NCBI GenBank assembly: GCA_028823995.1
Contig: JAPPFD010000040.1
Location: 1-64,000 of the forward strand
Reading direction: 5' to 3'
DNA from: a bacterium
Lineage (GTDB): Bacteria; Actinomycetota; Acidimicrobiia; Spongiisociales; ZC4RG35
Length of the DNA stretch: 64,000 bases
The translations under genes and the position numbers were made by a program. The notes below the pieces were generated by a model that had not been told where the DNA came from, made no database searches, and saw nothing but the letters and a program-made list of their open reading frames with translations. Shown piece by piece: positions 1-64,000 of this stretch (position 1 is the stretch's first letter; each line of letters begins with the position of its first letter).

Positions 1-131
1 ACAACCCCCAACACCCCCAAACCGATTTGCAAAAAAGATAGAAACACCCCCCCGGTTCGGCTGGAATTCTACCGCCGACGACGGGTTCGTTTTGGTTTTC
101 TAGGAGGGATGGGAGACCTAATCACCGCCAA

Positions 132-188
132 TTGACTTGGTATTTCGGCGATGTTTGTATATTCTGCTAGCACAGAAAGTGCTAGCAG
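132..188 (+). promoter_or_regulatory. Candidate promoter followed by a perfect 10-bp stem-loop
   Basis: A TTGACT box at 132-137 and a TATATT box at 158-163 lie 20 bp apart, longer than ideal. Directly after them a perfect inverted repeat (CTGCTAGCAC at 164-173 and GTGCTAGCAG at 179-188, 5-base loop AGAAA) occupies the expected transcription start. It may be an operator or a 5' UTR hairpin for the small gene at 240. There is no T-run after it, so it is not a clear terminator. Confidence 0.3.
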
Positions 189-239
189 AAAGTCGGGAGA
201 GAGTATGGAGCAGCTTTGTCACCCGCGGCATGAGAACGG

Positions 240-485
240 ATGCAAAGGTACCCGCAAACGCTGGGTTATCGCATGAGAGTCGGCCAAGCCGACATCTCAA
301 CCATCGCGCTGAAAACGCAACAGGAACTGTTGGAACTTCGCTCAGACGTTGATCGAATAGAAGAAAAGATCAATAGACTGGACACGCGAATGGATCGACT
401 TGACAACCGCGTGAACCGTATTCAGAGTGATGTCAGCGAGATCCGAGGTGACATCACCGAAATCAAGGGTATGCTGGCGCAATAA
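240..485 (+). CDS. Small coiled-coil protein of unknown function
   Basis: An 81-residue protein. From about residue 12 it is almost entirely heptad-like, with repeated arginine/aspartate-rich segments such as RLDTRMDRLDNRVNRI, so it should form a single long coiled coil. There is no signal peptide or membrane segment. A second ATG at 273 starts just before the conserved-looking part and could be the true start; neither site has a convincing ribosome binding site. Two hairpins follow it (490-509 and 554-606). Similar short coiled-coil proteins are common and often lie near toxin or mobile genes, but nothing here fixes a role. Confidence 0.55.
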   Translation: MQRYPQTLGYRMRVGQADISTIALKTQQELLELRSDVDRIEEKINRLDTRMDRLDNRVNRIQSDVSEIRGDITEIKGMLAQ

Positions 486-489
486 GATT

Positions 490-509
490 CTCCCCTAGGG
501 CTAGGGGAG
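490..509 (+). terminator. Inverted repeat just after the coiled-coil gene
   Basis: CTCCCCTAG and CTAGGGGAG form a 9-bp perfect stem with a 2-base gap, five bases after the stop codon. No T-tract follows, so it is either a weak terminator or an mRNA 3'-end stabiliser. Confidence 0.4.
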
Positions 510-550
510 ATAGGATTGGGTTTAGCCCTCCCATCCGCCCGTTAAAAGAG

Positions 551-606
551 AAGGGGCCTCGGTATTCACCCCAAGCCAAGAAAGAGGTGAATCCGAGGCC
601 CTTTTC
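551..606 (+). terminator. Strong Rho-independent terminator-like hairpin
   Basis: GGGCCTCGG plus ATTCACC on the left arm (554-570) pairs with GGTGAAT plus CCGAGGCCC on the right arm (586-601), with one bulged T, and is followed by TTTT. This has the form of an intrinsic terminator and probably ends the transcript of the small coiled-coil gene. Confidence 0.65.
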
Positions 607-1098
607 CTATCGGATTGGTCGCACACGGACAGTCCGGCGTACCGTGATCGGACGCACTCGGACCTGCCGTCGGACCGTAACCCGTCTTATTACACGAGTT
701 GGACGCACGCGCACAACTCTTCTAGTATGCGGGGGCATAAATCCGCCCCCCTTTCTCCCCTACTATCCAAGGGGTTCGGAGGTCGAGAAGACTGTTGAAG
801 CCAGTCCTCCCGCCCAATTCGGAGGCGGGGAGGCCCAAAGGACCTCCCGCGCCGAATTGTCACACCCAATCTTACCACTCCACCTATCGGTTCCCTAAGC
901 TTCTTATGCCGAAACGGCACGGAAGTTTTGCCACACTCCCTACGGGGAACAAGTGGTGTGATCTGCCCCTGTATTTGGGTCCGGATGACGGGCTGTTTGA
1001 CTTGGGTCCGAGCGACTACCTAATCGACTGACCCCGCGAGGGGTAACACCTCTCGCCGATATCATCCACCCAGGCAACCCACAAGAAGGATCGTTGAC
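607..1098. other. Non-coding stretch with short repeats and hairpins
   Basis: No convincing gene. At about 617-717 there are three imperfect copies of GGACGCACNCGGAC-like sequence, giving an artificial Gly-Arg-Thr-Arg repeat in translation. At 803-865 GC-rich arms (CCGCC/GGCGG and GGGAGG/CCTCCC) can fold. A ribosome binding site, AGAAGGA, near 1084 belongs to the next gene. Confidence 0.4.
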
Positions 1099-1692
1099 AT
1101 GAACCCGCGTACCGCAATCATCACAGCCCTTGCCGTCCTCTGTGTTGCTTTTGCCGGCGTTGCGATTGCCCAAACCACGCCAAAGGGATCGGCGCAGTTC
1201 ACCGATGTGCCCGAGGGTCATTGGGCGGATGAGGCGATTGGGTGGGCGGTGGAGAACGGGATCACGTCCGGCATCTCGGATACCGAGTTCGGACCTGACG
1301 ACACGTTGACCCGTGCGCGGATGGTCACGTTCCTTCACCGATATCACCAGAACGTCATAGGAGGGGGTACACCTGCCACAACCACTACCACCGCAGCAAC
1401 GACCACGACGACTACGACCACGGAACCGGAGTCCTGTGCTGATGTTCTTTGTTCAACGGACCACTACAGCTACGTTCGGTTCTCCAACACCTATTGGGTG
1501 TTCGAGTTCGTCACCGGCCGAAGCTGTTCCTCCCTGTACGTAGAGGTGCAACTGCTCGACGCCAACGAGCGGCGTATCGGAGACTGGGGCAACGAGTTCC
1601 TGAGCAACGTGGCTGCCGGATACAAGGTGGTAGTAGAGATCCGCTCCGATGCCGCGTGGCAATACTACGAATGGGAATACACCTGCCGATAG
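1099..1692 (+). CDS. Secreted S-layer-homology (SLH) domain protein
   Basis: A 197-residue exported protein. Residues 1-24 form a Sec signal peptide ending AIAQ. Residues about 33-85 are one SLH module, with the hallmark pattern FTDVPEGHWADEAIGWAVE, a central GI-SG and TLTRARMVTFLHR. SLH modules bind secondary cell-wall polymers or act in actinobacterial surface proteins with one to three copies; only one is present here. A threonine-rich linker (about 93-109) leads to an 85-residue C-terminal domain with four cysteines that probably form disulfides and many aromatic residues; I do not recognise it. The start is supported by AGAAGGA about 8 bases upstream. It appears monocistronic. Confidence 0.85.
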   Translation: MNPRTAIITALAVLCVAFAGVAIAQTTPKGSAQFTDVPEGHWADEAIGWAVENGITSGISDTEFGPDDTLTRARMVTFLHRYHQNVIGGGTPATTTTTAATTTTTTTTEPESCADVLCSTDHYSYVRFSNTYWVFEFVTGRSCSSLYVEVQLLDANERRIGDWGNEFLSNVAAGYKVVVEIRSDAAWQYYEWEYTCR

Positions 1693-1794
1693 TCAACCAG
1701 ATTCACACTGAACCACTACCGGAGATCGGTCGACTGTCGAACGGCGCCGGATGAGGGTCTCACCGGCTATCGCATGTGAACTCTTCGGTGTTTC

Positions 1795-1905
1795 ATGGAC
1801 ATCGCAGTAGCTGTAGCAGTGGGTGTCTGTAGGACGCTTGTCCGGCTGGTCAAGGACCTCGAAGCCAAAGCGGAGGAGAAGAAGAACCGTCGACCGGACA
1901 CATAG
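1795..1905 (+). CDS. Possible 36-residue small protein
   Basis: A short open frame with a hydrophobic Ala/Val-rich start followed by a Lys/Glu-rich tail. There is no clear ribosome binding site and no recognised family. It lies between two real genes on opposite strands and could be a chance frame. Confidence 0.2.
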   Translation: MDIAVAVAVGVCRTLVRLVKDLEAKAEEKKNRRPDT

Positions 1906-1956
1906 TGGCCCGCCCGACCCATATCGCCTTTACTGATGCTGACTTGCCGTTCCGGC

Positions 1957-2421
1957 TCAGACGGCGCCCATGTAGCGGTGGTGCGACCAGGCCTCGTAGA
2001 CCACGATGGCTACCGCGTTGGCCAGGTTTAGGCTGCGGACGCCGGGCAGCATGGGGATGCGAGCGGTCTCGTCGACCCATAGGGCGGACGTCACCTCCTC
2101 GGGGAGACCGGTCGACTCAGGCCCGAACAGCAGGGCGTCGCCTGGTGCGTAGTCGAGCGAGGAGTGCCAGGTGGCGCCCAGGGGCGAGAAGGCGAACACC
2201 CGTTGGGGATCCTCGGACTCAATCCAGGCTTCGAGGCTCTCGTGCACCTGGGTGATCACCCTCTCCCGGTAGTCCATCCCAGCCCGCTTCAGGCGGGTGT
2301 CGGACATCTCGAAACCCAGGGGCTCGATGAGATGGAGAAGGCAGCCGGTGTTGGCTGCCAGGCGCATGATGGCGCCGGTGTTGGGCGGTATCTCCGGCTG
2401 GTAGAGGACGATGGAGAACAC
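1957..2421 (-). CDS. trmL: tRNA (cytidine/uridine-34-2'-O)-methyltransferase, TrmL/YibK family
   Basis: A 154-residue SPOUT methyltransferase, the usual length of TrmL. It uses S-adenosylmethionine to methylate the ribose of the wobble nucleotide in tRNA-Leu isoacceptors. Visible family signatures are the N-terminal IVLYQPEIPPNTGAIMRLAAN, the central LLFGPESTGLP, and the C-terminal knot segment RIPMLPGVRSLNLANAVAI, which binds SAM. It follows fabF on the minus strand after 22 bases and is probably co-transcribed with it. A tRNA-Leu with a C-A-G anticodon is encoded elsewhere in the window, but the link is only by family function. Confidence 0.93.
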   Translation of the reverse strand: MFSIVLYQPEIPPNTGAIMRLAANTGCLLHLIEPLGFEMSDTRLKRAGMDYRERVITQVHESLEAWIESEDPQRVFAFSPLGATWHSSLDYAPGDALLFGPESTGLPEEVTSALWVDETARIPMLPGVRSLNLANAVAIVVYEAWSHHRYMGAV

Positions 2422-2443
2422 GGCGGCTCTCGGCGCCGGCGGG

Positions 2444-3613
2444 TCAGCTCCCCGGGCCGAAGACCAGCACGGTGTTGTGGCCCCCGAAACCGAAGGAGTT
2501 GGAGACCGCCAGGCCGGGTTCCCACTCCTGGCGCTCCGTCACGATCCGGTGGAGGGGAATGTCGGGGTCCTGTTCTCTCAATCCGATGTTGGGGGGGATC
2601 TGTCCCCGGCTGATAGCCAGCACGGATGCCACGGCCTCTATCCCCCCGCTGGCTCCCAAGGCGTGGCCCGTGGTCCCCTTGATGGAGGAGACCAGTGGCT
2701 GGCGATCGCCCCAGATGTCGGCGATAATCCGCCCTTCGCCCGCGTCGTTGAGTTGGGTGGCGGTGCCGTGGGCATTGATGTAGCCCACCTGTTCGGGAGT
2801 GGCGCCCGCGTCGGCCAGGGCTCCCTCGAGGGCGCGTCGGGCGCCGTCGCCCTCCGGGTGGGGAGCGGTGATGTGATGCGCATCCGAGGTGGTTCCCGCA
2901 CCCAGGATCTCCGCCAGAATGTCGGCGCCTCTGTCCCGAGCCCTGTCCCACTCCTCCAGAACCATCACGGCGGCGCCTTCCCCGACCACGAACCCGTTGC
3001 GGTCGATGTCGAAGGGCCGTGACTCGTCGGTGGGAGAGAGAGCCCTGGCAACCCTGAATCCGGCGATGGTCGCCGGGCGGATCGCCGCTTCGGACCCCCC
3101 CGCCACCATCAGGTCGGTGTATCCCCACTGGATCTGGCGCAAGGCGTCGCTTATTGCCTGGGCGCCTGCCGCGCACGCCAGGGTCTGGGTGGTGGCCGGT
3201 CCCAGGAAGCCGAAGGTGATGGAGATGTCGGCGGCTGCGGCGTTCCCCATCATCATGGGGATGGCCACCGGCGAGGGACGAGGCCTCTCTCGGTGGTTGA
3301 CCGCCTCCACCAGGCCCTCGAACGACTGCATCCCGCCTATGCCGGTTCCTATGCACGTCCCCGATCGGAGGGGATCGGCGCCATGGTCGCCGGCCATGGC
3401 CAACGCCTCGTGCGCGGCGGCCCGCGCGTACTGGGAGAACAGGTCCAGCCGCCGGACCTGGCGGCGGGGTATCCACACCGTCGGGTCCCAGTCCTCAACG
3501 GCGAAAGGCCCCTTCCCGGGGTCCTTGGTGAGGCCTTCCCAGAAGGCTTCGGTGCCCACGCCGGGGCTGGTGACGACTCCTACGCCGGTGACCGCGACCC
3601 TGCGTCTGCTCAT
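2444..3613 (-). CDS. fabF: Beta-ketoacyl-ACP synthase II (FabF/KAS II)
   Basis: A 389-residue thiolase-fold condensing enzyme that extends acyl chains by decarboxylative condensation with malonyl-ACP in the cytosol. The Cys-His-His triad is intact: Cys147 in TLACAAGA, His282 in INAHGTATQLND and His317 in GTTGHALGASGG. The C-terminal glycine-rich FGFGGHN segment is present. It is slightly shorter than the typical 410 residues. Neighbours on the same strand are an acyl-CoA dehydrogenase and a VOC protein upstream and trmL downstream; no acyl carrier protein is adjacent, so it could serve general fatty acid or a specialised acyl pathway. Confidence 0.93.
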   Translation of the reverse strand: MSRRRVAVTGVGVVTSPGVGTEAFWEGLTKDPGKGPFAVEDWDPTVWIPRRQVRRLDLFSQYARAAAHEALAMAGDHGADPLRSGTCIGTGIGGMQSFEGLVEAVNHRERPRPSPVAIPMMMGNAAAADISITFGFLGPATTQTLACAAGAQAISDALRQIQWGYTDLMVAGGSEAAIRPATIAGFRVARALSPTDESRPFDIDRNGFVVGEGAAVMVLEEWDRARDRGADILAEILGAGTTSDAHHITAPHPEGDGARRALEGALADAGATPEQVGYINAHGTATQLNDAGEGRIIADIWGDRQPLVSSIKGTTGHALGASGGIEAVASVLAISRGQIPPNIGLREQDPDIPLHRIVTERQEWEPGLAVSNSFGFGGHNTVLVFGPGS

Positions 3614-3644
3614 CCTGTCCCTCTCTGGTCGTGCGGCACGGTTC

Positions 3645-4019
3645 CTACTCGCCTTCGGTTTGGTCCATTGCGGCGGCCTGGTACACGCCGAAGACTATGC
3701 CCTGGGGGTCGCGGCAGTAGGCGACTTGCCCGACCTCGGGTATGTCCTGGATGGGCACCACCGTCTCGCCCCCGGCGGACGAGATCTGCTCCAGGGCTTG
3801 GTGAATGTCCTGTACGTCCACCGTGATCACGGTGCGAGCCTGGTCGTCGGGCGAGGGCATCAGCGCGCCGTTTATTCCCGGCCGGTCGTCTGGGCCGGTG
3901 GTGGCCAACCAGTACGGGAAATCTCCCCACTGCTGGAACGTCCACCCCAGCGCCTTGGAGAAGAAGTCCTGGCTGGCCGCCGGATCGGGACTTTGATACT
4001 CGAAATGAACCGGTCGCAT
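3645..4019 (-). CDS. VOC-fold (glyoxalase/bleomycin-resistance-like) protein
   Basis: A 124-residue single vicinal-oxygen-chelate domain. It opens with MRPVHFEYQSPDPAASQDFF and ends with a YCRDPQGIVFGVYQ segment, both typical of the fold (beta-alpha-beta-beta-beta modules). VOC proteins bind a metal and act on small molecules as lyases, isomerases or dioxygenases, or simply bind them; the substrate cannot be told here. It lies 31 bases before fabF and 12 bases after the acyl-CoA dehydrogenase, so it is almost certainly in the same operon. Confidence 0.8.
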   Translation of the reverse strand: MRPVHFEYQSPDPAASQDFFSKALGWTFQQWGDFPYWLATTGPDDRPGINGALMPSPDDQARTVITVDVQDIHQALEQISSAGGETVVPIQDIPEVGQVAYCRDPQGIVFGVYQAAAMDQTEGE

Positions 4020-4031
4020 GAACTTTCCTTT

Positions 4032-5840
4032 CTAGTGGGCAGTCGTCTCGGGTCTGAAATCCAGCTCGTACAAAAGCTCGGATCCGCCCGACGCCGCGCT
4101 CTCCAGGGAAGCGGCCTCGGGGAGGAGTTGCTCGCAGTAGTAGCGGGCGGTGGCGACCTTCTGCCGCAGCCAGTCGTCGTCTGCTCCGGACGTTCCGATC
4201 TTCTGTAGAGCCGCCTGGGCGGATCGGACCATCAGCCATGCGCCCATCACCGTGCCGAACATCGTCAGGTAGGGGTAGGCGCCGGCCAGGGCGCCCTGGT
4301 AGTCCCCCTTGGCCAGGTGAGACCCCAGGGTGAGGCTGGATCGCCCGAGAGTCCGGACCGCCCGGGCCAATTCCTCGCCGGACGCCTTCAACTCGGCGAC
4401 CGAGGAGGCCTCGGCAGCGGTGACGCCTACCTGCTCCAGCAGTTCCTTGACCGCGGCGCCCATGCGTATGGGGAGCTTTCTCATCACCAGGTCGATGGCC
4501 TGGATGCCGTTGGTCCCCTCATAGATGGGGCTGATGCGGGAATCGCGGAAGAACTGGGCGGCGCCGGTCTCCTCGACGAATCCCATGCCGCCGTGGATCT
4601 GGATGCCCAACGACGCCACCTCCACCCCCAGGTCGCTGCACCAGGCCTTGGCGATGGGGGTCAGGACCGAAACCAACTCCTCGGAGTGGGTCCGCTCCTC
4701 ATCGGTATCGGCGTAATGGGACCGGTCGACGGCGGCCACGCAGTAGAACAGGAGAGCCCTCATCGCCTCGATGCGTGCCTTCATGGTGGCCAGCATCCGC
4801 CGAACGTCCGGGTGTTCCACGATCAGGGACTGCTGGCCGCGGGGAGCCCCCACCGCTCTCCCTTGGCGCCGCTCCCAGGAGAACTCCAACGCTTTCTGGT
4901 AGGCGCGCTCGGCCACTGCCAACCCGCCCTGTCCGACGGCGATCCGCGCCGCGTTCATCATGGTGAACATCCGCGCCATGCCTCCCTGTTCGGGACCCAC
5001 CAGGTAGCCGACCGCCCCGCCTTGCTCGCCGTAGGAGAGCATGCAGGTGGGGCTTCCGTGAATGCCCAGCTTGTGCTCCAGGGAGACGGTCCTGATGTCG
5101 TTCAGTTCACCCGGCTTCCCGTCGGGGCCCACCAGGCGCTTGGGCACTATGAAAAGCGAGATTCCCTTGGTGCCCGCTGCAGCGTCGGGGGTGCGGGCAA
5201 GGACGGTGTGGATGATGTTGTCCGCCATGTCGTGGTCGCCCCAGGTGATGAAAATCTTGGTGCCGGTGATCCGGTAGGTTCCGTCCGGCTGGGGGATGGC
5301 CTTGGTGGTGAGCGCGCCGACGTCGGAGCCGGCGTGGGGCTCGGTGAGGTTCATGGTGCCCGACCACTCTCCGGTGATGAGCTTCTCCAGGTAGAGACCC
5401 TTCTGCTCGGGGGATCCGTGCATGTTCAGGAGGTGAACGGTTCCGGTGGTGAGAGTGGGACACAGAGAGAACGACAGGCTCGAGGAGATCATCATCTCAT
5501 CGACTGCAAAACCCACAGCCTGGGGCATTCCCCCTCCGCCCCAGTCGGCGGGCAGAGAGATTGCCTGCCAGCCCGCTTCGACCAGTTTCCGGTAGGCCTC
5601 GGCGAACCCGGTTGGAGTCTTCACCGTCCCGTCCTCGGTGAGGACCGACCCTTCAAGATCACCGACCGGGTTGAGGGGGGCCACCACTTCGGAGTAGAAG
5701 CGCCCGGCTTCTTCCAGTAGTTCGCCAACGGTTGCCGGATCGGCGTGCTGGTATCCGTTGAGTTTGGCCAGGGTCTCCAAGTCGACGATGTGTTCCAGCA
5801 CGAAGCCGATGTCTCGGAGGGGAGGCCGGTAAACGCTCAT
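4032..5840 (-). CDS. Acyl-CoA dehydrogenase (long form with C-terminal extension)
   Basis: A 602-residue flavoenzyme introducing an alpha-beta double bond into acyl-CoA. Domain order: N-terminal helical extension (about 1-75), acyl-CoA dehydrogenase N, middle (MNLTEPHAGSDVGAL, FAD contact) and C domains, then an extra C-terminal domain of about 120 residues typical of the 590-600 residue subfamily. The IHGGMGFVEETGAAQFFRD and RISPIYEGTNGIQA segments are the FAD-binding and catalytic-glutamate regions. It is the first gene of the minus-strand operon with the VOC protein, fabF and trmL, and is divergent from ppk1 across 127 bases. The substrate is unknown; members act on fatty acyl or aromatic acyl thioesters. 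Confidence 0.92.
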   Translation of the reverse strand: MSVYRPPLRDIGFVLEHIVDLETLAKLNGYQHADPATVGELLEEAGRFYSEVVAPLNPVGDLEGSVLTEDGTVKTPTGFAEAYRKLVEAGWQAISLPADWGGGGMPQAVGFAVDEMMISSSLSFSLCPTLTTGTVHLLNMHGSPEQKGLYLEKLITGEWSGTMNLTEPHAGSDVGALTTKAIPQPDGTYRITGTKIFITWGDHDMADNIIHTVLARTPDAAAGTKGISLFIVPKRLVGPDGKPGELNDIRTVSLEHKLGIHGSPTCMLSYGEQGGAVGYLVGPEQGGMARMFTMMNAARIAVGQGGLAVAERAYQKALEFSWERRQGRAVGAPRGQQSLIVEHPDVRRMLATMKARIEAMRALLFYCVAAVDRSHYADTDEERTHSEELVSVLTPIAKAWCSDLGVEVASLGIQIHGGMGFVEETGAAQFFRDSRISPIYEGTNGIQAIDLVMRKLPIRMGAAVKELLEQVGVTAAEASSVAELKASGEELARAVRTLGRSSLTLGSHLAKGDYQGALAGAYPYLTMFGTVMGAWLMVRSAQAALQKIGTSGADDDWLRQKVATARYYCEQLLPEAASLESAASGGSELLYELDFRPETTAH

Positions 5841-5967
5841 CTTCAGTAACAGAGAATATCAAGATGCCGGCCCTCGCCTTAAAGCGAAAACTTCTGGCTG
5901 CTCAGGCCGGGGAGGGCCTATTCTTTGGGCGAAACTGGATTCTGCCCACTGCCGCCCCCGATTTCAA

Positions 5968-8016
5968 ATGACCACCCGGAACGACCCTTCACGCTTTTTC
6001 AACCGAGAGCTCTCCTGGCTGGACTTCAACAGCAGGGTGATCGCCCTGGCCGAACAGGAGGAGACGCCGCTCTTGGAGAAGGTGCGGTTTCTGTCCATAT
6101 GGGCTTCGAATCTTGACGACTTCTTCCAGATCCGGGTGGCCGGGCTCAAGGAGCAGGTCGCCCACGGGATAATGAGAAAGAGCCCCGACGGGCGCACGCC
6201 GGGCCAACAACTCTCCGCCATCCGCGCCGAGACCTCCGAGCAGTACCTGCGGGCCTCGAAGATCTTCCGCGACCTTCTGGTGCCGGGTCTGGCCGAGGCG
6301 GGTCTGGGCCTGAAGTCCTATGCAGACCTGGATGATCAGGCGAAGGCCTACCTGGACCGCTACTTCCATGCCACGGTCTTCCCGGTTCTGACTCCCCTGG
6401 CGGTGGACCCTGCCCATCCCTTTCCCCACATTTCCAGCCTCTCTCTCAACCTGGCGGTCCACGTGCAGGAGGGAAGGAGCGGAGCGGTGAGATTCGCCAG
6501 GGTCAAGATCCCCCCCATCCTTCCCGCGTTCGTGCCCCTGCCCGATAGCGGGTGGTTTGTCCCGCTGGATGAGTTGATCGCCGCCCACCTTGACGAACTC
6601 TTCCCGGGGATGCGCATCCTCGACTACCACCTCTTCCGGGTCACCCGCAATGCGGACTTCGAGTTGGAGGAGGACGCGGGCGGAGACCTCCTGTCGGCCG
6701 TCGAGTCGGAGTTGACCCGGAGGCGGTTCGGCCGGGCGGTCCGCCTGGAGGTGACCGGCACGATGAGCAGCGAGGCGCTCGACATGCTCATCCGGGAACT
6801 CCAGATAACCAGGTCGGACGTGTATGTCATGGACGGGGTGCTGAACACGGCCGACCTCATGTTCATGGCCTCCCTTCCCCGGTCGGAGTTGCAGTACCGA
6901 CCCTGGACTTGGGTCACCCACCCCCGCTTGGCGGCGCGCATCAGTGACCACCTGGACATCTTCCAGGTGATCCGGGAGGGGGACATCCTGGTGCACCACC
7001 CGTATGACTCGTTCGCCTCCTCCGTGGAGGAGTTCATAGTGCAGGCTGCTGCCGACCCCAACGTGCTGGCCATCAAGCAGACCCTGTATCGCACCGCCAG
7101 CGACAGCGTGATCATGAACGCCCTGATGGAAGCGGCAACACGGGGAAAGCAGGTGGTGGTGCTAGTGGAGTTGAAGGCCCGATTCGACGAAGACGCCAAC
7201 ATCACCTGGGCTCAGAGGCTGGAAGATGTGGGCGTGCATGTCGTCTACGGGGTGGTGGGACTCAAGACCCACACCAAGATCGCTCTGGTGGTCAGGCGGG
7301 AGGGGGATCAGATCCGGCGTTACTCCCATATCGGGACCGGCAACTACAACGAACAGACCGCCCGCATCTATGAGGACTTGGGGCTGTTCACCTGTGACGA
7401 GGCGGTGGGCGCCGATTTGAGCTTTTTGTTCAACTACCTGACCGGCTACAGCCGCCATTCGGTGTACCAGAAGCTCCTGGTGTCGCCCATCTTCACCCGT
7501 CCCCGCATCCTGAAGCTCATAGCGGAGCAGGCCCATCCCGAGGGTCTGATAACCATGAAGATGAACTCCCTGGTGGACCCGGCGATGATCGAGGCCCTGT
7601 ACGCCGCCTCCGAGGCCGGGGCGAAGATCGATCTGGTGGTCAGGGGGATCTGTAGTCTGGTGCCGGGGGTAGAGGGGATGTCGGAGAACATAAGGGTGCG
7701 GTCCCTGGTGGGGAGGTATCTGGAGCACTCGCGGGTCTACCGGTTCGGTGGTCGGGATAACCGGGTCTACTACATAGGATCGGCCGATTTGATGCAACGC
7801 AACCTCGACCACCGAGTGGAGGCCATGGCGCCCATCGAGGACCCCGACCTGCAGTTCCGTATCGACGAGATCTTCGAGGTGCTGATGGCCGACGACACTC
7901 TCTCCTGGGAACTGGGACCCGATGGGAAGTGGACCAAAGTGGCGGAGCGGCAGGGTCTGAGCACCCACGTCGAGTTGCAGGACCTGGCGGAAGCCAGGGC
8001 GCAGGCCCGGTTCTGA
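5968..8016 (+). CDS. ppk: Polyphosphate kinase 1
   Basis: A 682-residue PPK1, full family length, which reversibly moves the ATP gamma-phosphate onto polyphosphate chains. Four domains are visible: the N-terminal helical domain (RFFNRELSWLDFN at the start), head domain, and two phospholipase-D-like C domains. The autophosphorylated histidines fall at His435 (GLKTHTK) and His454 (YSHIGTGNYN), with the nearby NEQTARIYEDLGLF block intact. No ribosome binding site precedes the ATG, so translation may be leaderless-like. It stands directly upstream of the pst-phoU-regulator block, consistent with phosphate storage tied to phosphate uptake. Confidence 0.96.
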   Translation: MTTRNDPSRFFNRELSWLDFNSRVIALAEQEETPLLEKVRFLSIWASNLDDFFQIRVAGLKEQVAHGIMRKSPDGRTPGQQLSAIRAETSEQYLRASKIFRDLLVPGLAEAGLGLKSYADLDDQAKAYLDRYFHATVFPVLTPLAVDPAHPFPHISSLSLNLAVHVQEGRSGAVRFARVKIPPILPAFVPLPDSGWFVPLDELIAAHLDELFPGMRILDYHLFRVTRNADFELEEDAGGDLLSAVESELTRRRFGRAVRLEVTGTMSSEALDMLIRELQITRSDVYVMDGVLNTADLMFMASLPRSELQYRPWTWVTHPRLAARISDHLDIFQVIREGDILVHHPYDSFASSVEEFIVQAAADPNVLAIKQTLYRTASDSVIMNALMEAATRGKQVVVLVELKARFDEDANITWAQRLEDVGVHVVYGVVGLKTHTKIALVVRREGDQIRRYSHIGTGNYNEQTARIYEDLGLFTCDEAVGADLSFLFNYLTGYSRHSVYQKLLVSPIFTRPRILKLIAEQAHPEGLITMKMNSLVDPAMIEALYAASEAGAKIDLVVRGICSLVPGVEGMSENIRVRSLVGRYLEHSRVYRFGGRDNRVYYIGSADLMQRNLDHRVEAMAPIEDPDLQFRIDEIFEVLMADDTLSWELGPDGKWTKVAERQGLSTHVELQDLAEARAQARF

Positions 8017-8042
8017 GGACCGGGGGCCAACTAGCGCCAAGA

Positions 8043-8096
8043 ATTCACGTTCCGTTCGCATTTAGCACGGATCTGTGTTCACTTCCGTCCCTTAGC
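8043..8096 (+). promoter_or_regulatory. Candidate PHO box upstream of pstS
   Basis: Two related direct repeats lie in the ppk-pstS gap: TTCACGTTCCGTTCGCATTT ending in TAGC (8044-8066) and TTCACTTCCGTCCCTTAGC (8078-8096). GTTCAC-like half sites with about 11-base spacing are the PhoP/RegX3 recognition pattern in other actinobacteria. This would let the regulator at 12756 control pstS. The repeat is seen; the regulatory role is inferred. Confidence 0.4.
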
Positions 8097-8187
8097 GTGA
8101 GCGCATATGGGTGGGACCCGCGCCCGAGGGCTATTGCTTTCCTACGGGTCGCGAACGTGTTCTCGAGCTCAGGAGTCTGGATATCAG

Positions 8188-9228
8188 ATGAACTTCGCCG
8201 ACCAACGTCTTCTCCGCTGGGGGGCAGCGCTGTCGGCCCTGCTTTTGTTGGCAGCGGCCTGCGGGGGAGATGATGACAGCGATGCGCCCGCCAGCACCGC
8301 GGCGCCGGCCACCGAGGGACTGACGGGTTCGATCGAGGTTTCCGGTTCTTCGACTGTGGAGCCGATCACGGCTTTGGTGGCAGAGAGGTTCAATAGTGCG
8401 CATCCTGGTGTGGGGATCTCGGTTGAGGGTCCCGGCACGGGTGATGGTTTCCAGCGGTTCTGCGCAGGTGAGATCGATATCTCGGATGCTTCCCGGGCCA
8501 TCAAGGTTTCGGAGGTGGAGGCTTGCGCCGAGGCCGGTGTCGAGTGGGTCGAGTTGAAGATCGCCTTCGACGGTGTCAGTGTATTGACCTCTCCTGACAA
8601 CGATGCCGTGAGCTGTTTGGACACCGGTGACTTGTACGCGCTGGTGGGCGCGGAGTCCGAGGGCTTCCGGTCCTGGTCGGACGCCGATGGCCTGGCCTCC
8701 GAGTTGGCCGCGGCCGGTTTGGGCGGTTCGGGTGCTCCGTATCCGGATGCTCCGCTGGTGATCACCGCTCCTGGTGAGGAGTCGGGCACTTTCGACGCGT
8801 TCGTGGAGTTGGCGTTGGAGGACATCACCGAGGAGCGTGGTCAGGATGAGCCGACCCGTGTCGACTATCAGGCTTCGGCGAATGACAATGTGATCGTGGA
8901 CAACGTCAGTTCCAACCCGACTTCGTTCGGTTGGGTGGGGTTTGCCTTCTATGTGGAGAACAGTTCGGTGTTGAAGGCGATCGAGATCGACGGCGGCGGC
9001 GGGTGCGTGGCGCCTTCGATCGTGTCGATCGCCGACGGGTCCTATCCGTTGTCGCGTCCCCTGTTCATCTATGTTTCGCTGAGCCGTCTGGCCGAGAATC
9101 CGGCGCTGGGTCCGTTCGTGGACTTCTACCTGGGCGACGGCTTCTTCTCGGTCGCCGAAGCAGGCTACGTGACCCTCCCCGATGACGAGATCTCCGCCAC
9201 CAGGGCCGCCTGGGCAGGGGTCGGGTAA
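8188..9228 (+). CDS. pstS: Phosphate ABC transporter substrate-binding lipoprotein PstS
   Basis: A 346-residue lipoprotein that captures phosphate outside the membrane and delivers it to PstCA. The signal peptide ends in the lipobox LAAAC (Cys25). The mature protein has the phosphate-binding signatures GSSTVEPIT, GTGDGFQRFC and PGEESGTFDAF. I chose the ATG at 8188 because the preceding 27 residues would put charged sequence before the signal peptide; AGGAG sits 12 bases upstream. The open frame does extend back to 8107. Codon choice differs from pstC (more GGT and TTG). It is the first gene of pstSCAB-phoU-regulator-kinase. Confidence 0.95.
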   Translation: MNFADQRLLRWGAALSALLLLAAACGGDDDSDAPASTAAPATEGLTGSIEVSGSSTVEPITALVAERFNSAHPGVGISVEGPGTGDGFQRFCAGEIDISDASRAIKVSEVEACAEAGVEWVELKIAFDGVSVLTSPDNDAVSCLDTGDLYALVGAESEGFRSWSDADGLASELAAAGLGGSGAPYPDAPLVITAPGEESGTFDAFVELALEDITEERGQDEPTRVDYQASANDNVIVDNVSSNPTSFGWVGFAFYVENSSVLKAIEIDGGGGCVAPSIVSIADGSYPLSRPLFIYVSLSRLAENPALGPFVDFYLGDGFFSVAEAGYVTLPDDEISATRAAWAGVG

Positions 9229-9249
9229 GGTCTCGGACCGGATCTGATC

Positions 9250-10206
9250 ATGCAGGCAAGGAATGTGCTCGGCACTTCGGCCCCGCTGGATCTCTCCGGC
9301 GATCCGCGCCGGTTGCGCAAGGAGCGGAACGTGCGTTGGCTGTTCCTGTCGGCCGCCGTTTTCACGATCCTGGTGAGCGTCGCCATCGTGCTCAGCCTGG
9401 TCGGGGAAGCAGTGGCCTTCCTGCAAAGCATCGCCTCGGAGATCGACGAGGGCCTGGGTTCTCTCATGGCAGACGGATGGTTCCCGCGCAGGGACCGGTT
9501 CGACCTGCGGACCATCATCTGGCACACCCTGTCGGTCTCGATCATCGCCATGCTGGTGGCCACCCCCCTAGGCCTGGGGGCGGCCGTCTACCTGAGCGAA
9601 TACGCCAGACCGGGGGTGAGACGGGTCCTGAAGCCGGTGTTGGAGGTCCTGGCGGGAATCCCCAGCGTGGTCCTGGGTTACTTCGCGCTGCGCTTCATCA
9701 CTCCCGACATCCTCCGCAACCTCTGGGACACCGCCCAGCAGTCCAACCTGATGGCGGCCGGGATCGGCGTGGGCATCCTGATCATTCCTCTTGTCTCATC
9801 GGTCTCCGAGGACGCCATGCAGGCGGTGCCCAGAGCCCTCCGGGAGGCCTCCTACGGTTTGGGCGCCAAGAAGTGGCACACCTCAGTGCGGGTGGTGTTC
9901 CCGGCGGCCCTGTCGGGGATCGTCGCCGCTCTGATCCTGGGGCTCTCCCGGGCCATCGGGGAGACCATGGTGGTGGCCATCGCCGCCGGCGCCACCGGGG
10001 GCTCTCTCCTGCAGCTCAATCCCCTCTACGGCGGCCAGACCATGACCGGCGCCATGGCTTCCCTCGCCATCGGCTCCGACCAGGTGGCCGGCGGGGTGGC
10101 CGCTTTCCAGAGCCTCTTTTTCGTGGGGCTGCTGCTGTTCCTGATGACCCTGGTCCTCAACATTGGAAGCGAGCGGCTGGTGCGTCGCTTCCGGCAGAGG
10201 TACTAG
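9250..10206 (+). CDS. pstC: Phosphate ABC transporter permease PstC
   Basis: A 318-residue inner-membrane permease with about six helices. It forms the phosphate channel with PstA. The binding-protein-dependent transport signature (EAxxxLGA-type EASYGLGAKKWHTSVRVVFPAALSGI) contacts PstB. A FDLRTIIWHTLSVSIIAMLVATPLGLG segment starts the transport domain. It lies 21 bases after pstS and 18 before pstA in one operon. Confidence 0.95.
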   Translation: MQARNVLGTSAPLDLSGDPRRLRKERNVRWLFLSAAVFTILVSVAIVLSLVGEAVAFLQSIASEIDEGLGSLMADGWFPRRDRFDLRTIIWHTLSVSIIAMLVATPLGLGAAVYLSEYARPGVRRVLKPVLEVLAGIPSVVLGYFALRFITPDILRNLWDTAQQSNLMAAGIGVGILIIPLVSSVSEDAMQAVPRALREASYGLGAKKWHTSVRVVFPAALSGIVAALILGLSRAIGETMVVAIAAGATGGSLLQLNPLYGGQTMTGAMASLAIGSDQVAGGVAAFQSLFFVGLLLFLMTLVLNIGSERLVRRFRQRY

Positions 10207-10224
10207 GACCATGGAGGAAGGCCG

Positions 10225-11187
10225 GTGACCGCACGCACGATGGGTTCCCGAGTCACCCAGGAGATGCTCCGCCGGGCACTGGAGGGTCGGCGGGTCAACA
10301 TAGTCAATCCACTGGTGGCCCTGACGCTTCTGATCTCCCTCCTGGCGTCGCTGGCGATCCTGGTGGTGCTCCTGTGGGATGTGGTGGCCAAGTCGATGCC
10401 CGTCTGGCAGGAGCGGGGGTGGTCGGTGATCACCAACGACCTCTCGCCGCGGCCGGCGGAGACGGGGATGATCCAGGGCATTTTCGGGTCGGTGATGCTG
10501 ACCGTGATCGTGGTGGTGCTCTCCTTCCCCCTGGGGGTGGCGGCCGCCATCTACCTGGAGGAGTACGCCCGCGACACCAGGATCACCCGGCTGCTGGTGG
10601 CCAACATACGGAACCTGGCCGGGGTTCCCTCCATCGTCTACGGCCTGTTGGGCCTGAGTGTCTTCGTGAAGCTCATCCTCGAGGGAGTGCTGGGACAAAT
10701 AAGCGGTCGTACGCTGATCGCCGGAGGGCTCACCCTTTCGATGCTGGTGCTCTCGATCATGGTGATCACCACCCAGGAGGCGCTTCGGGCTGTGCCGCTC
10801 GCCATACGGGAGGCGTCTTTCGGGGTGGGCGCCACACCCTGGCAGACCATCCGCCACCATGTGCTGCCCGTCGCCAGCCCGGCCATCTTCACTGGCTCGG
10901 TGCTGACCCTGGCCCGCGCCTTCGGGGAATCTGCGCCCCTGCTCCTGGCGGGTGCGGTGCTGTCCACCTTCTTCGCGGCGCCGGAGGGGACGCCGATAAC
11001 CGACCTGGTGCTGGGAGAGAAATACACCGCTCTGCCTATCATCATCTACAACTGGTCACGCCAGCCCCAGCAGGAATACATTGCCCTGACGGCTGCCGCC
11101 ATCGTGGCCCTGCTGGTGATTTTGCTGGTGGTCAACACCGGGACGATATTGGCTAGGGACGCGTTGGAGCGGCGCAATCGGATGTGA
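10225..11187 (+). CDS. pstA: Phosphate ABC transporter permease PstA
   Basis: A 320-residue partner of PstC with about six membrane helices. The inner-membrane coupling loop EASFGVGATPWQTIRHHVLPVA and the GTVI/LTVIVV-type first transport helices are clear. The GTG start at 10225 follows GGAGGAAGG at a good distance; a downstream ATG at 10240 is an alternative. It is placed in the operon between pstC and pstB. Confidence 0.95.
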   Translation: MTARTMGSRVTQEMLRRALEGRRVNIVNPLVALTLLISLLASLAILVVLLWDVVAKSMPVWQERGWSVITNDLSPRPAETGMIQGIFGSVMLTVIVVVLSFPLGVAAAIYLEEYARDTRITRLLVANIRNLAGVPSIVYGLLGLSVFVKLILEGVLGQISGRTLIAGGLTLSMLVLSIMVITTQEALRAVPLAIREASFGVGATPWQTIRHHVLPVASPAIFTGSVLTLARAFGESAPLLLAGAVLSTFFAAPEGTPITDLVLGEKYTALPIIIYNWSRQPQQEYIALTAAAIVALLVILLVVNTGTILARDALERRNRM

Positions 11188-11218
11188 GAACCATTAACCG
11201 GATCTTGAAGGAGAAGAC

Positions 11219-12085
11219 GTGCCAACTCGCCTGGAACCGGCGCCGGTCATGGTAGAGAGAATGGTATCGAGCGACCCCGCATCGAGCCCCTCCACCTCGC
11301 TTGAATCTGCCCCTGTCATCTTCGACATCAGGGGTTTGAATGTCTATTACCGGGACTTCCATGCCGTGGCGGATACCGATCTCGACATTCACCAGAACGA
11401 GATAACCGCGTTGATCGGCCCCTCGGGTTGCGGCAAGTCCACCGTTCTGCGTTGTTTCAACAGGATGAACGACTTGATCGACGGAGCGCGGGTGGAGGGC
11501 AGGGTCCTCTATCACGGGATCGATCTGTACGGTCCGGCAGTTGATGCGGTCGAGGTTCGCCGGCGCATAGGGATGGTGTTCCAAAAGCCCAATCCCTTCC
11601 CCAAGTCCATATACGACAACATCGTTTTCGGCCCGAAGGTGGCCGGATGGAAGGGCAACCTGGACGACCTGGTTGAGGAGTCCCTGCGGCGGGCCGCCCT
11701 CTGGGATGAGGTCAAGGACAAACTGGAGAGCTCCGCGCTTGACCTCAGCGGAGGACAGCAGCAGAGACTGTGCATCGCCCGGGCGATCGCCACCAGCCCG
11801 GATGTGGTGCTGATGGACGAGCCGTGCTCGGCGCTCGACCCGATCGCCACCTACAGGATCGAGACTCTGATGAGGGAACTGAAAGAGCGATACACCATTG
11901 TGGTGGTCACCCACAACATGCAACAGGCCGCCCGGGTGAGCGATCGCACGGCGTTCTTCTCGGTGGATGTGGGGACCCAGGGCCAGCGCACCGGCCGGCT
12001 GGTGGAATACGACTCCACCGACCAGGTGTTCACGGCCCCCTCCCTGAAGGAGACCGAGGACTACATCACCGGGAGGTTCGGATGA
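11219..12085 (+). CDS. pstB: Phosphate ABC transporter ATPase PstB
   Basis: A 288-residue ABC ATPase powering phosphate import. Walker [11 protein letters not shown]-loop [15 protein letters not shown], signature [14 protein letters not shown], Walker B VVLMDEP and the H-loop in [14 protein letters not shown] are all intact. PstB proteins usually begin near the [11 protein letters not shown] segment, so the first 35 or so residues may be an extension; the GTG start has AGGAGAAG upstream. Its stop overlaps the phoU start (ATGA). Confidence 0.95.
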
Positions 12086-12756
12086 CGACAGACCAGCGCC
12101 CTGACTTCCACGCCGCCCTGAACAGCCTCGAGGAGACCACCATGGACATGGCCGACCGGGTGGAGAAGATGGTGGGCATGGCGGTGAGGTCGCTTGTGAC
12201 GTCCGACAATTCCCTGGTCACCGAGGTGATCTCCTCCGACGACAAGGTCGACGAACTCTACATGGACATCCGGAGCAGATGGATGCAGATCATGGCCCGC
12301 CAACAGCCCATGGGCCGAGACCTGAGAATGATGGCCGCCATCCTGGAACTCAACAACACCCTGGAGCGCATGGGCGATCAGGCGGTGAATATCGCTCGCA
12401 TAGCGCGGGCCACCGCCGGACTGCCCCGTGAGGAGACCATCCTGGCCAAGCTGGTGGAGATGGGCGACTTGGTGAAGCCGATGATCCGCACCTCCATCGA
12501 CTGCTTCGTACGCCGGGACGCCGACGAGTGCCTTTTGCTCCCGGCCATGGACGTTCCCGTCGATGTTCTCAACCGCGGCATGTGGAAGCATGTGGTGGAA
12601 TGCGGGCACGACCAGCCGCTCCTGGAGTGGGCCACCCGCATGGTGCTGGTCTCCCGGGCGCTGGAGAGGGTCGGCGACCAGGCGGTGGACATCGGCGAGC
12701 AGGTGGCCTTCCTGATGACCGGGGATCACCATGAATTCACCCGGTATACCGGATAG
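12082..12756 (+). CDS. phoU: Phosphate-uptake regulator PhoU
   Basis: A 224-residue protein with two three-helix PhoU repeats, each carrying an ExxxD-like metal-binding motif ([17 protein letters not shown] and [17 protein letters not shown]). PhoU damps Pst transport and phosphate-sensor kinase signalling when phosphate is plentiful. The ATG overlaps the pstB stop by four bases and its own stop overlaps the regulator's GTG by one base, so the three genes are translationally coupled. Confidence 0.95.
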
Positions 12757-13469
12757 TGTCCCGGATCTCTGAAGCCACCCACCGGGTCCTGGTGGTGGAG
12801 GACGAGCCCGCCATCTCCGAATCGATCTCCTATGCGCTGGAAACGGAGGGGATGGTGGTCGAGGCGGCCTACACGTTCTCCGAGGCGTTGTCCCGGGTGC
12901 GGAGGCGCCCTCCCTCGCTGGTCCTCTTGGATGTGATGCTTCCCGGCGGCTCGGGCCTGGACATCTGCCGGGAGATCAGGTCTTTCTCGGATGTTCCCAT
13001 CATCGTGCTCTCCGCCCGCGACGCCGAGTCCGACAAGGTGGCCGGCCTGGAGTTGGGCGCCGACGATTATGTGACCAAGCCCTTCTCAATGCGGGAGTTG
13101 ATCGCCCGGGTCCGTTCACACATCCGGCGGGCGGCGCGCTCCGGACAGATGGTGGGAACGAACGAGGTGCTGAGGGGCGGGCCGGTGGAGTTGGACGTGG
13201 ACGCCCATGAGGTGAGGATCCGGGGAGAGGCGGTCACCCTCCGACCCAAGGAATTCGACCTCTTGGAGACGTTCATGCGCAGAAAGGGCCGGCTGGTCAC
13301 CCGGGAGACATTGCTCAGCGAGGTTTGGGGCTCGACCTTCTACGGAGACACCAGGACCCTGGACGTCCACGTGAAGCGACTCCGCCACAAGATGGAGGAG
13401 GACTACTCCAAGCCCCGCTACCTGATCACCGTCCGGGGCCTCGGGTACAAGTTCGTCGATGCCTCCTAG
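12756..13469 (+). CDS. Phosphate response regulator, OmpR/PhoB (RegX3-type)
   Basis: A 237-residue two-domain regulator. The receiver (about 10-125) has acidic residues VVEDE, phosphoacceptor Asp59 (LLDVMLPG) and Lys108 (YVTKPF). The winged-helix effector domain (about 140-235) contains LRPKEFDLLETFM and RTLDVHVKRLRHKME, typical of PhoB/RegX3. It is predicted to bind PHO boxes such as the repeat before pstS. The GTG start overlaps phoU by one base and the next gene by 11 bases. The equivalent names are phoP or regX3; I cannot choose between them. Confidence 0.93.
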   Translation: MSRISEATHRVLVVEDEPAISESISYALETEGMVVEAAYTFSEALSRVRRRPPSLVLLDVMLPGGSGLDICREIRSFSDVPIIVLSARDAESDKVAGLELGADDYVTKPFSMRELIARVRSHIRRAARSGQMVGTNEVLRGGPVELDVDAHEVRIRGEAVTLRPKEFDLLETFMRRKGRLVTRETLLSEVWGSTFYGDTRTLDVHVKRLRHKMEEDYSKPRYLITVRGLGYKFVDAS

Positions 13470-14811
13470 CGGGCGCCCGAAACATTCCCTGATCCGCCGC
13501 CTGTTTGTCACCCTGGTCGTCGTCGCCGGTATGTCGGCGATCCTGGGAGCGGTGCTGAGCGCCGCCCTGGGGATGTCGCCCTGGCTGGCCGGTTCGATCT
13601 CCGGAGTTCTGGGTCTCGGAGCCTACGGCATAGTCCTCTTCCGGCTGCGCAACGCCCTTGTGGCGTTGGGCCGCGCGGCGGACGAACTGTTGGGTAGCAG
13701 TATCGAACCCGAGCCGGGTCCCACGGGAATCGAGGAGGTTGACCGCCTGGCGGACTCCCTCTGGGAGGCCGGACGCCACTTCCGGAACACCGAGGACGCT
13801 CTTCGCAGGGAGCGGGCTCTTCTGGAGGTGGTGCTTGAAGCGCTGCCCGGAGGCATTCTGTTGGTGGAAGCCGACGATCAGGTGGCGTACTCGAACTCGG
13901 CCTGTCGCCAAATGCTGGGCACCGTTGGCGACCCGTCGGGCCGTCTTGCGCTCCGCCAGATCAGGAGACTGGTGACCCGGGCGCGCGACAGCGATCAGTT
14001 CTATGAGGAGATCCTGAAACGCGGTTATCCCGAACGCACTCTGGCCGCGAGGGCCTTCACGATCGACGCCGACGCGCGGGTGCTGGTGATCGTTCTGGAT
14101 CTCACCGAGAGCAGGCGGGTGGAGACCATGCGGCGGGACTTCGTCACCGACGCCTCCCACGAATTGAAAACGCCGGTGGCTTCGGTTCTCGCTTCGGCCG
14201 AGGCTCTGCAAATAGCCATGGAGCACGACCCAGCCTCGAGCCGGATGTTCGCCGACCGGATTCTGTCAGCGGCATTGCGGCTTTCCCGGCTGATCTCGGA
14301 CCTGTTGGACCTCTCCCGCCTGGAGGCACAAGACCCCATCCCCGATGACTTTGATCTGGAGGAATTGGTGATCTCCGAGGTGGAGCAGTTCGCGCGCTCC
14401 GCCCGCCGGAAGGACATTTCATTCTCGGTGCAGACCACTACCGCGGCTGTGAAAGGGTCGTCTGCCGAACTCGGGCTGGCCATCCGGAACCTGTGCGACA
14501 ATGCGCTCCGGTACACCGAGGAGGGCGGGAGGATCGCGGTGACCCTGGACCGGCGAAACGGCGAGGCGGCCCTGACGGTCACCGACACCGGAGTGGGGAT
14601 CCCGGGCAGGGACCTGGGACGGATATTCGAGAGGTTCTACCGCGTGGATGTGGCCCGTTCCCGGGGAACGGGCGGCACCGGCCTGGGCCTGGCGATAGTC
14701 AAGCATGTGGCTGAACGACACGGGGGGAAGGTGACGGTGGAGAGCTTGCTGGGAGAGGGATCCACCTTTGTCCTTCAAATCCCCCTGGCAGGGACGAACA
14801 CCCCCGTCTGA
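13459..14811 (+). CDS. Phosphate sensor histidine kinase (PhoR/SenX3-type)
   Basis: A 450-residue membrane kinase. Two N-terminal helices (about 15-60) form a hairpin with almost no extracellular loop, followed by a PAS-like domain (about 118-215), the dimerisation/phosphoacceptor domain with His234 in FVTDASHELKTPV, and the HATPase domain with N box NLCDNALRYTEE and G boxes DTGVGIP and GTGGTGLGLAIVKHV. The lack of a periplasmic sensor domain fits PhoR/SenX3 kinases that sense phosphate through Pst and PhoU. It overlaps the regulator gene by 11 bases. Confidence 0.93.
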   Translation: MPPSGRPKHSLIRRLFVTLVVVAGMSAILGAVLSAALGMSPWLAGSISGVLGLGAYGIVLFRLRNALVALGRAADELLGSSIEPEPGPTGIEEVDRLADSLWEAGRHFRNTEDALRRERALLEVVLEALPGGILLVEADDQVAYSNSACRQMLGTVGDPSGRLALRQIRRLVTRARDSDQFYEEILKRGYPERTLAARAFTIDADARVLVIVLDLTESRRVETMRRDFVTDASHELKTPVASVLASAEALQIAMEHDPASSRMFADRILSAALRLSRLISDLLDLSRLEAQDPIPDDFDLEELVISEVEQFARSARRKDISFSVQTTTAAVKGSSAELGLAIRNLCDNALRYTEEGGRIAVTLDRRNGEAALTVTDTGVGIPGRDLGRIFERFYRVDVARSRGTGGTGLGLAIVKHVAERHGGKVTVESLLGEGSTFVLQIPLAGTNTPV

Positions 14812-15062
14812 GGGAGGCTCTCTCAGCCTGGGACGGAGCTGGCCTGTGCCCGTTCCGCGGGGTCGACTAGTTGGTTAGTGTTTGTTTTGTCACTGTCGGC
14901 GATATTGGGGGAGCGTTTTGTCACGCCCCCCGGACATACTGATTTACGTGGCAAGAGCAGCCACTGACCGGAGATTCATCGGGACCGGGGTAGGATCTAC
15001 CGGTTCATGGAATAGTCCATGACCTACACTTACCAGTAGGCTGGCCATTCAACGAAGGAGCG

Positions 15063-15341
15063 ATGCCGATGGCGCCACCCCCCTCCATTATTCCTTCCGA
15101 TATCGACCGACAGGTAGCAGACAACTACCACGCCTTCGTCAACACCCACCTTTCCAAATTGATTGGCGCCCATGAAGGGCAATGGGCAATCCTGCATGAC
15201 CAGGACATCATCAAGGTGTGCCCCACTATGAGCGAAGCCTATCGAGAGGGGCTCAGGCTTTACTCCGATCACATGTTCTCCGTCCAGGAGATATGCGAAC
15301 AGGTGCCCATCACGATGGGTGGGCACACCCGTGTTATATAA
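15063..15341 (+). CDS. Small protein paired with retropepsin-like gene (DUF5678-like)
   Basis: A 92-residue protein with a segment of the form GAHEGQWAILHDQDIIKV followed by an amphipathic helix, resembling the short DUF5678-type proteins often encoded just before clan-AA aspartic proteases. The start ATG follows GAAGGAGC. Its stop overlaps the GTG start of the downstream protease-like reading frame by 11 bases, so the two were a coupled pair. The biochemical role is unknown. It looks intact, while its partner is broken. Confidence 0.6.
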   Translation: MPMAPPPSIIPSDIDRQVADNYHAFVNTHLSKLIGAHEGQWAILHDQDIIKVCPTMSEAYREGLRLYSDHMFSVQEICEQVPITMGGHTRVI

Positions 15342-15739
15342 GGGCCAATACGACTCGCAAATCGGCCCAATCATGCCCATCACGATCGGCACTGAACAAG
15401 GTCCACAACGTCACGCAACCAGCGGTTTATTAAACACGGGGTAGCACCTACTGCGGAATATCCGCGGAGCTTGTCCAATCTCTTGGGTTGATTTCCCCAT
15501 CGCTGGTGCTTGTGCGCACCGCTAGGGAAACAGGACTTTCCCCAGCGTATTTCATCACCGTTCAGCTTCCCAACAGCGACATCGAGTATCCGGTCGGTGC
15601 AGTGGAATGCATCCAACAAGAGGGCTTTGATGTTCTCATTGGTCGGAATGTTCTCCGACTCGGACTCTTCCAAATCACGGCAGACCGGTTCTCGTTTACC
15701 ACAGATCACGATGGACTTCTCGCCGTGCCCGCACCCTAG
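15331..15739 (+). pseudogene. Frameshifted retropepsin-like aspartic protease
   Basis: The first frame starts with GTG at 15331 (VLYKGQYDSQIGPIMPITIG) and stops at 15442-15444 right after LLNTG. Removing one base in the GGGG run at 15438-15441 joins it to the second frame, giving NTGSTYCGISAELVQSLGL and then an intact C-terminal half containing GFDVLIGRNVLRLG, the typical clan-AA second motif. In active enzymes the first motif is D-T/S-G; here the codon is AAC (Asn), so the catalytic aspartate is also lost. Both changes point to decay rather than a sequencing slip alone. Length after repair (about 135 residues) matches single-domain family members. Confidence 0.7.
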
Positions 15740-15833
15740 CCCCTAGTTGGGCACTTAGGTGTATGAGTTCCAACCAAAATGAAACACCGCGCGCGCGGAG
15801 AGGCGGGCCAGCCTCTGGGTATCGTGAAACGGA

Positions 15834-17252
15834 GTGCTCTACGATGCGGTAGTGGTCGGAGCAGGTCCCAACGGCTTGGCCGCGGCGGTAGTCCTGGCGG
15901 AGGCGGGGTGCTCCACGCTGGTGGTGGAAGCCTCGGAGACCATCGGCGGCGGTTCCCGCACGGCGGAACTGACTCTCGGGGGATTCCGTCACGATATGTG
16001 CGCGACCGCCCATCCGCTCGGGCGTGGTTCTCCCATTTTTCGCCGGCTTCCGCTGGCCAGGTACGGGTTGCGTTGGGTCCATCCGCCGGCTGCCCTCGCC
16101 CATCCCCTCGACAATGGCGAGGTGGTCGTGCTCCGGCGTTCCGTCCAGGAGACCTCGGAAGGCCTGGGAGCCGACGCGGTCCGCTACCGCCGAAGAGTCG
16201 AAGGCATCGACCGGATGTGGCCCCGGATAGAAGACCGTCTCCTGCGACCGGCTCTGGGTGTCAGGTCCGGTCTGTGGGGAGACCTGAAGCTCGGGTCCTT
16301 CGCCCGTCCGGCTTCCTGGGACATCCGCAGTCTCAAGGGCACGGCGGCCCGGTCCCTGCTCGCCGGCTGCGCAGCTCATTCGGTGATGCCGCTCGGGAGG
16401 CCGTTCACCGCCGGGGTGGGGTGGCTTCTCCTGGCGGGCGGGCACCGGTACGGCTGGCCGTTCGTGTCGGGAGGCTCCCAGGCGCTGGTGGACGCCCTGG
16501 CTGCTCACCTCACCGATATGGGAGGGGAGATCGAGACCGGGCGCCGGATAACCGATCTGGCTCAGCTTCCTCCCTCCCGGGTGGTGCTGGCCGATGTGGC
16601 GCCCGGGGCGCTCATAGGCATGCTGGGAGAGGAAGGGTCTGTCCGGATGGCCCGGGTTGGCAGAGGGTTCCGGCACGGGCCGGGGGTGTTCAAGCTGGAC
16701 TGGGCCTTGTCCCGACCGGCGCCGTGGAGGGACGCCCGGATGGCCATGGCCGGGGTGCTCCACCTGGGAGGCGACCACCGGCAGATTGCCCTGGCCGAGC
16801 GGATGGTGTGGCGGGGACAGACTCCCGACCGGCCCTTCGTGGTGGTTGCCCAACCTTCCCTGTTCGACCACTCCCGCGCCCCGGGGGGAGGACACACCCT
16901 GTGGGCCTACACTCATGTCCCTTCGGGAAGCTCGGTCGACATGCGGGAGGCGGTGGAAGTCGAGATCGAGCGGCATGCTCCGGGGTTCTCCGAGACTGTC
17001 CTGGCCTGTCACACCGTCTCGGCCTCGGATTGGGAGAGCTACAACCCCAATTACGTGGGGGGAGACATCGGCGGCGGGGTCATGGGGGTGAGGCGAGTGT
17101 TGCGGGGGCCCTTCGGAGGGTGGTCGCCGTACGAGACGGGGGTGGATGGCGTCTACCTTTGCTCCTCCTCCACGCCCCCGGGTGCAGGCGTCCACGGCAT
17201 GTGCGGCTACCACGCCGCCCAGGCGGCGCTGGGAAGGATCAAGCCCGGTTGA
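15834..17252 (+). CDS. FAD-dependent oxidoreductase, phytoene-desaturase-like
   Basis: A 472-residue flavoprotein beginning almost directly with the Rossmann dinucleotide motif VVVGAGPNGLAAAVVLAEAG and the conserved IGGGSRTAEL segment, which place it among phytoene-dehydrogenase/carotenoid-isomerase-like NAD(P)/FAD oxidoreductases. The C-terminal FAD-contact region ends VDGVYLCSSSTPPGAGVHGMCGYHAA. No carotenoid genes lie nearby, so the substrate is open. The GTG start has a GGAG directly overlapping it, and no better site lies just upstream. A longer open frame on the same strand but another phase is a GC-rich shadow. Confidence 0.85.
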   Translation: MLYDAVVVGAGPNGLAAAVVLAEAGCSTLVVEASETIGGGSRTAELTLGGFRHDMCATAHPLGRGSPIFRRLPLARYGLRWVHPPAALAHPLDNGEVVVLRRSVQETSEGLGADAVRYRRRVEGIDRMWPRIEDRLLRPALGVRSGLWGDLKLGSFARPASWDIRSLKGTAARSLLAGCAAHSVMPLGRPFTAGVGWLLLAGGHRYGWPFVSGGSQALVDALAAHLTDMGGEIETGRRITDLAQLPPSRVVLADVAPGALIGMLGEEGSVRMARVGRGFRHGPGVFKLDWALSRPAPWRDARMAMAGVLHLGGDHRQIALAERMVWRGQTPDRPFVVVAQPSLFDHSRAPGGGHTLWAYTHVPSGSSVDMREAVEVEIERHAPGFSETVLACHTVSASDWESYNPNYVGGDIGGGVMGVRRVLRGPFGGWSPYETGVDGVYLCSSSTPPGAGVHGMCGYHAAQAALGRIKPG

Positions 17253-17580
17253 TGGAGCCCCTCGGGGTGACGGGTTCCCCTTTTTCGCGAAACCAATCAC
17301 TATGTCGCGAAACAGGGCCCGAATTTCGCCCCCTCCGGGCCCATCCCCCACCACCACCGATCCATTGCGGGTCGCGAAAATCCGCGAGGGGATACCTGTG
17401 CGGATTCTCCGATCCTGAGGTCTCCTGGGCCGGGGGAGCTCGGGCCCCGGCTGGAGGCTCCGTTGTAGTTCTTTGGAGTCTGTAACCGGGATGTGACATC
17501 GTCAACCCCCATGGCCACTCTTTTTTCCCGCTCTCGAAGGTATCTCCGGGCGGTTGAGGGTGGTTGCCCTCCCGGGGTTA
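17253..17580. other. Intergenic region with three TCGCGA motifs
   Basis: No gene is convincing between the convergent oxidoreductase and VOC genes. TCGCGAAA-type motifs occur at 17285, 17305 and 17372 in the same orientation, and a fourth AATTTCGC lies at 17322. The rest is low-complexity C/A-rich sequence. Confidence 0.4.
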
Positions 17581-18357
17581 CTAGTGCTCGGCGGGCTCGA
17601 AGATGGTGAATGTCCCCTTCTGGTCGTCGTTGACGACTGCGAAGCGGCCCACCGCGATCTCCGTCACCGGGACGCAGACGTCTCCGCCCAGGCTCTCCAC
17701 CCGGGCGGCCGCTTCGTCGGCGTTGTCCACCTGGATGTAGACCATCCAGTGAGGAGGGATCTCTCCCCAGTTCTCGTCCATGACCAGGATCCCGGCGATG
17801 GGCATACCCCCGACGTTGGCCAGGTGGTATTCCCCGCCCTGGAGCATGGGCATGCTGCTCCACTCCCAGCCGAACAGCCCGCTGTAGAAGCTCTGGGTTG
17901 CTTCAAGGTCCCTCGTGTACAACTCGTTCCACACCAGGGCGCCGGGGGTGTTCTTCACCTCGGCGGGGCCGGACTCCAGGGCCTGCCAGAGGAAGAAAGC
18001 CGCCCCTCCGCCCGGCTCCTCCAGGAGGGCGACCTTTCCGTTCCCCACCTCGGCGGGCCCCATGCGGAAGGTGGCTCCCAGGGACCGGGCAACCTCGGCC
18101 GTTGCCTCTATGTCGTCGGTGGCGATGTAGGAGAACCAGAGAGGCGGCACCCCCTCGGGGAACATGCCCGGCATCGATGGTCCCATGGCGCCCACGGTCT
18201 TTCCGTCCAGGTTGAACATGGTGTAGGTCATCCCGGTGTCGCCCATGGGAACATCGGTCCACTCCCAACCGAACATGCCGTTGTAGAAGGTCTTGCCCCG
18301 CTCGGGATCGGGAAGGTAGATGTCCATCCAGCAGAAAGTGCCGTGGGGGTGCTTCAT
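17581..18357 (-). CDS. Two-domain VOC protein (CFP30B/Rv0577-like)
   Basis: A 258-residue protein of two tandem VOC domains (about 1-125 and 130-255). Both share a motif of the form FYxGxFGWEW (FYNGMFGWEW and FYSGLFGWEW), showing an internal duplication, and both end in a glyoxalase-like strand. This matches the actinobacterial family that includes the mycobacterial antigen CFP30B, proposed to be a hydroxyketoacid or methylglyoxal-type enzyme; the actual substrate is not known from sequence. It is transcribed towards the oxidoreductase. A tRNA-Arg lies 53 bases upstream on the same strand. Confidence 0.85.
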   Translation of the reverse strand: MKHPHGTFCWMDIYLPDPERGKTFYNGMFGWEWTDVPMGDTGMTYTMFNLDGKTVGAMGPSMPGMFPEGVPPLWFSYIATDDIEATAEVARSLGATFRMGPAEVGNGKVALLEEPGGGAAFFLWQALESGPAEVKNTPGALVWNELYTRDLEATQSFYSGLFGWEWSSMPMLQGGEYHLANVGGMPIAGILVMDENWGEIPPHWMVYIQVDNADEAAARVESLGGDVCVPVTEIAVGRFAVVNDDQKGTFTIFEPAEH

Positions 18358-18409
18358 CGATGTCGCTCCTTGAAGTTGGGCGGCCGCGGCCGCCTCGTGC
18401 TATCTCCAG

Positions 18410-18484
18410 CACGCCCGGAGGGACTCGAACCCCCAACCTTCTGATCCGTAGTCAGACGCTCTGTCCAAATTGAGCTACGGGCGC
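18410..18484 (-). tRNA. tRNA-Arg (anticodon ACG)
   Basis: The minus strand folds as a cloverleaf: acceptor GCGCCCG/CGGGCGU, D arm GCTC/GAGC, anticodon stem TCTGA/TCAGA with loop CTACGGA (anticodon ACG, read as inosine-CG after TadA editing), and T arm GGGGG TTCGAGT CCCTC. CCA is not encoded. Confidence 0.95.
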
Positions 18485-18671
18485 AGGGCCTAAACCAAAG
18501 GATAAGCGTAACCCCGAGACGCCAAACCCCACGGAGGGTTCTTATCTGGGGTTTGTCCCGGTCAAGACTCGATGGCATCGAGCCGACGAGAGTGACAATT
18601 GCCGGGTTCCGTCCCTCCGGTCGGCTATTCTGATGTTCCCCAGCGGAGAGGCTTAGGATGGGCGCAGGACC

Positions 18672-20438
18672 ATGACTGGTGAAGCCATCTTGGTGCTGGC
18701 GATTCTGGTCGGCACGGTAGCGCTATTCGTTTCAGAGAAATATCCGCTCGATCTGGTAGCGATGATCGGGCTGGGCGCTCTGCTGATCTTCGGGTTGGTG
18801 ACTCCGGAGGAAGGGTTCTCCGGATTCAGCAACCCTGCAACGCTCACCGTGGCGGCGATGTTCATCCTGAGCGCCGGTCTGCAGAAAACCGGCGCCACGG
18901 CCGCGGTGGGACGGCTGATGGTGCGTTACGGACGAAGCCACTACGCGGCCCTGGTTGTGATAATGGCCACCATCACGGTCATGTCGGCATTCGTCAACAA
19001 CACCGCCGCCGTCGCCGTCTTTATCCCCCTTGTAACGATCCTCGCCAACCGACGGAGGATCTCCGCGTCCAAGTTGCTGATCCCGCTCTCCTACGCCTCT
19101 CAGTTCGGCGGAGTGTGCACACTCATCGGGACCTCCACCAACCTCCTGGTGAGTTCCATATCCGATCAGGCCGGCCATGGGTCTTTCAGCATGTTCGAGT
19201 TCAGCCGGATGGGATTGATTCTCTTTGTAGCCGGGGTTGTCTTTTTCCTGGTGTTTGGACGTTGGCTGCTACCCGACCGCCAGCAGGGGGAGTTGGCGTC
19301 CACGTATCACCTGGGCGACTACGTCACCGAGTTGAGGGTCCGCCAAAGGTCTCCCCTGGTGGGCAAGTCGGTGATCGAGAGCAGGCTTAGGGTGGATCAT
19401 GACGTGACGGTCCTGCGGGTGTTGGAGGCAGGAGAAGCCGGTTGGGCTCCCCTGCGGCAAACTCTCAAACCGGACGATGTCTTGCTGGTGCACGGATCGA
19501 TCGCCGACTTGATGCGCTTGCAGGGATCCATGGGGATGGAACTGAACGTGGACTTCAAACTGCGTGACGAGACTCTGCAAACCGAAGACTTGCGTCTCGT
19601 CCAGGCCCTGGTGGCGCCCGGCTCCCCTCTGATAGGACGCACTTTGAAGGAAGCGGACTTCCGTAACCGATACAAGGCTCTGGTGCTGGCCATGCAGCGA
19701 CGGGGGGAGACCATCAACAACAAGCTGAGTTCGATCGTCCTCAGCATGGGCGACGTGTTGCTGGTCCAGGCTCACGAAGAGGAGATAACCACCCTCCGAC
19801 GCAGCAACGACTTCATCATTCTCAACGAAGTGCCAGGGACGGTCCTTCGCCGCAAGGCTCCCCTGGCCATCGGCATCATCGTGGCGGTCGTAGGCCTGGC
19901 GGCGTTCAACGTCTTCCCGATCCTGGTCACCGCCCTGCTCGGCTGCGTGGCTATGTTGGTAACCCGGGTTCTCCGCCTGGAGGAGGCCTACAACGCCATC
20001 AACTGGCAGGTCATCTTCCTGCTGGCCGGGATCCTTCCCCTGGGGGTGGCCATGCAGACCAGCGGAGCGGCAGGCGCACTCGCCGAGCGAGCGGTGGGAT
20101 TGGTGGGGGACATGGGACCGGTGGCGGTGCTGGCCGTGATCTATTTGATGACGTCCATCATGACCGACACCATGACCAACGCGGCAGCGGCGGTGCTGCT
20201 GGCGCCCATCGCCATCTCGACCGCCGAACAGATCGGGGTTGACCCCAGGCCGTTCCTCATGGCGATCACCTTCGCAGCCTCCACCGGGTTCTCGACGCCA
20301 GTGGGGTACCAGACCAACACGATGATCTACAACCCCGGGGGGTACAAGTACACCGACTTTTTACGCACGGGCGTGCCGCTAAGTATCCTGTTCTGGATAT
20401 TGTCGGTGATCTTCATCCCCCGGTTCTGGGCCTTCTAG
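18672..20438 (+). CDS. SLC13/DASS-family permease with two RCK_C (TrkA-C) domains
   Basis: A 588-residue membrane protein. Membrane helices at about 1-195 and 395-588 flank a cytosolic insert with two RCK_C domains (about 215-290 and 300-380), each ending in GDVLLVQA-like segments. The transport core contains the paired NNTAAVAVFIPLV and SQFGGVCTLIGTSTNLLVS signatures, and the second half carries MTDTMTNAAAAVLLAPIAIS. Family members move sulfate, dicarboxylates or other anions with sodium or protons, and RCK_C domains may bind a nucleotide or c-di-AMP. It is followed by a longer paralogue. Confidence 0.88.
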   Translation: MTGEAILVLAILVGTVALFVSEKYPLDLVAMIGLGALLIFGLVTPEEGFSGFSNPATLTVAAMFILSAGLQKTGATAAVGRLMVRYGRSHYAALVVIMATITVMSAFVNNTAAVAVFIPLVTILANRRRISASKLLIPLSYASQFGGVCTLIGTSTNLLVSSISDQAGHGSFSMFEFSRMGLILFVAGVVFFLVFGRWLLPDRQQGELASTYHLGDYVTELRVRQRSPLVGKSVIESRLRVDHDVTVLRVLEAGEAGWAPLRQTLKPDDVLLVHGSIADLMRLQGSMGMELNVDFKLRDETLQTEDLRLVQALVAPGSPLIGRTLKEADFRNRYKALVLAMQRRGETINNKLSSIVLSMGDVLLVQAHEEEITTLRRSNDFIILNEVPGTVLRRKAPLAIGIIVAVVGLAAFNVFPILVTALLGCVAMLVTRVLRLEEAYNAINWQVIFLLAGILPLGVAMQTSGAAGALAERAVGLVGDMGPVAVLAVIYLMTSIMTDTMTNAAAAVLLAPIAISTAEQIGVDPRPFLMAITFAASTGFSTPVGYQTNTMIYNPGGYKYTDFLRTGVPLSILFWILSVIFIPRFWAF

Positions 20439-20547
20439 CCAAGGGAGTGACCACAGGTGCGGGGTGTTCGGAATCGGGGACTGCGGGGAACAGGCCACCC
20501 GGTTTCGGCTACGGCCTGCGGGTTTCGTCAGCCCCCGCTGTAGCCCG

Positions 20548-22875
20548 ATGACCTGGCAGATCGCCTTCCTGATCCTGCTGCTGGTGGCGATGGCCTACCT
20601 GTTCCTGACGGCCAAACTGCCGGTGGACTTGACGGCCTTCCTGGGCCTGGCGGTCCTGATCCTGGGAGGGTATGTGGGGCCGACCGAGGCTTTCAGCGGC
20701 TTCGCCTCGCCGGCGGTGATCACCATGCTGGCAATATTCATCATCAGCGCATCGCTCCTATACACCGGCATAGCCGACATCGTGGCCTCGAGGATCTACA
20801 AGTTGGTGGGCAGCAAGGAGGTGCCCCTGATCATCATGCTGATGCTGGTCTCGGGCGTCCTTTCGGCTTTCATGAACAACATTGCGGCGACGGCGGTCCT
20901 GATGCCCGCGGTGGCCGCCATCGGCCGCAGGGCCGGGCTGTCACCGTCTCGGCTGATGATGCCCTTGGCTTTCGGGTCAATCCTGGGTGGGACCACCACC
21001 ATGGTCGGAACGCCTCCCAACATCGTGGCGGCCTCGATACTGGCCGAACGGGGCATGGAGCCGTTCGGGCTCTTTGATTTCACGCCCATCGGCGCCCTGC
21101 TGCTGGCCGGGGGAATCCTGTTCATGATCACCCTGGGAAGAAGACTCCTGCCGGACCGGATCGCCGGCCCGGGGGTGGCCGATTCCGCCGATCTGACCGA
21201 CATCTACCACCTGGAGGAGCGACTCTTCACCATAAGGATCCCGAAGCAGTCCCCGCTCGACAATGTCACGCTCGCCCAGGCCAACCTGTCGGATGCCCTG
21301 GGCATCCAGGTGGTCGCCATTCACCGGCTGGGGTCCAAGAACCGTGTACCCGAAGCGGACACGCTGCTAAAGGGCGGAGATGTGCTGCTCGTGGAGGGAC
21401 GATTGCCCGATCTTGAGGGCATCCTGCGGGTGGGCGGCATGGAACTCGAACGCACCACCACCCGTCAGATCCCGCGCATCAGGGGGTTCTCGGCGATCAG
21501 AGCCGAAGTCAGGGAGTCCTCCGAGTTGGTTGGAAAGAGCCTCGCCGAGATCGGGTTCCGGGAACGCTATAACGTGGTGATCGTCGGGATCGACCGGCGG
21601 GGAGAGACCATCCGGGGAGGACTGGCCTCGGAAGTGCTGCAGGCGGGAGACCGGATAATCGGGCTGGGGGCCCGAAGCGAGTTGCAAAAGATGCAGGCCG
21701 ACCCGAACTTCGTGGTGAAGAGCCTGGGACTCTCCGCATTGAGGTCTCTGGAGGACCACCTCTCGGTGATGCGGATCCCCCCGGGGTCATCGCTGGTGGG
21801 CAGCACGGTGAAGGACAGCCGGCTGAGCGAGTTGTTCGGAGTGACCGTGGGGGCCATCGTTCACAACGGAGTGACCCGCATGGTTGCCTCTCCCGACGAT
21901 GTGATAGAGGAAGGCGACGGGTTGCTGGTCGGCTGCGACACGGCGCGAGTAGAACACCTGGTACGGATCGGCGACATCAGGGTGGACACCAAGGTGAGTC
22001 AAGCCGAACTCCAGACCGAGGACATCGGCATTGTGGAGGTGGCGCTTTCCCCGCGGTCGGCAGCGGTGAGGAAGACCGTGCGGGACCTGGAGTTCCGGAA
22101 TCGCTACGGCCTGCAACTGCTGGCCGTCTGGAGGGACGGGCAAACCGTCCGGACCGGCCTGGCGAACCTCCGTTTCCAACTGGGTGACGCCTTGTTGGTC
22201 CAGGGGCCGTGGGAGCGGATCCGCCTGCTCGGCACCAACCCCGACTTCGTGGTCCTCTCTCCCGAGGGCCTCCGCCCGCGGCGGCATGCCAAAGCGCCGC
22301 TCGCCCTGGGCGCGCTCCTGTTGATGGTCGGCCTGGTGGTCTTCGGCATCCAGCCCATTCATGTGGCGGCCTTCATCTCGGCCAGCCTGGTGCTTCTCTT
22401 CCGCACCGTCACCATGGAAGAGGCGTACCGGGCCATCGAGTGGCGAACCATCTTCCTGGTGGCCGCAGTGCTTCCGGTGGGTTTTGCAATGGAGAGAACC
22501 GGAGCGGCCGAGTTGATGGTCAACCAGGTCATCAACATTCTCGGGCCCCTGGGCAACTACGCCATCCTCATAGCCCTGGTCCTGTTGGCCAGCATCCTCA
22601 GCCAAGCTCTCGACGGCGCTCCATCGGTGGTCCTCCTGGCGCCGGTCGCCTTGCAGACAGCCGCTCAACTGGGGATGAATCCCTATGCCGTCATGATGGG
22701 AGTGAGCCTGGCTGCTTCCGCCGCCTTCATGACGCCCTTCAGCCACAAGGCCAACTTGCTGGTGATGGGCGCCGGCGGCTACCGGTCGGTGGACTACGCC
22801 CGGGTCGGCAGCCCCCTGACTGTGGTGGTGCTGGCCATCGTGGTGGCCTTGGTCCCGGTGGTGTTCCCCCTTTGA
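20548..22875 (+). CDS. SLC13-family permease with four RCK_C (TrkA-C) domains
   Basis: A 775-residue paralogue of the preceding gene with the same split transporter core (MNNIAATAVLMPAVAAIG and GGTTTMVGTPPNIVAAS in the first half). The central cytosolic part holds four RCK_C repeats (roughly 220-285, 310-385, 395-470 and 480-560) rather than two. I prefer the ATG at 20548, because membrane helix 1 begins right there; a GTG at 20464 would add 28 polar residues. The substrate is unknown. The pair probably forms an operon (about 110 bases apart or less) for anion uptake. Confidence 0.87.
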   Translation: MTWQIAFLILLLVAMAYLFLTAKLPVDLTAFLGLAVLILGGYVGPTEAFSGFASPAVITMLAIFIISASLLYTGIADIVASRIYKLVGSKEVPLIIMLMLVSGVLSAFMNNIAATAVLMPAVAAIGRRAGLSPSRLMMPLAFGSILGGTTTMVGTPPNIVAASILAERGMEPFGLFDFTPIGALLLAGGILFMITLGRRLLPDRIAGPGVADSADLTDIYHLEERLFTIRIPKQSPLDNVTLAQANLSDALGIQVVAIHRLGSKNRVPEADTLLKGGDVLLVEGRLPDLEGILRVGGMELERTTTRQIPRIRGFSAIRAEVRESSELVGKSLAEIGFRERYNVVIVGIDRRGETIRGGLASEVLQAGDRIIGLGARSELQKMQADPNFVVKSLGLSALRSLEDHLSVMRIPPGSSLVGSTVKDSRLSELFGVTVGAIVHNGVTRMVASPDDVIEEGDGLLVGCDTARVEHLVRIGDIRVDTKVSQAELQTEDIGIVEVALSPRSAAVRKTVRDLEFRNRYGLQLLAVWRDGQTVRTGLANLRFQLGDALLVQGPWERIRLLGTNPDFVVLSPEGLRPRRHAKAPLALGALLLMVGLVVFGIQPIHVAAFISASLVLLFRTVTMEEAYRAIEWRTIFLVAAVLPVGFAMERTGAAELMVNQVINILGPLGNYAILIALVLLASILSQALDGAPSVVLLAPVALQTAAQLGMNPYAVMMGVSLAASAAFMTPFSHKANLLVMGAGGYRSVDYARVGSPLTVVVLAIVVALVPVVFPL

Positions 22876-23021
22876 GCCCGACCGCGGGGGCGGGGATCCG
22901 GGGAGGAAGGAGGGGCTGCTAGCCGGTGAACGGACGGTCGACGGTGTATTTTCACGGTTATGAACCCCATCGGCGCGTTCCACATTATCGATGACGGCGC
23001 CCCGGCAGGGCGGTCGGTGAG

Positions 23022-25088
23022 ATGACCACCCGGACTGCGGTAGCCGGCCGCGGATACCCGCGGGAAGGCGCCTCGGGGGAGCCGAACCTGCTTGAAATCG
23101 AGAACCTGATGGTGCGGTTCGAGTTGCCTGCCGAGACGGTCCGCGCCGTCAGCGGGGTGAGCTTATCCGTGGCTCCGAGCGAGACCTTTGCCCTGGTGGG
23201 TGAGTCGGGGTCGGGCAAGAGTGTCTCGATGCTGTCCGTCATGGGCCTTCTTCCCTCGCCGCCCGCGGTCGTCTCGGGTTCCATCCGCCTGGAGGGCCGG
23301 GAAGTACTGGGCATGCCCGGGCGGCTGTTGAGGAGGTTCCGCGGCCGGGACGTGGCCATGGTGTTCCAGGAGCCCATGTCGTCACTGAACCCTGTTCACC
23401 GGGTGGGTCGCCAGATCGGAGAGAGCCTCCGGATTCACCGCGGCGTCGCCCGGTCGGAAGCGCGACGCCAGGCGATCCATCTACTGGACCGGGTCGGGAT
23501 TCCGTCGGCGTCCATCAGGGTCGACGACTACCCGCACGAGTTCTCCGGCGGCATGCGCCAGCGCGCCATGATCGCTATGGCCTTGGCGTGCGACCCCAAG
23601 CTGCTGATCGCCGACGAGCCCACCACGGCCCTTGACGTGACCGTGCAGGCCCAGATCGTGGACCTGGTCCGCGAGCTTCAGGCCGAGTACCGCCTGGCGG
23701 TGGTCTGGATCACCCATGACCTGGGGGTGGTGGCCGAGATAGCCGATCGGGTGGCGGTGATGTACGCAGGGCGAATCCTGGAGACCGGCCAGGCGTCCGA
23801 CCTCTACCGGGCCACCCGCCATCCCTACACGTCCGGGTTGCTCCGATCCATACCCCGGCTGGACCGTTCGGTCACCACCCGCTTGGCGGAGATACCGGGG
23901 GCGCCGGTCCGGGTGGTCAGCGAGTTGGCGGCCTGTCCCTTCGACGACCGGTGCCCGCTGGCCGCCGACGGCTGCCAGGACGCCCTCCCGGAGCTGGAGG
24001 CGGTGGGGCCCGAAGGGCACAGCTCGGCATGTATTCATCACCACGAGATGGGATCTGCGTCATCGCTATGGCCGGAGGGGACGGCAGCCGGTCGCCAGGA
24101 CTCAGAAGAACAACCCGGCGACGTGGTCGTCTCGATTCGGGACCTCCGGGTCCACTTCCCGATCATCCGCGGCATGCGGGAGTCGCGCAAGAGAGCCATT
24201 CGGGCTGTGGACGGGGTGTCTCTCGACGTGGTGCGGGGCAAGACCTTGGGGATCGTGGGCGAGAGCGGGTGCGGGAAGACCACTCTGGGTCGCGCAATGG
24301 TGGCGCTGGTACGACCCACCGGAGGGACCATCGAGATCAACGGAGAGCCTATCAACCACCGAAGCGGCAGGCATCGGAAGGTGGTTCAGATGATCTTCCA
24401 GGACCCCTTCTCGGCCATGAACCCCGGAATGCGGGTGTCGGATGTGATCGCCGAGCCTCTCCGGATCCATCGGCTCGCCGACGCTGGGACTGCCCGCGAA
24501 AGGGTGTCGGAACTTCTCACCCAGGTGGGGCTCCCTCCCGACTCGGGCGGGCGCTACCCGCATGAGTTCAGCGGGGGCCAGCGCCAGCGGATAGCCGTGG
24601 CCCGCGCCCTGGCGGCCGATCCCGAGGTCGTGGTGTGCGACGAACCCGTGTCGTCCCTGGATGTCTCTGTGCAGGCCCAGGTGATCAACCTGCTGGCCGA
24701 TCTGCAGGCTCGAACCGGGATGGCGATGGTGTTCATAGCCCACGACCTGGCGGTGGTACGCCATGTCTCGCATGAGGTAGGGGTCATGTATCTCGGGGAG
24801 ATCGTGGAGAAGGCGCCCCGCGACCAGCTTTACGAGGACCCTCTTCATCCCTATACCAAGGCCCTCCTGGAAGCGGTGCCGGTTCCCGAACCCGACTACG
24901 ACGCCAGTCAGCGGACCAGGCTGGTCGGCGACGTACCCAGCCCGGCCGATCCTCCGGCCGGCTGCCGCTTCCATACGCGGTGCCCGGTGGCCGTGGAAGG
25001 ACTGTGCTCGACGGTCAAGCCGGCGCTGGAGGAGGTGACGCCCGGCCGCTGGGTCTCCTGTCACCTGGTCAGTCCCCCCGCCGGATAG
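23022..25088 (+). CDS. Peptide-type ABC transporter, fused tandem ATPases (DppD-DppF fusion)
   Basis: A 688-residue protein with two complete ABC ATPase domains: DppD/OppD-like (about 25-290; Walker A GESGSGKS, signature FSGGMRQRAMIAMAL, Walker B LLIADEPT) and DppF/OppF-like (about 370-640; Walker A GESGCGKTT near 412, signature FSGGQRQRIAVARAL, Walker B VVVCDEPVSS). Each domain ends with the oligopeptide-transporter C-terminal cysteine cluster (CPFDDRCPLAADGC and CRFHTRCPVAVEGLC), which in some homologues holds an iron-sulfur cluster. Downstream are the matching binding protein and two permeases; here the ATPases come first. The substrate may be peptide, nickel-chelate or another small molecule. 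Confidence 0.93.
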   Translation: MTTRTAVAGRGYPREGASGEPNLLEIENLMVRFELPAETVRAVSGVSLSVAPSETFALVGESGSGKSVSMLSVMGLLPSPPAVVSGSIRLEGREVLGMPGRLLRRFRGRDVAMVFQEPMSSLNPVHRVGRQIGESLRIHRGVARSEARRQAIHLLDRVGIPSASIRVDDYPHEFSGGMRQRAMIAMALACDPKLLIADEPTTALDVTVQAQIVDLVRELQAEYRLAVVWITHDLGVVAEIADRVAVMYAGRILETGQASDLYRATRHPYTSGLLRSIPRLDRSVTTRLAEIPGAPVRVVSELAACPFDDRCPLAADGCQDALPELEAVGPEGHSSACIHHHEMGSASSLWPEGTAAGRQDSEEQPGDVVVSIRDLRVHFPIIRGMRESRKRAIRAVDGVSLDVVRGKTLGIVGESGCGKTTLGRAMVALVRPTGGTIEINGEPINHRSGRHRKVVQMIFQDPFSAMNPGMRVSDVIAEPLRIHRLADAGTARERVSELLTQVGLPPDSGGRYPHEFSGGQRQRIAVARALAADPEVVVCDEPVSSLDVSVQAQVINLLADLQARTGMAMVFIAHDLAVVRHVSHEVGVMYLGEIVEKAPRDQLYEDPLHPYTKALLEAVPVPEPDYDASQRTRLVGDVPSPADPPAGCRFHTRCPVAVEGLCSTVKPALEEVTPGRWVSCHLVSPPAG

Positions 25089-25194
25089 CCCTCGGTCGCC
25101 CATTCCGGCCAGGGCGAGTAACGGAATTGCGCCACGAATGTTCCGGTGCCGATGCGGCCATGGTGGACCAGTTCAGGTGCCTTCGACCCAGAAT

Positions 25195-25214
25195 GTCGAC
25201 CTGTTTTGGTCGAC
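25195..25214. promoter_or_regulatory. Inverted repeat upstream of the substrate-binding protein gene
   Basis: GTCGACC (25195-25201) and GGTCGAC (25208-25214) are separated by TGTTTT. It lies in the 232-base gap before the binding-protein gene and could be an operator. A second hairpin (CCCCGTC at 25279-25285 with GACGGGG at 25294-25300) sits just before the ribosome binding site and could affect translation. Confidence 0.35.
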
Positions 25215-25320
25215 CTGGCGACACCTCCTGGCTAATCTGTTATCACCTACAAGAATTCCATCTCTCGGTACGAAGAACCCCCGTCACCTGGTAGACGGGG
25301 ACTAGAAAGGGGATCCAGTA

Positions 25321-27096
25321 ATGCAAAGAATGAAGAGGTTCAAGTGGGGAGTGCTACTTGTTGTGCTGGCGCTGGCAGTGGCCGCATGCGGCGACGACGC
25401 CGCAGAGGAGCCGGTAGCAACCACGGCCGCGGAGACGCCGGCCACCACGGCCGCGCCGGAGCCGGCCGACGACGAGCCCGAACCGGAGCCGGCCGAGGAA
25501 GAGGAAGAGCCTGCATCCGAGACCACGACCACCACCGCGCCGCCGCCTCCCCCTCCGGAGCCGGTCACAGTGAGGGCTGCGATCACCGGGGACGAGGGAA
25601 CCCTCAACCCCTACACCTACATCAGCGGCTTCCCCGGATGGAACATCCTGATGCTCCAGTACGACTCCTTGATGCAGCTTGACGCCGCCGGGGTCCCCCA
25701 GCCCTGGCTGGCCTCGAGCGTCAGCGTCAGCGACGACCTCACCGAGTGGTCGGTGACCCTGGTGGAGGGCGTGACCTTCCACGACGGTGAGCCCCTGACC
25801 TCCGACGACGTGGCCTTCAGCGTCGAGTTCTATACCACCAACCCCGAGGCGAGCCGCTTCGCACGCGACTTCAGGGGAGTGGCGGACGTGGTAGTTCACG
25901 ATGACTACAGCGTCACCTTCGTTCTCGAGAGTGCCAACCCCGGATTCGACGTCGTGGCGCTGGCCGACGCTCCCATCATCCCCCGCCACATTTGGGAGTC
26001 GGTGGATATTCCGTCGGAGCACGATTTCGGCGGTACCAACATCGGTTCCGGTCCGTACATTCTGACCGAAATCGCGCCGGACCAGAGCTACCGCTTCGCG
26101 GCCAATCCCAACTATTTCCGGGGCGCCCCGGCGGTCGACGAACTGGTGCTGATCATCTTCGCCGACGACGCCGGAGCCCAGGCGGCCATCCGGACCGGGG
26201 AAGTGGACGTGATCTTCGAGCGGATACCTCCGGAGCAGATCGATCTGCTGGACGCCCAGGATCCCCTGGACGTCATCCTCGGACCCGAGTTCGCCACCCA
26301 GATGATCAACTACGACGCCTCGATCCGTCCGTTCGACGACGTTGCGGTCCGCCAGGCCATCAACCTGGCCATGGACCGCCAGGACATCGTCGACACCGTG
26401 TATCTCGGAGCGGCTACGGTAGGGAGCCCCGGCTGGATCCACCCGGGACACTCGGTCTACAACCCCGGGATCGCGGTCGACGTGTACGACCCGGCCGCGG
26501 CCAACGCCCTGTTGGACGGCGCCGGTTACGCCGACTCCGACGGCGATGGGGTCCGGGAGTACGACGGACAGCCGATGTCGTTCGAGATCATCACCAACGC
26601 CTCCGACTCGCTGCGTCTGCGGATCGCCGAGTTGACGGTCGAGATGCTGGCCGCCATCGGCATAAAGACCGAGGTGTTGCCGGTCGACACCGCAGTCTGG
26701 GAGAACGCCGTGTGGCCCGGTTTCGACGTGAACAACGGCCGCAACTACCAGATCGCCATGTGGGGATGGTCGCCTCCCGTGCAGGCCGACCCGCTGCGGC
26801 TTCCCTGGTTGGTCCACAGTTCGCTGGACAGAGGATTCCTCAACCTCACTGGCTACGGCAACGCCGAGATGGACGAACTCTCCGAGGCGCTGGCTGTTGA
26901 GCCCGATCCGGCAGAGCGCAAAGCGATCCTGGGTCGCATGCAGGAGATAATCGCCGAGGACCTGCCGTTCGTGCTGCTGCTCTATCCGGATGGAGCGTAT
27001 GTGTACGACTCGAGCGTCTACGCTGATTGGGAGTTCATCGCCGGCCAAGGCATCGTGAGCAAGCTGTCGCTGCTCCCGCCATCCGCTCGGCCCTAG
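25321..27096 (+). CDS. Peptide-type ABC transporter substrate-binding lipoprotein (SBP_bac_5)
   Basis: A 591-residue lipoprotein. The signal peptide ends in AVAAC (Cys23), then an acidic, Pro/Thr-rich linker of about 65 residues, then a class-C SBP_bac_5 domain with recognisable VTFHDGEPLTSDDVAFSVEF, IGSGPYILTE and AVRQAINLAMDRQDIV segments. It delivers a peptide or similar solute to the permeases encoded next. AAAGGGG lies 8 bases before the ATG. A strong hairpin follows the stop codon, which probably raises the amount of this protein over the permeases. Confidence 0.93.
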   Translation: MQRMKRFKWGVLLVVLALAVAACGDDAAEEPVATTAAETPATTAAPEPADDEPEPEPAEEEEEPASETTTTTAPPPPPPEPVTVRAAITGDEGTLNPYTYISGFPGWNILMLQYDSLMQLDAAGVPQPWLASSVSVSDDLTEWSVTLVEGVTFHDGEPLTSDDVAFSVEFYTTNPEASRFARDFRGVADVVVHDDYSVTFVLESANPGFDVVALADAPIIPRHIWESVDIPSEHDFGGTNIGSGPYILTEIAPDQSYRFAANPNYFRGAPAVDELVLIIFADDAGAQAAIRTGEVDVIFERIPPEQIDLLDAQDPLDVILGPEFATQMINYDASIRPFDDVAVRQAINLAMDRQDIVDTVYLGAATVGSPGWIHPGHSVYNPGIAVDVYDPAAANALLDGAGYADSDGDGVREYDGQPMSFEIITNASDSLRLRIAELTVEMLAAIGIKTEVLPVDTAVWENAVWPGFDVNNGRNYQIAMWGWSPPVQADPLRLPWLVHSSLDRGFLNLTGYGNAEMDELSEALAVEPDPAERKAILGRMQEIIAEDLPFVLLLYPDGAYVYDSSVYADWEFIAGQGIVSKLSLLPPSARP

Positions 27097-27120
27097 GAGA
27101 ACAACCGAACAATGAAGGCT

Positions 27121-27167
27121 GGTGGTAGCCCGCCGCCCGATCGCGGATCGCGTGACGGGCTACCACC
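27121..27167 (+). terminator. Strong hairpin between binding-protein and permease genes
   Basis: GGTGGTAGCCCG (27121-27132) pairs perfectly with CGGGCTACCACC (27156-27167), followed by a C-run. It lies 25 bases after the binding-protein stop. It could act as a partial terminator or an mRNA stabiliser, the usual way such operons make more binding protein than permease. Confidence 0.55.
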
Positions 27168-27233
27168 CCCTATCGGGGTTGATCAACGCGCCCGCGGACC
27201 GGGGAAAGCCGCCGGTCGGGCCGGGGTGAAGAC

Positions 27234-28208
27234 TTGACGAGGCGCATCGACCTCCGTCGCGTGGCCCAGTACGGGGTGGTTGTGGTGGTGGCGGTGACGC
27301 TCAATTTCCTGTTGCCCCGCCTGATGCCGGGCAATCCGCTCGCCCTGATCGCCGGGGTGGACGTCGGCATGCTCACCCCGGACCAGCGGGCCGAGATCGT
27401 CGCCAGGGTCGGTCTGGACGCTCCTCTCTGGCAGCAGTACCTGCGATACTGGGGCGACATATTCACCGGTGACTTCGGGTTCTCATTCCGGTCGAGCCGT
27501 CCCATCGTCGACATGATCTGGGAGAGGCTTCCCTGGACGCTCCTGATCACCGGCCTGTCGCTCCTGGTGTCGGCGGTGGTGGGGGTGTTGCTGGGCGCTA
27601 TCTCGGCCTGGAGGAGAGGAACCAAGGGCGACTTGGGCATGCTTTCGGGGATGATCTCGATCGAGTCGCTGCCCTCGTTCTGGCTGGGCATGGTCCTGGT
27701 CTCCCTTTTTGCCGTCCAATGGGGTCTCCTGCCGTCGTTCGGGGCGGTGACCCCTGCGTCAGACCTGGAAGGCTGGGCGCATGTGTGGGACATCATCAGC
27801 CACGCCATACTGCCCGTAACCGCGCTGTCGATCGTGGGTACTCCGGGCGTCTACATGACCATGCGCTATTCGATGCTGGAAACGCTGGGAGAGGACTACA
27901 TCCGCACCGCCAGGGCGAAAGGCGCCGGCGAGCGCCGGGTACTGTTCGGGCATGTGGCCCGCAACACCATCGCTCCGGTGATCACGGTCCTGGCCATCCG
28001 GCTGGGGTTTGCCTTCGGAGGCACGGTGATCATCGAGACGGTGTTTTCCTACCCGGGACTCGGCCGCCTGGTCTTCGAGGCGGTGGCGGGACGTGACTAT
28101 CCCGTGATGCAGGCGGCGTTCCTGGTGTTCACGGCGGCGATACTGGTCGCAAACTTGGCGGCCGACCTCTTGTATCCCCTCATCGACCCCAGAAGCAGGA
28201 CATCATGA
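27234..28208 (+). CDS. Peptide-type ABC transporter permease (DppB-like)
   Basis: A 324-residue permease with six predicted helices. It starts MTRRIDLRRVAQYGVVVVVAV and has the family segments LNFLLPRLMPGNPL and the coupling loop YIRTARAKGAGERRVLFGHVARNTIAP. The only suitable start is TTG at 27234; the GTG seven bases earlier is out of frame. It overlaps the next permease by four bases (ATGA). Confidence 0.92.
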   Translation: MTRRIDLRRVAQYGVVVVVAVTLNFLLPRLMPGNPLALIAGVDVGMLTPDQRAEIVARVGLDAPLWQQYLRYWGDIFTGDFGFSFRSSRPIVDMIWERLPWTLLITGLSLLVSAVVGVLLGAISAWRRGTKGDLGMLSGMISIESLPSFWLGMVLVSLFAVQWGLLPSFGAVTPASDLEGWAHVWDIISHAILPVTALSIVGTPGVYMTMRYSMLETLGEDYIRTARAKGAGERRVLFGHVARNTIAPVITVLAIRLGFAFGGTVIIETVFSYPGLGRLVFEAVAGRDYPVMQAAFLVFTAAILVANLAADLLYPLIDPRSRTS

Positions 28209-29071
28209 CGGCCACCGGCGGTGAAGACCGGGCCATTAGGCGGGCGGTACGCCGTCGTTCCCGGCTCCCCACCATCCTGGGGGTGGCGGGACTGGTGATC
28301 GTCGGCGCCTTGGTGGTGACGGCGGTGTTCGCTCCCTGGCTGGCGCCGTATGACCCGACCGAGCGGATCGCGCGGCCGTTCCTGTTCCCCAGCGCCGAGC
28401 ATCCCCTGGGCACCAACGACGTCGGACACGACCTCCTGTCCGAGATCATCTTTGGGTCTCGGGTGTCCCTGATGGTGGGGCTGGTGGCGGCCACCGTGGC
28501 CCTGCTGATCGGCACCACCGTGGGCGTGATAGCCGGTTATTACCCCAAGCGGCTGGGGTCGACCCTGATGCGGGGCGTCGACGTGATCCTGATCCTGCCG
28601 TTCCTCCCGCTGCTGATCGTGCTGGCCGCCTACCTGGGCAGGAGTCTTCTCAACACCATCCTGGTCATCGGGCTGCTGATCTGGGCGGAGCCTGCCCGGA
28701 TCATCCGCTCACAGGTCCTGTCGCTCCGCTCCCGGGAATACGTCCTGGCCGCCCGGTCGATGGGCGCTCCGGACCGCTGGACGATTCTTCGGCACATCGT
28801 TCCCCGTACGGCGCTGCTGGCCACGGGCTCGTTCGTCCGGGCGGTGTCGGGGGCGATCCTGCTGGAGGCCGCCCTCAGCTTCCTGGGCCTCGGCGACCCG
28901 ATCCAGAAGAGTTGGGGCTCCACTCTCTACTGGGCCCAGACCCGGGGGGCCTTCCTGACCCCGGCATGGAAGTGGTGGGTGCTGCCCCCCGGCCTCCTGA
29001 TCATGCTGGCGTCCCTGGGATTCGCCCTGATCGCATTCTCGCTTGAGGAGCGGATCAATCCACGGTTGTAA
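28205..29071 (+). CDS. Peptide-type ABC transporter permease (DppC-like)
   Basis: A 288-residue second permease with the OppC N-terminal helix (about 27-48) and the transport domain from GHDLLSEIIFGSRVSLMVG. The coupling loop EYVLAARSMGAPDRWTILRHIVPRT is intact, and it ends with the typical LEERINPRL. It forms the channel with the preceding permease. The start overlaps that gene's stop. Confidence 0.93.
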   Translation: MTATGGEDRAIRRAVRRRSRLPTILGVAGLVIVGALVVTAVFAPWLAPYDPTERIARPFLFPSAEHPLGTNDVGHDLLSEIIFGSRVSLMVGLVAATVALLIGTTVGVIAGYYPKRLGSTLMRGVDVILILPFLPLLIVLAAYLGRSLLNTILVIGLLIWAEPARIIRSQVLSLRSREYVLAARSMGAPDRWTILRHIVPRTALLATGSFVRAVSGAILLEAALSFLGLGDPIQKSWGSTLYWAQTRGAFLTPAWKWWVLPPGLLIMLASLGFALIAFSLEERINPRL

Positions 29072-29101
29072 AACGTTGTTGCGGATCTGGGGTGCCGGTC
29101 C

Positions 29102-29737
29102 TTGAGCCTGCCGGTCAAGCCCTGTCTCCTTCCCGCCAAGGCGGGGCATCGGGGTGTGCTGGTGTGGCGGTGGGAGAGTCCGAAGTCAATCTTGTCCTCG
29201 GCGCCGGTGGGCGGAGGACCGGGTTTGGTGCGGTGGGTCCTCAACATTGGTGTCGGGTCGGACTACGACCGCACCGACCTGTCAGAACACGCCCGGGAGG
29301 TGGCGGCGGACCTCGATGTCCGAGGAGCGGGCGTGGCGATGTTCACCGCAGTGGACTTGAGCCGCTGGCAACGGTGCGACTTCGAAGGGGTGACGGTCGA
29401 CGCCACCGTCGGGATCAGTCACCCCACCTGGGCTGCCCGGCCTGGCGTGTCGGGGGAACCAGTTTCACCGGGCACTATCAACCTCGTCGTCCAGGTGCCC
29501 GTCGGGCTCGATCCGGGAGCGGCGGTCAACGCCGTGGTGACGGCTACAGAGGCCAAGACGCAGGCACTGTCCGCCCGCGGCGTGCCGGGAACGGGGACCG
29601 CCACCGACGCGGTCGCTATCTTGTGGCCGGCGGGGGCCGCGACGGAACGGTTCGCCGGCCCGAGATCACGGTGGGGTTCGAGGATCGGCCAGGCCGCGTA
29701 CCGGGCTGTGTGGTCTGGAGCAAGACAACTCGAGTGA
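29102..29737 (+). CDS. cbiZ: Adenosylcobinamide amidohydrolase CbiZ
   Basis: A 211-residue protein matching the CbiZ family, which hydrolyses the amide bond of adenosylcobinamide to adenosylcobyric acid, letting the cell salvage incomplete corrinoids. Visible signatures are LSSAPVGGGPG, GVAMFTAVDL, TINLVVQVPVGLDPGAAVNAV, TATEAKTQAL, GTGTATDAVAILWP and FAGPRSRWGSRIGQAAYRAV. The start is TTG at 29102. It lies 30 bases after the ABC permease and is likely in that operon, which raises the possibility that the importer moves a corrinoid or related compound; this is an inference, because the binding protein looks peptide-type and no cobalamin riboswitch was seen. Confidence 0.85.
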   Translation: MSLPVKPCLLPAKAGHRGVLVWRWESPKSILSSAPVGGGPGLVRWVLNIGVGSDYDRTDLSEHAREVAADLDVRGAGVAMFTAVDLSRWQRCDFEGVTVDATVGISHPTWAARPGVSGEPVSPGTINLVVQVPVGLDPGAAVNAVVTATEAKTQALSARGVPGTGTATDAVAILWPAGAATERFAGPRSRWGSRIGQAAYRAVWSGARQLE

Positions 29738-29755
29738 ACTAACGACGCAGAAGCC

Positions 29756-30700
29756 TCATTCGCCGGTGATGGTCCCGACCTCCTCCAGTTGACGGTCGGT
29801 CATGCTCCAGTCGGCGCCTCTGGAGTTGGCTAGAACCTGCTTGGGCGAACTGGCGCCGGGGATGACCGTCGAGACATCGGGTTGGGCGGCCAGCCAGCTG
29901 ATGGCCAACTCGATCAGGGTCCGGCCATGGTCGGCCGCGTACTGTTTGAGTCTGTCCACGACGTCGAGGTTCCGATCTCTCATATAGCCCCGGTCGGTTG
30001 TCGCCGGGTCGTTCAGGACCCAGTCCATCCGCGAACCCTTGGGGGGTTCCTTGCCTCGCTGGTACTTTCCGGTCAGCACTCCGCTGGCCAGCGGGCAGTA
30101 GGGCATCACGGAAAGACCACCGCGTGTGCAAGCTGGAATCACGTCTCGCTCAATCTCGCGGGCCAAGAGGTTGTAGTGGTTCTGGGCGCTCACAAAGCGG
30201 GGACTTCCGTTTCGTATGCTCACCGCGTTCGCTTCGTCTATTTGGTCGCCGGTGAAGTTCGAGCACCCGATCTCGCGAACCTTGCCTTGTTCAACCAGGC
30301 GATGCAGGGCCTCCAGGGTCTCGTCGATCGGAACCGAGGGATCCGGCGTATGCATCTGGTACAGGTCGATGTAGTCGGTCCCTAGACGCCGGAGGCTGTC
30401 CTCGACGGCAGTGGCGACCCATCGGGCGCTTCCGCCCATCTGGACGTCGTTCAGCATCTCCATTCCGAACTTGGTGCCCACCACCGCCTGGTCACGTCTG
30501 CCCCGGAGCGCCGCGCCCAGGTACTCCTCGGAAAGACCCTTGCGCCCGTAGATGTCGGCGGTATCGAAATAGGTGATTCCATGTTCGAGGGCGGCCAGGA
30601 CCACCGTCTCGGTCTGCTTTTTGTCGAGCCGGGAGCCGAAGTTGTTGCAGCCCAGACCGACCTTCGAAACCCGTAGGCTTCCTATGGCGCCGGTGCGCAT
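29756..30700 (-). CDS. Aldo/keto reductase
   Basis: A 314-residue NADPH-dependent oxidoreductase with a (beta/alpha)8 fold. The catalytic tetrad is complete: Asp46, Tyr51, Lys77 and His117 (YFDTADIYG, VGTKFG, YQMHTPD). The C-terminal PGASSPKQVLANSRG segment binds the cofactor phosphate. Length and order match the YajO/tas-like AKR group. Its substrate is unknown. It is convergent with cbiZ. Confidence 0.93.
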   Translation of the reverse strand: MRTGAIGSLRVSKVGLGCNNFGSRLDKKQTETVVLAALEHGITYFDTADIYGRKGLSEEYLGAALRGRRDQAVVGTKFGMEMLNDVQMGGSARWVATAVEDSLRRLGTDYIDLYQMHTPDPSVPIDETLEALHRLVEQGKVREIGCSNFTGDQIDEANAVSIRNGSPRFVSAQNHYNLLAREIERDVIPACTRGGLSVMPYCPLASGVLTGKYQRGKEPPKGSRMDWVLNDPATTDRGYMRDRNLDVVDRLKQYAADHGRTLIELAISWLAAQPDVSTVIPGASSPKQVLANSRGADWSMTDRQLEEVGTITGE

Positions 30701-30850
30701 TGTCGCCTCTTTCTCTCCAGCTCCCGGGTGGATGGCCTAAACCCGATTTGCCTTGTCCTGCTGATCAAGAGCATACGCCGACGTATTGTCACGATTACAG
30801 GCGAGGGATGGCTTCCTTTCCAGCATGTCGATGCTCTCCATCGTTGCTGC

Positions 30851-32218
30851 CTATTTCCTCCGGGTCATCAAACGCCCGACCGCCTCCGTGGCGGCGCGAT
30901 GGCCGCTGGAGAGAGCGCCGTTGACGGACGGTATGCCCATGTAGTCGCCCGCCAAGAACAGGTTGTCGATTCTCCCTGCGAGCTGCCCCGGGATCTTCGC
31001 CACCGCGGCCAGCATCCCCGGCGTCCCCATGCACAGCGCCTCCTCCCAGCGGTACACACGGTAGAACAATCCATCGTCGTCGCCGGGAAGAGCCGAGCCC
31101 GGAGGCGCATTCCGGCGAGCGGCGCCCAGCATCTCGCGCTTGATCTCATCGTCCTCCAGCGGGATCAACTCCTTGGCCCGGTCCCGGCCGATGAGCAGGT
31201 CCAGAATGCTCTTGCCCGGGGGCGCGCAGGCGGGCAGGAAGGCCGACCGGTCCAGCAGCAGAGGCGTGTCGTCTTCCTCGGGGAAGAGCGCCCCGTGCCA
31301 GCCGGGAGGCAGGGGCGCATGGTCCAGGCCGATCACCACCCGACAGCCGGTCGAGTAGTTCACTGTGTTGAGCGCCCGCCGGGTGGCCTCCGGGAGGCCG
31401 GGCACGAGGTCGGGGACCTTCGTGCCGGGCACCGCGCAGATCACCGCGTCCGCCTCGATGGTCTCGCCATCCACCACCACGCCCGTCGCTCTACCTCCCG
31501 CCACGACGATCCTCCTCACGGGCGTCGACACGCGGATCGCGTCGGCGCAGGCGTCGGCGAGCGCCGCGCTGAACGAGCCGATGCCCCGTTCCGGCATGTA
31601 CACCCTGCCGCTGCTCAGCATCGTCTCCCCGATGTAGGCTCGCATCAGCGCCTGTCCGGAGGGCTCGGGGTCGCCCAGCACCATCTCCAGCGGCCCTCCG
31701 AGCGTCACTCGGAGTTTCTGCGGCACCCCCATCCGCTCCAGGTATTCGCCGTAGCTCTCGGCGTCGTCTATCTCGGCCAGGCGGCTGTCGCCGGCGAAGC
31801 TCAGGTATTCCTCCTCGCGGTACATCTGGCGCATCACCCTGGAACCGGCCCGAAATCCCGAGGGTGACAAGAAGCCCATCGCCCAGGCCGAGGGGAGTTG
31901 CCGCACGAAGCTGCGGAGCGATTGGTCCGGCGTTGTCGTGACCCACCGCCCCCCGCGGAGATGCCCGAACTTCATCTGCGAGGGCACGAGCGCCAGCCCC
32001 AACTCCTCGCACAGACCGAATGCGGTGTCGTAGGTCGACGTGAACACGAACGCGCCCATGTCCACAGAGAACCCGTCCACCCGCTCGCCCATCCCGCGTC
32101 CGCCGGCGCGCTCGCGCCCCTCCAACAGGAGGGGAGTGATACCCCTCTTCATCAGCGTGTAGGCGGCGCTCAACCCGGCGAAGCCGCCACCAACGATCAC
32201 GACCCGCTCGGCGCTCAC
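30851..32218 (-). CDS. FAD-dependent amine-oxidase/protoporphyrinogen-oxidase-like protein
   Basis: A 455-residue flavoprotein. It starts MSAERVVIVGGGFAGLSAAYTL, followed by LLEGRERAGGRG, the FAD-binding pair of the amine oxidase superfamily, and closes with the FAD-contact segment DNLFLAGDYMGIPSVNGALSSGHRAA. It resembles HemG/HemY and squalene- or carotenoid-type oxidoreductases, but no haem biosynthesis gene is next to it, so the substrate is left open. It stands alone on the minus strand between the aldo/keto reductase and the metal-uptake operon. Confidence 0.87.
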   Translation of the reverse strand: MSAERVVIVGGGFAGLSAAYTLMKRGITPLLLEGRERAGGRGMGERVDGFSVDMGAFVFTSTYDTAFGLCEELGLALVPSQMKFGHLRGGRWVTTTPDQSLRSFVRQLPSAWAMGFLSPSGFRAGSRVMRQMYREEEYLSFAGDSRLAEIDDAESYGEYLERMGVPQKLRVTLGGPLEMVLGDPEPSGQALMRAYIGETMLSSGRVYMPERGIGSFSAALADACADAIRVSTPVRRIVVAGGRATGVVVDGETIEADAVICAVPGTKVPDLVPGLPEATRRALNTVNYSTGCRVVIGLDHAPLPPGWHGALFPEEDDTPLLLDRSAFLPACAPPGKSILDLLIGRDRAKELIPLEDDEIKREMLGAARRNAPPGSALPGDDDGLFYRVYRWEEALCMGTPGMLAAVAKIPGQLAGRIDNLFLAGDYMGIPSVNGALSSGHRAATEAVGRLMTRRK

Positions 32219-32327
32219 GATGCGCGAATGCCTTCTCGCATTTGCACAGTATGGCCCACGGTTACCAAGGGACCAACAGTTGGGCGCCTCCGAAAATGCC
32301 CATTGCGGCTCTCGGGAAAGAGGATTC

Positions 32328-33149
32328 TCAGGCTGGGGTAGCTCTAGGTCGGAATAGGACCACCAGTACGAATATCCCGCTTGCCACCAGGGTCATGGCG
32401 GGACCGGCCGACACATTGAAGTAGTAAGAGACATAGAGGCCGGTGACGGCGGCCGCGGTCCCCAACGCTGCACCCGTCATCATGATCGAGACGAAACGCC
32501 TCGCCAACAGGTACGCTGTGGCGGCGGGCGTCACCAGCATCGCCATGACGAGAACGATGCCGGCCGCCTGAATCCCTATCACGACGACGAGGGCAAGCAT
32601 TACCAGGAAGGCGTGGTCTGCGACGCTGGCGCGTGTGCTGTTGACCTGCGCCCCCAGGGGGTCGAAGCTCGTGAACAGCAGCCAGTGGTGGAAGGCGAAC
32701 AGTCCCAGGATGACCATCACGGTTATCCCGAGGGACACATAGATCCCGGTGGGGGTGATTGCGAGGATCTGTCCCAGCAGCAGGTCTTCGATGTTGACCC
32801 TGATGGTCGATGCGGTTGCCAGCATCACCAGCCCCAGGGCGAACATGGTCGCAAAGAGAATGCCTATGGAGGTATCCGAACTGAGGCCCGCTCGCCTGCT
32901 CAGGGTCCTGACCAGCACGGCGACGGCGACCCCGGTCGGGACGGCCGCTATCGCCGGGTTAACGCCGACTATGTACCCGAACACTATTCCTGGAAGCACG
33001 GCGTGGGCGAGAGCGTCCCCGATGAAGGCAAGGTTTCTGGTGACGGTGTAAGCGCCGACCAGGGGACACATCACGCCCACGAGGATCGAGCCGATCAGGG
33101 CTCTCACCATGAAGCCGTGCTCCAGAGGTACGAGGAGGAAATCTATCAC
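32328..33149 (-). CDS. Zinc/manganese-type ABC transporter permease (ZnuB/AztB-like)
   Basis: A 273-residue permease of the ABC-3 family with eight or nine helices. It begins MIDFLLVPLEHGFMVRALIGSILVGVMCPLVG, then the conserved NLAFIGDALAHAVLPGIV loop, and ends in a hydrophobic helix. It forms the membrane channel for the divalent-metal importer encoded by this three-gene operon (binding protein, ATPase, permease) and is its last gene. Confidence 0.92.
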   Translation of the reverse strand: MIDFLLVPLEHGFMVRALIGSILVGVMCPLVGAYTVTRNLAFIGDALAHAVLPGIVFGYIVGVNPAIAAVPTGVAVAVLVRTLSRRAGLSSDTSIGILFATMFALGLVMLATASTIRVNIEDLLLGQILAITPTGIYVSLGITVMVILGLFAFHHWLLFTSFDPLGAQVNSTRASVADHAFLVMLALVVVIGIQAAGIVLVMAMLVTPAATAYLLARRFVSIMMTGAALGTAAAVTGLYVSYYFNVSAGPAMTLVASGIFVLVVLFRPRATPA

Positions 33150-33158
33150 GTCGAGGTG

Positions 33159-33914
33159 TCAGGACTCCCCGTCGGTGTTGAGGCCCACGCCGTGGGCGCC
33201 GTACATCTGCTCCATGACCTCGGAGGTGAACACCTGCTCGGGAGGGCCGCAGGCGCACACATGGCGGTTCAGGCACAGTACCTGGTCGAAGCGACCGGCC
33301 AGGTTGGTCAGGTCGTGAGTCGCCAGGAGGATGATTCGCCCCTCGTCCCGGAGAGTCCGCAGGACCGCGACGAGGGCCTCCTGGGCTGCGACATCAGCCC
33401 CGCTGAAGGCCTCGTCCAGGAGAAGCACGTTTGCCTCCTGGGCCAGTGCCCTTCCCACGAATACCCGCTGACGTTGACCTCCCGACAGCTCCGTCATCAA
33501 AGCTGAGCGTTGGTCCCAAAGGCCGACCCGGCCCAGGCAGGCGTTGACGATCTCACGATCTCTCTTCCCGGGCCGCTGGAACCATCCCAACCTGCAGCAG
33601 CGGCCCATCATCACGACGTCCATCGCGGTCACGGGAAGCCGCCAGTTGACGCTCTCTCGTTGAGGCACGTATGCCAACCCTCCGCTTCCCTGCCCCGCAC
33701 CCTGCAGGGTCACCTTGCCCTGGCGAACCGGGAGGAGGCCGGCAATCGCATTGAAAAGAGTGCTCTTGCCGGCCCCGTTCGGTCCTACAACGCCCATCAG
33801 GGTCCCCGCTTTCACGTCGAAGGTGACGTTGTTCACGGCCGTGTGGCCGCCGACCTCGACAGTTACCCCCCGAAGCGACATGCTCGCTTCCTGTGAGGTC
33901 GGATCGGCGATCAC
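33159..33914 (-). CDS. Zinc/manganese-type ABC transporter ATPase (ZnuC/AztA-like)
   Basis: A 251-residue ABC ATPase. Walker A GPNGAGKST, signature LSGGQRQRVFVGRAL, Walker B VLLLDEAFSG and the H-loop in LATHDL are all present. Sequence just before the signature (FQRPGKRDREIVNACLGRVGL) is typical of ZnuC/MntA. The start codon overlaps the stop of the fused substrate-binding gene by four bases. Confidence 0.92.
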   Translation of the reverse strand: MIADPTSQEASMSLRGVTVEVGGHTAVNNVTFDVKAGTLMGVVGPNGAGKSTLFNAIAGLLPVRQGKVTLQGAGQGSGGLAYVPQRESVNWRLPVTAMDVVMMGRCCRLGWFQRPGKRDREIVNACLGRVGLWDQRSALMTELSGGQRQRVFVGRALAQEANVLLLDEAFSGADVAAQEALVAVLRTLRDEGRIILLATHDLTNLAGRFDQVLCLNRHVCACGPPEQVFTSEVMEQMYGAHGVGLNTDGES

Positions 33915-36238
33915 TTCAATGCCCCGACAATGCGTTCCACGTTGGCCCGCACCATGGTGAGGTACGTGTCGGCGCCGCTTCCCTCCGCTCCGAGGGAGCC
34001 CGAGTAGAGCTGGACGAGGCTCGCGCCGGTCTCTCTTGCCACGGCTTGCGCCAACTTGTCGCTGACGGTCGTCTCGCCGAACAGTGCAGGCACGCCGTGT
34101 TCCTCTATCACCTCGACCAGACCCGCAATGTGCTCCGCGGAGGGTTCCACATCAGGCGCCAGGGACGGTATCACCAGCCCCACTATCTCAAACCCGTAGG
34201 CCTCTGCGAAGTACGAGAAGGCGTCATGCGACGTGACCAGCAGTCTGCGCTCCGGCGCCACCGCACTTACCTGCTCCAGCGTCCAGGCGTGAAGCTCGTC
34301 AAGCTGCTTGCCGTAGTCTGAGGCGTTCTGGGAGTAGTAGTCGGCGTTCTCGGGGTCTATGGCCGAGAGCCGAGCGGCTATTTCGTTGACCGCGATCTTC
34401 ACCCGGATCGGATCGAACCAGAAGTGAGGATCATAAGTGCCGTGATGGTGGTCGTGATGGTGGTCGTCGCCGTCTTCCTCGTGCTCGTGTTCATCCATGT
34501 GCTCGTCATGGCCTGCATCGGGCGCCCCGCCCGAGTCGGCCACTCCGAGGAACGCCAGGCTCGACGGAGCGCCGCCGACGTGCCATTCCTCTTCGATCTC
34601 CATGTGCGTGAGATGGACCCCGAGGACATGACCGCTGTTCGGGTCGGCGACGTACATCGTGTCGCCGAGGGCGACCATGGCGGGCGAGGGACTCCCGAAC
34701 ACCATCTCGAACGGGTCGACCAACTGCATGGTGTCGATCAACTCGCCGTCGTGGGCGTCGAACCCGCGCAGAACGCCGTCAGCCGCCAGCATGTAGAAGG
34801 TTTCGCCGTCGCTCGAGAACGCAGCCGCAGCACTGGGCTCAGGGAACACCTCGTGCATTTCGCCGTGGCCCACGTCCACCAGCCAGACGCCGCCCTGGAC
34901 ACAGCACTCTCCGCCGGGGAAGAGGGTCGCTTGGCCGAAGAAGTGGTCGCTGTGATGGTGACCGAAGTATTGGCCGATCGCGAACTCACCATATTCACCG
35001 GCCTCCGGTGGATAGGGGATGATCTCACTCTCGTACTCGCCGTCGTGCGCGTGCAAAGAGAGCGTCCCGTCCCAGCAGCCGAAGACGGCGCCGTGCGAGT
35101 TGTGCGATTCGCCGTGCAGGCGATGGCAGGCTCCTGCCTCGAAGACCAGTTCGTTGTCAAACGTACGCACTACAACACCCTCTGGAAGAATGTTCCAGAA
35201 GGTGGGGTTTTCGAGGTACTCAGGATGCGGAACCGTGACGGCGACGTGTCCCTCGGAGATCACCAGAGCCGCGCCATGTTGCGGCCCGGCCTCCAGCACG
35301 ATCGGCTCATAGTCGCCGCCCGAGTCCGCGAGGTCCGCCTCGTTGATCATGACTACGTGACCGCTGGCGTCGGCGAAGATCGTCGTCCAGCCGTGGCTGT
35401 TGACGTAGTGGACCGGCATTTCTTCAACGATCTCCAGCGAGTGCCGGGTGATTGACCGCTGGACGAGGTCGTAGTGATCGCCGTGCTCGACCAGGAAGAC
35501 GCCGCCGTCGAAGACGTGAATCCGGTCGTCGCCGTCCTCCGGCCCGCGGGCGAGGACGATGCCGTAGCGGTGGGTCGGACTGGGGTACACGGTCGCCCCG
35601 GGGGCGGCGACCTCAAAGACTCCGCTGTCAACGTCATCGGTCGTCAGGTCGATAACGGAGAGGTGCGCTTCCATTGCATCCGCAACGAGCAGCCGCCCCG
35701 CGACCATCTCGCCATGGTCCCCGTGATCGTCTTCATCGTCGTGGTCCCCGTGATCGTCGTGATCATCGTGCATGCCTTCCTCGGCGAACTCCATGGGATC
35801 CACCGCCTCACCAAGCGCCACTATCCGGGACTCATCCGCGCTGGCGCTTCGTATCAGATCCTCCAGCCAAAGGGCCTCCAGTTCGAGACCGACAGTGAAC
35901 ACGACATCCGCATCGGCCACCCTGGCGACGTCGCGGGCTCCCGGCTGGTAACTGTGCGGATCGCCACCTGCCGGCAGCATGCCGAAGACCTCCACCCGAT
36001 CTCCACCTACCACGCGAGCCCAGTCAGCCACGAAGTTGGTGGTGGCCACCACCTGGATCGGCGGCCCCGAGGGCGCGGCGCTCTCCTCGGTGGCCGTTGG
36101 CTGCGGTTCTTGCGTTGCCTGGGTGTCCTGGTCATCTCCACAGGCGCCCAGGAAAGCCATCGAGAGTATGACAAGGCCTACAGTTAACGTCCGGGCCAGA
36201 CGTCCAAAGCTTGTATTGCGACCTGGCATGGTCAACAT
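33911..36238 (-). CDS. Zinc-type substrate-binding lipoprotein with inserted AztD-like beta-propeller
   Basis: A 775-residue lipoprotein, more than twice the usual 300 of ZnuA/AztC. Signal peptide with lipobox FLGAC (Cys33). The binding-protein fold is split: lobe 1 is residues about 61-155 with His95 (GGDPHSYQP), lobe 2 about 601-775 with His605 (DPHFWFDP), His671 (TSHDAF) and Asp757, a His-His-His-Asp metal site like AztC. Between them, where ZnuA has its His-rich mobile loop, lie two His/Asp-rich segments (157-175 and 577-599) bracketing a repeat-rich domain (about 178-567) with beta-propeller blades and cysteines at 371, 388, 445 and 446, resembling the zinc metallochaperone AztD. In Paracoccus these are separate proteins of aztABCD; here the chaperone appears embedded in its receiver. 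A palindromic operator lies 33 bases upstream. Confidence 0.88.
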   Translation of the reverse strand: MLTMPGRNTSFGRLARTLTVGLVILSMAFLGACGDDQDTQATQEPQPTATEESAAPSGPPIQVVATTNFVADWARVVGGDRVEVFGMLPAGGDPHSYQPGARDVARVADADVVFTVGLELEALWLEDLIRSASADESRIVALGEAVDPMEFAEEGMHDDHDDHGDHDDEDDHGDHGEMVAGRLLVADAMEAHLSVIDLTTDDVDSGVFEVAAPGATVYPSPTHRYGIVLARGPEDGDDRIHVFDGGVFLVEHGDHYDLVQRSITRHSLEIVEEMPVHYVNSHGWTTIFADASGHVVMINEADLADSGGDYEPIVLEAGPQHGAALVISEGHVAVTVPHPEYLENPTFWNILPEGVVVRTFDNELVFEAGACHRLHGESHNSHGAVFGCWDGTLSLHAHDGEYESEIIPYPPEAGEYGEFAIGQYFGHHHSDHFFGQATLFPGGECCVQGGVWLVDVGHGEMHEVFPEPSAAAAFSSDGETFYMLAADGVLRGFDAHDGELIDTMQLVDPFEMVFGSPSPAMVALGDTMYVADPNSGHVLGVHLTHMEIEEEWHVGGAPSSLAFLGVADSGGAPDAGHDEHMDEHEHEEDGDDHHHDHHHGTYDPHFWFDPIRVKIAVNEIAARLSAIDPENADYYSQNASDYGKQLDELHAWTLEQVSAVAPERRLLVTSHDAFSYFAEAYGFEIVGLVIPSLAPDVEPSAEHIAGLVEVIEEHGVPALFGETTVSDKLAQAVARETGASLVQLYSGSLGAEGSGADTYLTMVRANVERIVGALK

Positions 36239-36270
36239 TCCGAGTTCTCCTTACGGGTAGTCGAGGGGGG

Positions 36271-36303
36271 CTAAAGTGATAATGATAATCATTATCACTT
36301 TAG
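36271..36303. promoter_or_regulatory. Fur/Zur-family operator, 33-bp palindrome
   Basis: A palindrome perfect except for its central base spans 36271-36303. Its core (36278-36296) is GATAATGATAATCATTATC, identical to the classical 19-bp Fur box consensus. It sits 33 bases before the zinc-type operon start, on its promoter side. In actinobacteria Fur-family sites of this form usually belong to Zur. A second copy lies at 40951. Confidence 0.85.
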
Positions 36304-36324
36304 CGGTTGAAATCGAGTTCCGTC

Positions 36325-37170
36325 TTACGCCGGCTTCGAACGGGAGCGGCTCCGGAACCAGAACAGGGCCCGCCCCCCTGCCCGCGCTACGCGTTCAACT
36401 GTCACCCCAAACACGGGTTCCAGCACCTGAGGCGTGAGGACCGTCTCCACCGGCCCGGCCGCCTGGATCCGGCCGCCCTTCAGCACCACGATGTAATCGC
36501 AGTACTCCGCCGCCAGATTCACGTCATGGATCGATATCAGGGTGGTCGCGCCAACGCCGCGGACGAGATCGAGCACTTCGAACTGGTAGCGGATGTCGAG
36601 GTGATTGGTGGGCTCGTCGAGGATCAGGACTCCGGCTTCCTGGACGAGTGCCCGCGCAATAAGCGCCCGTTGCTTCTCTCCCCCGGACAAAGTCGCGAAC
36701 GACCGTGTCGCCAGCGCCGAAATGTCGACGTGAGCGAGGGCGTCGTCCACGCGTTGGCGGTCGTCGGCGGACTCCCTGGCGAACGCCGCCTGGTATGGGC
36801 TGCGTCCCATCGCAACCACTTCCCGCACGGTGAACTCAAAGTCGGTCCTCGGTTCCTGCACCACGACGGAGATGCGTCGAGCGGCCTCGAGCGGATGCAA
36901 CTCCCAGAGGTCGTCCCCACCTACCAGCACGTGCCCGAGTCGGGGGCGCAACATGCGATACGCGGCGCGCAGCAACGTGGTCTTGCCGCTGCCGTTGGGC
37001 CCGACGATGCCCACAACCCGGCCGGCGTCGACCTCCAGGCTGACCTGGGAGCAGATCTCGACCGAGCCCACGGCCACCGTCACACCGGACAGCGTCAGCG
37101 TTAGTGGGACAGGGCTGTCACCGGCGGGGGATGGCTTCGAAAACCCGGTTTCCGCGTGGTCACCGGGCAT
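36325..37170 (-). CDS. Iron-siderophore-type ABC ATPase (FecE/FepC-like)
   Basis: A 281-residue ABC ATPase with Walker A GPNGSGKTT, signature LSGGEKQRALIARAL, Walker B VLILDEPTNHLD and H-loop SIHDVN. The TNHLDIRYQFEVLDLV segment is typical of the FecCDE/BtuD group. It overlaps the permease gene upstream by 11 bases and ends the operon of four genes that begins at 40855. Substrates of this group include ferric siderophores, haem, cobalamin and other metallophores. Confidence 0.9.
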   Translation of the reverse strand: MPGDHAETGFSKPSPAGDSPVPLTLTLSGVTVAVGSVEICSQVSLEVDAGRVVGIVGPNGSGKTTLLRAAYRMLRPRLGHVLVGGDDLWELHPLEAARRISVVVQEPRTDFEFTVREVVAMGRSPYQAAFARESADDRQRVDDALAHVDISALATRSFATLSGGEKQRALIARALVQEAGVLILDEPTNHLDIRYQFEVLDLVRGVGATTLISIHDVNLAAEYCDYIVVLKGGRIQAAGPVETVLTPQVLEPVFGVTVERVARAGGRALFWFRSRSRSKPA

Positions 37171-38278
37171 GTTCTGATCCTCGCAGCCGGGAGCGGAGGA
37201 GCAGGGCGAACACCGGCGCGCCGACCAGCGCGGTGATCACCCCGATCGGCAGCTCGCGTGGCTGGATCACCAGCCGCGCCAGCACGTCCGACCAGAGTAG
37301 GAAGAGGGCCCCGACCAGGGCCGCCAGGGGAAGGACCCGGCGATGATCGGAGCCCACCACCATTCGCGCGGCGTGAGGTATCACCAACCCCACAAACCCG
37401 ACCCCACCGGCCAAGGCCACGGAGGTGCCAGTGAGAAGCGCGACCACTACGAAAAGGACGCGCCGGAGCCGATTGGGCGGCACCCCCATGCTGGTGGCGG
37501 TCTCGTCGCCGAAGAGGAGCAGGTTCAGTGCCCGTGCTTGAGAAAGGAGATAGACGAGACCGGCAACCAGGAGGATGGTCGGCAGCCCGAGTTGGTCCCA
37601 CCGCGCTCCGCCCAGGGCGCCGAGCATCCAGAAGAGCGCCACGCGTGCCGTCTGACTCTGCTCGCTCATGAAAATGAGCATGCTGGTCAAGGCCGAGAAG
37701 AGAAAGCCAACCGCGATCCCGGCCAGCACCAGGCGCAATGGACTGAGGCCACCCCACGAGTTCGCCAGCAGGAACGCCAGCCCGTAGCCGATGGCGCCAC
37801 CCGCGAACGCGGCGACCGGAAGCGTGTAGATCCCCGCAAACGTCCACCCGAGCACCATGACGCTAACGGCGCCGGCAGCTGCGCTGGCGGTGCCACCGAG
37901 GATCGTCGGGTCGGCCAGGGGATTCCGCACCATTGCCTGGAGCACCGTCCCGACCACGGCGAGCGCCGCCCCGACCAGCACGGCGAGGAGGGCCCGCGGG
38001 AGACGGACGTGCCACACTATCCGCTCATGCGCGTCCGGCCACTCGGCCGACACCAGGTCCGGCCAGAACTGGTGGATCCCGATCTGCCAGGCTGTCACGG
38101 GGGAGATGTCAGCCGGCCCTAGGGTCACCGCCAGCAGGATCGAGACGGCCAGGACCAGACAGAGACCCCCCAACACCGCCGCGAAGCCGAGCCCTGCTAT
38201 CCCGGGAGAACCCTCGCCGACGGCCGAGGAACGTCTCGGGCCGGCACGGATCAGCCTTCTCATCCAGGATTGGCTCAT
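37160..38278 (-). CDS. Iron-siderophore-type ABC permease (FecCD family)
   Basis: A 372-residue permease with about ten helices. The FecCD signatures are clear: RLPRALLAVLVGAALAVVGTVLQAMVRNPLADPTILGG and ALAGGVGFVGLVIPHAARMVVGSDHR near the end. I place the start at 38278 (MSQSWMRRL), overlapping the MATE stop in an ATGA; the open frame before it is antisense-like GC-rich sequence that lies inside the MATE gene. Only one permease gene is present, so it probably acts as a homodimer. Confidence 0.92.
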   Translation of the reverse strand: MSQSWMRRLIRAGPRRSSAVGEGSPGIAGLGFAAVLGGLCLVLAVSILLAVTLGPADISPVTAWQIGIHQFWPDLVSAEWPDAHERIVWHVRLPRALLAVLVGAALAVVGTVLQAMVRNPLADPTILGGTASAAAGAVSVMVLGWTFAGIYTLPVAAFAGGAIGYGLAFLLANSWGGLSPLRLVLAGIAVGFLFSALTSMLIFMSEQSQTARVALFWMLGALGGARWDQLGLPTILLVAGLVYLLSQARALNLLLFGDETATSMGVPPNRLRRVLFVVVALLTGTSVALAGGVGFVGLVIPHAARMVVGSDHRRVLPLAALVGALFLLWSDVLARLVIQPRELPIGVITALVGAPVFALLLRSRLRGSEHAR

Positions 38279-39624
38279 ACTTCCGCCGTCCGCCAGGTTC
38301 CCTGCCGGTAGCGCCACCAGGTCCCGGCGGTCCGCGCCGCGAAGAAGGCGATCCCGGCGACGTAGACGCCGCCGAGCCCCCAACCGACCGCCACGGCCAG
38401 CAGCCACGCCAGGGGCACCATGACCAGGTAGCTGGAAGCCGTGGATGCGTAGAACACCCACTTGGAGTCGCCGGCGGCGCGCAACACTGCGGCAAGCACC
38501 ATGCTTGAAGCCATGAGCGGCACCTGCATAGCCAGAAAGGGGAGGACGCTCCCGGCCTGCGTTACGACTTCTCCGTCAGGGGTTAGCAAGCCCAGGATCG
38601 GGGACGGCGCGATGAGAACCGGCGCCAGGGCGATGGCCGGAAGCGCGGTCATCAGCAATAGCCCGGCCCGCTCGATCAGGGCCACTGTCCGCTCGTCGCG
38701 GTTGCCAAGGCTCTGCCCGACGAGAATGGACACGCCGGTCGAGAGCGCCCAGATAATCGTCCACAGGACCTGCTGCAATTTGGTCACGACCTGCATGCCG
38801 GCTACGACCTCGGTGCCGAGCGAGGCGACGATCCCGATTACGAGGACGTTGTTGGCATAGCCCAGGAAGAGCATCACCGTCTCGGGCCAGCCGATCGACC
38901 AGAGTCGGGGAAGCACTTCCCGGGACTGGCTCAGGTGTTCGCCGCGGAACAACTGGTATCTGCTCCGGAACCGGCTCCAGCCAAACCGGCCCATGTAGAC
39001 GCATCCCACGGCCACGGCGATCACTGTGCCGACTCCGGCACCGAGGAGACCCCAGCCGACCACGAAGATCAGGATGTAGTTGAGCGGAATGTTGATCACA
39101 TTGACCAGCAACGTCATTCGCATCGCCACCTTTGTCTCTCCCACGCCCGCGTAGACGGCTCGGAACATGGCCGTGGCGGCTGCCATGGGTGCGGCGAAGG
39201 CGAGCGCCCGGAGGTACGGCACGCCCTCTGTTTGCACGGCCTCGCTGAGCCCGAAAGCGTCGAGGAGCGGCCCCGCTCCGATGCTCAGGACGAGGAGGAC
39301 CACGAAACCGGCGCCGACGCCGACCAGCATCGACACGTCCAGCAACTGTCCAACGGCGGCCGGACGTCTCTCGCCGTACCGGCGGGCCGCGATTACCTGC
39401 GCGGCGGTCGCCCATCCGCCGAACAGCATGCTTGCGGCGATGTTCACGGACGAGGCGACGGCCGCTGCGGCGAGCGCCTGGGTGGAGACGCGGCTGATCA
39501 TTGCGGTGTCGACGATCCCGAGCACGATCTGAGAGAGGTTTGAGACGATGATCGGGGAACTCAAGGTAGCCACGCTCTTCAGCGCGCCCCGGAGGGTTGG
39601 CGTCACAGGGCTGGCAGCTTCCAT
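38275..39624 (-). CDS. MATE family efflux transporter
   Basis: A 449-residue multidrug-and-toxic-compound-extrusion protein with about twelve helices in two MatE halves. It starts SPIIVSNLSQIVLGIVDTAMISRV, the normal first half, and the second half begins near WPETVMLFLGYANNVLVIG. MATE proteins export organic compounds using sodium or proton gradients. Its place inside a siderophore-type importer operon (spacing 67 bases to the binding protein, ATGA overlap with the permease) suggests it exports the same metallophore or a related toxic compound, but no biosynthesis gene is visible here. Confidence 0.88.
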   Translation of the reverse strand: MEAASPVTPTLRGALKSVATLSSPIIVSNLSQIVLGIVDTAMISRVSTQALAAAAVASSVNIAASMLFGGWATAAQVIAARRYGERRPAAVGQLLDVSMLVGVGAGFVVLLVLSIGAGPLLDAFGLSEAVQTEGVPYLRALAFAAPMAAATAMFRAVYAGVGETKVAMRMTLLVNVINIPLNYILIFVVGWGLLGAGVGTVIAVAVGCVYMGRFGWSRFRSRYQLFRGEHLSQSREVLPRLWSIGWPETVMLFLGYANNVLVIGIVASLGTEVVAGMQVVTKLQQVLWTIIWALSTGVSILVGQSLGNRDERTVALIERAGLLLMTALPAIALAPVLIAPSPILGLLTPDGEVVTQAGSVLPFLAMQVPLMASSMVLAAVLRAAGDSKWVFYASTASSYLVMVPLAWLLAVAVGWGLGGVYVAGIAFFAARTAGTWWRYRQGTWRTAEV

Positions 39625-39691
39625 GAGGGTGGTGAGTGCGAAGCCGCCGGGATGAGTGGGGTCTCAGCCCGGCGGCGACGCTTGCCTTCGA

Positions 39692-40855
39692 TTAGCGAGA
39701 GGCGTTCACACCGCGCACCGCGGTCGCCACCTTGATGAGGCCATCGAGGTTCTGCGGTCCGGGCACGCTCTGGAGGAACGTCAGAGTCATGTAGTGGCCG
39801 TTCACGACCGCTGACATTCCTGACAGGGCCGGGTCGGACTCCAGAAACGCCCGGTTAGCTGCGGGGCCGCCGAATCCGTAGTCGACGAGGATGATCAACT
39901 CCGGATCGCCCTCGATGACGGCTTCCCACTCCACGGTACCCCACGTGCCGCTGACGTCCGAGAAGATGTTCATCCCGCCGGCGCGGTTGATTATGTCAGA
40001 CATCACTGAACCGGAGAGCGCCGTGAATGGGGCCTCTTGACCCGAGTCGAAGTAGAAGACCCGGACCTGCTCACCCTCCGGGGTAGCCTCGGCGACCTCC
40101 GCGATTTGCTGCTCCCAGGAGGCGATTAGTTCGTCGGCGCGGTCCTCGACTTTGAATATCTCCCCCACAGCGTGAACGTCCGCAAACATCACCTCGAGCG
40201 TTACGTTGCCGGAGAAGTCGGGGCAGGCCTCCGTGAAAGAAAAGCTGTGCACAGAAGCGTCACGCAGGTTGTGTGCGGTGAGACCGCCGCTCTCGTTGAA
40301 GCCGTAGCTGAACACCAGATCCGGCGCGGGGGCGAGGACCGCTTCCAGGGAGGGATACGGGAAGCTGCCGCCCAGGCGTTCGACCAGCGCGGCACGAGCT
40401 TGGTGCTGGGGCTGGAGCCGGTCAGGCGTGCCGCCGAAGTAACCGATGACATTGTCCTGTAAACCGAGCGCCATCAGCACCTCCAATGCGCTCGTATCTG
40501 TAGCCACCACCCGCTGGGGGACCGCATCGTAGACGGTCTCCACGCCGCAGTTGTCGATCGTTACGCCGGTCGGCGGGGGAGCCGTGGTGGTGGTTGTGGG
40601 ACTTTGCGTGGTCGTTGTCGTTGCTTGTGTGGTGGTGGTTGTGGGACTTTGCGTGGTTGTCGTCGTTGCTTGTGTGGTGGTGGTTGTGGGACTCTGTGTC
40701 GTCTCGGTCGCCGCCGTGGTCGTTGCCTCGGTGGGAGCCGGGGTTGCGGCCGGTTCCTCTGCATCCGAGCACGCGGCGGCAAAGAGCGCGGCCATCAGGG
40801 CCAACGCTCCAAAGAGCGCTAGCCGTGTAAGGTTGATTCGGCCCGATCTGTTCAT
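39692..40855 (-). CDS. Iron-siderophore-type ABC substrate-binding lipoprotein (FepB/BtuF-like)
   Basis: A 387-residue lipoprotein. The signal peptide ends in FAAAC (Cys29). A long Thr/Gln/Ser/Pro linker follows (about 34-95), encoded by a 45-bp tandem repeat. The binding domain starts VTIDNCGVETVYDAVPQRVVATDTSALEVLMALGL, the class-A PeripBP_2 opening, and has PDLVFSYGFN later. It captures a metallophore complex or related ligand. A palindrome identical to the zinc-operon operator lies about 96 bases upstream, so it and the genes after it belong to the same regulon. Confidence 0.9.
   Translation of the reverse strand: MNRSGRINLTRLALFGALALMAALFAAACSDAEEPAATPAPTEATTTAATETTQSPTTTTTQATTTTTQSPTTTTTQATTTTTQSPTTTTTAPPPTGVTIDNCGVETVYDAVPQRVVATDTSALEVLMALGLQDNVIGYFGGTPDRLQPQHQARAALVERLGGSFPYPSLEAVLAPAPDLVFSYGFNESGGLTAHNLRDASVHSFSFTEACPDFSGNVTLEVMFADVHAVGEIFKVEDRADELIASWEQQIAEVAEATPEGEQVRVFYFDSGQEAPFTALSGSVMSDIINRAGGMNIFSDVSGTWGTVEWEAVIEGDPELIILVDYGFGGPAANRAFLESDPALSGMSAVVNGHYMTLTFLQSVPGPQNLDGLIKVATAVRGVNASR
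40584..40695. repeat. 45-bp tandem repeat (about 2.5 copies) in a lipoprotein linker
   Basis: GTGGTGGTGGTTGTGGGACT recurs at 40584, 40629 and 40674, period 45. On the coding (minus) strand it encodes a 15-residue Thr/Gln/Ser/Pro repeat in the linker of the siderophore-type binding protein. Copy number may vary between strains. Confidence 0.85.
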
Positions 40856-40950
40856 TTGTCTCTCCTTGTGTCACTGCGGTCCAAACCCCAGCATCCCAAC
40901 TGCCAATCTGAGCGGGTGCCGGGCGTCGATTCGTCAGCCTGATTTGATGG

Positions 40951-40977
40951 AAGTGATAATGATAATCATTATCACTT
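40951..40977. promoter_or_regulatory. Second Fur/Zur-family operator
   Basis: A 27-bp palindrome (AAGTGATAAT ... ATTATCACTT), identical across the central 27 bases to the operator at 36271, lies 96 bases before the siderophore-type operon. The repeat of the same site ties the two operons to one repressor. Confidence 0.85.
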
Positions 40978-41098
40978 CTGTAAAACGCATTGACCCCCTC
41001 TGACATGTCATGTCGGGCGAGCTGCTACCGGCAATAGAGACAGCAGGGATGTCCGATGAGCATCGGAGCATTGGGCACGGCAGCCCAAATGAAGCTGA

Positions 41099-41189
<91 letters not shown>

Positions 41190-41230
41190 TTTCGGCCAGC
41201 GTCGGTTAAATGGGATTCTCCCGGCGCTGG

Positions 41231-41321
41231 CGGAGGGAGTGGGATTTGAACCCACGAGGGGGTGATCACCCCCAACGGCATTTCCAGTGCCGCGCACTAG
41301 ACCAGACTATGCGATCCCTCC
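41231..41321 (-). tRNA. tRNA-Ser (anticodon GGA)
   Basis: Minus strand. Acceptor GGAGGGA/TCCCTCC, anticodon stem CGGCA/TGCCG with loop CTGGAAA giving GGA, long variable arm GGGGGTGATCACCCCC, and T arm GTGGG TTCAAAT CCCAC. It lies 41 bases from the preceding tRNA-Ser. Confidence 0.95.
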
Positions 41322-41403
41322 ATACCCGTAATGTGGATAGGTTAAGAAAGCGCTCAGCGCCCTAGAACTTTAGCAAACGGCCCCAGCGAGGTAATCGGGG
41401 AAT

Positions 41404-41880
41404 ATGGCCGAGTCAACGGATCACCATCGGTTCATGGAACTGGCCCTGGCCGAAGCTGCCAAGGCGCCGGTCCATGGGGATGTGCCCGTGGGAGCGGTGG
41501 TGGTCGACTCCGCCGGGAAGGTGGTGGCCTCGGACCACAACCGTCGGGAGGAACGGGGGGATCCCACCGCCCATGCCGAGGTGTTGGTGCTGGCCGAGGC
41601 CGCTCGCCGGGCGGGCTCCTGGCGTCTCCTGGGACACACTCTCTATGTGACCCTGGAGCCTTGCTCGATGTGCGCCGGCGCGGCGGTCTCCGGGCGTATC
41701 GAACGGATCGTGTACGGCGCCGCCGATCCCAAGGCGGGAGCGGCGCTGAGCCTCTACAATATCCCCGGGGACCGGCGTCTCAATCATCAGTGCGAGATCG
41801 TGGCGGGGGTGGGCGCCGCCCGGAGCGCCGAGATGCTCAGATCCTTCTTCAGTAGCAAGAGGGGCGGGAACAACGGCTGA
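41404..41880 (+). CDS. tadA: tRNA-specific adenosine-34 deaminase TadA
   Basis: A 158-residue zinc deaminase that converts A34 to inosine in tRNA-Arg(ACG), which is encoded at 18410. Zinc ligands His57, Cys87 and Cys90 and proton-shuttle Glu59 are in TAHAEV and LEPCSMCAGA. Length matches the family. It is immediately upstream of the SRP RNA gene, an arrangement common in Gram-positive genomes. Confidence 0.95.
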   Translation: MAESTDHHRFMELALAEAAKAPVHGDVPVGAVVVDSAGKVVASDHNRREERGDPTAHAEVLVLAEAARRAGSWRLLGHTLYVTLEPCSMCAGAAVSGRIERIVYGAADPKAGAALSLYNIPGDRRLNHQCEIVAGVGAARSAEMLRSFFSSKRGGNNG

Positions 41881-41920
41881 TCTCATCTCCGTTTCATCCG
41901 GGATTGTGCTAAGGTCGGCA

Positions 41921-42191
41921 CGCGTGCTAAGCGGGGCACTAGGGGTTCCCTGAACCCGAAAACCTCTACATGCGGGGCCGAACTCCCCGCCTGAGGGCGC
42001 CGAGCCCCGGGCAGGCGGCAAAAAGCGCAGTGATGACGGCCGGGTCCCGTGAGTCGGGGTGGTCGTGAACCGGGTCAGGTCCGGAAGGAAGCAGCCCTAA
42101 GCGGGTGTCCCGGCGCCGCGGGGGCGCCTGGTCCGAGCCAGCGGTTTGTCGGCCGACCGGAGGTGTCGAGTCCGATGGCGGGGTGCACGCT
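41921..42191 (+). ncRNA. ffs: Signal recognition particle RNA, large (Alu-domain-containing) type
   Basis: The universal SRP S-domain core GGTCAGGTCCGGAAGGAAGC lies at about 42074, with AGCAGCCCTAA right after it. Before it, CGTGCTAAGCGGGG, GGTTCCCTGAACCCG and GGGGCCGAACTCCCC match the Alu-domain 5' part of large SRP RNAs such as Bacillus subtilis scRNA, and the 3' part has GCCTGGTCCGAGCC. Terminal bases GCGTGC (41922-41927) and GCACGC (42185-42190) pair to close the molecule at about 270 nt. Most actinobacteria have only the 100-nt form. Confidence 0.88.
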
Positions 42192-42214
42192 TTGCCCGGC
42201 GGGCGGGCCGGTGG

Positions 42215-42859
42215 TCAGTCCGGAGATTTGATCAGCGTCACTCCGTACACGCCCCCGAACCACCCCATCCTCCACAGACGGGCGATCCGGAGCGGTCCGG
42301 CCCGGAACATCTCTTCGGGGTGGGGGAGTTTGTCCAGGGACCGGTGGAAATACCAGTACTCCCTCACGGCCCCCGCCATCAGCCCTACCAGGGGAGTGAC
42401 CATGGCGGTCCCCAACCTGTGGACCGACCTGCTCAACCGACCGAGGGGCCTTCCCGCATCCACCACCACCATCACGCCGCCCGGGCGTAGCACTCGCGCG
42501 GCTTCGGTGAGGGTCTTCCCCACCGACTCGAGGTTGCGGAACACGAATGCCGACCAGATGCCGTCGAAGCTGTTGTCGGCAAAAGGCAGGCTCTCTCCCT
42601 TTCCCACCACCCTGTGTGGCGCCGGATTGGCCGACAGCATCGTCCAGGCCGGATCCAGCGCCACGATTCGTTGGCTTCCCCGGAAGAGCGACATGGCCAC
42701 ACCGGTGCCCGCCCCCAGATCCAGGATCCGCCCATCATGGAGTTGATCGATTCCCCTCTTCCTCCAAGCTTGGTCACGGCCGAAGGAGAGGAGCCGGTTG
42801 CACCGGTCGTACCTCCGGTGGATGCGCGAGAAGATGCGCTCGGGGGACAGCCCGGTCAC
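42215..42859 (-). CDS. UbiE/MenG-like SAM-dependent methyltransferase
   Basis: A 214-residue class I methyltransferase. It opens with RIFSRIHRRYDRCNRLLSFGRDQAWRK, the typical UbiE/COQ5 lead-in, then SAM motif I ILDLGAGTGV (about 45-54) and the FDGIWSAFVFRNLESVGKTLTEAARVLRPGG region. This suggests C-methylation of a demethylmenaquinone-type quinone, though it is shorter than usual and could act on another substrate. It is 12 bases downstream of serS on the same strand. Confidence 0.8.
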   Translation of the reverse strand: MTGLSPERIFSRIHRRYDRCNRLLSFGRDQAWRKRGIDQLHDGRILDLGAGTGVAMSLFRGSQRIVALDPAWTMLSANPAPHRVVGKGESLPFADNSFDGIWSAFVFRNLESVGKTLTEAARVLRPGGVMVVVDAGRPLGRLSRSVHRLGTAMVTPLVGLMAGAVREYWYFHRSLDKLPHPEEMFRAGPLRIARLWRMGWFGGVYGVTLIKSPD

Positions 42860-42871
42860 CTTCGCCGCCTT

Positions 42872-44131
42872 TTAGGGAGGATCGATCCGGTCAAAGCCCA
42901 GATAAGGGCGCAGAGCCTCGGGCATGAGCACCGAGCCGTCGCTTTGCTGGTGGTTCTCCAACAGGGCGATGATCACCCTGCCCACCGCCACCGCCGTTCC
43001 GTTCAGGGTGTGGACCAAACGGTTGCCCCCCTGCGCCTTCATGCGGATCTTCAGGCGGCGAGCCTGGTAGTCGGTGGTGTTGGAGCAGGAGGTTATCTCC
43101 CGGTAGGCGTTCCAGGACGGAAACCAGGCCTCGATGTCGTACTTCTTGGCGGCGGATGCGCCCAGGTCGCCGGCGGCCACGTTGACCACCCGGTAGGGTA
43201 TCTCCAGCTCTCCGACCAGCTTCTCCTCCAATCCCAGGATCCGCTCGTGCTCGTCGCTCGAGTCTTCGGGGCGGGTGAAGGAGAACATCTCAACCTTGTC
43301 GAACTGGTGGACCCGGAAGATGCCGCCGGTGTCCTTGCCGTGGGTTCCGGCCTCCCGACGAAAGCAACTGGAGAAACCGGCGTATCGGATGGGAAGCTGT
43401 TCGGGGTTCAGGATCTCGTCGGCGTGGTAGGCGGCGAGGCTGATCTCCGATGTGGCGGCGAGGAACAACTCGTCGGCGGGTATCTCGTACACCTGCTGGC
43501 GGTCTCCGGGAAAGAACCCGGTGCCGAACAGGGCCATCTCCCTGACCAGCACGGGGGTGATCATGGGAACCAGTCCGGCTGCGACCAAGTGGTTCATGGA
43601 CCAGTTGATCAGCGCAAATTCCAGCAACGCGCCCTTGCCCTTCAGATACCCGAACCGGGATCCTGCCATCTTGGCCGCCCGTTTGGTGTCGATGATGTCG
43701 AGGCGCTCGCCGAGCATTTCGTGATCGACCGGATCGAAGCTGAACCGGGGGATCTCCCCTACCCGCCTGACTTCCTGAGCGTCTTCCTCGGTGAAACCGT
43801 CGGCAGCGGTGGGAGCGACCAGGTTGGGCAGGGTGTGCCACTCCCGGTAGAACCGCTCCGAGAGTTCCCCGGCACGGGCGTTCAACTCCCTGACACGGCT
43901 GGCAAGAGAAGCCGCGCGCTCGATGGCTTGGCGCTTTTCTTCTCCTCCGAGACCGGCGATCTCCTTCCCCAGAGACCGTTGGGCGGCCCGCAAGTTGTCT
44001 GCTTCGTGGCGCAACCGCCGGATCCTGGCGTCGGTCTTCGCCAAATCCCCCACGGGCACCTGCAGGCCTCGGCGGGCCATGGATTGAAGGATGGTCTCCG
44101 GGGAGGAGCGGAGCGTGGCGAGGTCAAGCAT
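42872..44131 (-). CDS. serS: Seryl-tRNA synthetase
   Basis: A 419-residue class II synthetase attaching serine to tRNA-Ser. It has the N-terminal antiparallel coiled coil (about 30-100) that grips the long variable arm, motif 2 (SSCFRREAGTHGKDTGGIFRVHQF) and motif 3 (HTLNGTAVAVGRVIIALLE). Full family length. Two tRNA-Ser genes lie about 1.6 kb away. Confidence 0.96.
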   Translation of the reverse strand: MLDLATLRSSPETILQSMARRGLQVPVGDLAKTDARIRRLRHEADNLRAAQRSLGKEIAGLGGEEKRQAIERAASLASRVRELNARAGELSERFYREWHTLPNLVAPTAADGFTEEDAQEVRRVGEIPRFSFDPVDHEMLGERLDIIDTKRAAKMAGSRFGYLKGKGALLEFALINWSMNHLVAAGLVPMITPVLVREMALFGTGFFPGDRQQVYEIPADELFLAATSEISLAAYHADEILNPEQLPIRYAGFSSCFRREAGTHGKDTGGIFRVHQFDKVEMFSFTRPEDSSDEHERILGLEEKLVGELEIPYRVVNVAAGDLGASAAKKYDIEAWFPSWNAYREITSCSNTTDYQARRLKIRMKAQGGNRLVHTLNGTAVAVGRVIIALLENHQQSDGSVLMPEALRPYLGFDRIDPP

Positions 44132-44193
44132 TGGGATACATATTAAATGAGAACGCTACAGGCGCCGAAGGCGGCCGGCAGCGGGGAGAATCC

Positions 44194-45180
44194 CTACCCG
44201 CCGACGCTCAGGGTGAATACATAGCTGTTGTCATCCACGTTCTGCTCCCCTTGGGCGACACCCAGGCGAACTTCCACCTGGTAGGTCGTGTCAGGGGTCA
44301 CCCCCAACTCGAAGAACGTGACCGTGGTCTTCTCTCTCGGCGCCAGGGGTGGCACCGTCAGATCCCGGGCCTGAACCACCTCTCCCGGCGGCCAGATGGT
44401 CAACTGGATGGAGGTCTCCTCGACCACCTCCACATTGCCGCGGTTGGCCACCACCACCAGCAGGTCGAAGCTGTCGGTTGGGATTATCACCGGACGACCC
44501 TCCAGGTCGGATACCCACTCGGGATGAGACGTAACCTGCTCTATTCCCAGGTCTGCGGTGAATTCCAACGTGGGCCGGGACAATCGGGCGAAGGTGGCCA
44601 GGAACTGGCCGGTGTCCACTAGGGGATACACCACGGGCAGGAAGACCACCGTTCGGAAGTCGGAGAAGGACTGGATCTCGGGTTCTTTGCCGATCCTCTC
44701 CAAGAATGCCTGGTATATGCGGTCACCGCTTCGGATGCTGACCAGGGCTGAGGTGATTTGTTCCTCCACCACGTAGTTGAAGGGGTCGTCCACTGCGGAC
44801 AGGAAGGCGTTCTCGAAGCGCTCCAGCCCTTCCTCCCACAGGTCGAGAGAGGTCCCCAGCAGGATGACCAGGCTGCTGTCTTGCTCGTCTGACTGCTCCA
44901 AGGCGACGGTCACCGCTTCGATGGACTCTCTCGACTGGGTGATGATCGAGGCCAACTCCGATCGGTCCGCCGTGTCGATTTGCTCGATCAACCTGACGAA
45001 CGACCGGGCGGCCCTGTCTAGGGTGATCGTGTGGCTGCGGAGTTCCTCGCCGAGGGTGGTCTCGGTGCGGGAAGTGTTGATGACGGCGTTCAACGTCCAA
45101 CCAAGGGCCGCCACCACCAAGAGCGCCAGCAGCCACCATTTACCGCGGGATGGGCGGGGTCGGGAGGGATAAGCCACCAT
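44194..45180 (-). CDS. Membrane-anchored protein with C-terminal CARDB-like domain
   Basis: A 328-residue protein. After a short basic N-terminus there is one membrane helix (about 17-36), then a helical region with heptad-like character (about 40-190) and a beta-rich C-terminal domain with VVVANRGNVEVVEETSIQLTIWPPG, similar to CARDB-type adhesive/immunoglobulin-like domains on the outer face. The start is the ATG at 45180; the open frame before it is antisense to the next gene. The function is not known. It precedes serS on the same strand and may be co-transcribed. Confidence 0.6.
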   Translation of the reverse strand: MVAYPSRPRPSRGKWWLLALLVVAALGWTLNAVINTSRTETTLGEELRSHTITLDRAARSFVRLIEQIDTADRSELASIITQSRESIEAVTVALEQSDEQDSSLVILLGTSLDLWEEGLERFENAFLSAVDDPFNYVVEEQITSALVSIRSGDRIYQAFLERIGKEPEIQSFSDFRTVVFLPVVYPLVDTGQFLATFARLSRPTLEFTADLGIEQVTSHPEWVSDLEGRPVIIPTDSFDLLVVVANRGNVEVVEETSIQLTIWPPGEVVQARDLTVPPLAPREKTTVTFFELGVTPDTTYQVEVRLGVAQGEQNVDDNSYVFTLSVGG

Positions 45181-45339
45181 GTTCTCAGTTCGTAGGTTAA
45201 GACTTTGTCGCGAAATTGCCACTCTCGGTTTCTCCCGGCCGGCGCCTACGGCGTTTAGGAGCGTCGCAGGGCCGGTGCGCGTCGTTGGGACAGGCACTCT
45301 TCTCCGCCAGTCGCTCCGCGTTAGCATCCGGTCGGCGAA

Positions 45340-46026
45340 ATGGCCGAAGCACACTTCACCCCTCACCTGTTCGAGTTTCTATTGGATCTCCGGGCCAATA
45401 ACGATCGCCAGTGGTTCCAAGGCAACAGAGACCGATACGAGCAGTACGTCAAGGAGCCTCTGCTCGGGTTCATAGAAGACTTCGGGCCGAGGTTGCATGC
45501 CATCAGTTCGCATTTCGTCGCCGACGCCCGGGCCAACGGCGGGTCTATGTTCCGCATCTACAGGGACGTTCGATTCAGCAAGGACAAGAGCCCTTACAAG
45601 ACCCAGGCCGCGGCCCACTTCCGCCACGAGGCCGGCAAGACGGCACATGCCCCCGGCTTCTACCTGCACCTGGCCCCCGGAGAAGTCGGAGCCGGGGTAG
45701 GTATCTGGAGACCTGCCACGCCCGTCCTGACCGAGATCCGGAATGCGATAGTCGCCGATCCGGAGGGGTGGAAAGAGGCTTCGAGCGACCCGGGCTTCGC
45801 GAGCGAGTTCTCCATTGTCGGAGACTCCCTGAAGCGCTCACCGAGGGGCTTCGAGCCTGATCATCCCCTCATTGATGACCTCAAGCGCAAGGACCACATC
45901 GCCTGGGTCGACCTCGAAGAGGAGGATGTGTGCTCACCGGGCTTTCTGGAGGACTTCGCCTTTGTCTGCCAAAGAGCCGTCCCCTACATGAGGTTTCTCA
46001 CCAACGCACTGGGTTTGCCTTTCTGA
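45340..46026 (+). CDS. DUF2461 family protein
   Basis: A 228-residue soluble protein matching the DUF2461 family: an opening FLLDLRANNDRQWFQGNRDRYE, then MFRIYRDVRFSKDKSPYKTQAAAHFRH and YLHLAPGEVGAGVGIWRP. The family is widespread in bacteria and fungi and has no confirmed activity. The start ATG is 159 bases from the divergent membrane protein gene. Convergent with the amidotransferase gene. Confidence 0.9.
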   Translation: MAEAHFTPHLFEFLLDLRANNDRQWFQGNRDRYEQYVKEPLLGFIEDFGPRLHAISSHFVADARANGGSMFRIYRDVRFSKDKSPYKTQAAAHFRHEAGKTAHAPGFYLHLAPGEVGAGVGIWRPATPVLTEIRNAIVADPEGWKEASSDPGFASEFSIVGDSLKRSPRGFEPDHPLIDDLKRKDHIAWVDLEEEDVCSPGFLEDFAFVCQRAVPYMRFLTNALGLPF

Positions 46027-46053
46027 ACCGGAGTTGGGCGGTCTCTTTGACCT

Positions 46054-46797
46054 CTAGTGCGTGGCTGCAGCCACGAAGTTGCGATACAGGCGCTCGGCGT
46101 TGACCGCGAACCCCGCCATGTGGCGATCGGCGTCGGCGGCCAGGGATTCGACGGCGTGCGGACCGAGGAGCGACTCGAGAGCGTCCCGGTAGGCGCCCAC
46201 CGCACCCCAGTTGCGGACGGTGTCCTCCTCCACTTCCAGGTGGTACTGCATCGACCAGGCCCGCGGGCCCACTCGCATGGCCTGCACCCGGCAGTCCGGG
46301 GAACTGGCCAGGACGACCGCGCCGTCGGGTGGCTGGGCCACGCGGACCGAGTGCCACTGCAGTACGACCTGGCGCTCGCCCATCCGGTTGAAGATCGGGT
46401 CGGCCCGACCCTCGGGCGTCAGGTCCACTTCGAACACGCCGATCTCCGGCGGGCGCTGGGGGCCGCAGGTGCCGCCGAGGGCGTCCGCCAGCAGTTGGTG
46501 TCCCAGGCACAGGCCCAGGAATGGCCGTTCCATCTCTTGCACCCAACGCCGGATTGCCTGCTTCTCCCCTACCAGCCATGGGTGCTCGTCCACATCCCAG
46601 ACATCCATCGGGCCGCCCATCACCCACAGGGCGTCGTAGTCCTCCAGAGGCGGGATCGGCTCGCCCTCGTCGAGTTCCACCGCGGTCCACTCGACTCCGT
46701 CGTCCCTGAGAAAGTCCCGCAGGCGGCCGGGATGTTCGCAATCGATGTGCTGGAAGACCAAGAGTCGCACTGGCTCCCGTAGGCTAGCCGCGCTCAA
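46054..46797 (-). CDS. Class I glutamine amidotransferase-like protein
   Basis: A 247-residue type 1 glutamine amidotransferase domain. The nucleophile elbow is GLCLGHQLLADALGG (Cys97), with a later HxE pair in YHLEVEED that supplies His and Glu of the triad. No synthase partner is adjacent, and the protein resembles stand-alone GMP-synthase-amidotransferase-like enzymes such as YfeJ or gamma-glutamyl-hydrolase-like proteins. The substrate is unknown. Confidence 0.87.
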   Translation of the reverse strand: MSAASLREPVRLLVFQHIDCEHPGRLRDFLRDDGVEWTAVELDEGEPIPPLEDYDALWVMGGPMDVWDVDEHPWLVGEKQAIRRWVQEMERPFLGLCLGHQLLADALGGTCGPQRPPEIGVFEVDLTPEGRADPIFNRMGERQVVLQWHSVRVAQPPDGAVVLASSPDCRVQAMRVGPRAWSMQYHLEVEEDTVRNWGAVGAYRDALESLLGPHAVESLAADADRHMAGFAVNAERLYRNFVAAATH

Positions 46798-47088
46798 GCT
46801 CCTCTGTGAAGGGAAAGCAAAGGGACATCGCCGGGCTTGTCCAAGCAGGCTTGGTCAGTCGATGGCGGCCGGCGGGTACCTGTCGGTGAGCAGCATCCCG
46901 TACGCCCACAGGCGGGCATCGACGCGCACCCGGGCGGTTGTCAACCGGAACAGCCCATCCGCATGAATCACCCAGACTCAACGACCCGGGGTTTCCCCTT
47001 ATCACATCCAAATACCATATTTTGGAGACCTAAACTCACTCACTGTGCACATTTCCGTGAATCCCGGGCCGGGAACGAAGGAGTTGAT

Positions 47089-49815
47089 GTGACAGCCACT
47101 CGGCCGGTGGTGATGGGCCTGACGCTGCTTGTCACGCTGTTGGCTGGATGTTCCGAAGAGCCGCTTACAACAACGGCAGTTGCCGAACCGGAGGCGACAG
47201 CCGCTCCGACCACCACCCCCGCCACTCCCACAACGCCAACGGCCACCACCGTTCCTCCACCGCCTACGACGACGGCCACCACCCTCGCCACTCCCGCAAC
47301 GCCAACGACGACCTCCACCACGTCGGCTGCCGAGCCGGAGTCACAAGCCGGATCAGAATGGTCGATCCCGGCTAAGCGGGGATACTCCGACGACCCCGGC
47401 GTTTTGAGCGAGTACGTCAAGCCGACTGCGGTCGACGGGGTCGGCTCCATAGACGGGACGGGGCGGAAGCTGCTGGCTATCTACATGGTGGGTAGTGACC
47501 TGGAGGAGAACCAACTCGCTGCCTCCCTCGATTTTGGAGAATTGGTTGCGGGTTACACCGATCTTGCCAATCCGGAGGACGTTGAAATCGTCGTCGCCTT
47601 CGGAGGCGCCAACAAGGACGGCTGGAGGGGCATGAAGATCGCCAGCGGTCCCCAGATTGTGTCAGACTCCGTTGACCAGGAGTTCGGCAACGAGACCGGT
47701 CGCGACTCCTATCTCTACAGAGCCGATGGGGCCAACATGGGCCACGAGAGTTCCCTCAAGCTCTTCCTGGACTACCTGAGGGACGGGTATGTGAACTTCG
47801 ATCAGAGGTTCCTCGTTTTCTGGGACCACGGGAACACTTACATGGGATTTGGTGGCGACACGAACTTCAACTCGGATCGGCTGTCCATGGACGAGATCAC
47901 GAATGCGTTCAATGGCAGCGGGGCGGGGATCTTTGACCTGATCGGCTTCGATGCCTGCCTGATGGCCACAGTGGAGGTGGCGAAGGTGATCGAACCTCAT
48001 GCCCGGTACATGATCGCATCCGAGGACTTGGAGCCAGGACACGGATGGCTCTGGAGCGCGGTGGTCGAAGCGTTCGCCGAAGAGGACAGCATCGTCGAGG
48101 CCGGGAAGCGAATGGTCGACAACTTCGTCCTGGACGTGCACTATTACCTGGACACGGGCAAGACACTTTCGTTGCTGGACCTGGGCGAGTACCACAATCT
48201 GGTAGACGCCCTGGACCCGGTGGTTTCCACCTTCAGCGCCCGGATGTTCGACAGTCAGGAATTTGCCGAAGGGCTGATCGCTGCCGAGACAGACGTCCGA
48301 TCCTATGCCGTCTCCGAACGGAACGACTACCGGGCTTCCATGGACCTGATGCACTTCGCCCACTTGCTGGAAGATCATCTTTCAGACCCGGGACTGGGCG
48401 GGAGTCTGGACCGGCTGATGGACGCGATAGACCGGTTCGTCGTCCACTCCAAACACGACGGATCCAGGCCCGATTCCCATGGCGTGGCCATCGATGCCCC
48501 GGAAAACACCCACGCCTGGTACTCGGCATACAAAGTCAGTGACGCCTGGCTGGACTTCCAGAGCGTGTACCAGGACTTCCGCTTGGCCGACACGGAACCG
48601 CCGGTGATCGAAGCAGAGTATTGGGACGCGGAGGGAACATTGGCCACCGTCCGTGACCGATACTTAGCCGCAGTTACGACGCTGTACGGGTTCGTCCAAC
48701 CGATCGAAAGCGAAAACGGGATGGTTGAGGACTTTTTCATGGTGGTTGCCGAGGAAGAAGCCCATGCCACCGAGGATGAGGATGTCTACTTCGCTCCCTC
48801 GTGGTCCCAGGTGTGGTTTACGGTGGAGTATGACCCGGAGAGGGACACGGCCTGGATACCCGCATTCTTATCCAACCGCTTGGAGGTGGATGGAACGGAG
48901 TACCTGCTCTTTGACGCATACGTCGACTACTACCGGGCTGGGAAGGACTACAGCGGCTACGAGTACCCGTACGACCTTGCCCGGTTGACTCTTGGCGTCC
49001 ATGACGACGGTGAGACCTGGACGATAGTTGGCCACTCCGTCCAGACCTACCAGGTCCTGTATTCCGGCCCAGATGATGAAGAAGGCACGGTCCAGTACGA
49101 CAGGGCCAGTTTCAGGATATCCCCCGGAGATAAGGTCGAATTCTTCAATTTCGGATTCAACCTCGGGGACTCGGGAGAGGACGACTGGTTCCCCACCGCC
49201 GACGGGTTGGTGACTTTCGTCCAGGAGCCGGCCTTCTGGTTCGAGTTCCTCGAGTTCGAGGACGAGTCGGGAGAGCTCATCGACTACTACTACGCAATCT
49301 GGGCCGAGGATGCCGCCGGCAATGGGACCCTGGGTTATCTGGTGCCGTCGGAACCGGTTGAGGATGCGCCTCTCGGGGATTCACCCATCGAGGAAATGCA
49401 GACCTTCGTGGAACCGGCCGGGTTCTTCGAGGTGCAGACGCCGCAGGCTTGGATAAAAGAAGAGCCGGACGCGGAACAGACCGAGGTATTCAGGGCTTCG
49501 GACCCCGACGGGAACGGGACCGTGATCATCTATGCCTGGGAGTTCCCTGGGTTGTCTCAGGCCGAGTACGCCGACGATTTGGAGCCTTGGCTCATCGAAA
49601 CGGGCGCCACCGACCTAACGAGGGAGACTGTTACGACTGCCCAGGGTGTTCCTGCGGTCCTGTTCGAGGGCCTGTCGGGTCAAGAGGCATTCTCCTGGCT
49701 GGCTCACGTGTCGGATGGTGTCGGCGTCGAGATCGTCTACTGGTTCCCCATCGACCAATTCGAATCGGGAAGGGCGTTGGCGTATAACTCTTTCGACACC
49801 CTCCTGGTCTATTGA
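47089..49815 (+). CDS. Clostripain-family (C11) cysteine peptidase lipoprotein
   Basis: A 908-residue lipoprotein. The GTG at 47089 has a perfect AAGGAG six bases upstream, and the signal peptide ends in the lipobox LLAGC (Cys21), so I start here rather than further upstream. A Thr/Pro linker (about 30-85) precedes the caspase-like C11 domain (about 110-430). Catalytic His247 (FWDHGNTYMG) and Cys290 (GFDACLMATVEV) are intact. C11 proteases cut after basic residues. The remaining 450 residues are beta-rich and acidic with no domain that I recognise. It is probably an outward-facing protease; partners are unknown. Confidence 0.85.
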   Translation: MTATRPVVMGLTLLVTLLAGCSEEPLTTTAVAEPEATAAPTTTPATPTTPTATTVPPPPTTTATTLATPATPTTTSTTSAAEPESQAGSEWSIPAKRGYSDDPGVLSEYVKPTAVDGVGSIDGTGRKLLAIYMVGSDLEENQLAASLDFGELVAGYTDLANPEDVEIVVAFGGANKDGWRGMKIASGPQIVSDSVDQEFGNETGRDSYLYRADGANMGHESSLKLFLDYLRDGYVNFDQRFLVFWDHGNTYMGFGGDTNFNSDRLSMDEITNAFNGSGAGIFDLIGFDACLMATVEVAKVIEPHARYMIASEDLEPGHGWLWSAVVEAFAEEDSIVEAGKRMVDNFVLDVHYYLDTGKTLSLLDLGEYHNLVDALDPVVSTFSARMFDSQEFAEGLIAAETDVRSYAVSERNDYRASMDLMHFAHLLEDHLSDPGLGGSLDRLMDAIDRFVVHSKHDGSRPDSHGVAIDAPENTHAWYSAYKVSDAWLDFQSVYQDFRLADTEPPVIEAEYWDAEGTLATVRDRYLAAVTTLYGFVQPIESENGMVEDFFMVVAEEEAHATEDEDVYFAPSWSQVWFTVEYDPERDTAWIPAFLSNRLEVDGTEYLLFDAYVDYYRAGKDYSGYEYPYDLARLTLGVHDDGETWTIVGHSVQTYQVLYSGPDDEEGTVQYDRASFRISPGDKVEFFNFGFNLGDSGEDDWFPTADGLVTFVQEPAFWFEFLEFEDESGELIDYYYAIWAEDAAGNGTLGYLVPSEPVEDAPLGDSPIEEMQTFVEPAGFFEVQTPQAWIKEEPDAEQTEVFRASDPDGNGTVIIYAWEFPGLSQAEYADDLEPWLIETGATDLTRETVTTAQGVPAVLFEGLSGQEAFSWLAHVSDGVGVEIVYWFPIDQFESGRALAYNSFDTLLVY

Positions 49816-49879
49816 GGCGCCAATTGCCGCTCCTCTGACGCACTCAGCAACTGGGCCAGTGCTTAGTCGGCGCCAGCAT

Positions 49880-49915
49880 ACAATGTTTACATTGTTATAC
49901 TATGACTGCTATACA
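49880..49915 (+). promoter_or_regulatory. AT-rich promoter with overlapping inverted-repeat operator
   Basis: TTTACA (49886-49891) and TATACA (49910-49915), 18 bp apart, fit a sigma-70-type promoter. The inverted repeat ACAATG-TTTA-CATTGT (49880-49895) overlaps the -35 box, and a related ACAAT/TTGT pair follows at about 49913-49928. This is a good site for autorepression by the XRE protein encoded 43 bases downstream. Confidence 0.55.
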
Positions 49916-49957
49916 ATAATATAGTTGTAATATTGGGTCGGAAAGACAGGGGATCTC

Positions 49958-50416
49958 GTGAAACACCTTAGGGCAATTGCTCGCCACCGCATGGATCAAC
50001 GGTACCGCCAGTTGGGTCCTCTGTCTCAAATGGTGCGCCCTCATCGCGGCTGGATTCGTGCTGTTCGGGACGCCTTGGGTATGTCTGGGGCGGAACTTGG
50101 GCATCGGCTGGGGATCAGTCAGCAACGCGTAGCGGCGCTGGAGAAGGCCGAAGAGCAGCTATCTATCCAACTTGATACCTTGGAGCGGGTCGCTGACGCC
50201 CTCAATTGCCACCTTGTATACGCCCTGGTACCCAGAACGAGTCTCACCGAGGCCGTGGAGGCGCAAGCGAGGAGCAAAGCGACACAGATTCTGCGCCGAG
50301 CGGCTCACCACAGTCGCCTCGAAAACCAAGCAAGCAATGAAAGCATTGATGCCCGTATTGAGGACTTGGCCGAAGATCTTACGGATCGAAGGGGTCTGTG
50401 GGATCCCTCCCGATGA
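49958..50416 (+). CDS. Mobile mystery protein A (XRE-type antitoxin-like)
   Basis: A 152-residue protein matching the mobile mystery protein A family. It has an N-terminal helical part and a helix-turn-helix domain of the XRE/Cro type (about 34-85; ALGMSGAELGHRLGISQQRVAALEKAEE). The family always pairs with a Fic-domain protein, which follows with a four-base overlap. It probably represses its own promoter and may neutralise the partner. The region is lower in GC than the flanks. Confidence 0.9.
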   Translation: MKHLRAIARHRMDQRYRQLGPLSQMVRPHRGWIRAVRDALGMSGAELGHRLGISQQRVAALEKAEEQLSIQLDTLERVADALNCHLVYALVPRTSLTEAVEAQARSKATQILRRAAHHSRLENQASNESIDARIEDLAEDLTDRRGLWDPSR

Positions 50417-51000
50417 TTGACCCTTGGACACCTGAGGGCGAAGGTCATACCCCGCTGACCGAGGAGGACCGGATGGGACTTATCCCGTCCTACATCGGCA
50501 CCCGAGGCGACCTGTTCGATGCCGAGGAACGTAACATCGCCTACGCCCTCTTGCGGCAGCCGCCAACAGTCGCTGATCTGTTGGATGACCTGTACCTGCG
50601 GGACCTTCACAGGGCAATGTTCGGCCAAGTGTGGGAATGGGCCGGTCAATACCGGATAAGACAGACCAACATAGGCATTGAACCAGACCGTATCCCCTCG
50701 GCGGTGCGGTTGCTGGTCGGCGATGTCGCCGCTTGGGTGGAACATCAAACATACGAACCTGACGAATCCTGCGTCCGGTTCCATCACCGCCTTGTCTCCA
50801 TACACCCTTTTCCCAATGGAAATGGCCGGCACAGTCGAATCTGCGCCGATTACCTCCGCATTGCCTTAGGGGAAACACCGTTCAGTTGGGGCTTGCATCT
50901 CGATGTGACCACCGAACAGTTGAGGGGGTACTACCACGCGGCTTTGCGAGCCGCAGACGCAGGCGATGTACGCGAACTGATGATCTTCGCGCGAAGTTGA
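50413..51000 (+). CDS. Mobile mystery protein B (Fic-domain protein)
   Basis: A 195-residue Fic protein. The active motif HPFPNGNGRHSR (near residues 137-148) has the catalytic histidine and the anion-hole residues of AMP-transferring Fic enzymes, so it should be active unless inhibited. I prefer ATG at 50413 (MIDPWTPEGEG), overlapping the stop of gene A; a GTG at 50398 would add five residues. No inhibitory alpha-helix motif (S/TxxxE[G/N]) is obvious in B itself, consistent with control by A. Together they resemble a toxin-antitoxin module. Confidence 0.9.
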   Translation: MIDPWTPEGEGHTPLTEEDRMGLIPSYIGTRGDLFDAEERNIAYALLRQPPTVADLLDDLYLRDLHRAMFGQVWEWAGQYRIRQTNIGIEPDRIPSAVRLLVGDVAAWVEHQTYEPDESCVRFHHRLVSIHPFPNGNGRHSRICADYLRIALGETPFSWGLHLDVTTEQLRGYYHAALRAADAGDVRELMIFARS

Positions 51001-51013
51001 CATCTGACGGGCC

Positions 51014-51550
51014 ATGAATGTCAAGCACATTGCCGATACCGAGAGGAAGTTCAGCCGGAAACAGATCTTGGTGTGGTGCACGATGCTTTTCGTGGCGGCT
51101 GGAGCGCTTGCCTTGACTTTGAGCGGTGATGATTTGAAGACAAGGGACATTGGACCGGATGTTTGCAGCAGCGAGGGGGCTCGGGAACTGGTCGAAGAGT
51201 TCCTGTCTGCTTATTCCACCGGTTTACGCAGCGCAAGTCTCACCGACCGATTCTTTGCGCCTGGAGATCGGTTCCAATGGTTTTACGATGCCCTGACTCG
51301 CCACGGTGACGAGGCCACGGATCGTTCGGACCTCGACTCATACTTCGCGCAGCAACAGGCCGGTGGAGACAGCCTGAGACTTGTGGACTTCTCCTACGGG
51401 TATCGCGATGAGGACGACACCGGCCACTTCGGGATGGTGCTCTCCCGCAATGAGATGGTTCTCAGCGGGAAGGGTGCCATCGACTGCGCCTCGGGAAAGA
51501 TCATGGTCTGGGCCACCGGTCCCGCATCGTCGACTGCAACGACACAATAG
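51014..51550 (+). CDS. Membrane-anchored NTF2-like hypothetical protein
   Basis: A 178-residue protein with one N-terminal membrane helix (about 18-38) and an outward-facing domain of about 130 residues. That domain has the pattern of a small alpha-beta NTF2-like cone (ARELVEEFLSAYSTG helix, later YRDEDDTGHFGMVLSR strands) and two cysteines. No function is known. It lies just after the mobile mystery pair, in the lower-GC region. Confidence 0.6.
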   Translation: MNVKHIADTERKFSRKQILVWCTMLFVAAGALALTLSGDDLKTRDIGPDVCSSEGARELVEEFLSAYSTGLRSASLTDRFFAPGDRFQWFYDALTRHGDEATDRSDLDSYFAQQQAGGDSLRLVDFSYGYRDEDDTGHFGMVLSRNEMVLSGKGAIDCASGKIMVWATGPASSTATTQ

Positions 51551-51985
51551 GCCTTGGCAATTGGTGTTGGGGTCCGGTTGTTTGGTGGTCCGTTAGCGAC
51601 CACCTCTGACCTGCACCTAAGCAAGGCGTTCTGAAGACACTCCACATTTGGAGGGGGTGGTGCTCCACATTTTGCGGGACTGTGCGGTGTCGCCTTGGCT
51701 AGCCCGTCCAACCTCAATTCGTCTCCCGCGGACCGAGAAACGGAGGTCGCGTTCTATGTCGTTGAACAGGACCGGGTCGTCCTGAGCTGTGCTTATCGCC
51801 AACACATGCGGAGGCTCCGCTGTCTCGCCGTGGTCAACATCATCGGTATGTAGACCCCCATTCTCATCTGAGAATCAAACGCTTCAACTCTGCCCGGCTG
51901 AACCGGCTGCGGTGCTCCCAGGCAATTTGGTGGCTTCTTTCACTGCTGTCTATATTGAGCCCCCCACAGAAAGTCTGCACGATTC
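51551..51985. other. Degenerate region before the small Trp/Cys-rich gene
   Basis: No intact gene. CTCCACATTT occurs twice (near 51629 and 51663), as short direct repeats. Short open frames on both strands are broken and unrecognisable. The missing front part of the truncated gene at 51986 is not found here. Confidence 0.4.
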
Positions 51986-52261
51986 ATGAAGATCCAGAGA
52001 GGAGCGTCCGATGAATACTGCAATTCAGAGGACTGGCATCTTCACCACGAAGAAATAGTCGATCAATGGGTCAAAAAGCATTACAGACTTAGGTACGTTT
52101 GCGGCCGCAAGTCGAGTGTCAAACGGAACGCGTGGATATGGCGGGTCGGGAGCACCGACTGGCGCTGCTCCGACGGGCAGAAACAAGTGTGCACGAAGTA
52201 CTCCGGTGACGAGTGGCAGTGCGGCAATTGGCAGGATACGGTGTGCCCGGTTGTTGTCTGA
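51986..52261 (+). CDS. Truncated Trp/Cys-rich small protein (MauA-like), copy 1
   Basis: A 91-residue protein that matches the C-terminal half of the Tat-exported protein at 53813: EYCNSEDWHLHH, NAWIWRV, TDWRCSDGQ, NWQDTVCPVVV. It keeps six of ten cysteines and the tryptophans but lacks the Tat signal and the first four cysteines, so it is probably a truncated, non-exported copy. A stop codon lies shortly upstream in frame. Downstream, 53 bases away, is the first beta-propeller gene. It resembles the light chain of methylamine dehydrogenase (TTQ, made from two tryptophans) only distantly. Confidence 0.6.
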   Translation: MKIQRGASDEYCNSEDWHLHHEEIVDQWVKKHYRLRYVCGRKSSVKRNAWIWRVGSTDWRCSDGQKQVCTKYSGDEWQCGNWQDTVCPVVV

Positions 52262-52314
52262 GGGGGACTTTCGCGCCGAAGTGGGACGATACCCAACGGC
52301 CTAGGGGCTGAGGA

Positions 52315-53439
52315 ATGTTGAGAGCCTGGCGGTGGTGGTTGCTGCTGATCGCCGTGGTCGGGCTGCTGGTCGGGTGGGAAACCGGGTTCTTTCATTCCCG
52401 TGTCGTGACCCTCGAGTGGGAGGGCGAACCGGTGGAGTTCCGGGTGCTCGCTATAAATCATCAGGGTGGGTTTGCGGTGGTCGACCTGGCCGCCGGTGTG
52501 ATGCGAGTTGAACGGTTCGACCATCGTGGACTTCAATATGGATCGGTTGACGTGGCAGCGTTCACCAGGTCGGGCGATCTGCTGGTCCATCCGTACGATG
52601 AACCAGTCCTGTACGTGGTGCCTGGCGGGGACATCTCTGCTGCACCCGCGGTCATTCGCCTGCCAGGATTCGGCAAAGCCGGCGCTGATTCAACTTACAC
52701 CCTGGGCTATGATGTCCAGGCTCTGGGGGATCAATCCGGAGAGAACATCTGGTTGTTGAAGCGAACCTATGCTGGCACGTTGGTCGAACTGATCACCAAA
52801 GTAGGAGCCGTACTGGCTGAGTTCGAACTGAAGGGCTCCTACTACGCGGCCGGGTTGTTGGACAATGACCTTGTTGTCATCAACCAGTACGACCGAGAGG
52901 ATCTGGTGCTGAAAAGCACCGGCGTCATCGATGAGGTGACGACATGCCGAGACGACACAGAGAACGGAAACCTACGTGTCGTTTCTGTGCACGGACACCA
53001 CACCGCTTGTCTCAGCGATGACGAAAGACAACTGGTCCTCTATGACGTGACCTCCGGGCAAACCGACCGGTTCACAGCGTTCGAGTCGGGCCACTGGTCA
53101 CCCAGTGTTCTGCCCGTAATCCCAGCAGAGGTAGCGAACATCGCAGGGATTCATACGGATCAACTGGTACTCACCTACGAGGAACCGGATCCGACGAACC
53201 AATACAGGATCACGAAAGCGCTCTACGCGGCCGACCTTTCAAACCACACCATGCGATGGCTGTACGACAAGCAGGAGGGAGAGGGTCTCAAGCCGTTGGG
53301 CATTGTGGACGACCTCCTGTTTTTCGCCACCGGGGTGATTGGCCAAGGCGAGGCCATCGTGGCCATCGACCTCCGATCAGGAGAGCGGCAAACAGTCGTC
53401 GAACTGCCCGAAGGGTATTTCATATATGACGCTGCCTGA
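52315..53439 (+). CDS. Membrane-anchored beta-propeller-like protein, copy 1
   Basis: A 374-residue protein. An N-terminal helix (about 5-24) anchors it, then repeated short beta-strands with motifs such as GGFAVVDLAAGVMRVERF and ERQLVLYDVTSGQTDRF that suggest a six- or seven-bladed propeller. It shares its layout and several segments with the protein at 54418 (paired cysteines CRDD and ACLSDD are conserved), showing gene duplication. In methylamine dehydrogenase the heavy chain (MauB) is also a propeller that docks the small subunit. The ATG of the next frame overlaps its stop by 14 bases. Confidence 0.7.
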   Translation: MLRAWRWWLLLIAVVGLLVGWETGFFHSRVVTLEWEGEPVEFRVLAINHQGGFAVVDLAAGVMRVERFDHRGLQYGSVDVAAFTRSGDLLVHPYDEPVLYVVPGGDISAAPAVIRLPGFGKAGADSTYTLGYDVQALGDQSGENIWLLKRTYAGTLVELITKVGAVLAEFELKGSYYAAGLLDNDLVVINQYDREDLVLKSTGVIDEVTTCRDDTENGNLRVVSVHGHHTACLSDDERQLVLYDVTSGQTDRFTAFESGHWSPSVLPVIPAEVANIAGIHTDQLVLTYEEPDPTNQYRITKALYAADLSNHTMRWLYDKQEGEGLKPLGIVDDLLFFATGVIGQGEAIVAIDLRSGERQTVVELPEGYFIYDAA

Positions 53440-53796
53440 ACGGCCGCGCACATCCCCGACGCGGTGTCATCGCACACCGCCGATCCTGTTGTTTTTGGGT
53501 CTGCCCGCTCATAGTCGGGTCCGTAATCTGGGTTGTCACCACCAACGATCTGTGGGCATGGATGGCCATAGGCTCCGGTGTTCGTGGTGAGCGATCAGGT
53601 CTATCCGTCCGAGGGCGTATCTGGAGAAGATGCGGTGGCCTGGTTGGTGGACGCGGACGCGGCTGGCCGCTTCGGCGTGCCCGCTTTCCCATGGCTCGTA
53701 GTCGTGGACACGGAAGGGAACGCTGTCGTCCACGAAGTAGCCCACGACCCGGACAGAGTTACAGAACGTATCAGGGAATGTCCCTGTTGGAGTTAG
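53426..53796 (+). pseudogene. Decayed thioredoxin/MauE-MauD-like gene
   Basis: A frame starts with ATG at 53426, overlapping the propeller stop by 14 bases, and runs MTLPERPRTSPTRCHR ... PPILLFLGLP. It loses register, and another frame (GTG at 53578) carries the C-terminal half of a TlpA/MauD-type thioredoxin fold: FVVSDQVYPSEG, then FGVPAFPWLVVVDTEGNAV. A CXXC is missing. Frameshifts and a probable deletion explain this. Its position between propeller and light-chain-like gene equals mauE-mauD in a mau cluster. Confidence 0.5.
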
Positions 53797-53812
53797 GCGA
53801 GAGGAGAACCCT

Positions 53813-54379
53813 ATGAAATTGGCTGATTTGCCTTCGGCTGTTCGCCCACCGGCCGGCCATTCCGTGGACAGGTTGTGGAAGCGCGAAAGGCGGCGAGCAA
53901 CAAGGCGGGAATTCCTTCGTCTGGCGGCAAGCGCCGGGGTGGCGACCGGTCTGGTCTTCGTGTCGTTCATGCCGACCGCCCGCCGAGCGTACGCCACCAA
54001 CGAAACCCCGAGTACCTATTGGCCCCAATCAAGAACGGATCGTTGTTACGGACGTAACTCCGTTCACTCTCTGGCGTCAGGGACCGGATGCTGTAGTTGC
54101 GGCTCGGATGTGTCCGATGATTACTGCAATTCCGAGGATTGGCACCTACACCACACGCAAAACCCGAGTCAGCACGTGAAGATCTATTACAGACTTCGGG
54201 ACCACAGTTGCGGAAGAGGCGTGGAAAAAAAGGAGAATAGAAAGAACGCGTGGATTTGGAGGGTCAGTGGCACCGATTGGCGTTGCTCCGATGGACAGAG
54301 GAAGTACTGCTGGTCCAACAACGGCGGACAGTGGGAGTGCGAAAGCTGGCGGAATACCGTATGCCCAGCCATCGTCTGA
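53813..54379 (+). CDS. Tat-exported Trp/Cys-rich small protein (MauA-like), copy 2
   Basis: A 188-residue protein with a twin-arginine signal (TRREFL at residues 30-35, hydrophobic stretch to about 55). The mature part has ten cysteines (78, 93, 94, 96, 105, 133, 158, 166, 176, 184) and conserved tryptophans at 110, 147, 149, 156, 174 and 179. This recalls the disulfide-rich, Tat-exported light chain of methylamine dehydrogenase, which makes the TTQ cofactor from two tryptophans: here Trp110 and Trp156 would be the candidates. Similarity is in pattern, not clear sequence, so the assignment is tentative. GAGGAG lies upstream of the ATG, and the gene is followed by the second propeller gene after 38 bases. 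Confidence 0.7.
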   Translation: MKLADLPSAVRPPAGHSVDRLWKRERRRATRREFLRLAASAGVATGLVFVSFMPTARRAYATNETPSTYWPQSRTDRCYGRNSVHSLASGTGCCSCGSDVSDDYCNSEDWHLHHTQNPSQHVKIYYRLRDHSCGRGVEKKENRKNAWIWRVSGTDWRCSDGQRKYCWSNNGGQWECESWRNTVCPAIV

Positions 54380-54417
54380 TGACTTCACTGGTCGCCTGGA
54401 GATAACTCGACATTGCT

Positions 54418-55830
54418 GTGAGCAGACGGTATCGGAGACACCGGCGGAAAGCGGCAGTAGTCACAGTCCTAGTAGTTGGCGGGTTGCTGAGTGTCCTGCT
54501 GTTTCAATCCCACAGTACCCCTTCAACTCCCGCAGGTGAGTCGACAGCATTTTCACCGACGACCCTGCCGACCATCGGATCAACCACCACACTCTCACAA
54601 GCCGTAACATCCACAACGTCACCACCTGCGAACGGATCGGCTGAAGGGAACCAAACGACGCCTTCTAGGGTTGAGGATGTTCCGTCAAGCGATCCAGAAG
54701 GAGAAGAGACTACGGACGATCCGTCTGATACGCAGGATGGATCGGAGTTATGGCCTTCCTCGCCCGAGTTGACGTTTCCTCCGCTGCCTCCAATAGAAGT
54801 GCCGCTGGATTGGGATGGGGAGCCAGTTGGGTTCAAGGTTCTGGCCCTTAACGCCAGCAATGATGGTTTCGCCGTTGTGGATTTGGTCGACGGTGTAATG
54901 AGGGAGTACCTGCTGGGGCATCACGACCTACCGTTTGGTTCTGTCAACGTGGCGGCCTTCACTCGACAGGGCGACGTTCTGGTCCACCAATCTGGAGAAC
55001 ACGATACGTATGTTGTGGCCGATGGGGACTTCTCCGCAACACCGTCTGTCATCAATCCTTCAGAACGGATCATCGAAACCGAATACGACACCTTCACCTA
55101 CTACGCAGAGATGCAGGTATTAGGGGACCGGTCTGGAGACAAGGTCTGGTTCTTACAACAAACCCCTTCGGACACTACTTTGGTTGACCTCGTCAGTATC
55201 GACGACAGTGCAGCGATGTTGACGGTGCCGCTTGACGGCTCTTATTGGATAGGCGGGCTGTCAGAAGATGGACTCTTTTTGGCAGGCGACCGAGGCAGCC
55301 TGGCCATCAGCCCCAGCGGAACCGTGAAAGAAGTCTCCTCTTGTCGAGACGAACCCGCGCAGGATCACCGGTATCTGGTAGCGGTGTTCGGGAATTACAC
55401 TGTTTGCATCACTGACGACAGCCGACAGTTGGTTTTCTACGATGGGAACACCGGCCTAGAGGATGTGTTCGTAGCCCCCGAGTCAGGCAGATGGTCAGGA
55501 ACCGTTTTGCCGGAGATCCCTGCGGTGAACATGACGGGAGTGCATACCGATCAGTTGCTGTTCCGGTTGCAGATTCCCGATGTCGAGAACCCGCCGTACT
55601 ATAAGGCGAAAGCAGTGTATGTGGCTGATCTGTCAGAGCACACTGTGCGACTGGTGCACGAGTACGAGGAAGGACGGTACGGTTCACCGTTGAGTGTCGT
55701 GGATGGCCTGCTGATATTGAAAGCAGGAGTTGAGGGGGAAAACTCAATAGTCGTCGTAGATATCGCATCCGGGGAATGGCATAAGGTGGTTGACCTTCCC
55801 GAGGGCTACTTCGTCTATGACGCCAAATAA
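54418..55830 (+). CDS. Membrane-anchored beta-propeller-like protein, copy 2
   Basis: A 470-residue paralogue of the protein at 52315. After an N-terminal helix (about 11-28) comes a Ser/Thr/Pro-rich linker of about 95 residues, absent from copy 1, and then the propeller domain starting LDWDGEPVGFKVLALNASNDGFAVVDL. Conserved pieces with copy 1 include FGSVNVAAFTRQGDVLVH and CRDE...CITDDSRQLVFYD. The GTG start lacks a strong ribosome binding site. It is probably the heavy-chain-like partner of the Tat protein upstream. Another frame starts inside its end with a 14-base overlap. Confidence 0.7.
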   Translation: MSRRYRRHRRKAAVVTVLVVGGLLSVLLFQSHSTPSTPAGESTAFSPTTLPTIGSTTTLSQAVTSTTSPPANGSAEGNQTTPSRVEDVPSSDPEGEETTDDPSDTQDGSELWPSSPELTFPPLPPIEVPLDWDGEPVGFKVLALNASNDGFAVVDLVDGVMREYLLGHHDLPFGSVNVAAFTRQGDVLVHQSGEHDTYVVADGDFSATPSVINPSERIIETEYDTFTYYAEMQVLGDRSGDKVWFLQQTPSDTTLVDLVSIDDSAAMLTVPLDGSYWIGGLSEDGLFLAGDRGSLAISPSGTVKEVSSCRDEPAQDHRYLVAVFGNYTVCITDDSRQLVFYDGNTGLEDVFVAPESGRWSGTVLPEIPAVNMTGVHTDQLLFRLQIPDVENPPYYKAKAVYVADLSEHTVRLVHEYEEGRYGSPLSVVDGLLILKAGVEGENSIVVVDIASGEWHKVVDLPEGYFVYDAK

Positions 55831-55933
55831 ACGAATACTTTTGCCCCGTTTGGTTGTTCCTCTCGCAACGCTTTGTTTGCCTTTGGTGGGCGGGTGGATG
55901 CTGTGGGCTATCACAGGAGCCGACAGTTGCTGA
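55817..55933 (+). pseudogene. Truncated small membrane-protein gene, third gene of cassette 2
   Basis: ATG overlaps the propeller stop by 14 bases, exactly as the equivalent start does in cassette 1. The 38-residue product is a basic N-terminus plus one hydrophobic helix (RLVVPLATLCLPLVGGWMLWAI) and stops inside a piece of reversed lepB sequence. It is likely the 5' remnant of a membrane redox protein gene (MauE-like) cut off by recombination. Confidence 0.45.
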
Positions 55934-56150
55934 CCAGTATCCGATCGTCAACCAAGAAGGCGGGTGTCATCGACGTCGACGGTATGTAGAACGCCTGTAG
56001 CAGGAACGTTTTGATGATGACCGCCAGCAACAAAGAGAGGCACAGCACCGCGGGGAGTTCCCGGCGAAGCCGAACCCGACGAGGGTTCCTCTTCTCGGTT
56101 CCCGTCATGTCGGCATGTTCCAAGGCATCTTCGCTATCACCCACCGACAT
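55911..56150 (-). pseudogene. lepB: 5' fragment of a signal peptidase I gene (lepB)
   Basis: A 79-residue product with a membrane helix (about 33-50) and the catalytic-serine segment FYIPSTSMTPAF (Ser60), then VDDRILVSN, the family's next strand. After that it departs into CRLL and a stop. Signal peptidase I normally has 180-260 residues and its catalytic lysine comes later, so this copy cannot be active. The cut site (about 55924) coincides with the end of the truncated plus-strand gene. Confidence 0.7.
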
Positions 56151-56548
56151 GACGACCTTTAGGGAACGGACGCATGTTCACCGCTCACCTGCCCAGCAGA
56201 GTAACCGTTGATGCCTCTCGCCTTACGAATCCAGCCCTGCCCTTGGCTCTAGACATCGAGTGGCAGATGCTATACCGCAGCACCGCTACTGTCCCGGTGC
56301 CTATCTCTGTCCTTCTTCGAGTACATCCCGCTGCAGCTTTACCAGCTTGGCTGCTAACCCCCTTACTGTCGGTCTCGCCGCGCCCGAACAACCAAACGCT
56401 GACACCTGGCCGCTGGAAACACCACGCTCACAGGTCGAACCCACCCTCTCAAACGGGGCCAAACCCCTCGAAACCACCGAAAACCGGCAAAACCGGCGCG
56501 TCTGCGGCTAAGTCGCTAACGCTGGGGGCATAGATCGCTAACGGACCT
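56151..56548. other. Gap between the lepB fragment and tRNA-Leu
   Basis: Open frames here on both strands look random (low-complexity Pro/Ser/Thr). CGCTAAC-like sequence recurs near 56514 and 56535. The stretch lies at the 3' end of the tRNA-Leu, where mobile elements often integrate, but no integrase or tRNA-end repeat was found. Confidence 0.35.
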
Positions 56549-56637
56549 TGGTGGGCGAGGGGGGACTTGAACCCCCACGGGTTTTAAAGCCCACAGGATC
56601 CTGAATCCTGCGCGTCTGCCAATTTCGCCACTCGCCC
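56549..56637 (-). tRNA. tRNA-Leu (anticodon CAG)
   Basis: Minus strand. Acceptor GGGCGAG/CTCGCCC, anticodon stem CAGGA/TCCTG with loop TTCAGGA giving CAG, long variable arm, T arm GGGGG TTCAAGT CCCCC. Unlike the other tRNAs in the window, the 3' ACCA end is encoded. Confidence 0.93.
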
Positions 56638-56766
56638 TCCGCCGAGGTGTGTATTCTACTCCGCCCGCAGAAGAGGAAGAAAGGGGTTCGAATTCTTATC
56701 GGTGCAACGTGTTGGGTGCCATACACTAAGCCGCATGTTTGGACACCCCACGGGAAGGGACGTTCG

Positions 56767-57180
56767 GTGACCGATTTCGTGTTCACTGCGCTCCGGCTGA
56801 TCTTTCTCGCTCTGATTTACCTGTTCGTGTGGTATGTCGCCAAGGGAATCGCCAACTATCTGGGCCTAGGAACCTCTCTCCGCACTTCCCGGCCCGGGTC
56901 CCGGCTGGTGTTCATCCGTTCCGAGTCCCAGTCGGGCATGCACTTCACCGTGGCTGATTCCGTCGTGTTGGGGAAGAGTCCCGACGCCGACGTCCCCATA
57001 GACGACCCGTATGCATCGGAGTTTCACCTTCGCATCAGCCGACGCCAGGGAAAGCTGTCGGCCAGCGATCTGGGCAGCGACAACGGAACGTATCTCAACG
57101 GCCACAGGCTGCGAACTCCGGTTGACCTGGCTCGGGGAGACGCCCTGCAGGTGGGTCGGACGGTCCTGGAGGTTCGATGA
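56767..57180 (+). CDS. FHA-domain protein (FhaB/FipA-like)
   Basis: A 137-residue protein with an N-terminal membrane helix (about 6-27) and a forkhead-associated domain (about 45-137) that binds phosphothreonine: LGKSPDADVPIDDPYASEFHLRI and DLGSDNGTYLNGHRL carry the binding residues. It is the usual partner of PknB and penicillin-binding protein in the actinobacterial division cluster. GTG at 56767 is preceded by AAGGGA; the open frame upstream is extra. It overlaps pstP by four bases. Confidence 0.9.
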   Translation: MTDFVFTALRLIFLALIYLFVWYVAKGIANYLGLGTSLRTSRPGSRLVFIRSESQSGMHFTVADSVVLGKSPDADVPIDDPYASEFHLRISRRQGKLSASDLGSDNGTYLNGHRLRTPVDLARGDALQVGRTVLEVR

Positions 57181-57878
57181 TCTGCACGTGGGGGGCCGCC
57201 ACCCACCTGGGTTACGGCCCCGAAATCAACCAGGATCGCATGTATCCGCAAGGGTCGGGCAGATCTCCGGAACCGGTGGTGATGATGGTGGCCGACGGGT
57301 TGGGAGGAGAGAAGTTCGGGCACGTCTCCGCGGAGTTGGCCGTCACCACGGCTCAAGCCGCGGCCGGCTCTCCCGCTGACCGGGTGAGAGCGGCCAATGA
57401 GGCGATTCTGCAGTTGGTGGAACGGGAGCCCCGATGGAAGGGGACCTATACCACCCTCACGCTGGTGGAGTTTGCGGGGGGGATGGCCCGAGTCGCACAT
57501 GTGGGGGATACCAGGGCCTACTTGTACCGGCAAGGCAGGATCATGGAGTTGACCAACGACCATACCGTTGCGTGGCAGTGGGTACAGCGGGGGATGGACC
57601 CGGTCAAAGCCAACAGTCTGCCCAACTCGGGAAGCCTGGTGAGGGTGCTCGGTTTCGACGCCGACTTGGAGGTGGAGGAGACGAAGATGTCTCTCCAGGA
57701 CGGCGACCGGTGGCTGATCTGTTCCGACGGGTTGTACAGGATGCTCTCGGACCGGGACATGAGGAGGGTGCTGAAGAGCGGGGACGCCGAGGAATGCGTG
57801 TGGGGCTTGTTGGAGAAGGCACTGGGCAGGGGCGCCTCGGACAACGTCACAGTAGTGCTGGCTGACATCTCGTCATGA
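57177..57878 (+). CDS. PP2C-type Ser/Thr protein phosphatase (PstP-like)
   Basis: A 233-residue metal-dependent phosphatase that reverses PknB phosphorylation. Motifs GYGPEINQDRM, VADGLGGEKFGHVSAE, HVGDTRAYLYR, GDRWLICSDGLYRM and GASDNVTVVLADI supply the metal ligands and phosphate site. No membrane helix is present, in contrast to mycobacterial PstP, so it is cytosolic. It overlaps genes on both sides by four bases. Confidence 0.93.
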   Translation: MICTWGAATHLGYGPEINQDRMYPQGSGRSPEPVVMMVADGLGGEKFGHVSAELAVTTAQAAAGSPADRVRAANEAILQLVEREPRWKGTYTTLTLVEFAGGMARVAHVGDTRAYLYRQGRIMELTNDHTVAWQWVQRGMDPVKANSLPNSGSLVRVLGFDADLEVEETKMSLQDGDRWLICSDGLYRMLSDRDMRRVLKSGDAEECVWGLLEKALGRGASDNVTVVLADISS

Positions 57879-59146
57879 AATTGGTGACCGAAGCGGCCTG
57901 GGTGGCCGGTTCGGCAGCGGTCGCCGGCCTGGGCGTGGCTTTGGTCGACTTCGGAGAGACGGGACAGGTGAGTTGGGCGGCCGGTTTGGTGTTCCTTGCC
58001 TTCGGTTGCTGTCTTGCAGGCTTGGTGGCGGCAGTGCGGCGATGGGCGCCGGGGACCAGTTCTTTCCTGTTGTGGCCGACCGCATTGCTCGTGGCTCTGG
58101 GGTTGGTGGAGGTCTATCGCATCGATCCCACGGGAGCGCCAATCCAAATGTGGTGGATGGTGGCAGGTGTCGTGGCAGCCATCTGGATCCTGGCGGCGTT
58201 CCGCTTGGGAGTGGCGAAGCTCATGTCGATGGGTTACTGGTTGGCCGGCGGCGGACTCTGCCTGATCGTTCTTCCCCTCCTGCCTCGCCTCGTGGACGGC
58301 GAATCGGGTGACGCCGGCGGGCTGTGGTTGACCATCGGATGGGGGAACGCTTCGTTCATGGCCCAACCCTTTGGATTGGGAGCGGTGTTGTTGACAGTAG
58401 GCCTGGCCGGCATCCACTCGCGATGGGCTCTGGATCCACCGCCGCCAGGGGCGGAGAGTCGCCTGGTCTCGATGAGGAATCTCCTGGTGGTCGTGGCCGT
58501 TTGGGTCATAACGCTGCCGCTCCCATGGGCTACCGGTGATCTGACCGCCTGGGCGATGCTGGTGATTCTGTCAGTCACGATTGCCTACATCGCTACCGGC
58601 GAGAGCCGGGTGGTGTGGACGGGTCTCGGACTCATGGGGATCGGTTCGGTTACCGGGTTGACTTCCCACCGGGTCAGGGAGAACCTGGAGGTTTGGCTGG
58701 ACCCGTTCTCGGCCGGGGAGGCGGGCGCCGGTTTGAAGGAGAGTTTGCTGGCGCTGGGCAGCGGTCATTTGTCGGGTTCCGGCTTGGGGATGGGTGATCC
58801 CGAGTTGATCCCACGCGCCACCAGCGATTGGATCTTGGCTGCGTTGGGGGAGGAACTGGGATTGGCAGGAACGGTGGCGGTGATAATGCTTTACGGGCTG
58901 GTCGCCGGGGCAGGGGTGGGAATCGCCATCGCTTCCCGTGATCTCTTCTGCAAGGTGACAGCCGCCGCTCTCTCATTCCTGTTGTGCCTGATGTTTCTGG
59001 CCGGCGCCGGGGGCCTGCAGCGTTTGCTGCCGCCCACCAACTTGGGTTTGCCCTTTCTGGCCTACGGAGGAATACCCCTGGTGGCGGGCTGGTTGGCGAT
59101 TGCGCTCCTGGTGAGAATCAGCCATGAGGAGAAGGGGCACCTGTGA
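57875..59146 (+). CDS. SEDS peptidoglycan glycosyltransferase (RodA/FtsW family)
   Basis: A 423-residue membrane protein with about twelve helices. SEDS features are present: GWGNASFMAQPFGLGAVLLTVG, ESLLALGSGHLSGSGLGMGDPELIPRATSDWILAALGEELG, and a C-terminal LLPPTNLGLPFLAYGG. These proteins polymerise glycan strands with the class B penicillin-binding protein encoded next (four-base overlap). RodA is more likely than FtsW from the neighbourhood. Confidence 0.93.
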   Translation: MKLVTEAAWVAGSAAVAGLGVALVDFGETGQVSWAAGLVFLAFGCCLAGLVAAVRRWAPGTSSFLLWPTALLVALGLVEVYRIDPTGAPIQMWWMVAGVVAAIWILAAFRLGVAKLMSMGYWLAGGGLCLIVLPLLPRLVDGESGDAGGLWLTIGWGNASFMAQPFGLGAVLLTVGLAGIHSRWALDPPPPGAESRLVSMRNLLVVVAVWVITLPLPWATGDLTAWAMLVILSVTIAYIATGESRVVWTGLGLMGIGSVTGLTSHRVRENLEVWLDPFSAGEAGAGLKESLLALGSGHLSGSGLGMGDPELIPRATSDWILAALGEELGLAGTVAVIMLYGLVAGAGVGIAIASRDLFCKVTAAALSFLLCLMFLAGAGGLQRLLPPTNLGLPFLAYGGIPLVAGWLAIALLVRISHEEKGHL

Positions 59147-60513
59147 ATCGCTCCATCCGCCGGGTAGCCCTTTTCTTGATGGCTGGGATGGTTGTGTTGA
59201 TAGTGGGGGCCACCTGGCACCAATTCGTGGCCGCTGACAGCTATCGGGACCATCCCGACAACCGGCGGAGAGCCCTCCTTCAGGCCGGAAAGGAGAGGGG
59301 GATGATCAGCACCGTCGGAGGAAGGGTCCTGGCCTATTCCGAGCAGGATCCCGAGAGCTTCCGGTCCTACAACAGGAGGTACCCCGCGGGGGACGCCTTC
59401 GCGTCGGTGGTGGGAACGGAGGCCTCGCAAGGTGGATTGGAGGAGACTTACGCCGACGAGTTGCGTTCCCGCCGCGACCTGAGCGTCTCCGACCTGATGG
59501 CAGCCATGTTCGGAGAGGATCTCCGTCCGCGGGGACTGCAGATAACCCTGGACGCCGACCTGCAGCAGAGAGCCCACGAGATCCTGACCCGCCGCAGAGG
59601 AGCGGTGGCTGCGATCCGTCCCGACACCGGGGAGGTACTGGCGCTGGTCTCCTCACCGGGTATTCCCGTGACAGAACGGGCCGCCAACGCCTTGTATCCC
59701 CTTGGATCGGCGTTCAAGATCGTCACCGCCGCCGCCGCCCTGGACACTGAGACTGCCGACATCGGGAGTTTGTTCGAGGACCGCGGGGTGTGGCAGGTCC
59801 CGGCGGCTTCTCTGGTCATCGCCAATCCGGGGAACGTCCCATGCGGAGACTCTCCGCAGGTCAGCCTGCTCACCTCCTTCGTGCTCTCCTGCAATCTGGC
59901 CTTTGCCGAACTGGCCCTGGAGATGGGCTCGGAGATCATGGACGCCTACGCCGCCGCATTCGGGTTCGGGACCGAGACGGGGTTCCCCCTCCAGACTCTG
60001 GTGCCGTCCTTCGGGGGGGAGGGATCGTCCGATCTCGGCCTGCTGGCTTCCGCCGGAACCGGCCGGCTGGCCCTTTCCTCGCCTCTCCACATGGCTTCGG
60101 TTGCGGCGGTGGTGGCCAATGGAGGGATGAAGGCGCCCCCCTACCTGGTGGCGAGTTGGACGGATGCAGACGGGGAAGTGATCGAGAGGCCCGAAAGCCC
60201 TCCGGCCAGCCGGGTGATAACCCCGGAGACGGCAGCTTCGGTGGCCCGCATGATGGAGCGTGTGATTACGGAAGGCACCGGTCGGGAAGCCACGGTGGCG
60301 GGCCACCGAGTAGCCGGAAAGACCGGCACGGGACAGGATGCGGATGGGCGCAATCACGCTTGGTTTGTGGGATTCGCCCCGGTGGACTCGCCCACCATCG
60401 CCATAGCGGTGATGATCGAACCGGGTGGAGAATTCGGAGAGTCGGTGACCGGAGGGACGGCGGCGGCGCCTGTCGCTTCGGAATTGCTTTCCTACTGGTT
60501 GCAGCGAAGCTAG
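59143..60513 (+). CDS. Class B penicillin-binding protein (PbpA-like)
   Basis: A 456-residue transpeptidase that cross-links peptidoglycan. One N-terminal helix (about 8-27), a short dimerisation region, then the transpeptidase domain. Catalytic Ser189 in GSAFK, the SxN motif SCN, and KTGTG near residue 394 are intact. It is adjacent to the SEDS partner and PknB, as in the mycobacterial pknA-pknB-pbpA-rodA-pstP-fha locus. GTG start overlaps the upstream stop. Confidence 0.93.
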   Translation: MNRSIRRVALFLMAGMVVLIVGATWHQFVAADSYRDHPDNRRRALLQAGKERGMISTVGGRVLAYSEQDPESFRSYNRRYPAGDAFASVVGTEASQGGLEETYADELRSRRDLSVSDLMAAMFGEDLRPRGLQITLDADLQQRAHEILTRRRGAVAAIRPDTGEVLALVSSPGIPVTERAANALYPLGSAFKIVTAAAALDTETADIGSLFEDRGVWQVPAASLVIANPGNVPCGDSPQVSLLTSFVLSCNLAFAELALEMGSEIMDAYAAAFGFGTETGFPLQTLVPSFGGEGSSDLGLLASAGTGRLALSSPLHMASVAAVVANGGMKAPPYLVASWTDADGEVIERPESPPASRVITPETAASVARMMERVITEGTGREATVAGHRVAGKTGTGQDADGRNHAWFVGFAPVDSPTIAIAVMIEPGGEFGESVTGGTAAAPVASELLSYWLQRS

Positions 60514-60584
60514 TCCCCTTTGCCCGAGGGACGCGGGGAAACGACGCCCGATGGGACAGGGCGGTTTCTATCATCGCCTAGGAG

Positions 60585-62768
60585 ATGGAACTCCCCTACA
60601 CCCTGGCTGATCGTTACCGCTTGGTGAGCCACCTGGCCAAGGGGGGCATGTCGGATGTGTATCTGGCGGTGGACGTTGCCCTCGGCAGGCGGGTGGCGGT
60701 CAAACTCCTTCCCAAGTCGCACTCAGAGGACGAGTCCTTCGTGCGGCGATTTCGCCGCGAAGCACAGTCCGCGGCCAACCTGAACCATCCCAACATCGTG
60801 GGCATCTATGACTGGGGAGAAGCGGAAGGCTCCTACTTCATGGTGATGGAGTTGGTGGAGGGAGACTGTCTGCGGGACCTCATCACCGAGGGAAGGCCCC
60901 TTCGTCCCCGGAGGGCGGTGGAGGTAACCCGCCAAGTTGTTATGGCTTTGGCCACGGCTCACCGCTTGGGCGTCATCCACCGCGATGTGAAACCGGGCAA
61001 CATCATGCTCACCAACGACGGGACGGTGAAGGTGGCCGATTTCGGAATCGCCCGGGCATGGAATCACTCAACGGACCTGACCCGAACCGGTTCCATAATC
61101 GGCACAGCCACATACTTCAGTCCGGAGCAGGCTCAAGGCCGCTCCGCCGACCGACGATCCGACATCTATTCGCTGGGGGTGGTCCTGTACGAGATGCTGG
61201 TGGGCCGTCCTCCCTTTCAGGGCGAGACCCCCATGGCCGTGGCCTATCAGCATGTTTCCACCGATGTTCCTCCCCCCTCCTCCCACAATCCCGAGGTCCC
61301 TCCGGAGTTGGACGCCATCGTTCTTCGAGCCCTTGCCAAGGACCCGGACAGCCGCTACCAGGACACCGACCCGTTTCTTCACGATCTGGAGGCTTGGTTG
61401 CGAGGGGAGAGCATAGCCAGCGACGCACCGGCTCGACCCGCTCCGGTAATCGTTCCCGAACAGGTGGTGGTGCGCCAGCCCGTTGCTGTGTCGAGAGGCT
61501 CGGGGGGCTCGGGTCGGAGCGCGGGAAGAGTGCTTCCTCAGCCTTATTACCCTCCCATGGAAGAGCGTCGACCCGTGCCTCTGCCGTTTGTTGTGGGGGT
61601 TTTCGTTTTAGTAGCGGCCCTGGCCGGCTTGAGCTGGGTGGTCTGGTCGCTGTTGCAGGCCCCTGAGCCGGAGCCCGGTGTGGTAATGGTCGCCATCCCC
61701 GACGTGGTGGGCAGATGGGAGACGGATGCGTTCTCCTCGATCCAGGAGTCGGGGCTCCTGGTTCGGGTCGTACGCCGGAACAGCCAGGAGATGCCGGAGG
61801 GAAGGGTGATCGCCACCGATCCGGCGGCGGGCGAGCGGGTTGAGTCTCGCACCGAGGTGGAAGTGGTGGTCTCCAGCGGTCTGGAGAGGTTCGCAATCCC
61901 CCTGGTCATCGGCCAAACCCAGGGCACGGCCGAGAGCCTCATCCTGGCCCAGGGATTCACCGTGGGTCAGATCGAATTCGTCGAGGACAGCGGTTGGCAG
62001 GTGGGTACGGTCTTCGATCAGGATCCCCTGCCCGGCCCCCTGTTGCCATCGGGCACCCCGATCGACCTGATGGTTGCGACCGGCCCCGGGTTGCTGGTGG
62101 TGCCCGATGTGGCGGGGCTGCCCGGCAGCGAGGCGCTCTCGGTGTTGGCCCAGTCGGGTTTGAGGTGGGCGGAGACGAGCGAGCTCTCCGAAGACGTGCC
62201 GGCGGGTCAGGTGATCCGGACCGAGCCGGGAGCCGGTGGAGGCATTACGGCCACCGAGCAGGTGGTGGTGGTGATCTCCCAGGGCCCGGAGTTGTTGGTG
62301 GTGCCGGATGTGGCGGGGCTGGCTGGCAGCGAGGCGCTCTCGGTGTTGGCCCAGTCGGGTTTGAGGTGGACAGAGAGGAGCGAGATTTCCGATGATGTTC
62401 CGGTGGGTCAGGTGATCCGGACCGAGCCGGGAGCCGGTGGGGGCGTTGCCGCCTCCGACCAGGTGGTGGTGGTGATCTCCCAGGGTCCGGGGTTGCTGGT
62501 GGTGCCCGACCTGGTGGGACTGCCCAGTGTCGAGGCCTACGCCAACCTGACGGACCTGGGTTTGACTTGGGTGGAGGTGGTTGAGGCTTCCGACACGGTG
62601 GTGGCGGGTGGTGTGATCCGGACCGAGCCGGGCGCCGGTGAGCAGGTGGACATAGGCGGCGAGGTGGTGGTGGTGATATCGGGGGGATCCGAGGGCGTCA
62701 CGACGACCGACACCACCGTGCCGGAGACGGCGCCCCCCGACCAGGACACGGACACCACAACGGGCTGA
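60585..62768 (+). CDS. Ser/Thr protein kinase with five PASTA repeats (PknB-like)
   Basis: A 727-residue membrane kinase. Kinase domain about 1-275: Lys40 (VAVKLL), HRDVKPGN with Asp134, VADFGIARA and SPEQ activation segment. A Pro-rich juxtamembrane part leads to one helix (about 325-350). Outside are five PASTA repeats (about 362-705), the last three opening with LLVVPDVAGL or LLVVPDLVGL; these bind peptidoglycan muropeptides. A Thr-rich acidic tail ends the protein. The kinase controls growth and division with the FHA, PstP, RodA and PbpA proteins encoded upstream. It is convergent with dnaB. Confidence 0.95.
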   Translation: MELPYTLADRYRLVSHLAKGGMSDVYLAVDVALGRRVAVKLLPKSHSEDESFVRRFRREAQSAANLNHPNIVGIYDWGEAEGSYFMVMELVEGDCLRDLITEGRPLRPRRAVEVTRQVVMALATAHRLGVIHRDVKPGNIMLTNDGTVKVADFGIARAWNHSTDLTRTGSIIGTATYFSPEQAQGRSADRRSDIYSLGVVLYEMLVGRPPFQGETPMAVAYQHVSTDVPPPSSHNPEVPPELDAIVLRALAKDPDSRYQDTDPFLHDLEAWLRGESIASDAPARPAPVIVPEQVVVRQPVAVSRGSGGSGRSAGRVLPQPYYPPMEERRPVPLPFVVGVFVLVAALAGLSWVVWSLLQAPEPEPGVVMVAIPDVVGRWETDAFSSIQESGLLVRVVRRNSQEMPEGRVIATDPAAGERVESRTEVEVVVSSGLERFAIPLVIGQTQGTAESLILAQGFTVGQIEFVEDSGWQVGTVFDQDPLPGPLLPSGTPIDLMVATGPGLLVVPDVAGLPGSEALSVLAQSGLRWAETSELSEDVPAGQVIRTEPGAGGGITATEQVVVVISQGPELLVVPDVAGLAGSEALSVLAQSGLRWTERSEISDDVPVGQVIRTEPGAGGGVAASDQVVVVISQGPGLLVVPDLVGLPSVEAYANLTDLGLTWVEVVEASDTVVAGGVIRTEPGAGEQVDIGGEVVVVISGGSEGVTTTDTTVPETAPPDQDTDTTTG
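62089..62490 (+). repeat. 201-bp tandem duplication in the PASTA region
   Basis: Two consecutive blocks of about 201 bases, starting at 62089 and 62290, share very similar sequence (GGCAGCGAGGCGCTCTCGGT and following). They encode PASTA repeats 3 and 4. The high identity at nucleotide level indicates recent duplication or gene conversion. Confidence 0.8.
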
Positions 62769-62796
62769 GAGTAACCCCACCCGTCCGGAGGGCCTC

Positions 62797-64000
62797 TCAG
62801 TAGGTCTCCTGGTACGGATCCGGTGGGGCGGCCCCCGTGAAGTTCCTGAACAGGGTGTACTCCTTGGCGAAGGTGGTCTGCACCATCCCGGTGGGCCCCG
62901 CCCGGTGCTTGGCGATTATCACCTGCGCCTGGTTCTTCAGGGCTTCCTTGTCCTTGTCTTTTGCGTAATACTCCGGGCGGTACAGGAACAGCACGATGTC
63001 GGCGTCCTGTTCGATGGCGCCCGACTCCCGAAGGTCCGACAGCAGGGGGCGTTTGTCGTTGCGAAGCTCAACCGCCCTGTTGAGCTGGGAGATCCCTATG
63101 ACCGGTATGTTCAACTCCCGGGCCAGGGCTTTCAGGGAGCGGGACACCCCGGCGATCTCCTGTTGACGGTACTCGGGGTTCCTGGAGGACGAAGCGTCTG
63201 CGGAGGGCATCAGTTGCAGGTAGTCCACTATCACCAGGTCGAGTCCCTCCTCGCGCCGGAGCCTCCGGCACTTGGCCCGTATCTCGGTCACGGTGGGCTC
63301 GGGGGAGTCATCCAGGTAGAGCTTCCAATCGTGGATCCTGCCCGCCGCCTCGATCAGCTTGTCCCACAGGTGCTGTCGGTTCGCCACCCCGGCGCGGATC
63401 TGGGCCGAATTCACCTCTCCCACCATGGATAGGAGGCGAGTCAGTATCTCCTCCTTGGACATCTCCAGGGAGAACAGGGCGATCACGCCGCCGGTTTGGG
63501 CCACGTTGATTGCGACGGTTTGAGCGAAGGCTGACTTTCCCATGGCGGGCCGTCCCGCCACCACCACCAGGGCACCCGGCTTGAGCCCCATGAGTTGGCT
63601 GTCGAGGTCCTTCAGCCCGGTGGCGAGTCCGGTGAGTTGGTCTCCCTGCTTTTCTATGTCTTCGAAGACGCTTCCTATCAGGTCCTTGGCCGGGAGGAGT
63701 CCTTCCTCGGCCGTCTCGTCGTTGACTTCCAGCATCATCCGCTCGGCCTGGTCGATCACCGTCTCGGTGGTCCTGTCGAGGTTCATGGCCAGGTCGGTCA
63801 CCCGCTGACTCACGTCGATGAGCCGCCTCCGCTGTGAGTGCTCGGCCACAATTGCGGCGTAACGATCGGCGTGCGCGATGTTGGGAACGCTCTGGCTCAG
63901 GTCCGCCAGCCGTTCATGTCCGCCGATCCGCTCGAGGGAGTCGGTGCGCCGCAGTTCCTCGGCCAGGGTGAGCACGTCGATCGCCTGGCTCTCGTTGAAG
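62797..64000 (-). CDS. dnaB: Replicative DNA helicase DnaB (5' end outside window)
   Basis: The C-terminal 400 residues are in the window; the reading frame continues past position 64000 (FNESQAIDVLTLAEELRR). The visible part is the end of the N-terminal domain, the linker (about VFEDIEKQGDQLTGLATG) and the RecA-like helicase domain: Walker A AGRPAMGKS, LVIVDYLQLMP Walker B, ISQLNRAVE and ESGAIEQDADIVLFL. No intein splits the visible part. DnaB unwinds DNA at the replication fork. Confidence 0.96.
   Translation of the reverse strand, partial: FNESQAIDVLTLAEELRRTDSLERIGGHERLADLSQSVPNIAHADRYAAIVAEHSQRRRLIDVSQRVTDLAMNLDRTTETVIDQAERMMLEVNDETAEEGLLPAKDLIGSVFEDIEKQGDQLTGLATGLKDLDSQLMGLKPGALVVVAGRPAMGKSAFAQTVAINVAQTGGVIALFSLEMSKEEILTRLLSMVGEVNSAQIRAGVANRQHLWDKLIEAAGRIHDWKLYLDDSPEPTVTEIRAKCRRLRREEGLDLVIVDYLQLMPSADASSSRNPEYRQQEIAGVSRSLKALARELNIPVIGISQLNRAVELRNDKRPLLSDLRESGAIEQDADIVLFLYRPEYYAKDKDKEALKNQAQVIIAKHRAGPTGMVQTTFAKEYTLFRNFTGAAPPDPYQETY

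Follow-up and report, generated by a model that had tools for sequence, protein, structure and literature searches.

Complexes between zinc donors and zinc receivers are transient, and direct protein-to-protein transfer of the metal is for that reason poorly understood. The closest described system to the locus reported here is aztABCD of Paracoccus denitrificans (PDB 5W56/5W57, 6CK1, 6CMK), in which the receptor AztC and the donor AztD are separate and meet only transiently. Previous work has shown that AztD transfers zinc to AztC from its site 2 only, with site 1 giving none (PMC6689063), and that site 2 sits on an extension that the N- and C-terminal strands form together with a hairpin of blade 2 (PMC6689063, PMC7463823). 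The flexible loop of AztC is required for receipt of zinc from AztD, and in the favoured docking model this loop enters the propeller, leaving ~10 Å between site 2 and the receptor site (PMC6689063, PMC7463823). Knockout of aztD in Paracoccus had little growth phenotype (PMC6689063). In the ZnuA/ZinT pair of Gram-negatives, an accessory zinc protein is likewise proposed to pass zinc via the receptor's His-rich loop, but the two are separate proteins and ZinT is unrelated to AztD. Streptococcal AdcA is a single lipoprotein that does unite a zinc receptor with an accessory domain that binds zinc, and a His-rich loop lies at the interface; however, its ZnuA-like and C-terminal ZinT parts are joined end-to-end by an 11-residue linker, without a propeller or a loop insertion (PMC7858048). 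Finally, the actinobacterial anchored-repeat proteins of TIGR03772 are cluster A-I substrate-binding proteins (SBPs) with an extra domain at this same loop, the lobes lying at profile positions 2-85 and 310-485. That insert consists of choice-of-anchor M / TIGR03769 surface repeats rather than AztD and lacks zinc-donor ligands; the family names imply a surface-anchoring role.

We analysed a 64,000-nt stretch of bacterial DNA (hereafter the window) and found a gene in which the donor lies inside the receptor. The gene (33911-36238, minus strand, as are all features of the protein given below) is a single unbroken frame of 775 codons from ATG to stop. Its 775-aa product begins with a signal sequence and an LGAC lipobox with lipidated Cys33 (36140-36238), of which Ala32-Cys33 is nearly invariant among fused proteins. 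The first SBP lobe (residues 61-155; 35774-36058) bears the metal ligand His95 and is followed by a His/Asp-rich linker (residues 152-180; 35699-35785) that forms the first half of the receptor loop. After the inserted AztD-type domain (residues ~181-565; 34544-35698), the second half of the loop follows as another His/Asp-rich linker (residues 566-602; 34433-34543), and the chain ends with lobe 2 (residues 603-775; 33914-34432), bearing His605, His671, and Asp757. Pfam ZnuA (PF01297) matches in two stretches flanking the insert, the second from residue 581, with a total of 287.8 bits (E 1e-85; cut-off 29). Alignment with Mn/Zn SBPs of the PDB and with homologues showed that all four receptor ligands, three His and one Asp, are intact. 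Lobe 1 ends at ~155 and the motif DPHFW stands at 603; the insert lies between them, and 452 aa separate the lobe matches, as against 5-215 aa, mostly <60, in unfused homologues. In the unfused orthologue G004 the His/Asp-rich loop runs unbroken for 57 residues, whereas in the window protein it consists of 29 residues, the propeller, and a further 37 residues. The product is thus one lipoprotein, a zinc-binding receptor of cluster A-I (ZnuA/AztC) in which a complete domain of AztD type interrupts the His-rich loop. This had been the claim of a first-pass annotation made from the sequence alone; the split fold, the single polypeptide, the four ligands, and the two His/Asp-rich segments all held.

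Relative to aztABCD, the same two families, ligands, and operon logic (ATPase, permease, receptor, and zinc control) are found, but canonical AztD is a separate secreted or lipoprotein polypeptide, whereas the propeller of the window is a domain within the SBP, placed in the receptor loop. The cut-offs of curated models of the known arrangements were not reached. The fused protein scored 264.7 bits against the AztC equivalog NF040870 (cut-off 350), in part because that model lacks the insert; 137.1 bits against AdcA NF033605 (cut-off 700), through the lobes only, with no C-terminal ZinT after lobe 2; and 176.2 bits against TIGR03772 (cut-off 350.45), again through the lobes only. AztC/AztD as two proteins, AdcA as an end-to-end fusion, and the TIGR03772 loop insertion were already known; what appears new is the insertion of AztD into the receptor loop. 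No description of an SBP-AztD fusion was found in the open-access literature searched, in line with the first-pass annotation, which knew of no described example but made no search.

The identity of the insert rests on several comparisons. NCBIfam AztD (NF038015) matched residues 185-562 over profile positions 1-352 of 356 (E 1e-31), which confirmed by profile search the earlier assignment of residues 178-567 as AztD-like. The score of 109.8 bits does not reach the curated cut-off of 400, and the inserted propeller therefore represents a divergent AztD subclade. The AztD structures 6cmk and 6ck1 align to the segment, a profile built from ten fused-type propellers found 6cmk at 3.5e-25, and hhalign of the fused-type profile against canonical actinobacterial AztDs gave a probability of 99.7% (E 3e-26). 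Alignment to 6cmk located zinc site 2 in the motif HGDHYD (residues 252-257; 35468-35485; ligands His252, His255, and Asp257) and the site 1 ligands at His277 (35408-35410), His321 (35276-35278), and His375 (35114-35116), equivalent to His124, His167, and His218 of AztD. The pair Cys371/Cys388 (35075-35128) corresponds to the disulfide Cys214/Cys231. All site 1 ligands, the His/His/Asp of site 2, and the disulfide pair are kept in each of the 12 full-length fusions. The fourth site 2 ligand of AztD, C-terminal His408, is conserved in 68% of AztDs and has no unique counterpart in the fused protein. The linker that follows is His-rich, and only one of its His residues could take over the role of His408, which is not established. 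AlphaFold, the structure prediction that had been proposed, returned low confidence both for the full protein and for the propeller alone (propeller pLDDT ~25-40) because the alignment is shallow. The eight-bladed propeller fold is consequently inferred from homology to the solved AztD structures.

A fusion of this kind could be an artefact in which a chimeric contig or a frameshift merges two adjacent genes. In favour of this explanation, assemblers break at His-codon repeats like those beside the insert, and the second ZnuA gene of the window's genome is interrupted in just such repeats at contig ends (end of G000:C13, L006; start of C8, L005). Against it, the frame is open throughout, a genome search found no second, separate AztD or propeller gene in the window's genome, and the entire frame is under purifying selection, with dN/dS of about 0.09-0.25 in the propeller (e.g., dN 0.017 and dS 0.190 between G058 and G070). 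Furthermore, the architecture is present in 13 metagenome-assembled genomes (MAGs) of two phyla (Acidimicrobiia, Chloroflexota), with the whole frame in 12 of them, among which G005 (90%) and G058 (85%) hold full-length counterparts of the window gene. Since independent MAGs of two phyla show the same architecture, an artefact is all but excluded, and neither of the outcomes that the first-pass annotation had named as refuting its claim, namely the lack of an AztD match or a frameshift or assembly join, proved true. Eight fused genes occurred among 138 genomes of the window's order, one of which (G073) is truncated by a contig end; no further ones were found in samples of 395 genomes of the class and 396 of the phylum. 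Named records with fused genes are Acidimicrobiia and unclassified 'bacterium' MAGs. From our reading of the isolate prefixes, which fit the hosts Rhopaloeides, Coscinoderma, and Ircinia (PMC8163846), the fusion-bearing MAGs would appear to come from marine sponges.

In the window, the fused gene is followed by an ABC ATPase gene (AztA/MntA-like; 33159-33914, minus strand), which starts at a GTG overlapping the stop codon of the SBP gene, and then by an ABC-3 family permease gene (AztB-like; 32328-33149, minus strand), both assigned by profile matches. The order SBP-ATPase-permease is conserved in G002, G003, G004, G005, and G058. A palindrome resembling a Zur/Fur box, TGATAATGATTATCATTATCA (36277-36297), ends 39 bp upstream of the ATG, where none was expected in shuffles. 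Five perfect copies occur genome-wide and none of the reversed control. A degenerate copy with three mismatches lies upstream of the second ZnuA gene (contig C13), and four Fur-family genes are present in the genome. We read the palindrome as a Zur box and regard the importer as likely to be Zur-regulated, although no binding data exist. The region upstream of the second ZnuA gene contains two degenerate Zur-like boxes, at C13:32978 and about 20 bp beyond. Other genomes differ in context. In G753 the fused gene (L090, 3412-5298, plus strand) is preceded by genes for an FtsX-type permease and an ABC ATPase, not by a ZnuBC pair; in G811 the opposite strand carries an ABC-3 permease gene close by; and in G797 it is surrounded by unrelated genes. 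Given the absence of a ZnuBC pair in G753 and the unrelated neighbours in G797, the fused protein is not necessarily a dedicated receptor everywhere.

Two further observations went beyond the first-pass annotation, namely the existence of empty versions of the receptor and the repeated occurrence of the insertion in different receptor backbones. Three genomes of the window's genus (G002, G003, and G004) have the same receptor, with lobes 84-98% identical and the operon unchanged, but lack the insert. Conversely, the fused proteins of two Chloroflexota MAGs (L090 and L092) carry, in the same loop, a propeller 75-76% identical to that of the window in protein and 79-80% in DNA, whereas their receptor lobes are only 29-43% identical, and about 50% in DNA. 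Fused genes were also located in three more Chloroflexota relatives of G753, with a backbone akin to the window's type in G797 and of a third type in G811 and G844. Thus, across differing backbones, lobes are 29-43% and propellers 75-80% identical, and the insert occupies the same loop in every case. The same propeller clade includes a standalone lipoprotein (L091, G754; 77% identical), whose N-terminal tail is rich in His and Asp and whose C-terminus ends in His; its gene adjoins a cation-efflux gene. In the receptor-lobe tree a single clade of fused genes is rejected (AU p 3e-60), and a minimum of five state changes is required. In the propeller tree the fused copies fall in one subclade (100/100) with standalone copies interspersed, and a single origin is rejected (AU p 2e-14). 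Long branches are present. A single ancestral fusion passed on vertically is therefore rejected, but one fusion followed by replacement of the lobes through recombination remains possible. Because of the long branches and because lobe replacement is not excluded, we claim no exact number of separate joinings, but at least two and probably three, involving at least two receptor backbones and probably three.

Traces of exchange were evident at the module boundaries. Between the window and G005, dS was 0.052 in the lobes, 0.055 in the permease, and 0.124 in the ATPase, as compared to 0.243 in the propeller (lobes vs. propeller, Fisher p 7e-7), which shows that the propeller has moved independently of the lobes. 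Between the window and G058, divergence was about equal in lobes and propeller. G753 harbours both a fused gene and an unfused paralogue (L107), the latter in an operon with an ATPase and a permease. The fused and unfused receptors are 100% identical in lobe 2 and 76% in lobe 1 at the protein level; in DNA, L090 compared to the unfused L107/L131 is 98.8% identical in lobe 2 and only 75.7% in lobe 1. This step indicates a crossover within the loop. The identity steps between modules are located in His/Asp-codon repeats, and we infer that such repeats of the receptor loop and of the AztD tails act as recombination junctions. One alternative built on these data is that the fusion is merely a matter of packaging, a short route to secreting and lipid-anchoring AztD in equimolar amount with the receptor, where the loop position has no kinetic benefit and was favoured by easy recombination at His-codon repeats. 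The His/Asp-rich tails of the standalone L091 and the module boundaries inside repeats (both in L090 and its unfused paralogue and in the window and G005, dS 0.24 vs. 0.05) speak for it. However, packaging accounts for the insertion site but not for retention of all donor ligands in several lineages, and we consider it unlikely; moreover, it would leave a relay unexcluded.

Our preferred reading is that the fused protein serves a zinc importer of aztABC type, likely under Zur control, as a receptor that carries an AztD-type donor in its own capture loop and works as an intramolecular relay. We favour a relay because AztD donates only from the terminal-strand site 2 and because transfer needs the very AztC loop that is interrupted here; since the termini of the propeller are joined to the receptor loop, site 2 is attached to that same loop. 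In this model, both His/Asp-rich linkers of the surface-tethered lipoprotein, as well as sites 1 and 2 of its propeller, would gather zinc. Formed by terminal strands continuous with the loop, site 2 would then present zinc to the receptor cleft (His95, His605, His671, and Asp757), which would close and dock on the permease. Transfer would be first-order inside one polypeptide, replacing a slow bimolecular encounter, and the fusion would yield donor and receiver at 1:1. The ligands kept in 12 of 12 fusions, the intact receptor ligands, the adjacent ATPase and permease, the palindrome, the purifying selection, the use of the same loop in different backbones, and the lack of a separate AztD in the genome all support this model. 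Nevertheless, while the architecture, ligand conservation, operon, and recurrent insertion are shown, the relay is not; metal binding and transfer data are lacking for any fused protein, and metal identity and direct transfer are inferred. As when first proposed from the sequence, the relay is grounded in the biochemistry of AztC/AztD (PMC6689063, PMC7463823) and not of this protein, and we would put its probability at roughly 0.6.

The main rival to the relay is that the propeller serves as a zinc buffer or scavenging antenna, which together with the linkers raises local zinc near the membrane while the cleft loads by ordinary release and rebinding. This is possible. The zinc sites of AztD are labile and site 1 makes no transfer to AztC (PMC6689063), the His/Asp-rich segments are long and variable, and the fused copy of G753 lies apart from the znuABC-like operon, which holds the unfused paralogue, as would suit a reservoir. 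Against the relay itself, the low AlphaFold confidence for the propeller means that no relative orientation of propeller and lobes was obtained, and the length and flexibility of the linkers (29 and 37 aa) permit site 2 to come near the cleft but do not enforce it. The unestablished counterpart of His408, the gene contexts in G753 and G797, and the weak growth phenotype of the Paracoccus aztD knockout (PMC6689063) also count against it. Arguing against a buffer, the ligands of site 2 do not vary, and the insert consistently occupies the loop needed for associative transfer and not a terminus. A bolder reading, which we hold as apt to prove wrong as right, is that recombination at His/Asp-codon repeats keeps a propeller module with zinc-donor function in circulation among bacterial sponge symbionts of two phyla. 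The module would have been repeatedly plugged into the capture loops of different zinc receptors, making self-loading receptors in which site 2 passes zinc directly within the same molecule.

Donor and receiver have here been joined by evolution at a loop already marked as essential by biochemistry, and in more than one receptor backbone. The recurrent fusion lends independent support to the docking model of AztC and AztD and suggests that coupling of donor and receiver is useful. With both partners in a single chain, the fused protein is also a stable subject for crystallographic and kinetic work on zinc transfer, with natural controls in the empty receptors of sister genomes and of the same genome (G753) and in standalone donors of the L091 type.

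Several related genes were noted during the searches. A 512-aa frame of the TIGR03772 type (L094, G619), with choice-of-anchor M in the same SBP loop, is a separate case of insertion. An 838-aa frame with AztD in G601 was considered as a further fusion and rejected, as it has no SBP lobes, and fusion was not demonstrated for any of the long actinobacterial frames with weak AztD matches. G002, whose receptor is unfused, contains a standalone AztD-like gene (C17:33335-34480; L043, L058) that is 32-35% identical to the window propeller; the match includes an in-frame TAA, so the gene is perhaps decayed or starts further downstream. Two frames of 560-562 aa (L051 and L059, in G104 and G107) belong to a divergent AztD subclade in which a Cys-rich segment (CWIDCGDDCGTQTSC) is inserted in the propeller. 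Directly upstream of the fused gene, the region 36325-40855 (minus strand) encodes a Fec/cobalamin-type ABC importer (ATPase, 36325-37170; permease, 37160-38461; SBP, 39692-40855), with a MATE transporter gene (38275-39624, minus strand) lying within it and an identical Zur-box-like palindrome at its head (40954-40974). Conceivably, this importer takes up a zinc-binding small molecule. A FecB-type lipoprotein SBP encoded elsewhere in the genome (L139, G000:C25, 147-1457, minus strand) may possibly be a further zinc or metallophore uptake protein; it has a His/Asp-rich N-terminal tail of ~90 residues, and its gene has a copy of the palindrome upstream and is divergent from a CydD-like ABC exporter gene.

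Follow-up and report, generated by a model that had tools for sequence, protein, structure and literature searches.

The 64-kb stretch of bacterial DNA analysed here (the window) carries a duplicated block in which the gene of a small protein rich in Trp and Cys precedes that of a beta-propeller protein, raising the question of whether this arrangement represents a divergent relative of methylamine dehydrogenase or another type of exported complex. The former was proposed in an earlier note on the same sequence, in which the coordinates and gene order of the block at 51986-55933 were correctly given. The features of the locus are the following:

51587..56547, no strand: transposition-like insertion carrying the cassette, missing at the same site in three other genomes (G003, G001, G004), with both ends read
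51986..52261, plus strand: P0002, Trp/Cys-rich protein, truncated, 91 aa, signal peptide absent; shares 58% identity with the C-terminal domain of P0001
52315..53439, plus strand: P0003, membrane-anchored propeller-like protein, 374 aa (hydrophobic N-terminal stretch; propeller model)
53578..53796, plus strand: P0005, C-terminal fragment of a thioredoxin-type protein (MauD-like profile; matches the TlpA-type redoxin L166)
53813..54379, plus strand: P0001, 188 aa, Tat signal (residues 1-61) followed by a Trp/Cys-rich mature domain with 10 Cys (translation; pattern scan)
54418..55830, plus strand: P0004, membrane-anchored protein with a long linker and a propeller domain, 470 aa (translation; hydrophobic stretch; 47% identity to P0003)
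55911..56150, minus strand: N-terminal fragment of signal peptidase I (PF10502, 5.6e-6; TIGR02227, 8.9e-7)
56549..56637, minus strand: tRNA-Leu(cag), detected with ARAGORN; insertion site at its 3' end, with empty sites elsewhere

The order small protein, then propeller, occurs twice, with 38 bp separating the two genes in one copy and 53 bp in the other, and the thioredoxin-type remnant lying between the units. The cassette resides in an insertion of approximately 4.96 kb at the 3' end of the tRNA-Leu gene, delimited by 13-bp inverted ends (51587-51599 and 56535-56547), and this insertion was not found at the same tRNA-Leu site in the three congeneric genomes, which represent empty sites. In G005 and G002 the same tRNA has other neighbours, and a fragment of an IS30 transposase adjoins the shared right end. 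Three of the six genes in the block are truncated, namely one small gene, the thioredoxin gene and the signal peptidase gene. The last of these, on the minus strand, had been described as a truncated membrane gene ending the cassette, an identity that had to be corrected. P0001 and P0004 look like the only pair that is intact today, without a local thioredoxin or MauE gene.

The two small proteins are related to each other, as had been noticed, and the Tat signal is retained only in the second. The N-terminus of P0001 (ATRREFLRLAASAG...AYA-TNETP) contains a canonical Tat motif (TRREFL), a hydrophobic stretch and an AYA site, thus sharing by these features the Tat-type signal peptide of the MauA light chain; the Tat models of Pfam and NCBIfam gave scores under their cut-offs. 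A pattern scan of the 64-kb window showed P0001 as the sole ORF combining a Tat motif with at least five Cys. In the domain shared by P0001 and P0002 all six Cys columns and six of eight Trp columns are identical, which makes 12 of 14 identical W/C columns compared with 50 of 84 aligned columns overall (hypergeometric P = 0.026). Both Trp110 and Trp156, which the earlier note had considered as cofactor residues, are kept in P0002, the decayed copy and only relative of P0001. The codon comparison of the two genes gave a dN of 0.34 and a dS of 1.93, the latter near saturation, and the fact that dN is well below dS supports, at the level of the sequences, past purifying selection on this pair.

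Outside this locus the small protein is isolated. No family was matched by P0001 in Pfam or NCBIfam, and no convincing relatives were detected in 99 close genomes, 138 genomes of the order or 396 of the phylum, its own genome aside, nor in the sets genome_contigs, viral_contigs, plasmids or phages. Two very weak, partial hits from the phylum were dropped as they aligned mostly with the signal region: L003 (E 3.5e-4, residues 26-83, two internal stops) and L004 (E 8.9e-4, residues 14-63, inside a 1224-aa frame). Pairwise comparison of P0001 with 46 mature Cys-rich domains yielded a best p of 0.003 (L133) and a next best of 0.010, values that are not significant for 46 tests. The AlphaFold2 model of P0001 (mean pLDDT 39) provides no usable structure. 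Since relatives of P0001 are absent elsewhere in the searched sets, the evidence linking the small protein to the propeller comes from the two copies at this locus.

The description of P0003 and P0004 as related propeller-like membrane proteins was borne out by their identity, their hydrophobic stretches and the predicted structure. The AlphaFold2 propeller model is of moderate confidence (mean pLDDT 51.9, pTM 0.53), and the top Foldseek rows, whose TM-scores were 0.3-0.4, corresponded to TolB, kelch, prolyl-peptidase and other propellers, so the modelling supports a propeller fold. A second structural comparison placed the heavy chains of methylamine and aralkylamine dehydrogenases (MADH/AADH; MauB/AauB) near the model, with Z scores of 11.5-10.6, tied with RbBP5 and peptidases. 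These matches were used to assign the fold class of the propeller, and no kinship with amine-dehydrogenase heavy chains was derived from them; no sequence signal was obtained against two MauB-type sequences. Propellers of the same family occur with no Tat/Cys-rich neighbour at five loci (G003:C8, G000:C30, G080, G030 and G018), one of them in the genome of the window; the earlier note had itself regarded propellers lacking the small protein as evidence against its proposal.

The gene between the two units is a decayed thioredoxin-fold fragment, as proposed. Among the 518 ORFs of the window it was the only clear match to a MauD-like profile (19.3 bits; next 3.9). Because a TlpA-type redoxin is among its best intact matches elsewhere, and this protein (L166) scores 29.5 bits with the same profile, the remnant was assigned as thioredoxin-type and MauD is not demonstrated.

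The possibility that P0001 is itself a MauA light chain was rejected after profile, cysteine and motif tests. No match to PF02975 or TIGR02659 was found at E values up to 10 in Pfam and NCBIfam searches, and the mature part contains 10 Cys, not the 12 of the MauA pattern, with the CPPG motif absent. The profile-profile comparison suggested in the earlier note gave, with hhalign against eight MauA/AauA sequences, a probability of 0.08, and 36 of 40 shuffles scored as high; likewise, comparisons with the families from Thermomicrobium roseum and with the MauE-linked family of the order described below were no better than shuffled columns. As individual hhalign scores carry noise when profiles are this rich in Cys (one shuffled control of the order-wide family scored 130, and the MauA profile in reverse outscored the real one), the verdict was drawn from the bulk of the shuffles. 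The tryptophans forming tryptophan tryptophylquinone (TTQ), residues 114 and 165 of the L061 precursor, have no reliable alignment with P0001.

PF02975 gave no hit over the cut-off in 296 genomes of the phylum; a hit in G144 (8.4e-4, below the cut-off, with one internal stop) was discarded, the gene list of L022 showing housekeeping-like neighbours. A mau cluster requires mauE and mauD, but the cassette contains only the C-terminal thioredoxin-type fragment, and no MauE (PF07291) was matched at E ≤ 0.001 in the genome of the window, which is 94.8% complete. There is no MauG-like ORF with two CxxCH motifs within the window. Compared with classical amine dehydrogenases (MauA/MauB and AauA/AauB, e.g., Paracoccus denitrificans NC_008688.1), the likeness resides in gene kinds and order, that is, a propeller, a redox accessory and a small Tat-type disulfide-rich subunit, while P0001 lacks sequence membership and the window lacks MauE and MauG-like genes and retains only the thioredoxin remnant.

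A parallel is provided by a plasmid cluster of T. roseum (NC_011961.1, around TRD_RS14725, annotated as methylamine dehydrogenase light chain), in which small exported Cys/Trp-rich proteins also alternate with propeller-like proteins in repeats, followed by MauE, here fused to a propeller, and by a thioredoxin-like gene. In this 12-kb stretch there is likewise no ORF with two CxxCH motifs and hence no MauG-like gene nearby. Unlike P0001, the small proteins of T. roseum are true MauA homologues (PF02975 at 9.2e-9 for one of them), and in each of the three that were compared the full set of 12 MauA cysteines is present, as are the two TTQ tryptophans, while nothing of this is seen in P0001; the T. 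roseum propellers share no detectable sequence with those of the window.

Another parallel exists in the order to which the window belongs, where a Tat-exported Cys/Trp-rich protein (CPPGT...GWW) is encoded beside MauE at 28 of 28 loci and beside a thioredoxin-like gene at 27 of 28. The family occurs in 33 genomes, and L071 (G044, no complete ORF) and the loci of G050, G051, G076 and G084 were left out of the count. Its 28 sequences display an invariant WW and 17 near-invariant Cys. Such operons (e.g., L021, in G038) resemble the window in combining the exported protein with a thioredoxin-type partner, and in two of the 28 loci (G038 and, as a partial gene, G065) a propeller of the wider family of P0004 is nearby. 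The membrane gene that follows the thioredoxin-like gene, which we call 'mauF-like' by its position, had no Pfam or NCBIfam match. P0001 has no detectable similarity to this family, which has no match in the genome of the window; hhalign gave a probability of 0.15, and 37 of the 40 shuffled controls scored at least that well. The comparison of the family with MauA was not significant either (2.3%, two of 40 shuffles as high), its putative link to MauA being based on motif and operon. No published description of the T. roseum cluster or of this operon was found in a full-text literature search.

Based on this evidence, the layout comparison with mau clusters made in the earlier note was reasonable, given the T. 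roseum parallels, whereas no support was obtained for placing the cassette among the methylamine dehydrogenases or for a quinocofactor. That P0001 is a divergent or mimicking light chain with a Trp-derived quinone (e.g., Trp110 with Trp156 or Trp174) and P0004 its heavy chain would agree with the Tat signal, the Cys/Trp richness, the six identical Trp, the propeller partner, the thioredoxin remnant, the solved amine-dehydrogenase heavy chains that come out near the propeller model and the MauA-propeller cassettes of T. roseum with no MauG-like gene nearby; confronted with the missing MauA signal in profile, hhalign and pairwise comparisons, the cysteine and motif differences, the lack of MauE in the genome and of a two-CxxCH ORF in the window, the tied structural rows and the solitary propellers, it is very improbable. 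Marginally less credit is due to the related idea of a surface enzyme formed by P0001 and P0004 on a small mobile segment, with a cofactor made from its own tryptophans (TTQ-like, or a crosslink of a new type, Trp-Trp or Trp-Cys) that would arise with neither MauE nor MauG, and a light chain diverged or convergent beyond the reach of profiles; of all the readings considered, this is the one we trust least.

The two genes could also be unrelated and merely travel together, the propeller acting alone and the small protein being a separate secreted disulfide-rich protein (e.g., for surface or competition functions). Propellers at five loci without the small protein, and a small protein confined to one genome, make this a possible if rather unlikely explanation, against which stand the same order and short gaps in both copies and the conservation of sequence in both members. 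It is improbable that the locus is simply the decaying end of an island, with remnants caught at a hot spot beside a tRNA gene and P0001 and P0004 no longer functional: the truncated genes, the different neighbours of the same tRNA and the IS30 fragment would fit, but P0001 and P0004 have intact reading frames and have kept signal, anchor and cysteines. There is about an even chance, in our estimation, that the locus is an orphan two-gene cassette, half decayed and carried on the transposition-like insertion at tRNA-Leu, in which an exported protein docks on a membrane-anchored propeller. The order kept twice, the six conserved Cys, the low dN relative to dS, the propeller matches and the thioredoxin remnant argue for this pairing, together with the parallels in T. 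roseum and in the order-wide operon; against it count the propellers without a small neighbour, the poor model of P0001 and the outcome of the search for the pair in other actinobacteria, since the P0001 family was confined to its own genome among those of the phylum.

In the paired cassette, each unit would consist of a small Tat-exported protein, rich in disulfides and Trp, and an extracytoplasmic beta-propeller anchored in the membrane. The exported domain would fold, its disulfides being formed with the help of a thioredoxin-type partner, and then dock on the propeller by analogy with MauA on MauB; the resulting pair may serve at the surface as a redox complex, in binding or as a scaffold, for which catalytic and cofactor steps are hypothetical.

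The analysis also yielded two testable side findings, namely that MauA homologues of T. roseum have retained every one of the 12 cysteines, together with the two TTQ tryptophans, in a 12-kb stretch lacking a MauG-like gene, and that in the order of the window an unassigned exported Cys/Trp-rich protein shares a conserved operon with MauE and a thioredoxin-like protein. Should a Tat-exported Cys/Trp-rich domain and a membrane propeller prove to work as a pair, the layout of methylamine dehydrogenase, in which a small oxidised subunit sits on a propeller, would be a single instance of a broader class of exported complexes.

The gene content and order that the earlier note had assigned to the cassette were confirmed by ORF lists and translations, and its observation as a whole was upheld. 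The cassette comprises two units, each pairing a small Trp/Cys-rich protein (P0002, P0001) with a membrane-anchored propeller-like protein (P0003, P0004):

51986-52261, P0002, small Trp/Cys-rich protein, signal lost
53813-54379, P0001, small Trp/Cys-rich protein

P0001 and P0002 are 58% identical over their shared domain, where identity extends to 12 of 14 Trp/Cys columns versus 50 of all 84 columns (P = 0.026); between the two propeller-like proteins identity is 47%. Nei-Gojobori counts gave dN 0.34 and dS 1.93 for the small pair and dN 0.46 and dS 2.23 for the propeller pair, values that tell only that replacements were held down, since synonymous sites are near saturation. The thioredoxin-type gene described between the units is indeed decayed, with the C-terminal part of the thioredoxin fold alone remaining; it is the single match of a MauD-like profile among the 518 ORFs of the window (19.3 bits; next 3.9), and its closest intact relatives include a TlpA-type redoxin adjoining a gene that we read as DsbB-like. 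The gene following P0004, taken for a membrane gene, is truncated as claimed and corresponds to an N-terminal fragment of signal peptidase I on the minus strand.

The cassette lies beside a tRNA gene:

56549-56637, tRNA-Leu(cag), 3' end an apparent insertion hot spot

In the congener G003 the sequence up to 51588 runs straight on at 56548, and the block is missing at the same site in the congeners G001 and G004, where the left sides also differ in minor ways. As read from the sequence, perfect inverted repeats of 13 bp form the two ends of the block, and a direct repeat of 5 bp (TTGGT) lies on either side of it. Its right 190 bp adjoin the same tRNA-Leu in genomes G005 and G002, in the latter together with an IS30 transposase fragment. 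The empty sites, the block ends and the shared right end indicate that the cassette arrived, or moved, as a unit of ~4.96 kb. Judging from the neighbours of the tRNA-Leu(cag) 3' end, which differ among G002, G003, G004, G005 and the genome studied here, this site looks like an insertion hot spot. To the left, a mobile mystery protein A/B pair (HTH and Fic domain, 49958-51000) lies outside the insert, as its DNA also occurs in G003 and G004. A clostripain-family peptidase gene (46837-49815; PF03415, 5.3e-40) is also present, and its DNA is absent from this place in G003 and G004.

No convincing relative of P0001 was detected in 99 close genomes, 138 genomes of the order, 396 of the phylum, GTDB species contigs, viral contigs, plasmids and phages. 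The closest relative of P0003 lies elsewhere in this genome, on contig C30 (75% identity, dS 0.37), pointing to a propeller origin within the lineage rather than far away. Propeller matches occurred in 7 of the 99 genomes, counting its own and one (G060) covering residues 10-73 alone, the linker region; no other genome among 296 of the phylum gave a match at E ≤ 1e-5. By pattern scan, no Tat protein with at least five cysteines was found near the propellers of G003 (contig C8), the studied genome's contig C30, G080, G030 and G018, and one was found near that of G038.

The comparison proposed by the earlier note, of the small proteins with the methylamine dehydrogenase light chain MauA, yielded no signal: P0001/P0002 scored probabilities of 0.08-0.24% against the MauA, Thermomicrobium roseum and order-wide profiles, with 29 to 37 of 40 shuffles equal or higher. 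In addition, P0001 lacks a CPPG motif, its cysteines number 10, and MauE was not found in a profile search of the genome's contigs; on the features tested, membership in the methylamine dehydrogenase family is not borne out. The AlphaFold2 model of P0001 was not interpretable and that of the propeller was moderate (pLDDT 51.9, pTM 0.53), with structural matches to propellers of many kinds. In a second structure search, heavy chains of methylamine and aromatic amine dehydrogenases ranked 7, 10, 15, 16 and 18, and their Z scores differed from those of RbBP5 and peptidases by no more than about one unit. The model fits a propeller partner and does not single out the heavy chain MauB.

Paracoccus MauA as query retrieved a 37% match on a T. 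roseum plasmid:

L053 (NC_011961.1 475850-488068), 49-9349, at least four MauA-like genes alternating with propeller-like genes

One propeller-like protein of this cluster is fused to MauE, and a thioredoxin-like gene and a membrane gene follow; one MauA-like gene, frame-broken as read, was excluded from counts. The family matched the MauA profile at 98.6% (E 7.2e-16, score 86.5; best of 40 shuffles 23.7), and in the three proteins compared none of the 12 MauA cysteines and neither of the TTQ tryptophans is missing. The 12-kb stretch contains no ORF with a pair of CxxCH motifs and no MauG-like gene. This cluster offers the best parallel to the layout seen in the window.

Within the order, the G038 propeller belongs to the wider family of P0004 (window set vs G038/G030/G018 set: hhalign probability 98.5%, E 3.8e-15), and its surroundings include a MauE gene (Pfam match at 2e-11), a gene for a thioredoxin-like protein and one for a Cys/Trp-rich protein that is exported by Tat and bears CPPGT...GWW. 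In a search of 99 relatives the latter family was present in 33 and absent from the window's genus. Its neighbours in 28 loci were MauE (28/28), a thioredoxin-like gene (27/28), a further membrane gene (21/28) and a propeller (2/28). Its members carry SLH or other C-terminal parts, and the Cys/Trp-rich domain of the one protein tested has no Pfam name. Related arrangements are:

L021 7813-12757 and 27 more loci among L062-L089, conserved operon of the order: MauE, Tat Cys/Trp-rich protein, thioredoxin-like protein, membrane protein
L093 7345-15348 (G003, contig C1), congener cluster: MauE, thioredoxin-like gene, SLH-like protein, different 139-aa Tat Cys-rich protein

In the congener cluster, the start of a TolB-like ORF follows the 139-aa protein at the contig end. 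Elsewhere in the phylum, MauE genes have several different small Tat Cys-rich proteins in their vicinity (L101, L104, L114, L121, L123, L133, L134, L163), and in Streptomyces MauE homologues adjoining Cys-rich putative precursors are described (PMC7794033).

In the mechanism proposed, the small protein would be exported folded via Tat and disulfide-bonded, and would be bound by the propeller that P0004 displays beyond the membrane by means of a long linker. The evidence supports the export signal, the membrane anchor and the fold class; docking and any redox chemistry or cofactor are inferred. A Trp-derived cofactor in P0001/P0004, as the earlier note had envisaged, is very improbable. With the thioredoxin gene lost and MauE absent, the system may be fading, or else general thiol oxidation may be enough for it. 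Separate follow-up is merited for both the T. roseum cluster and the exported family linked to MauE.
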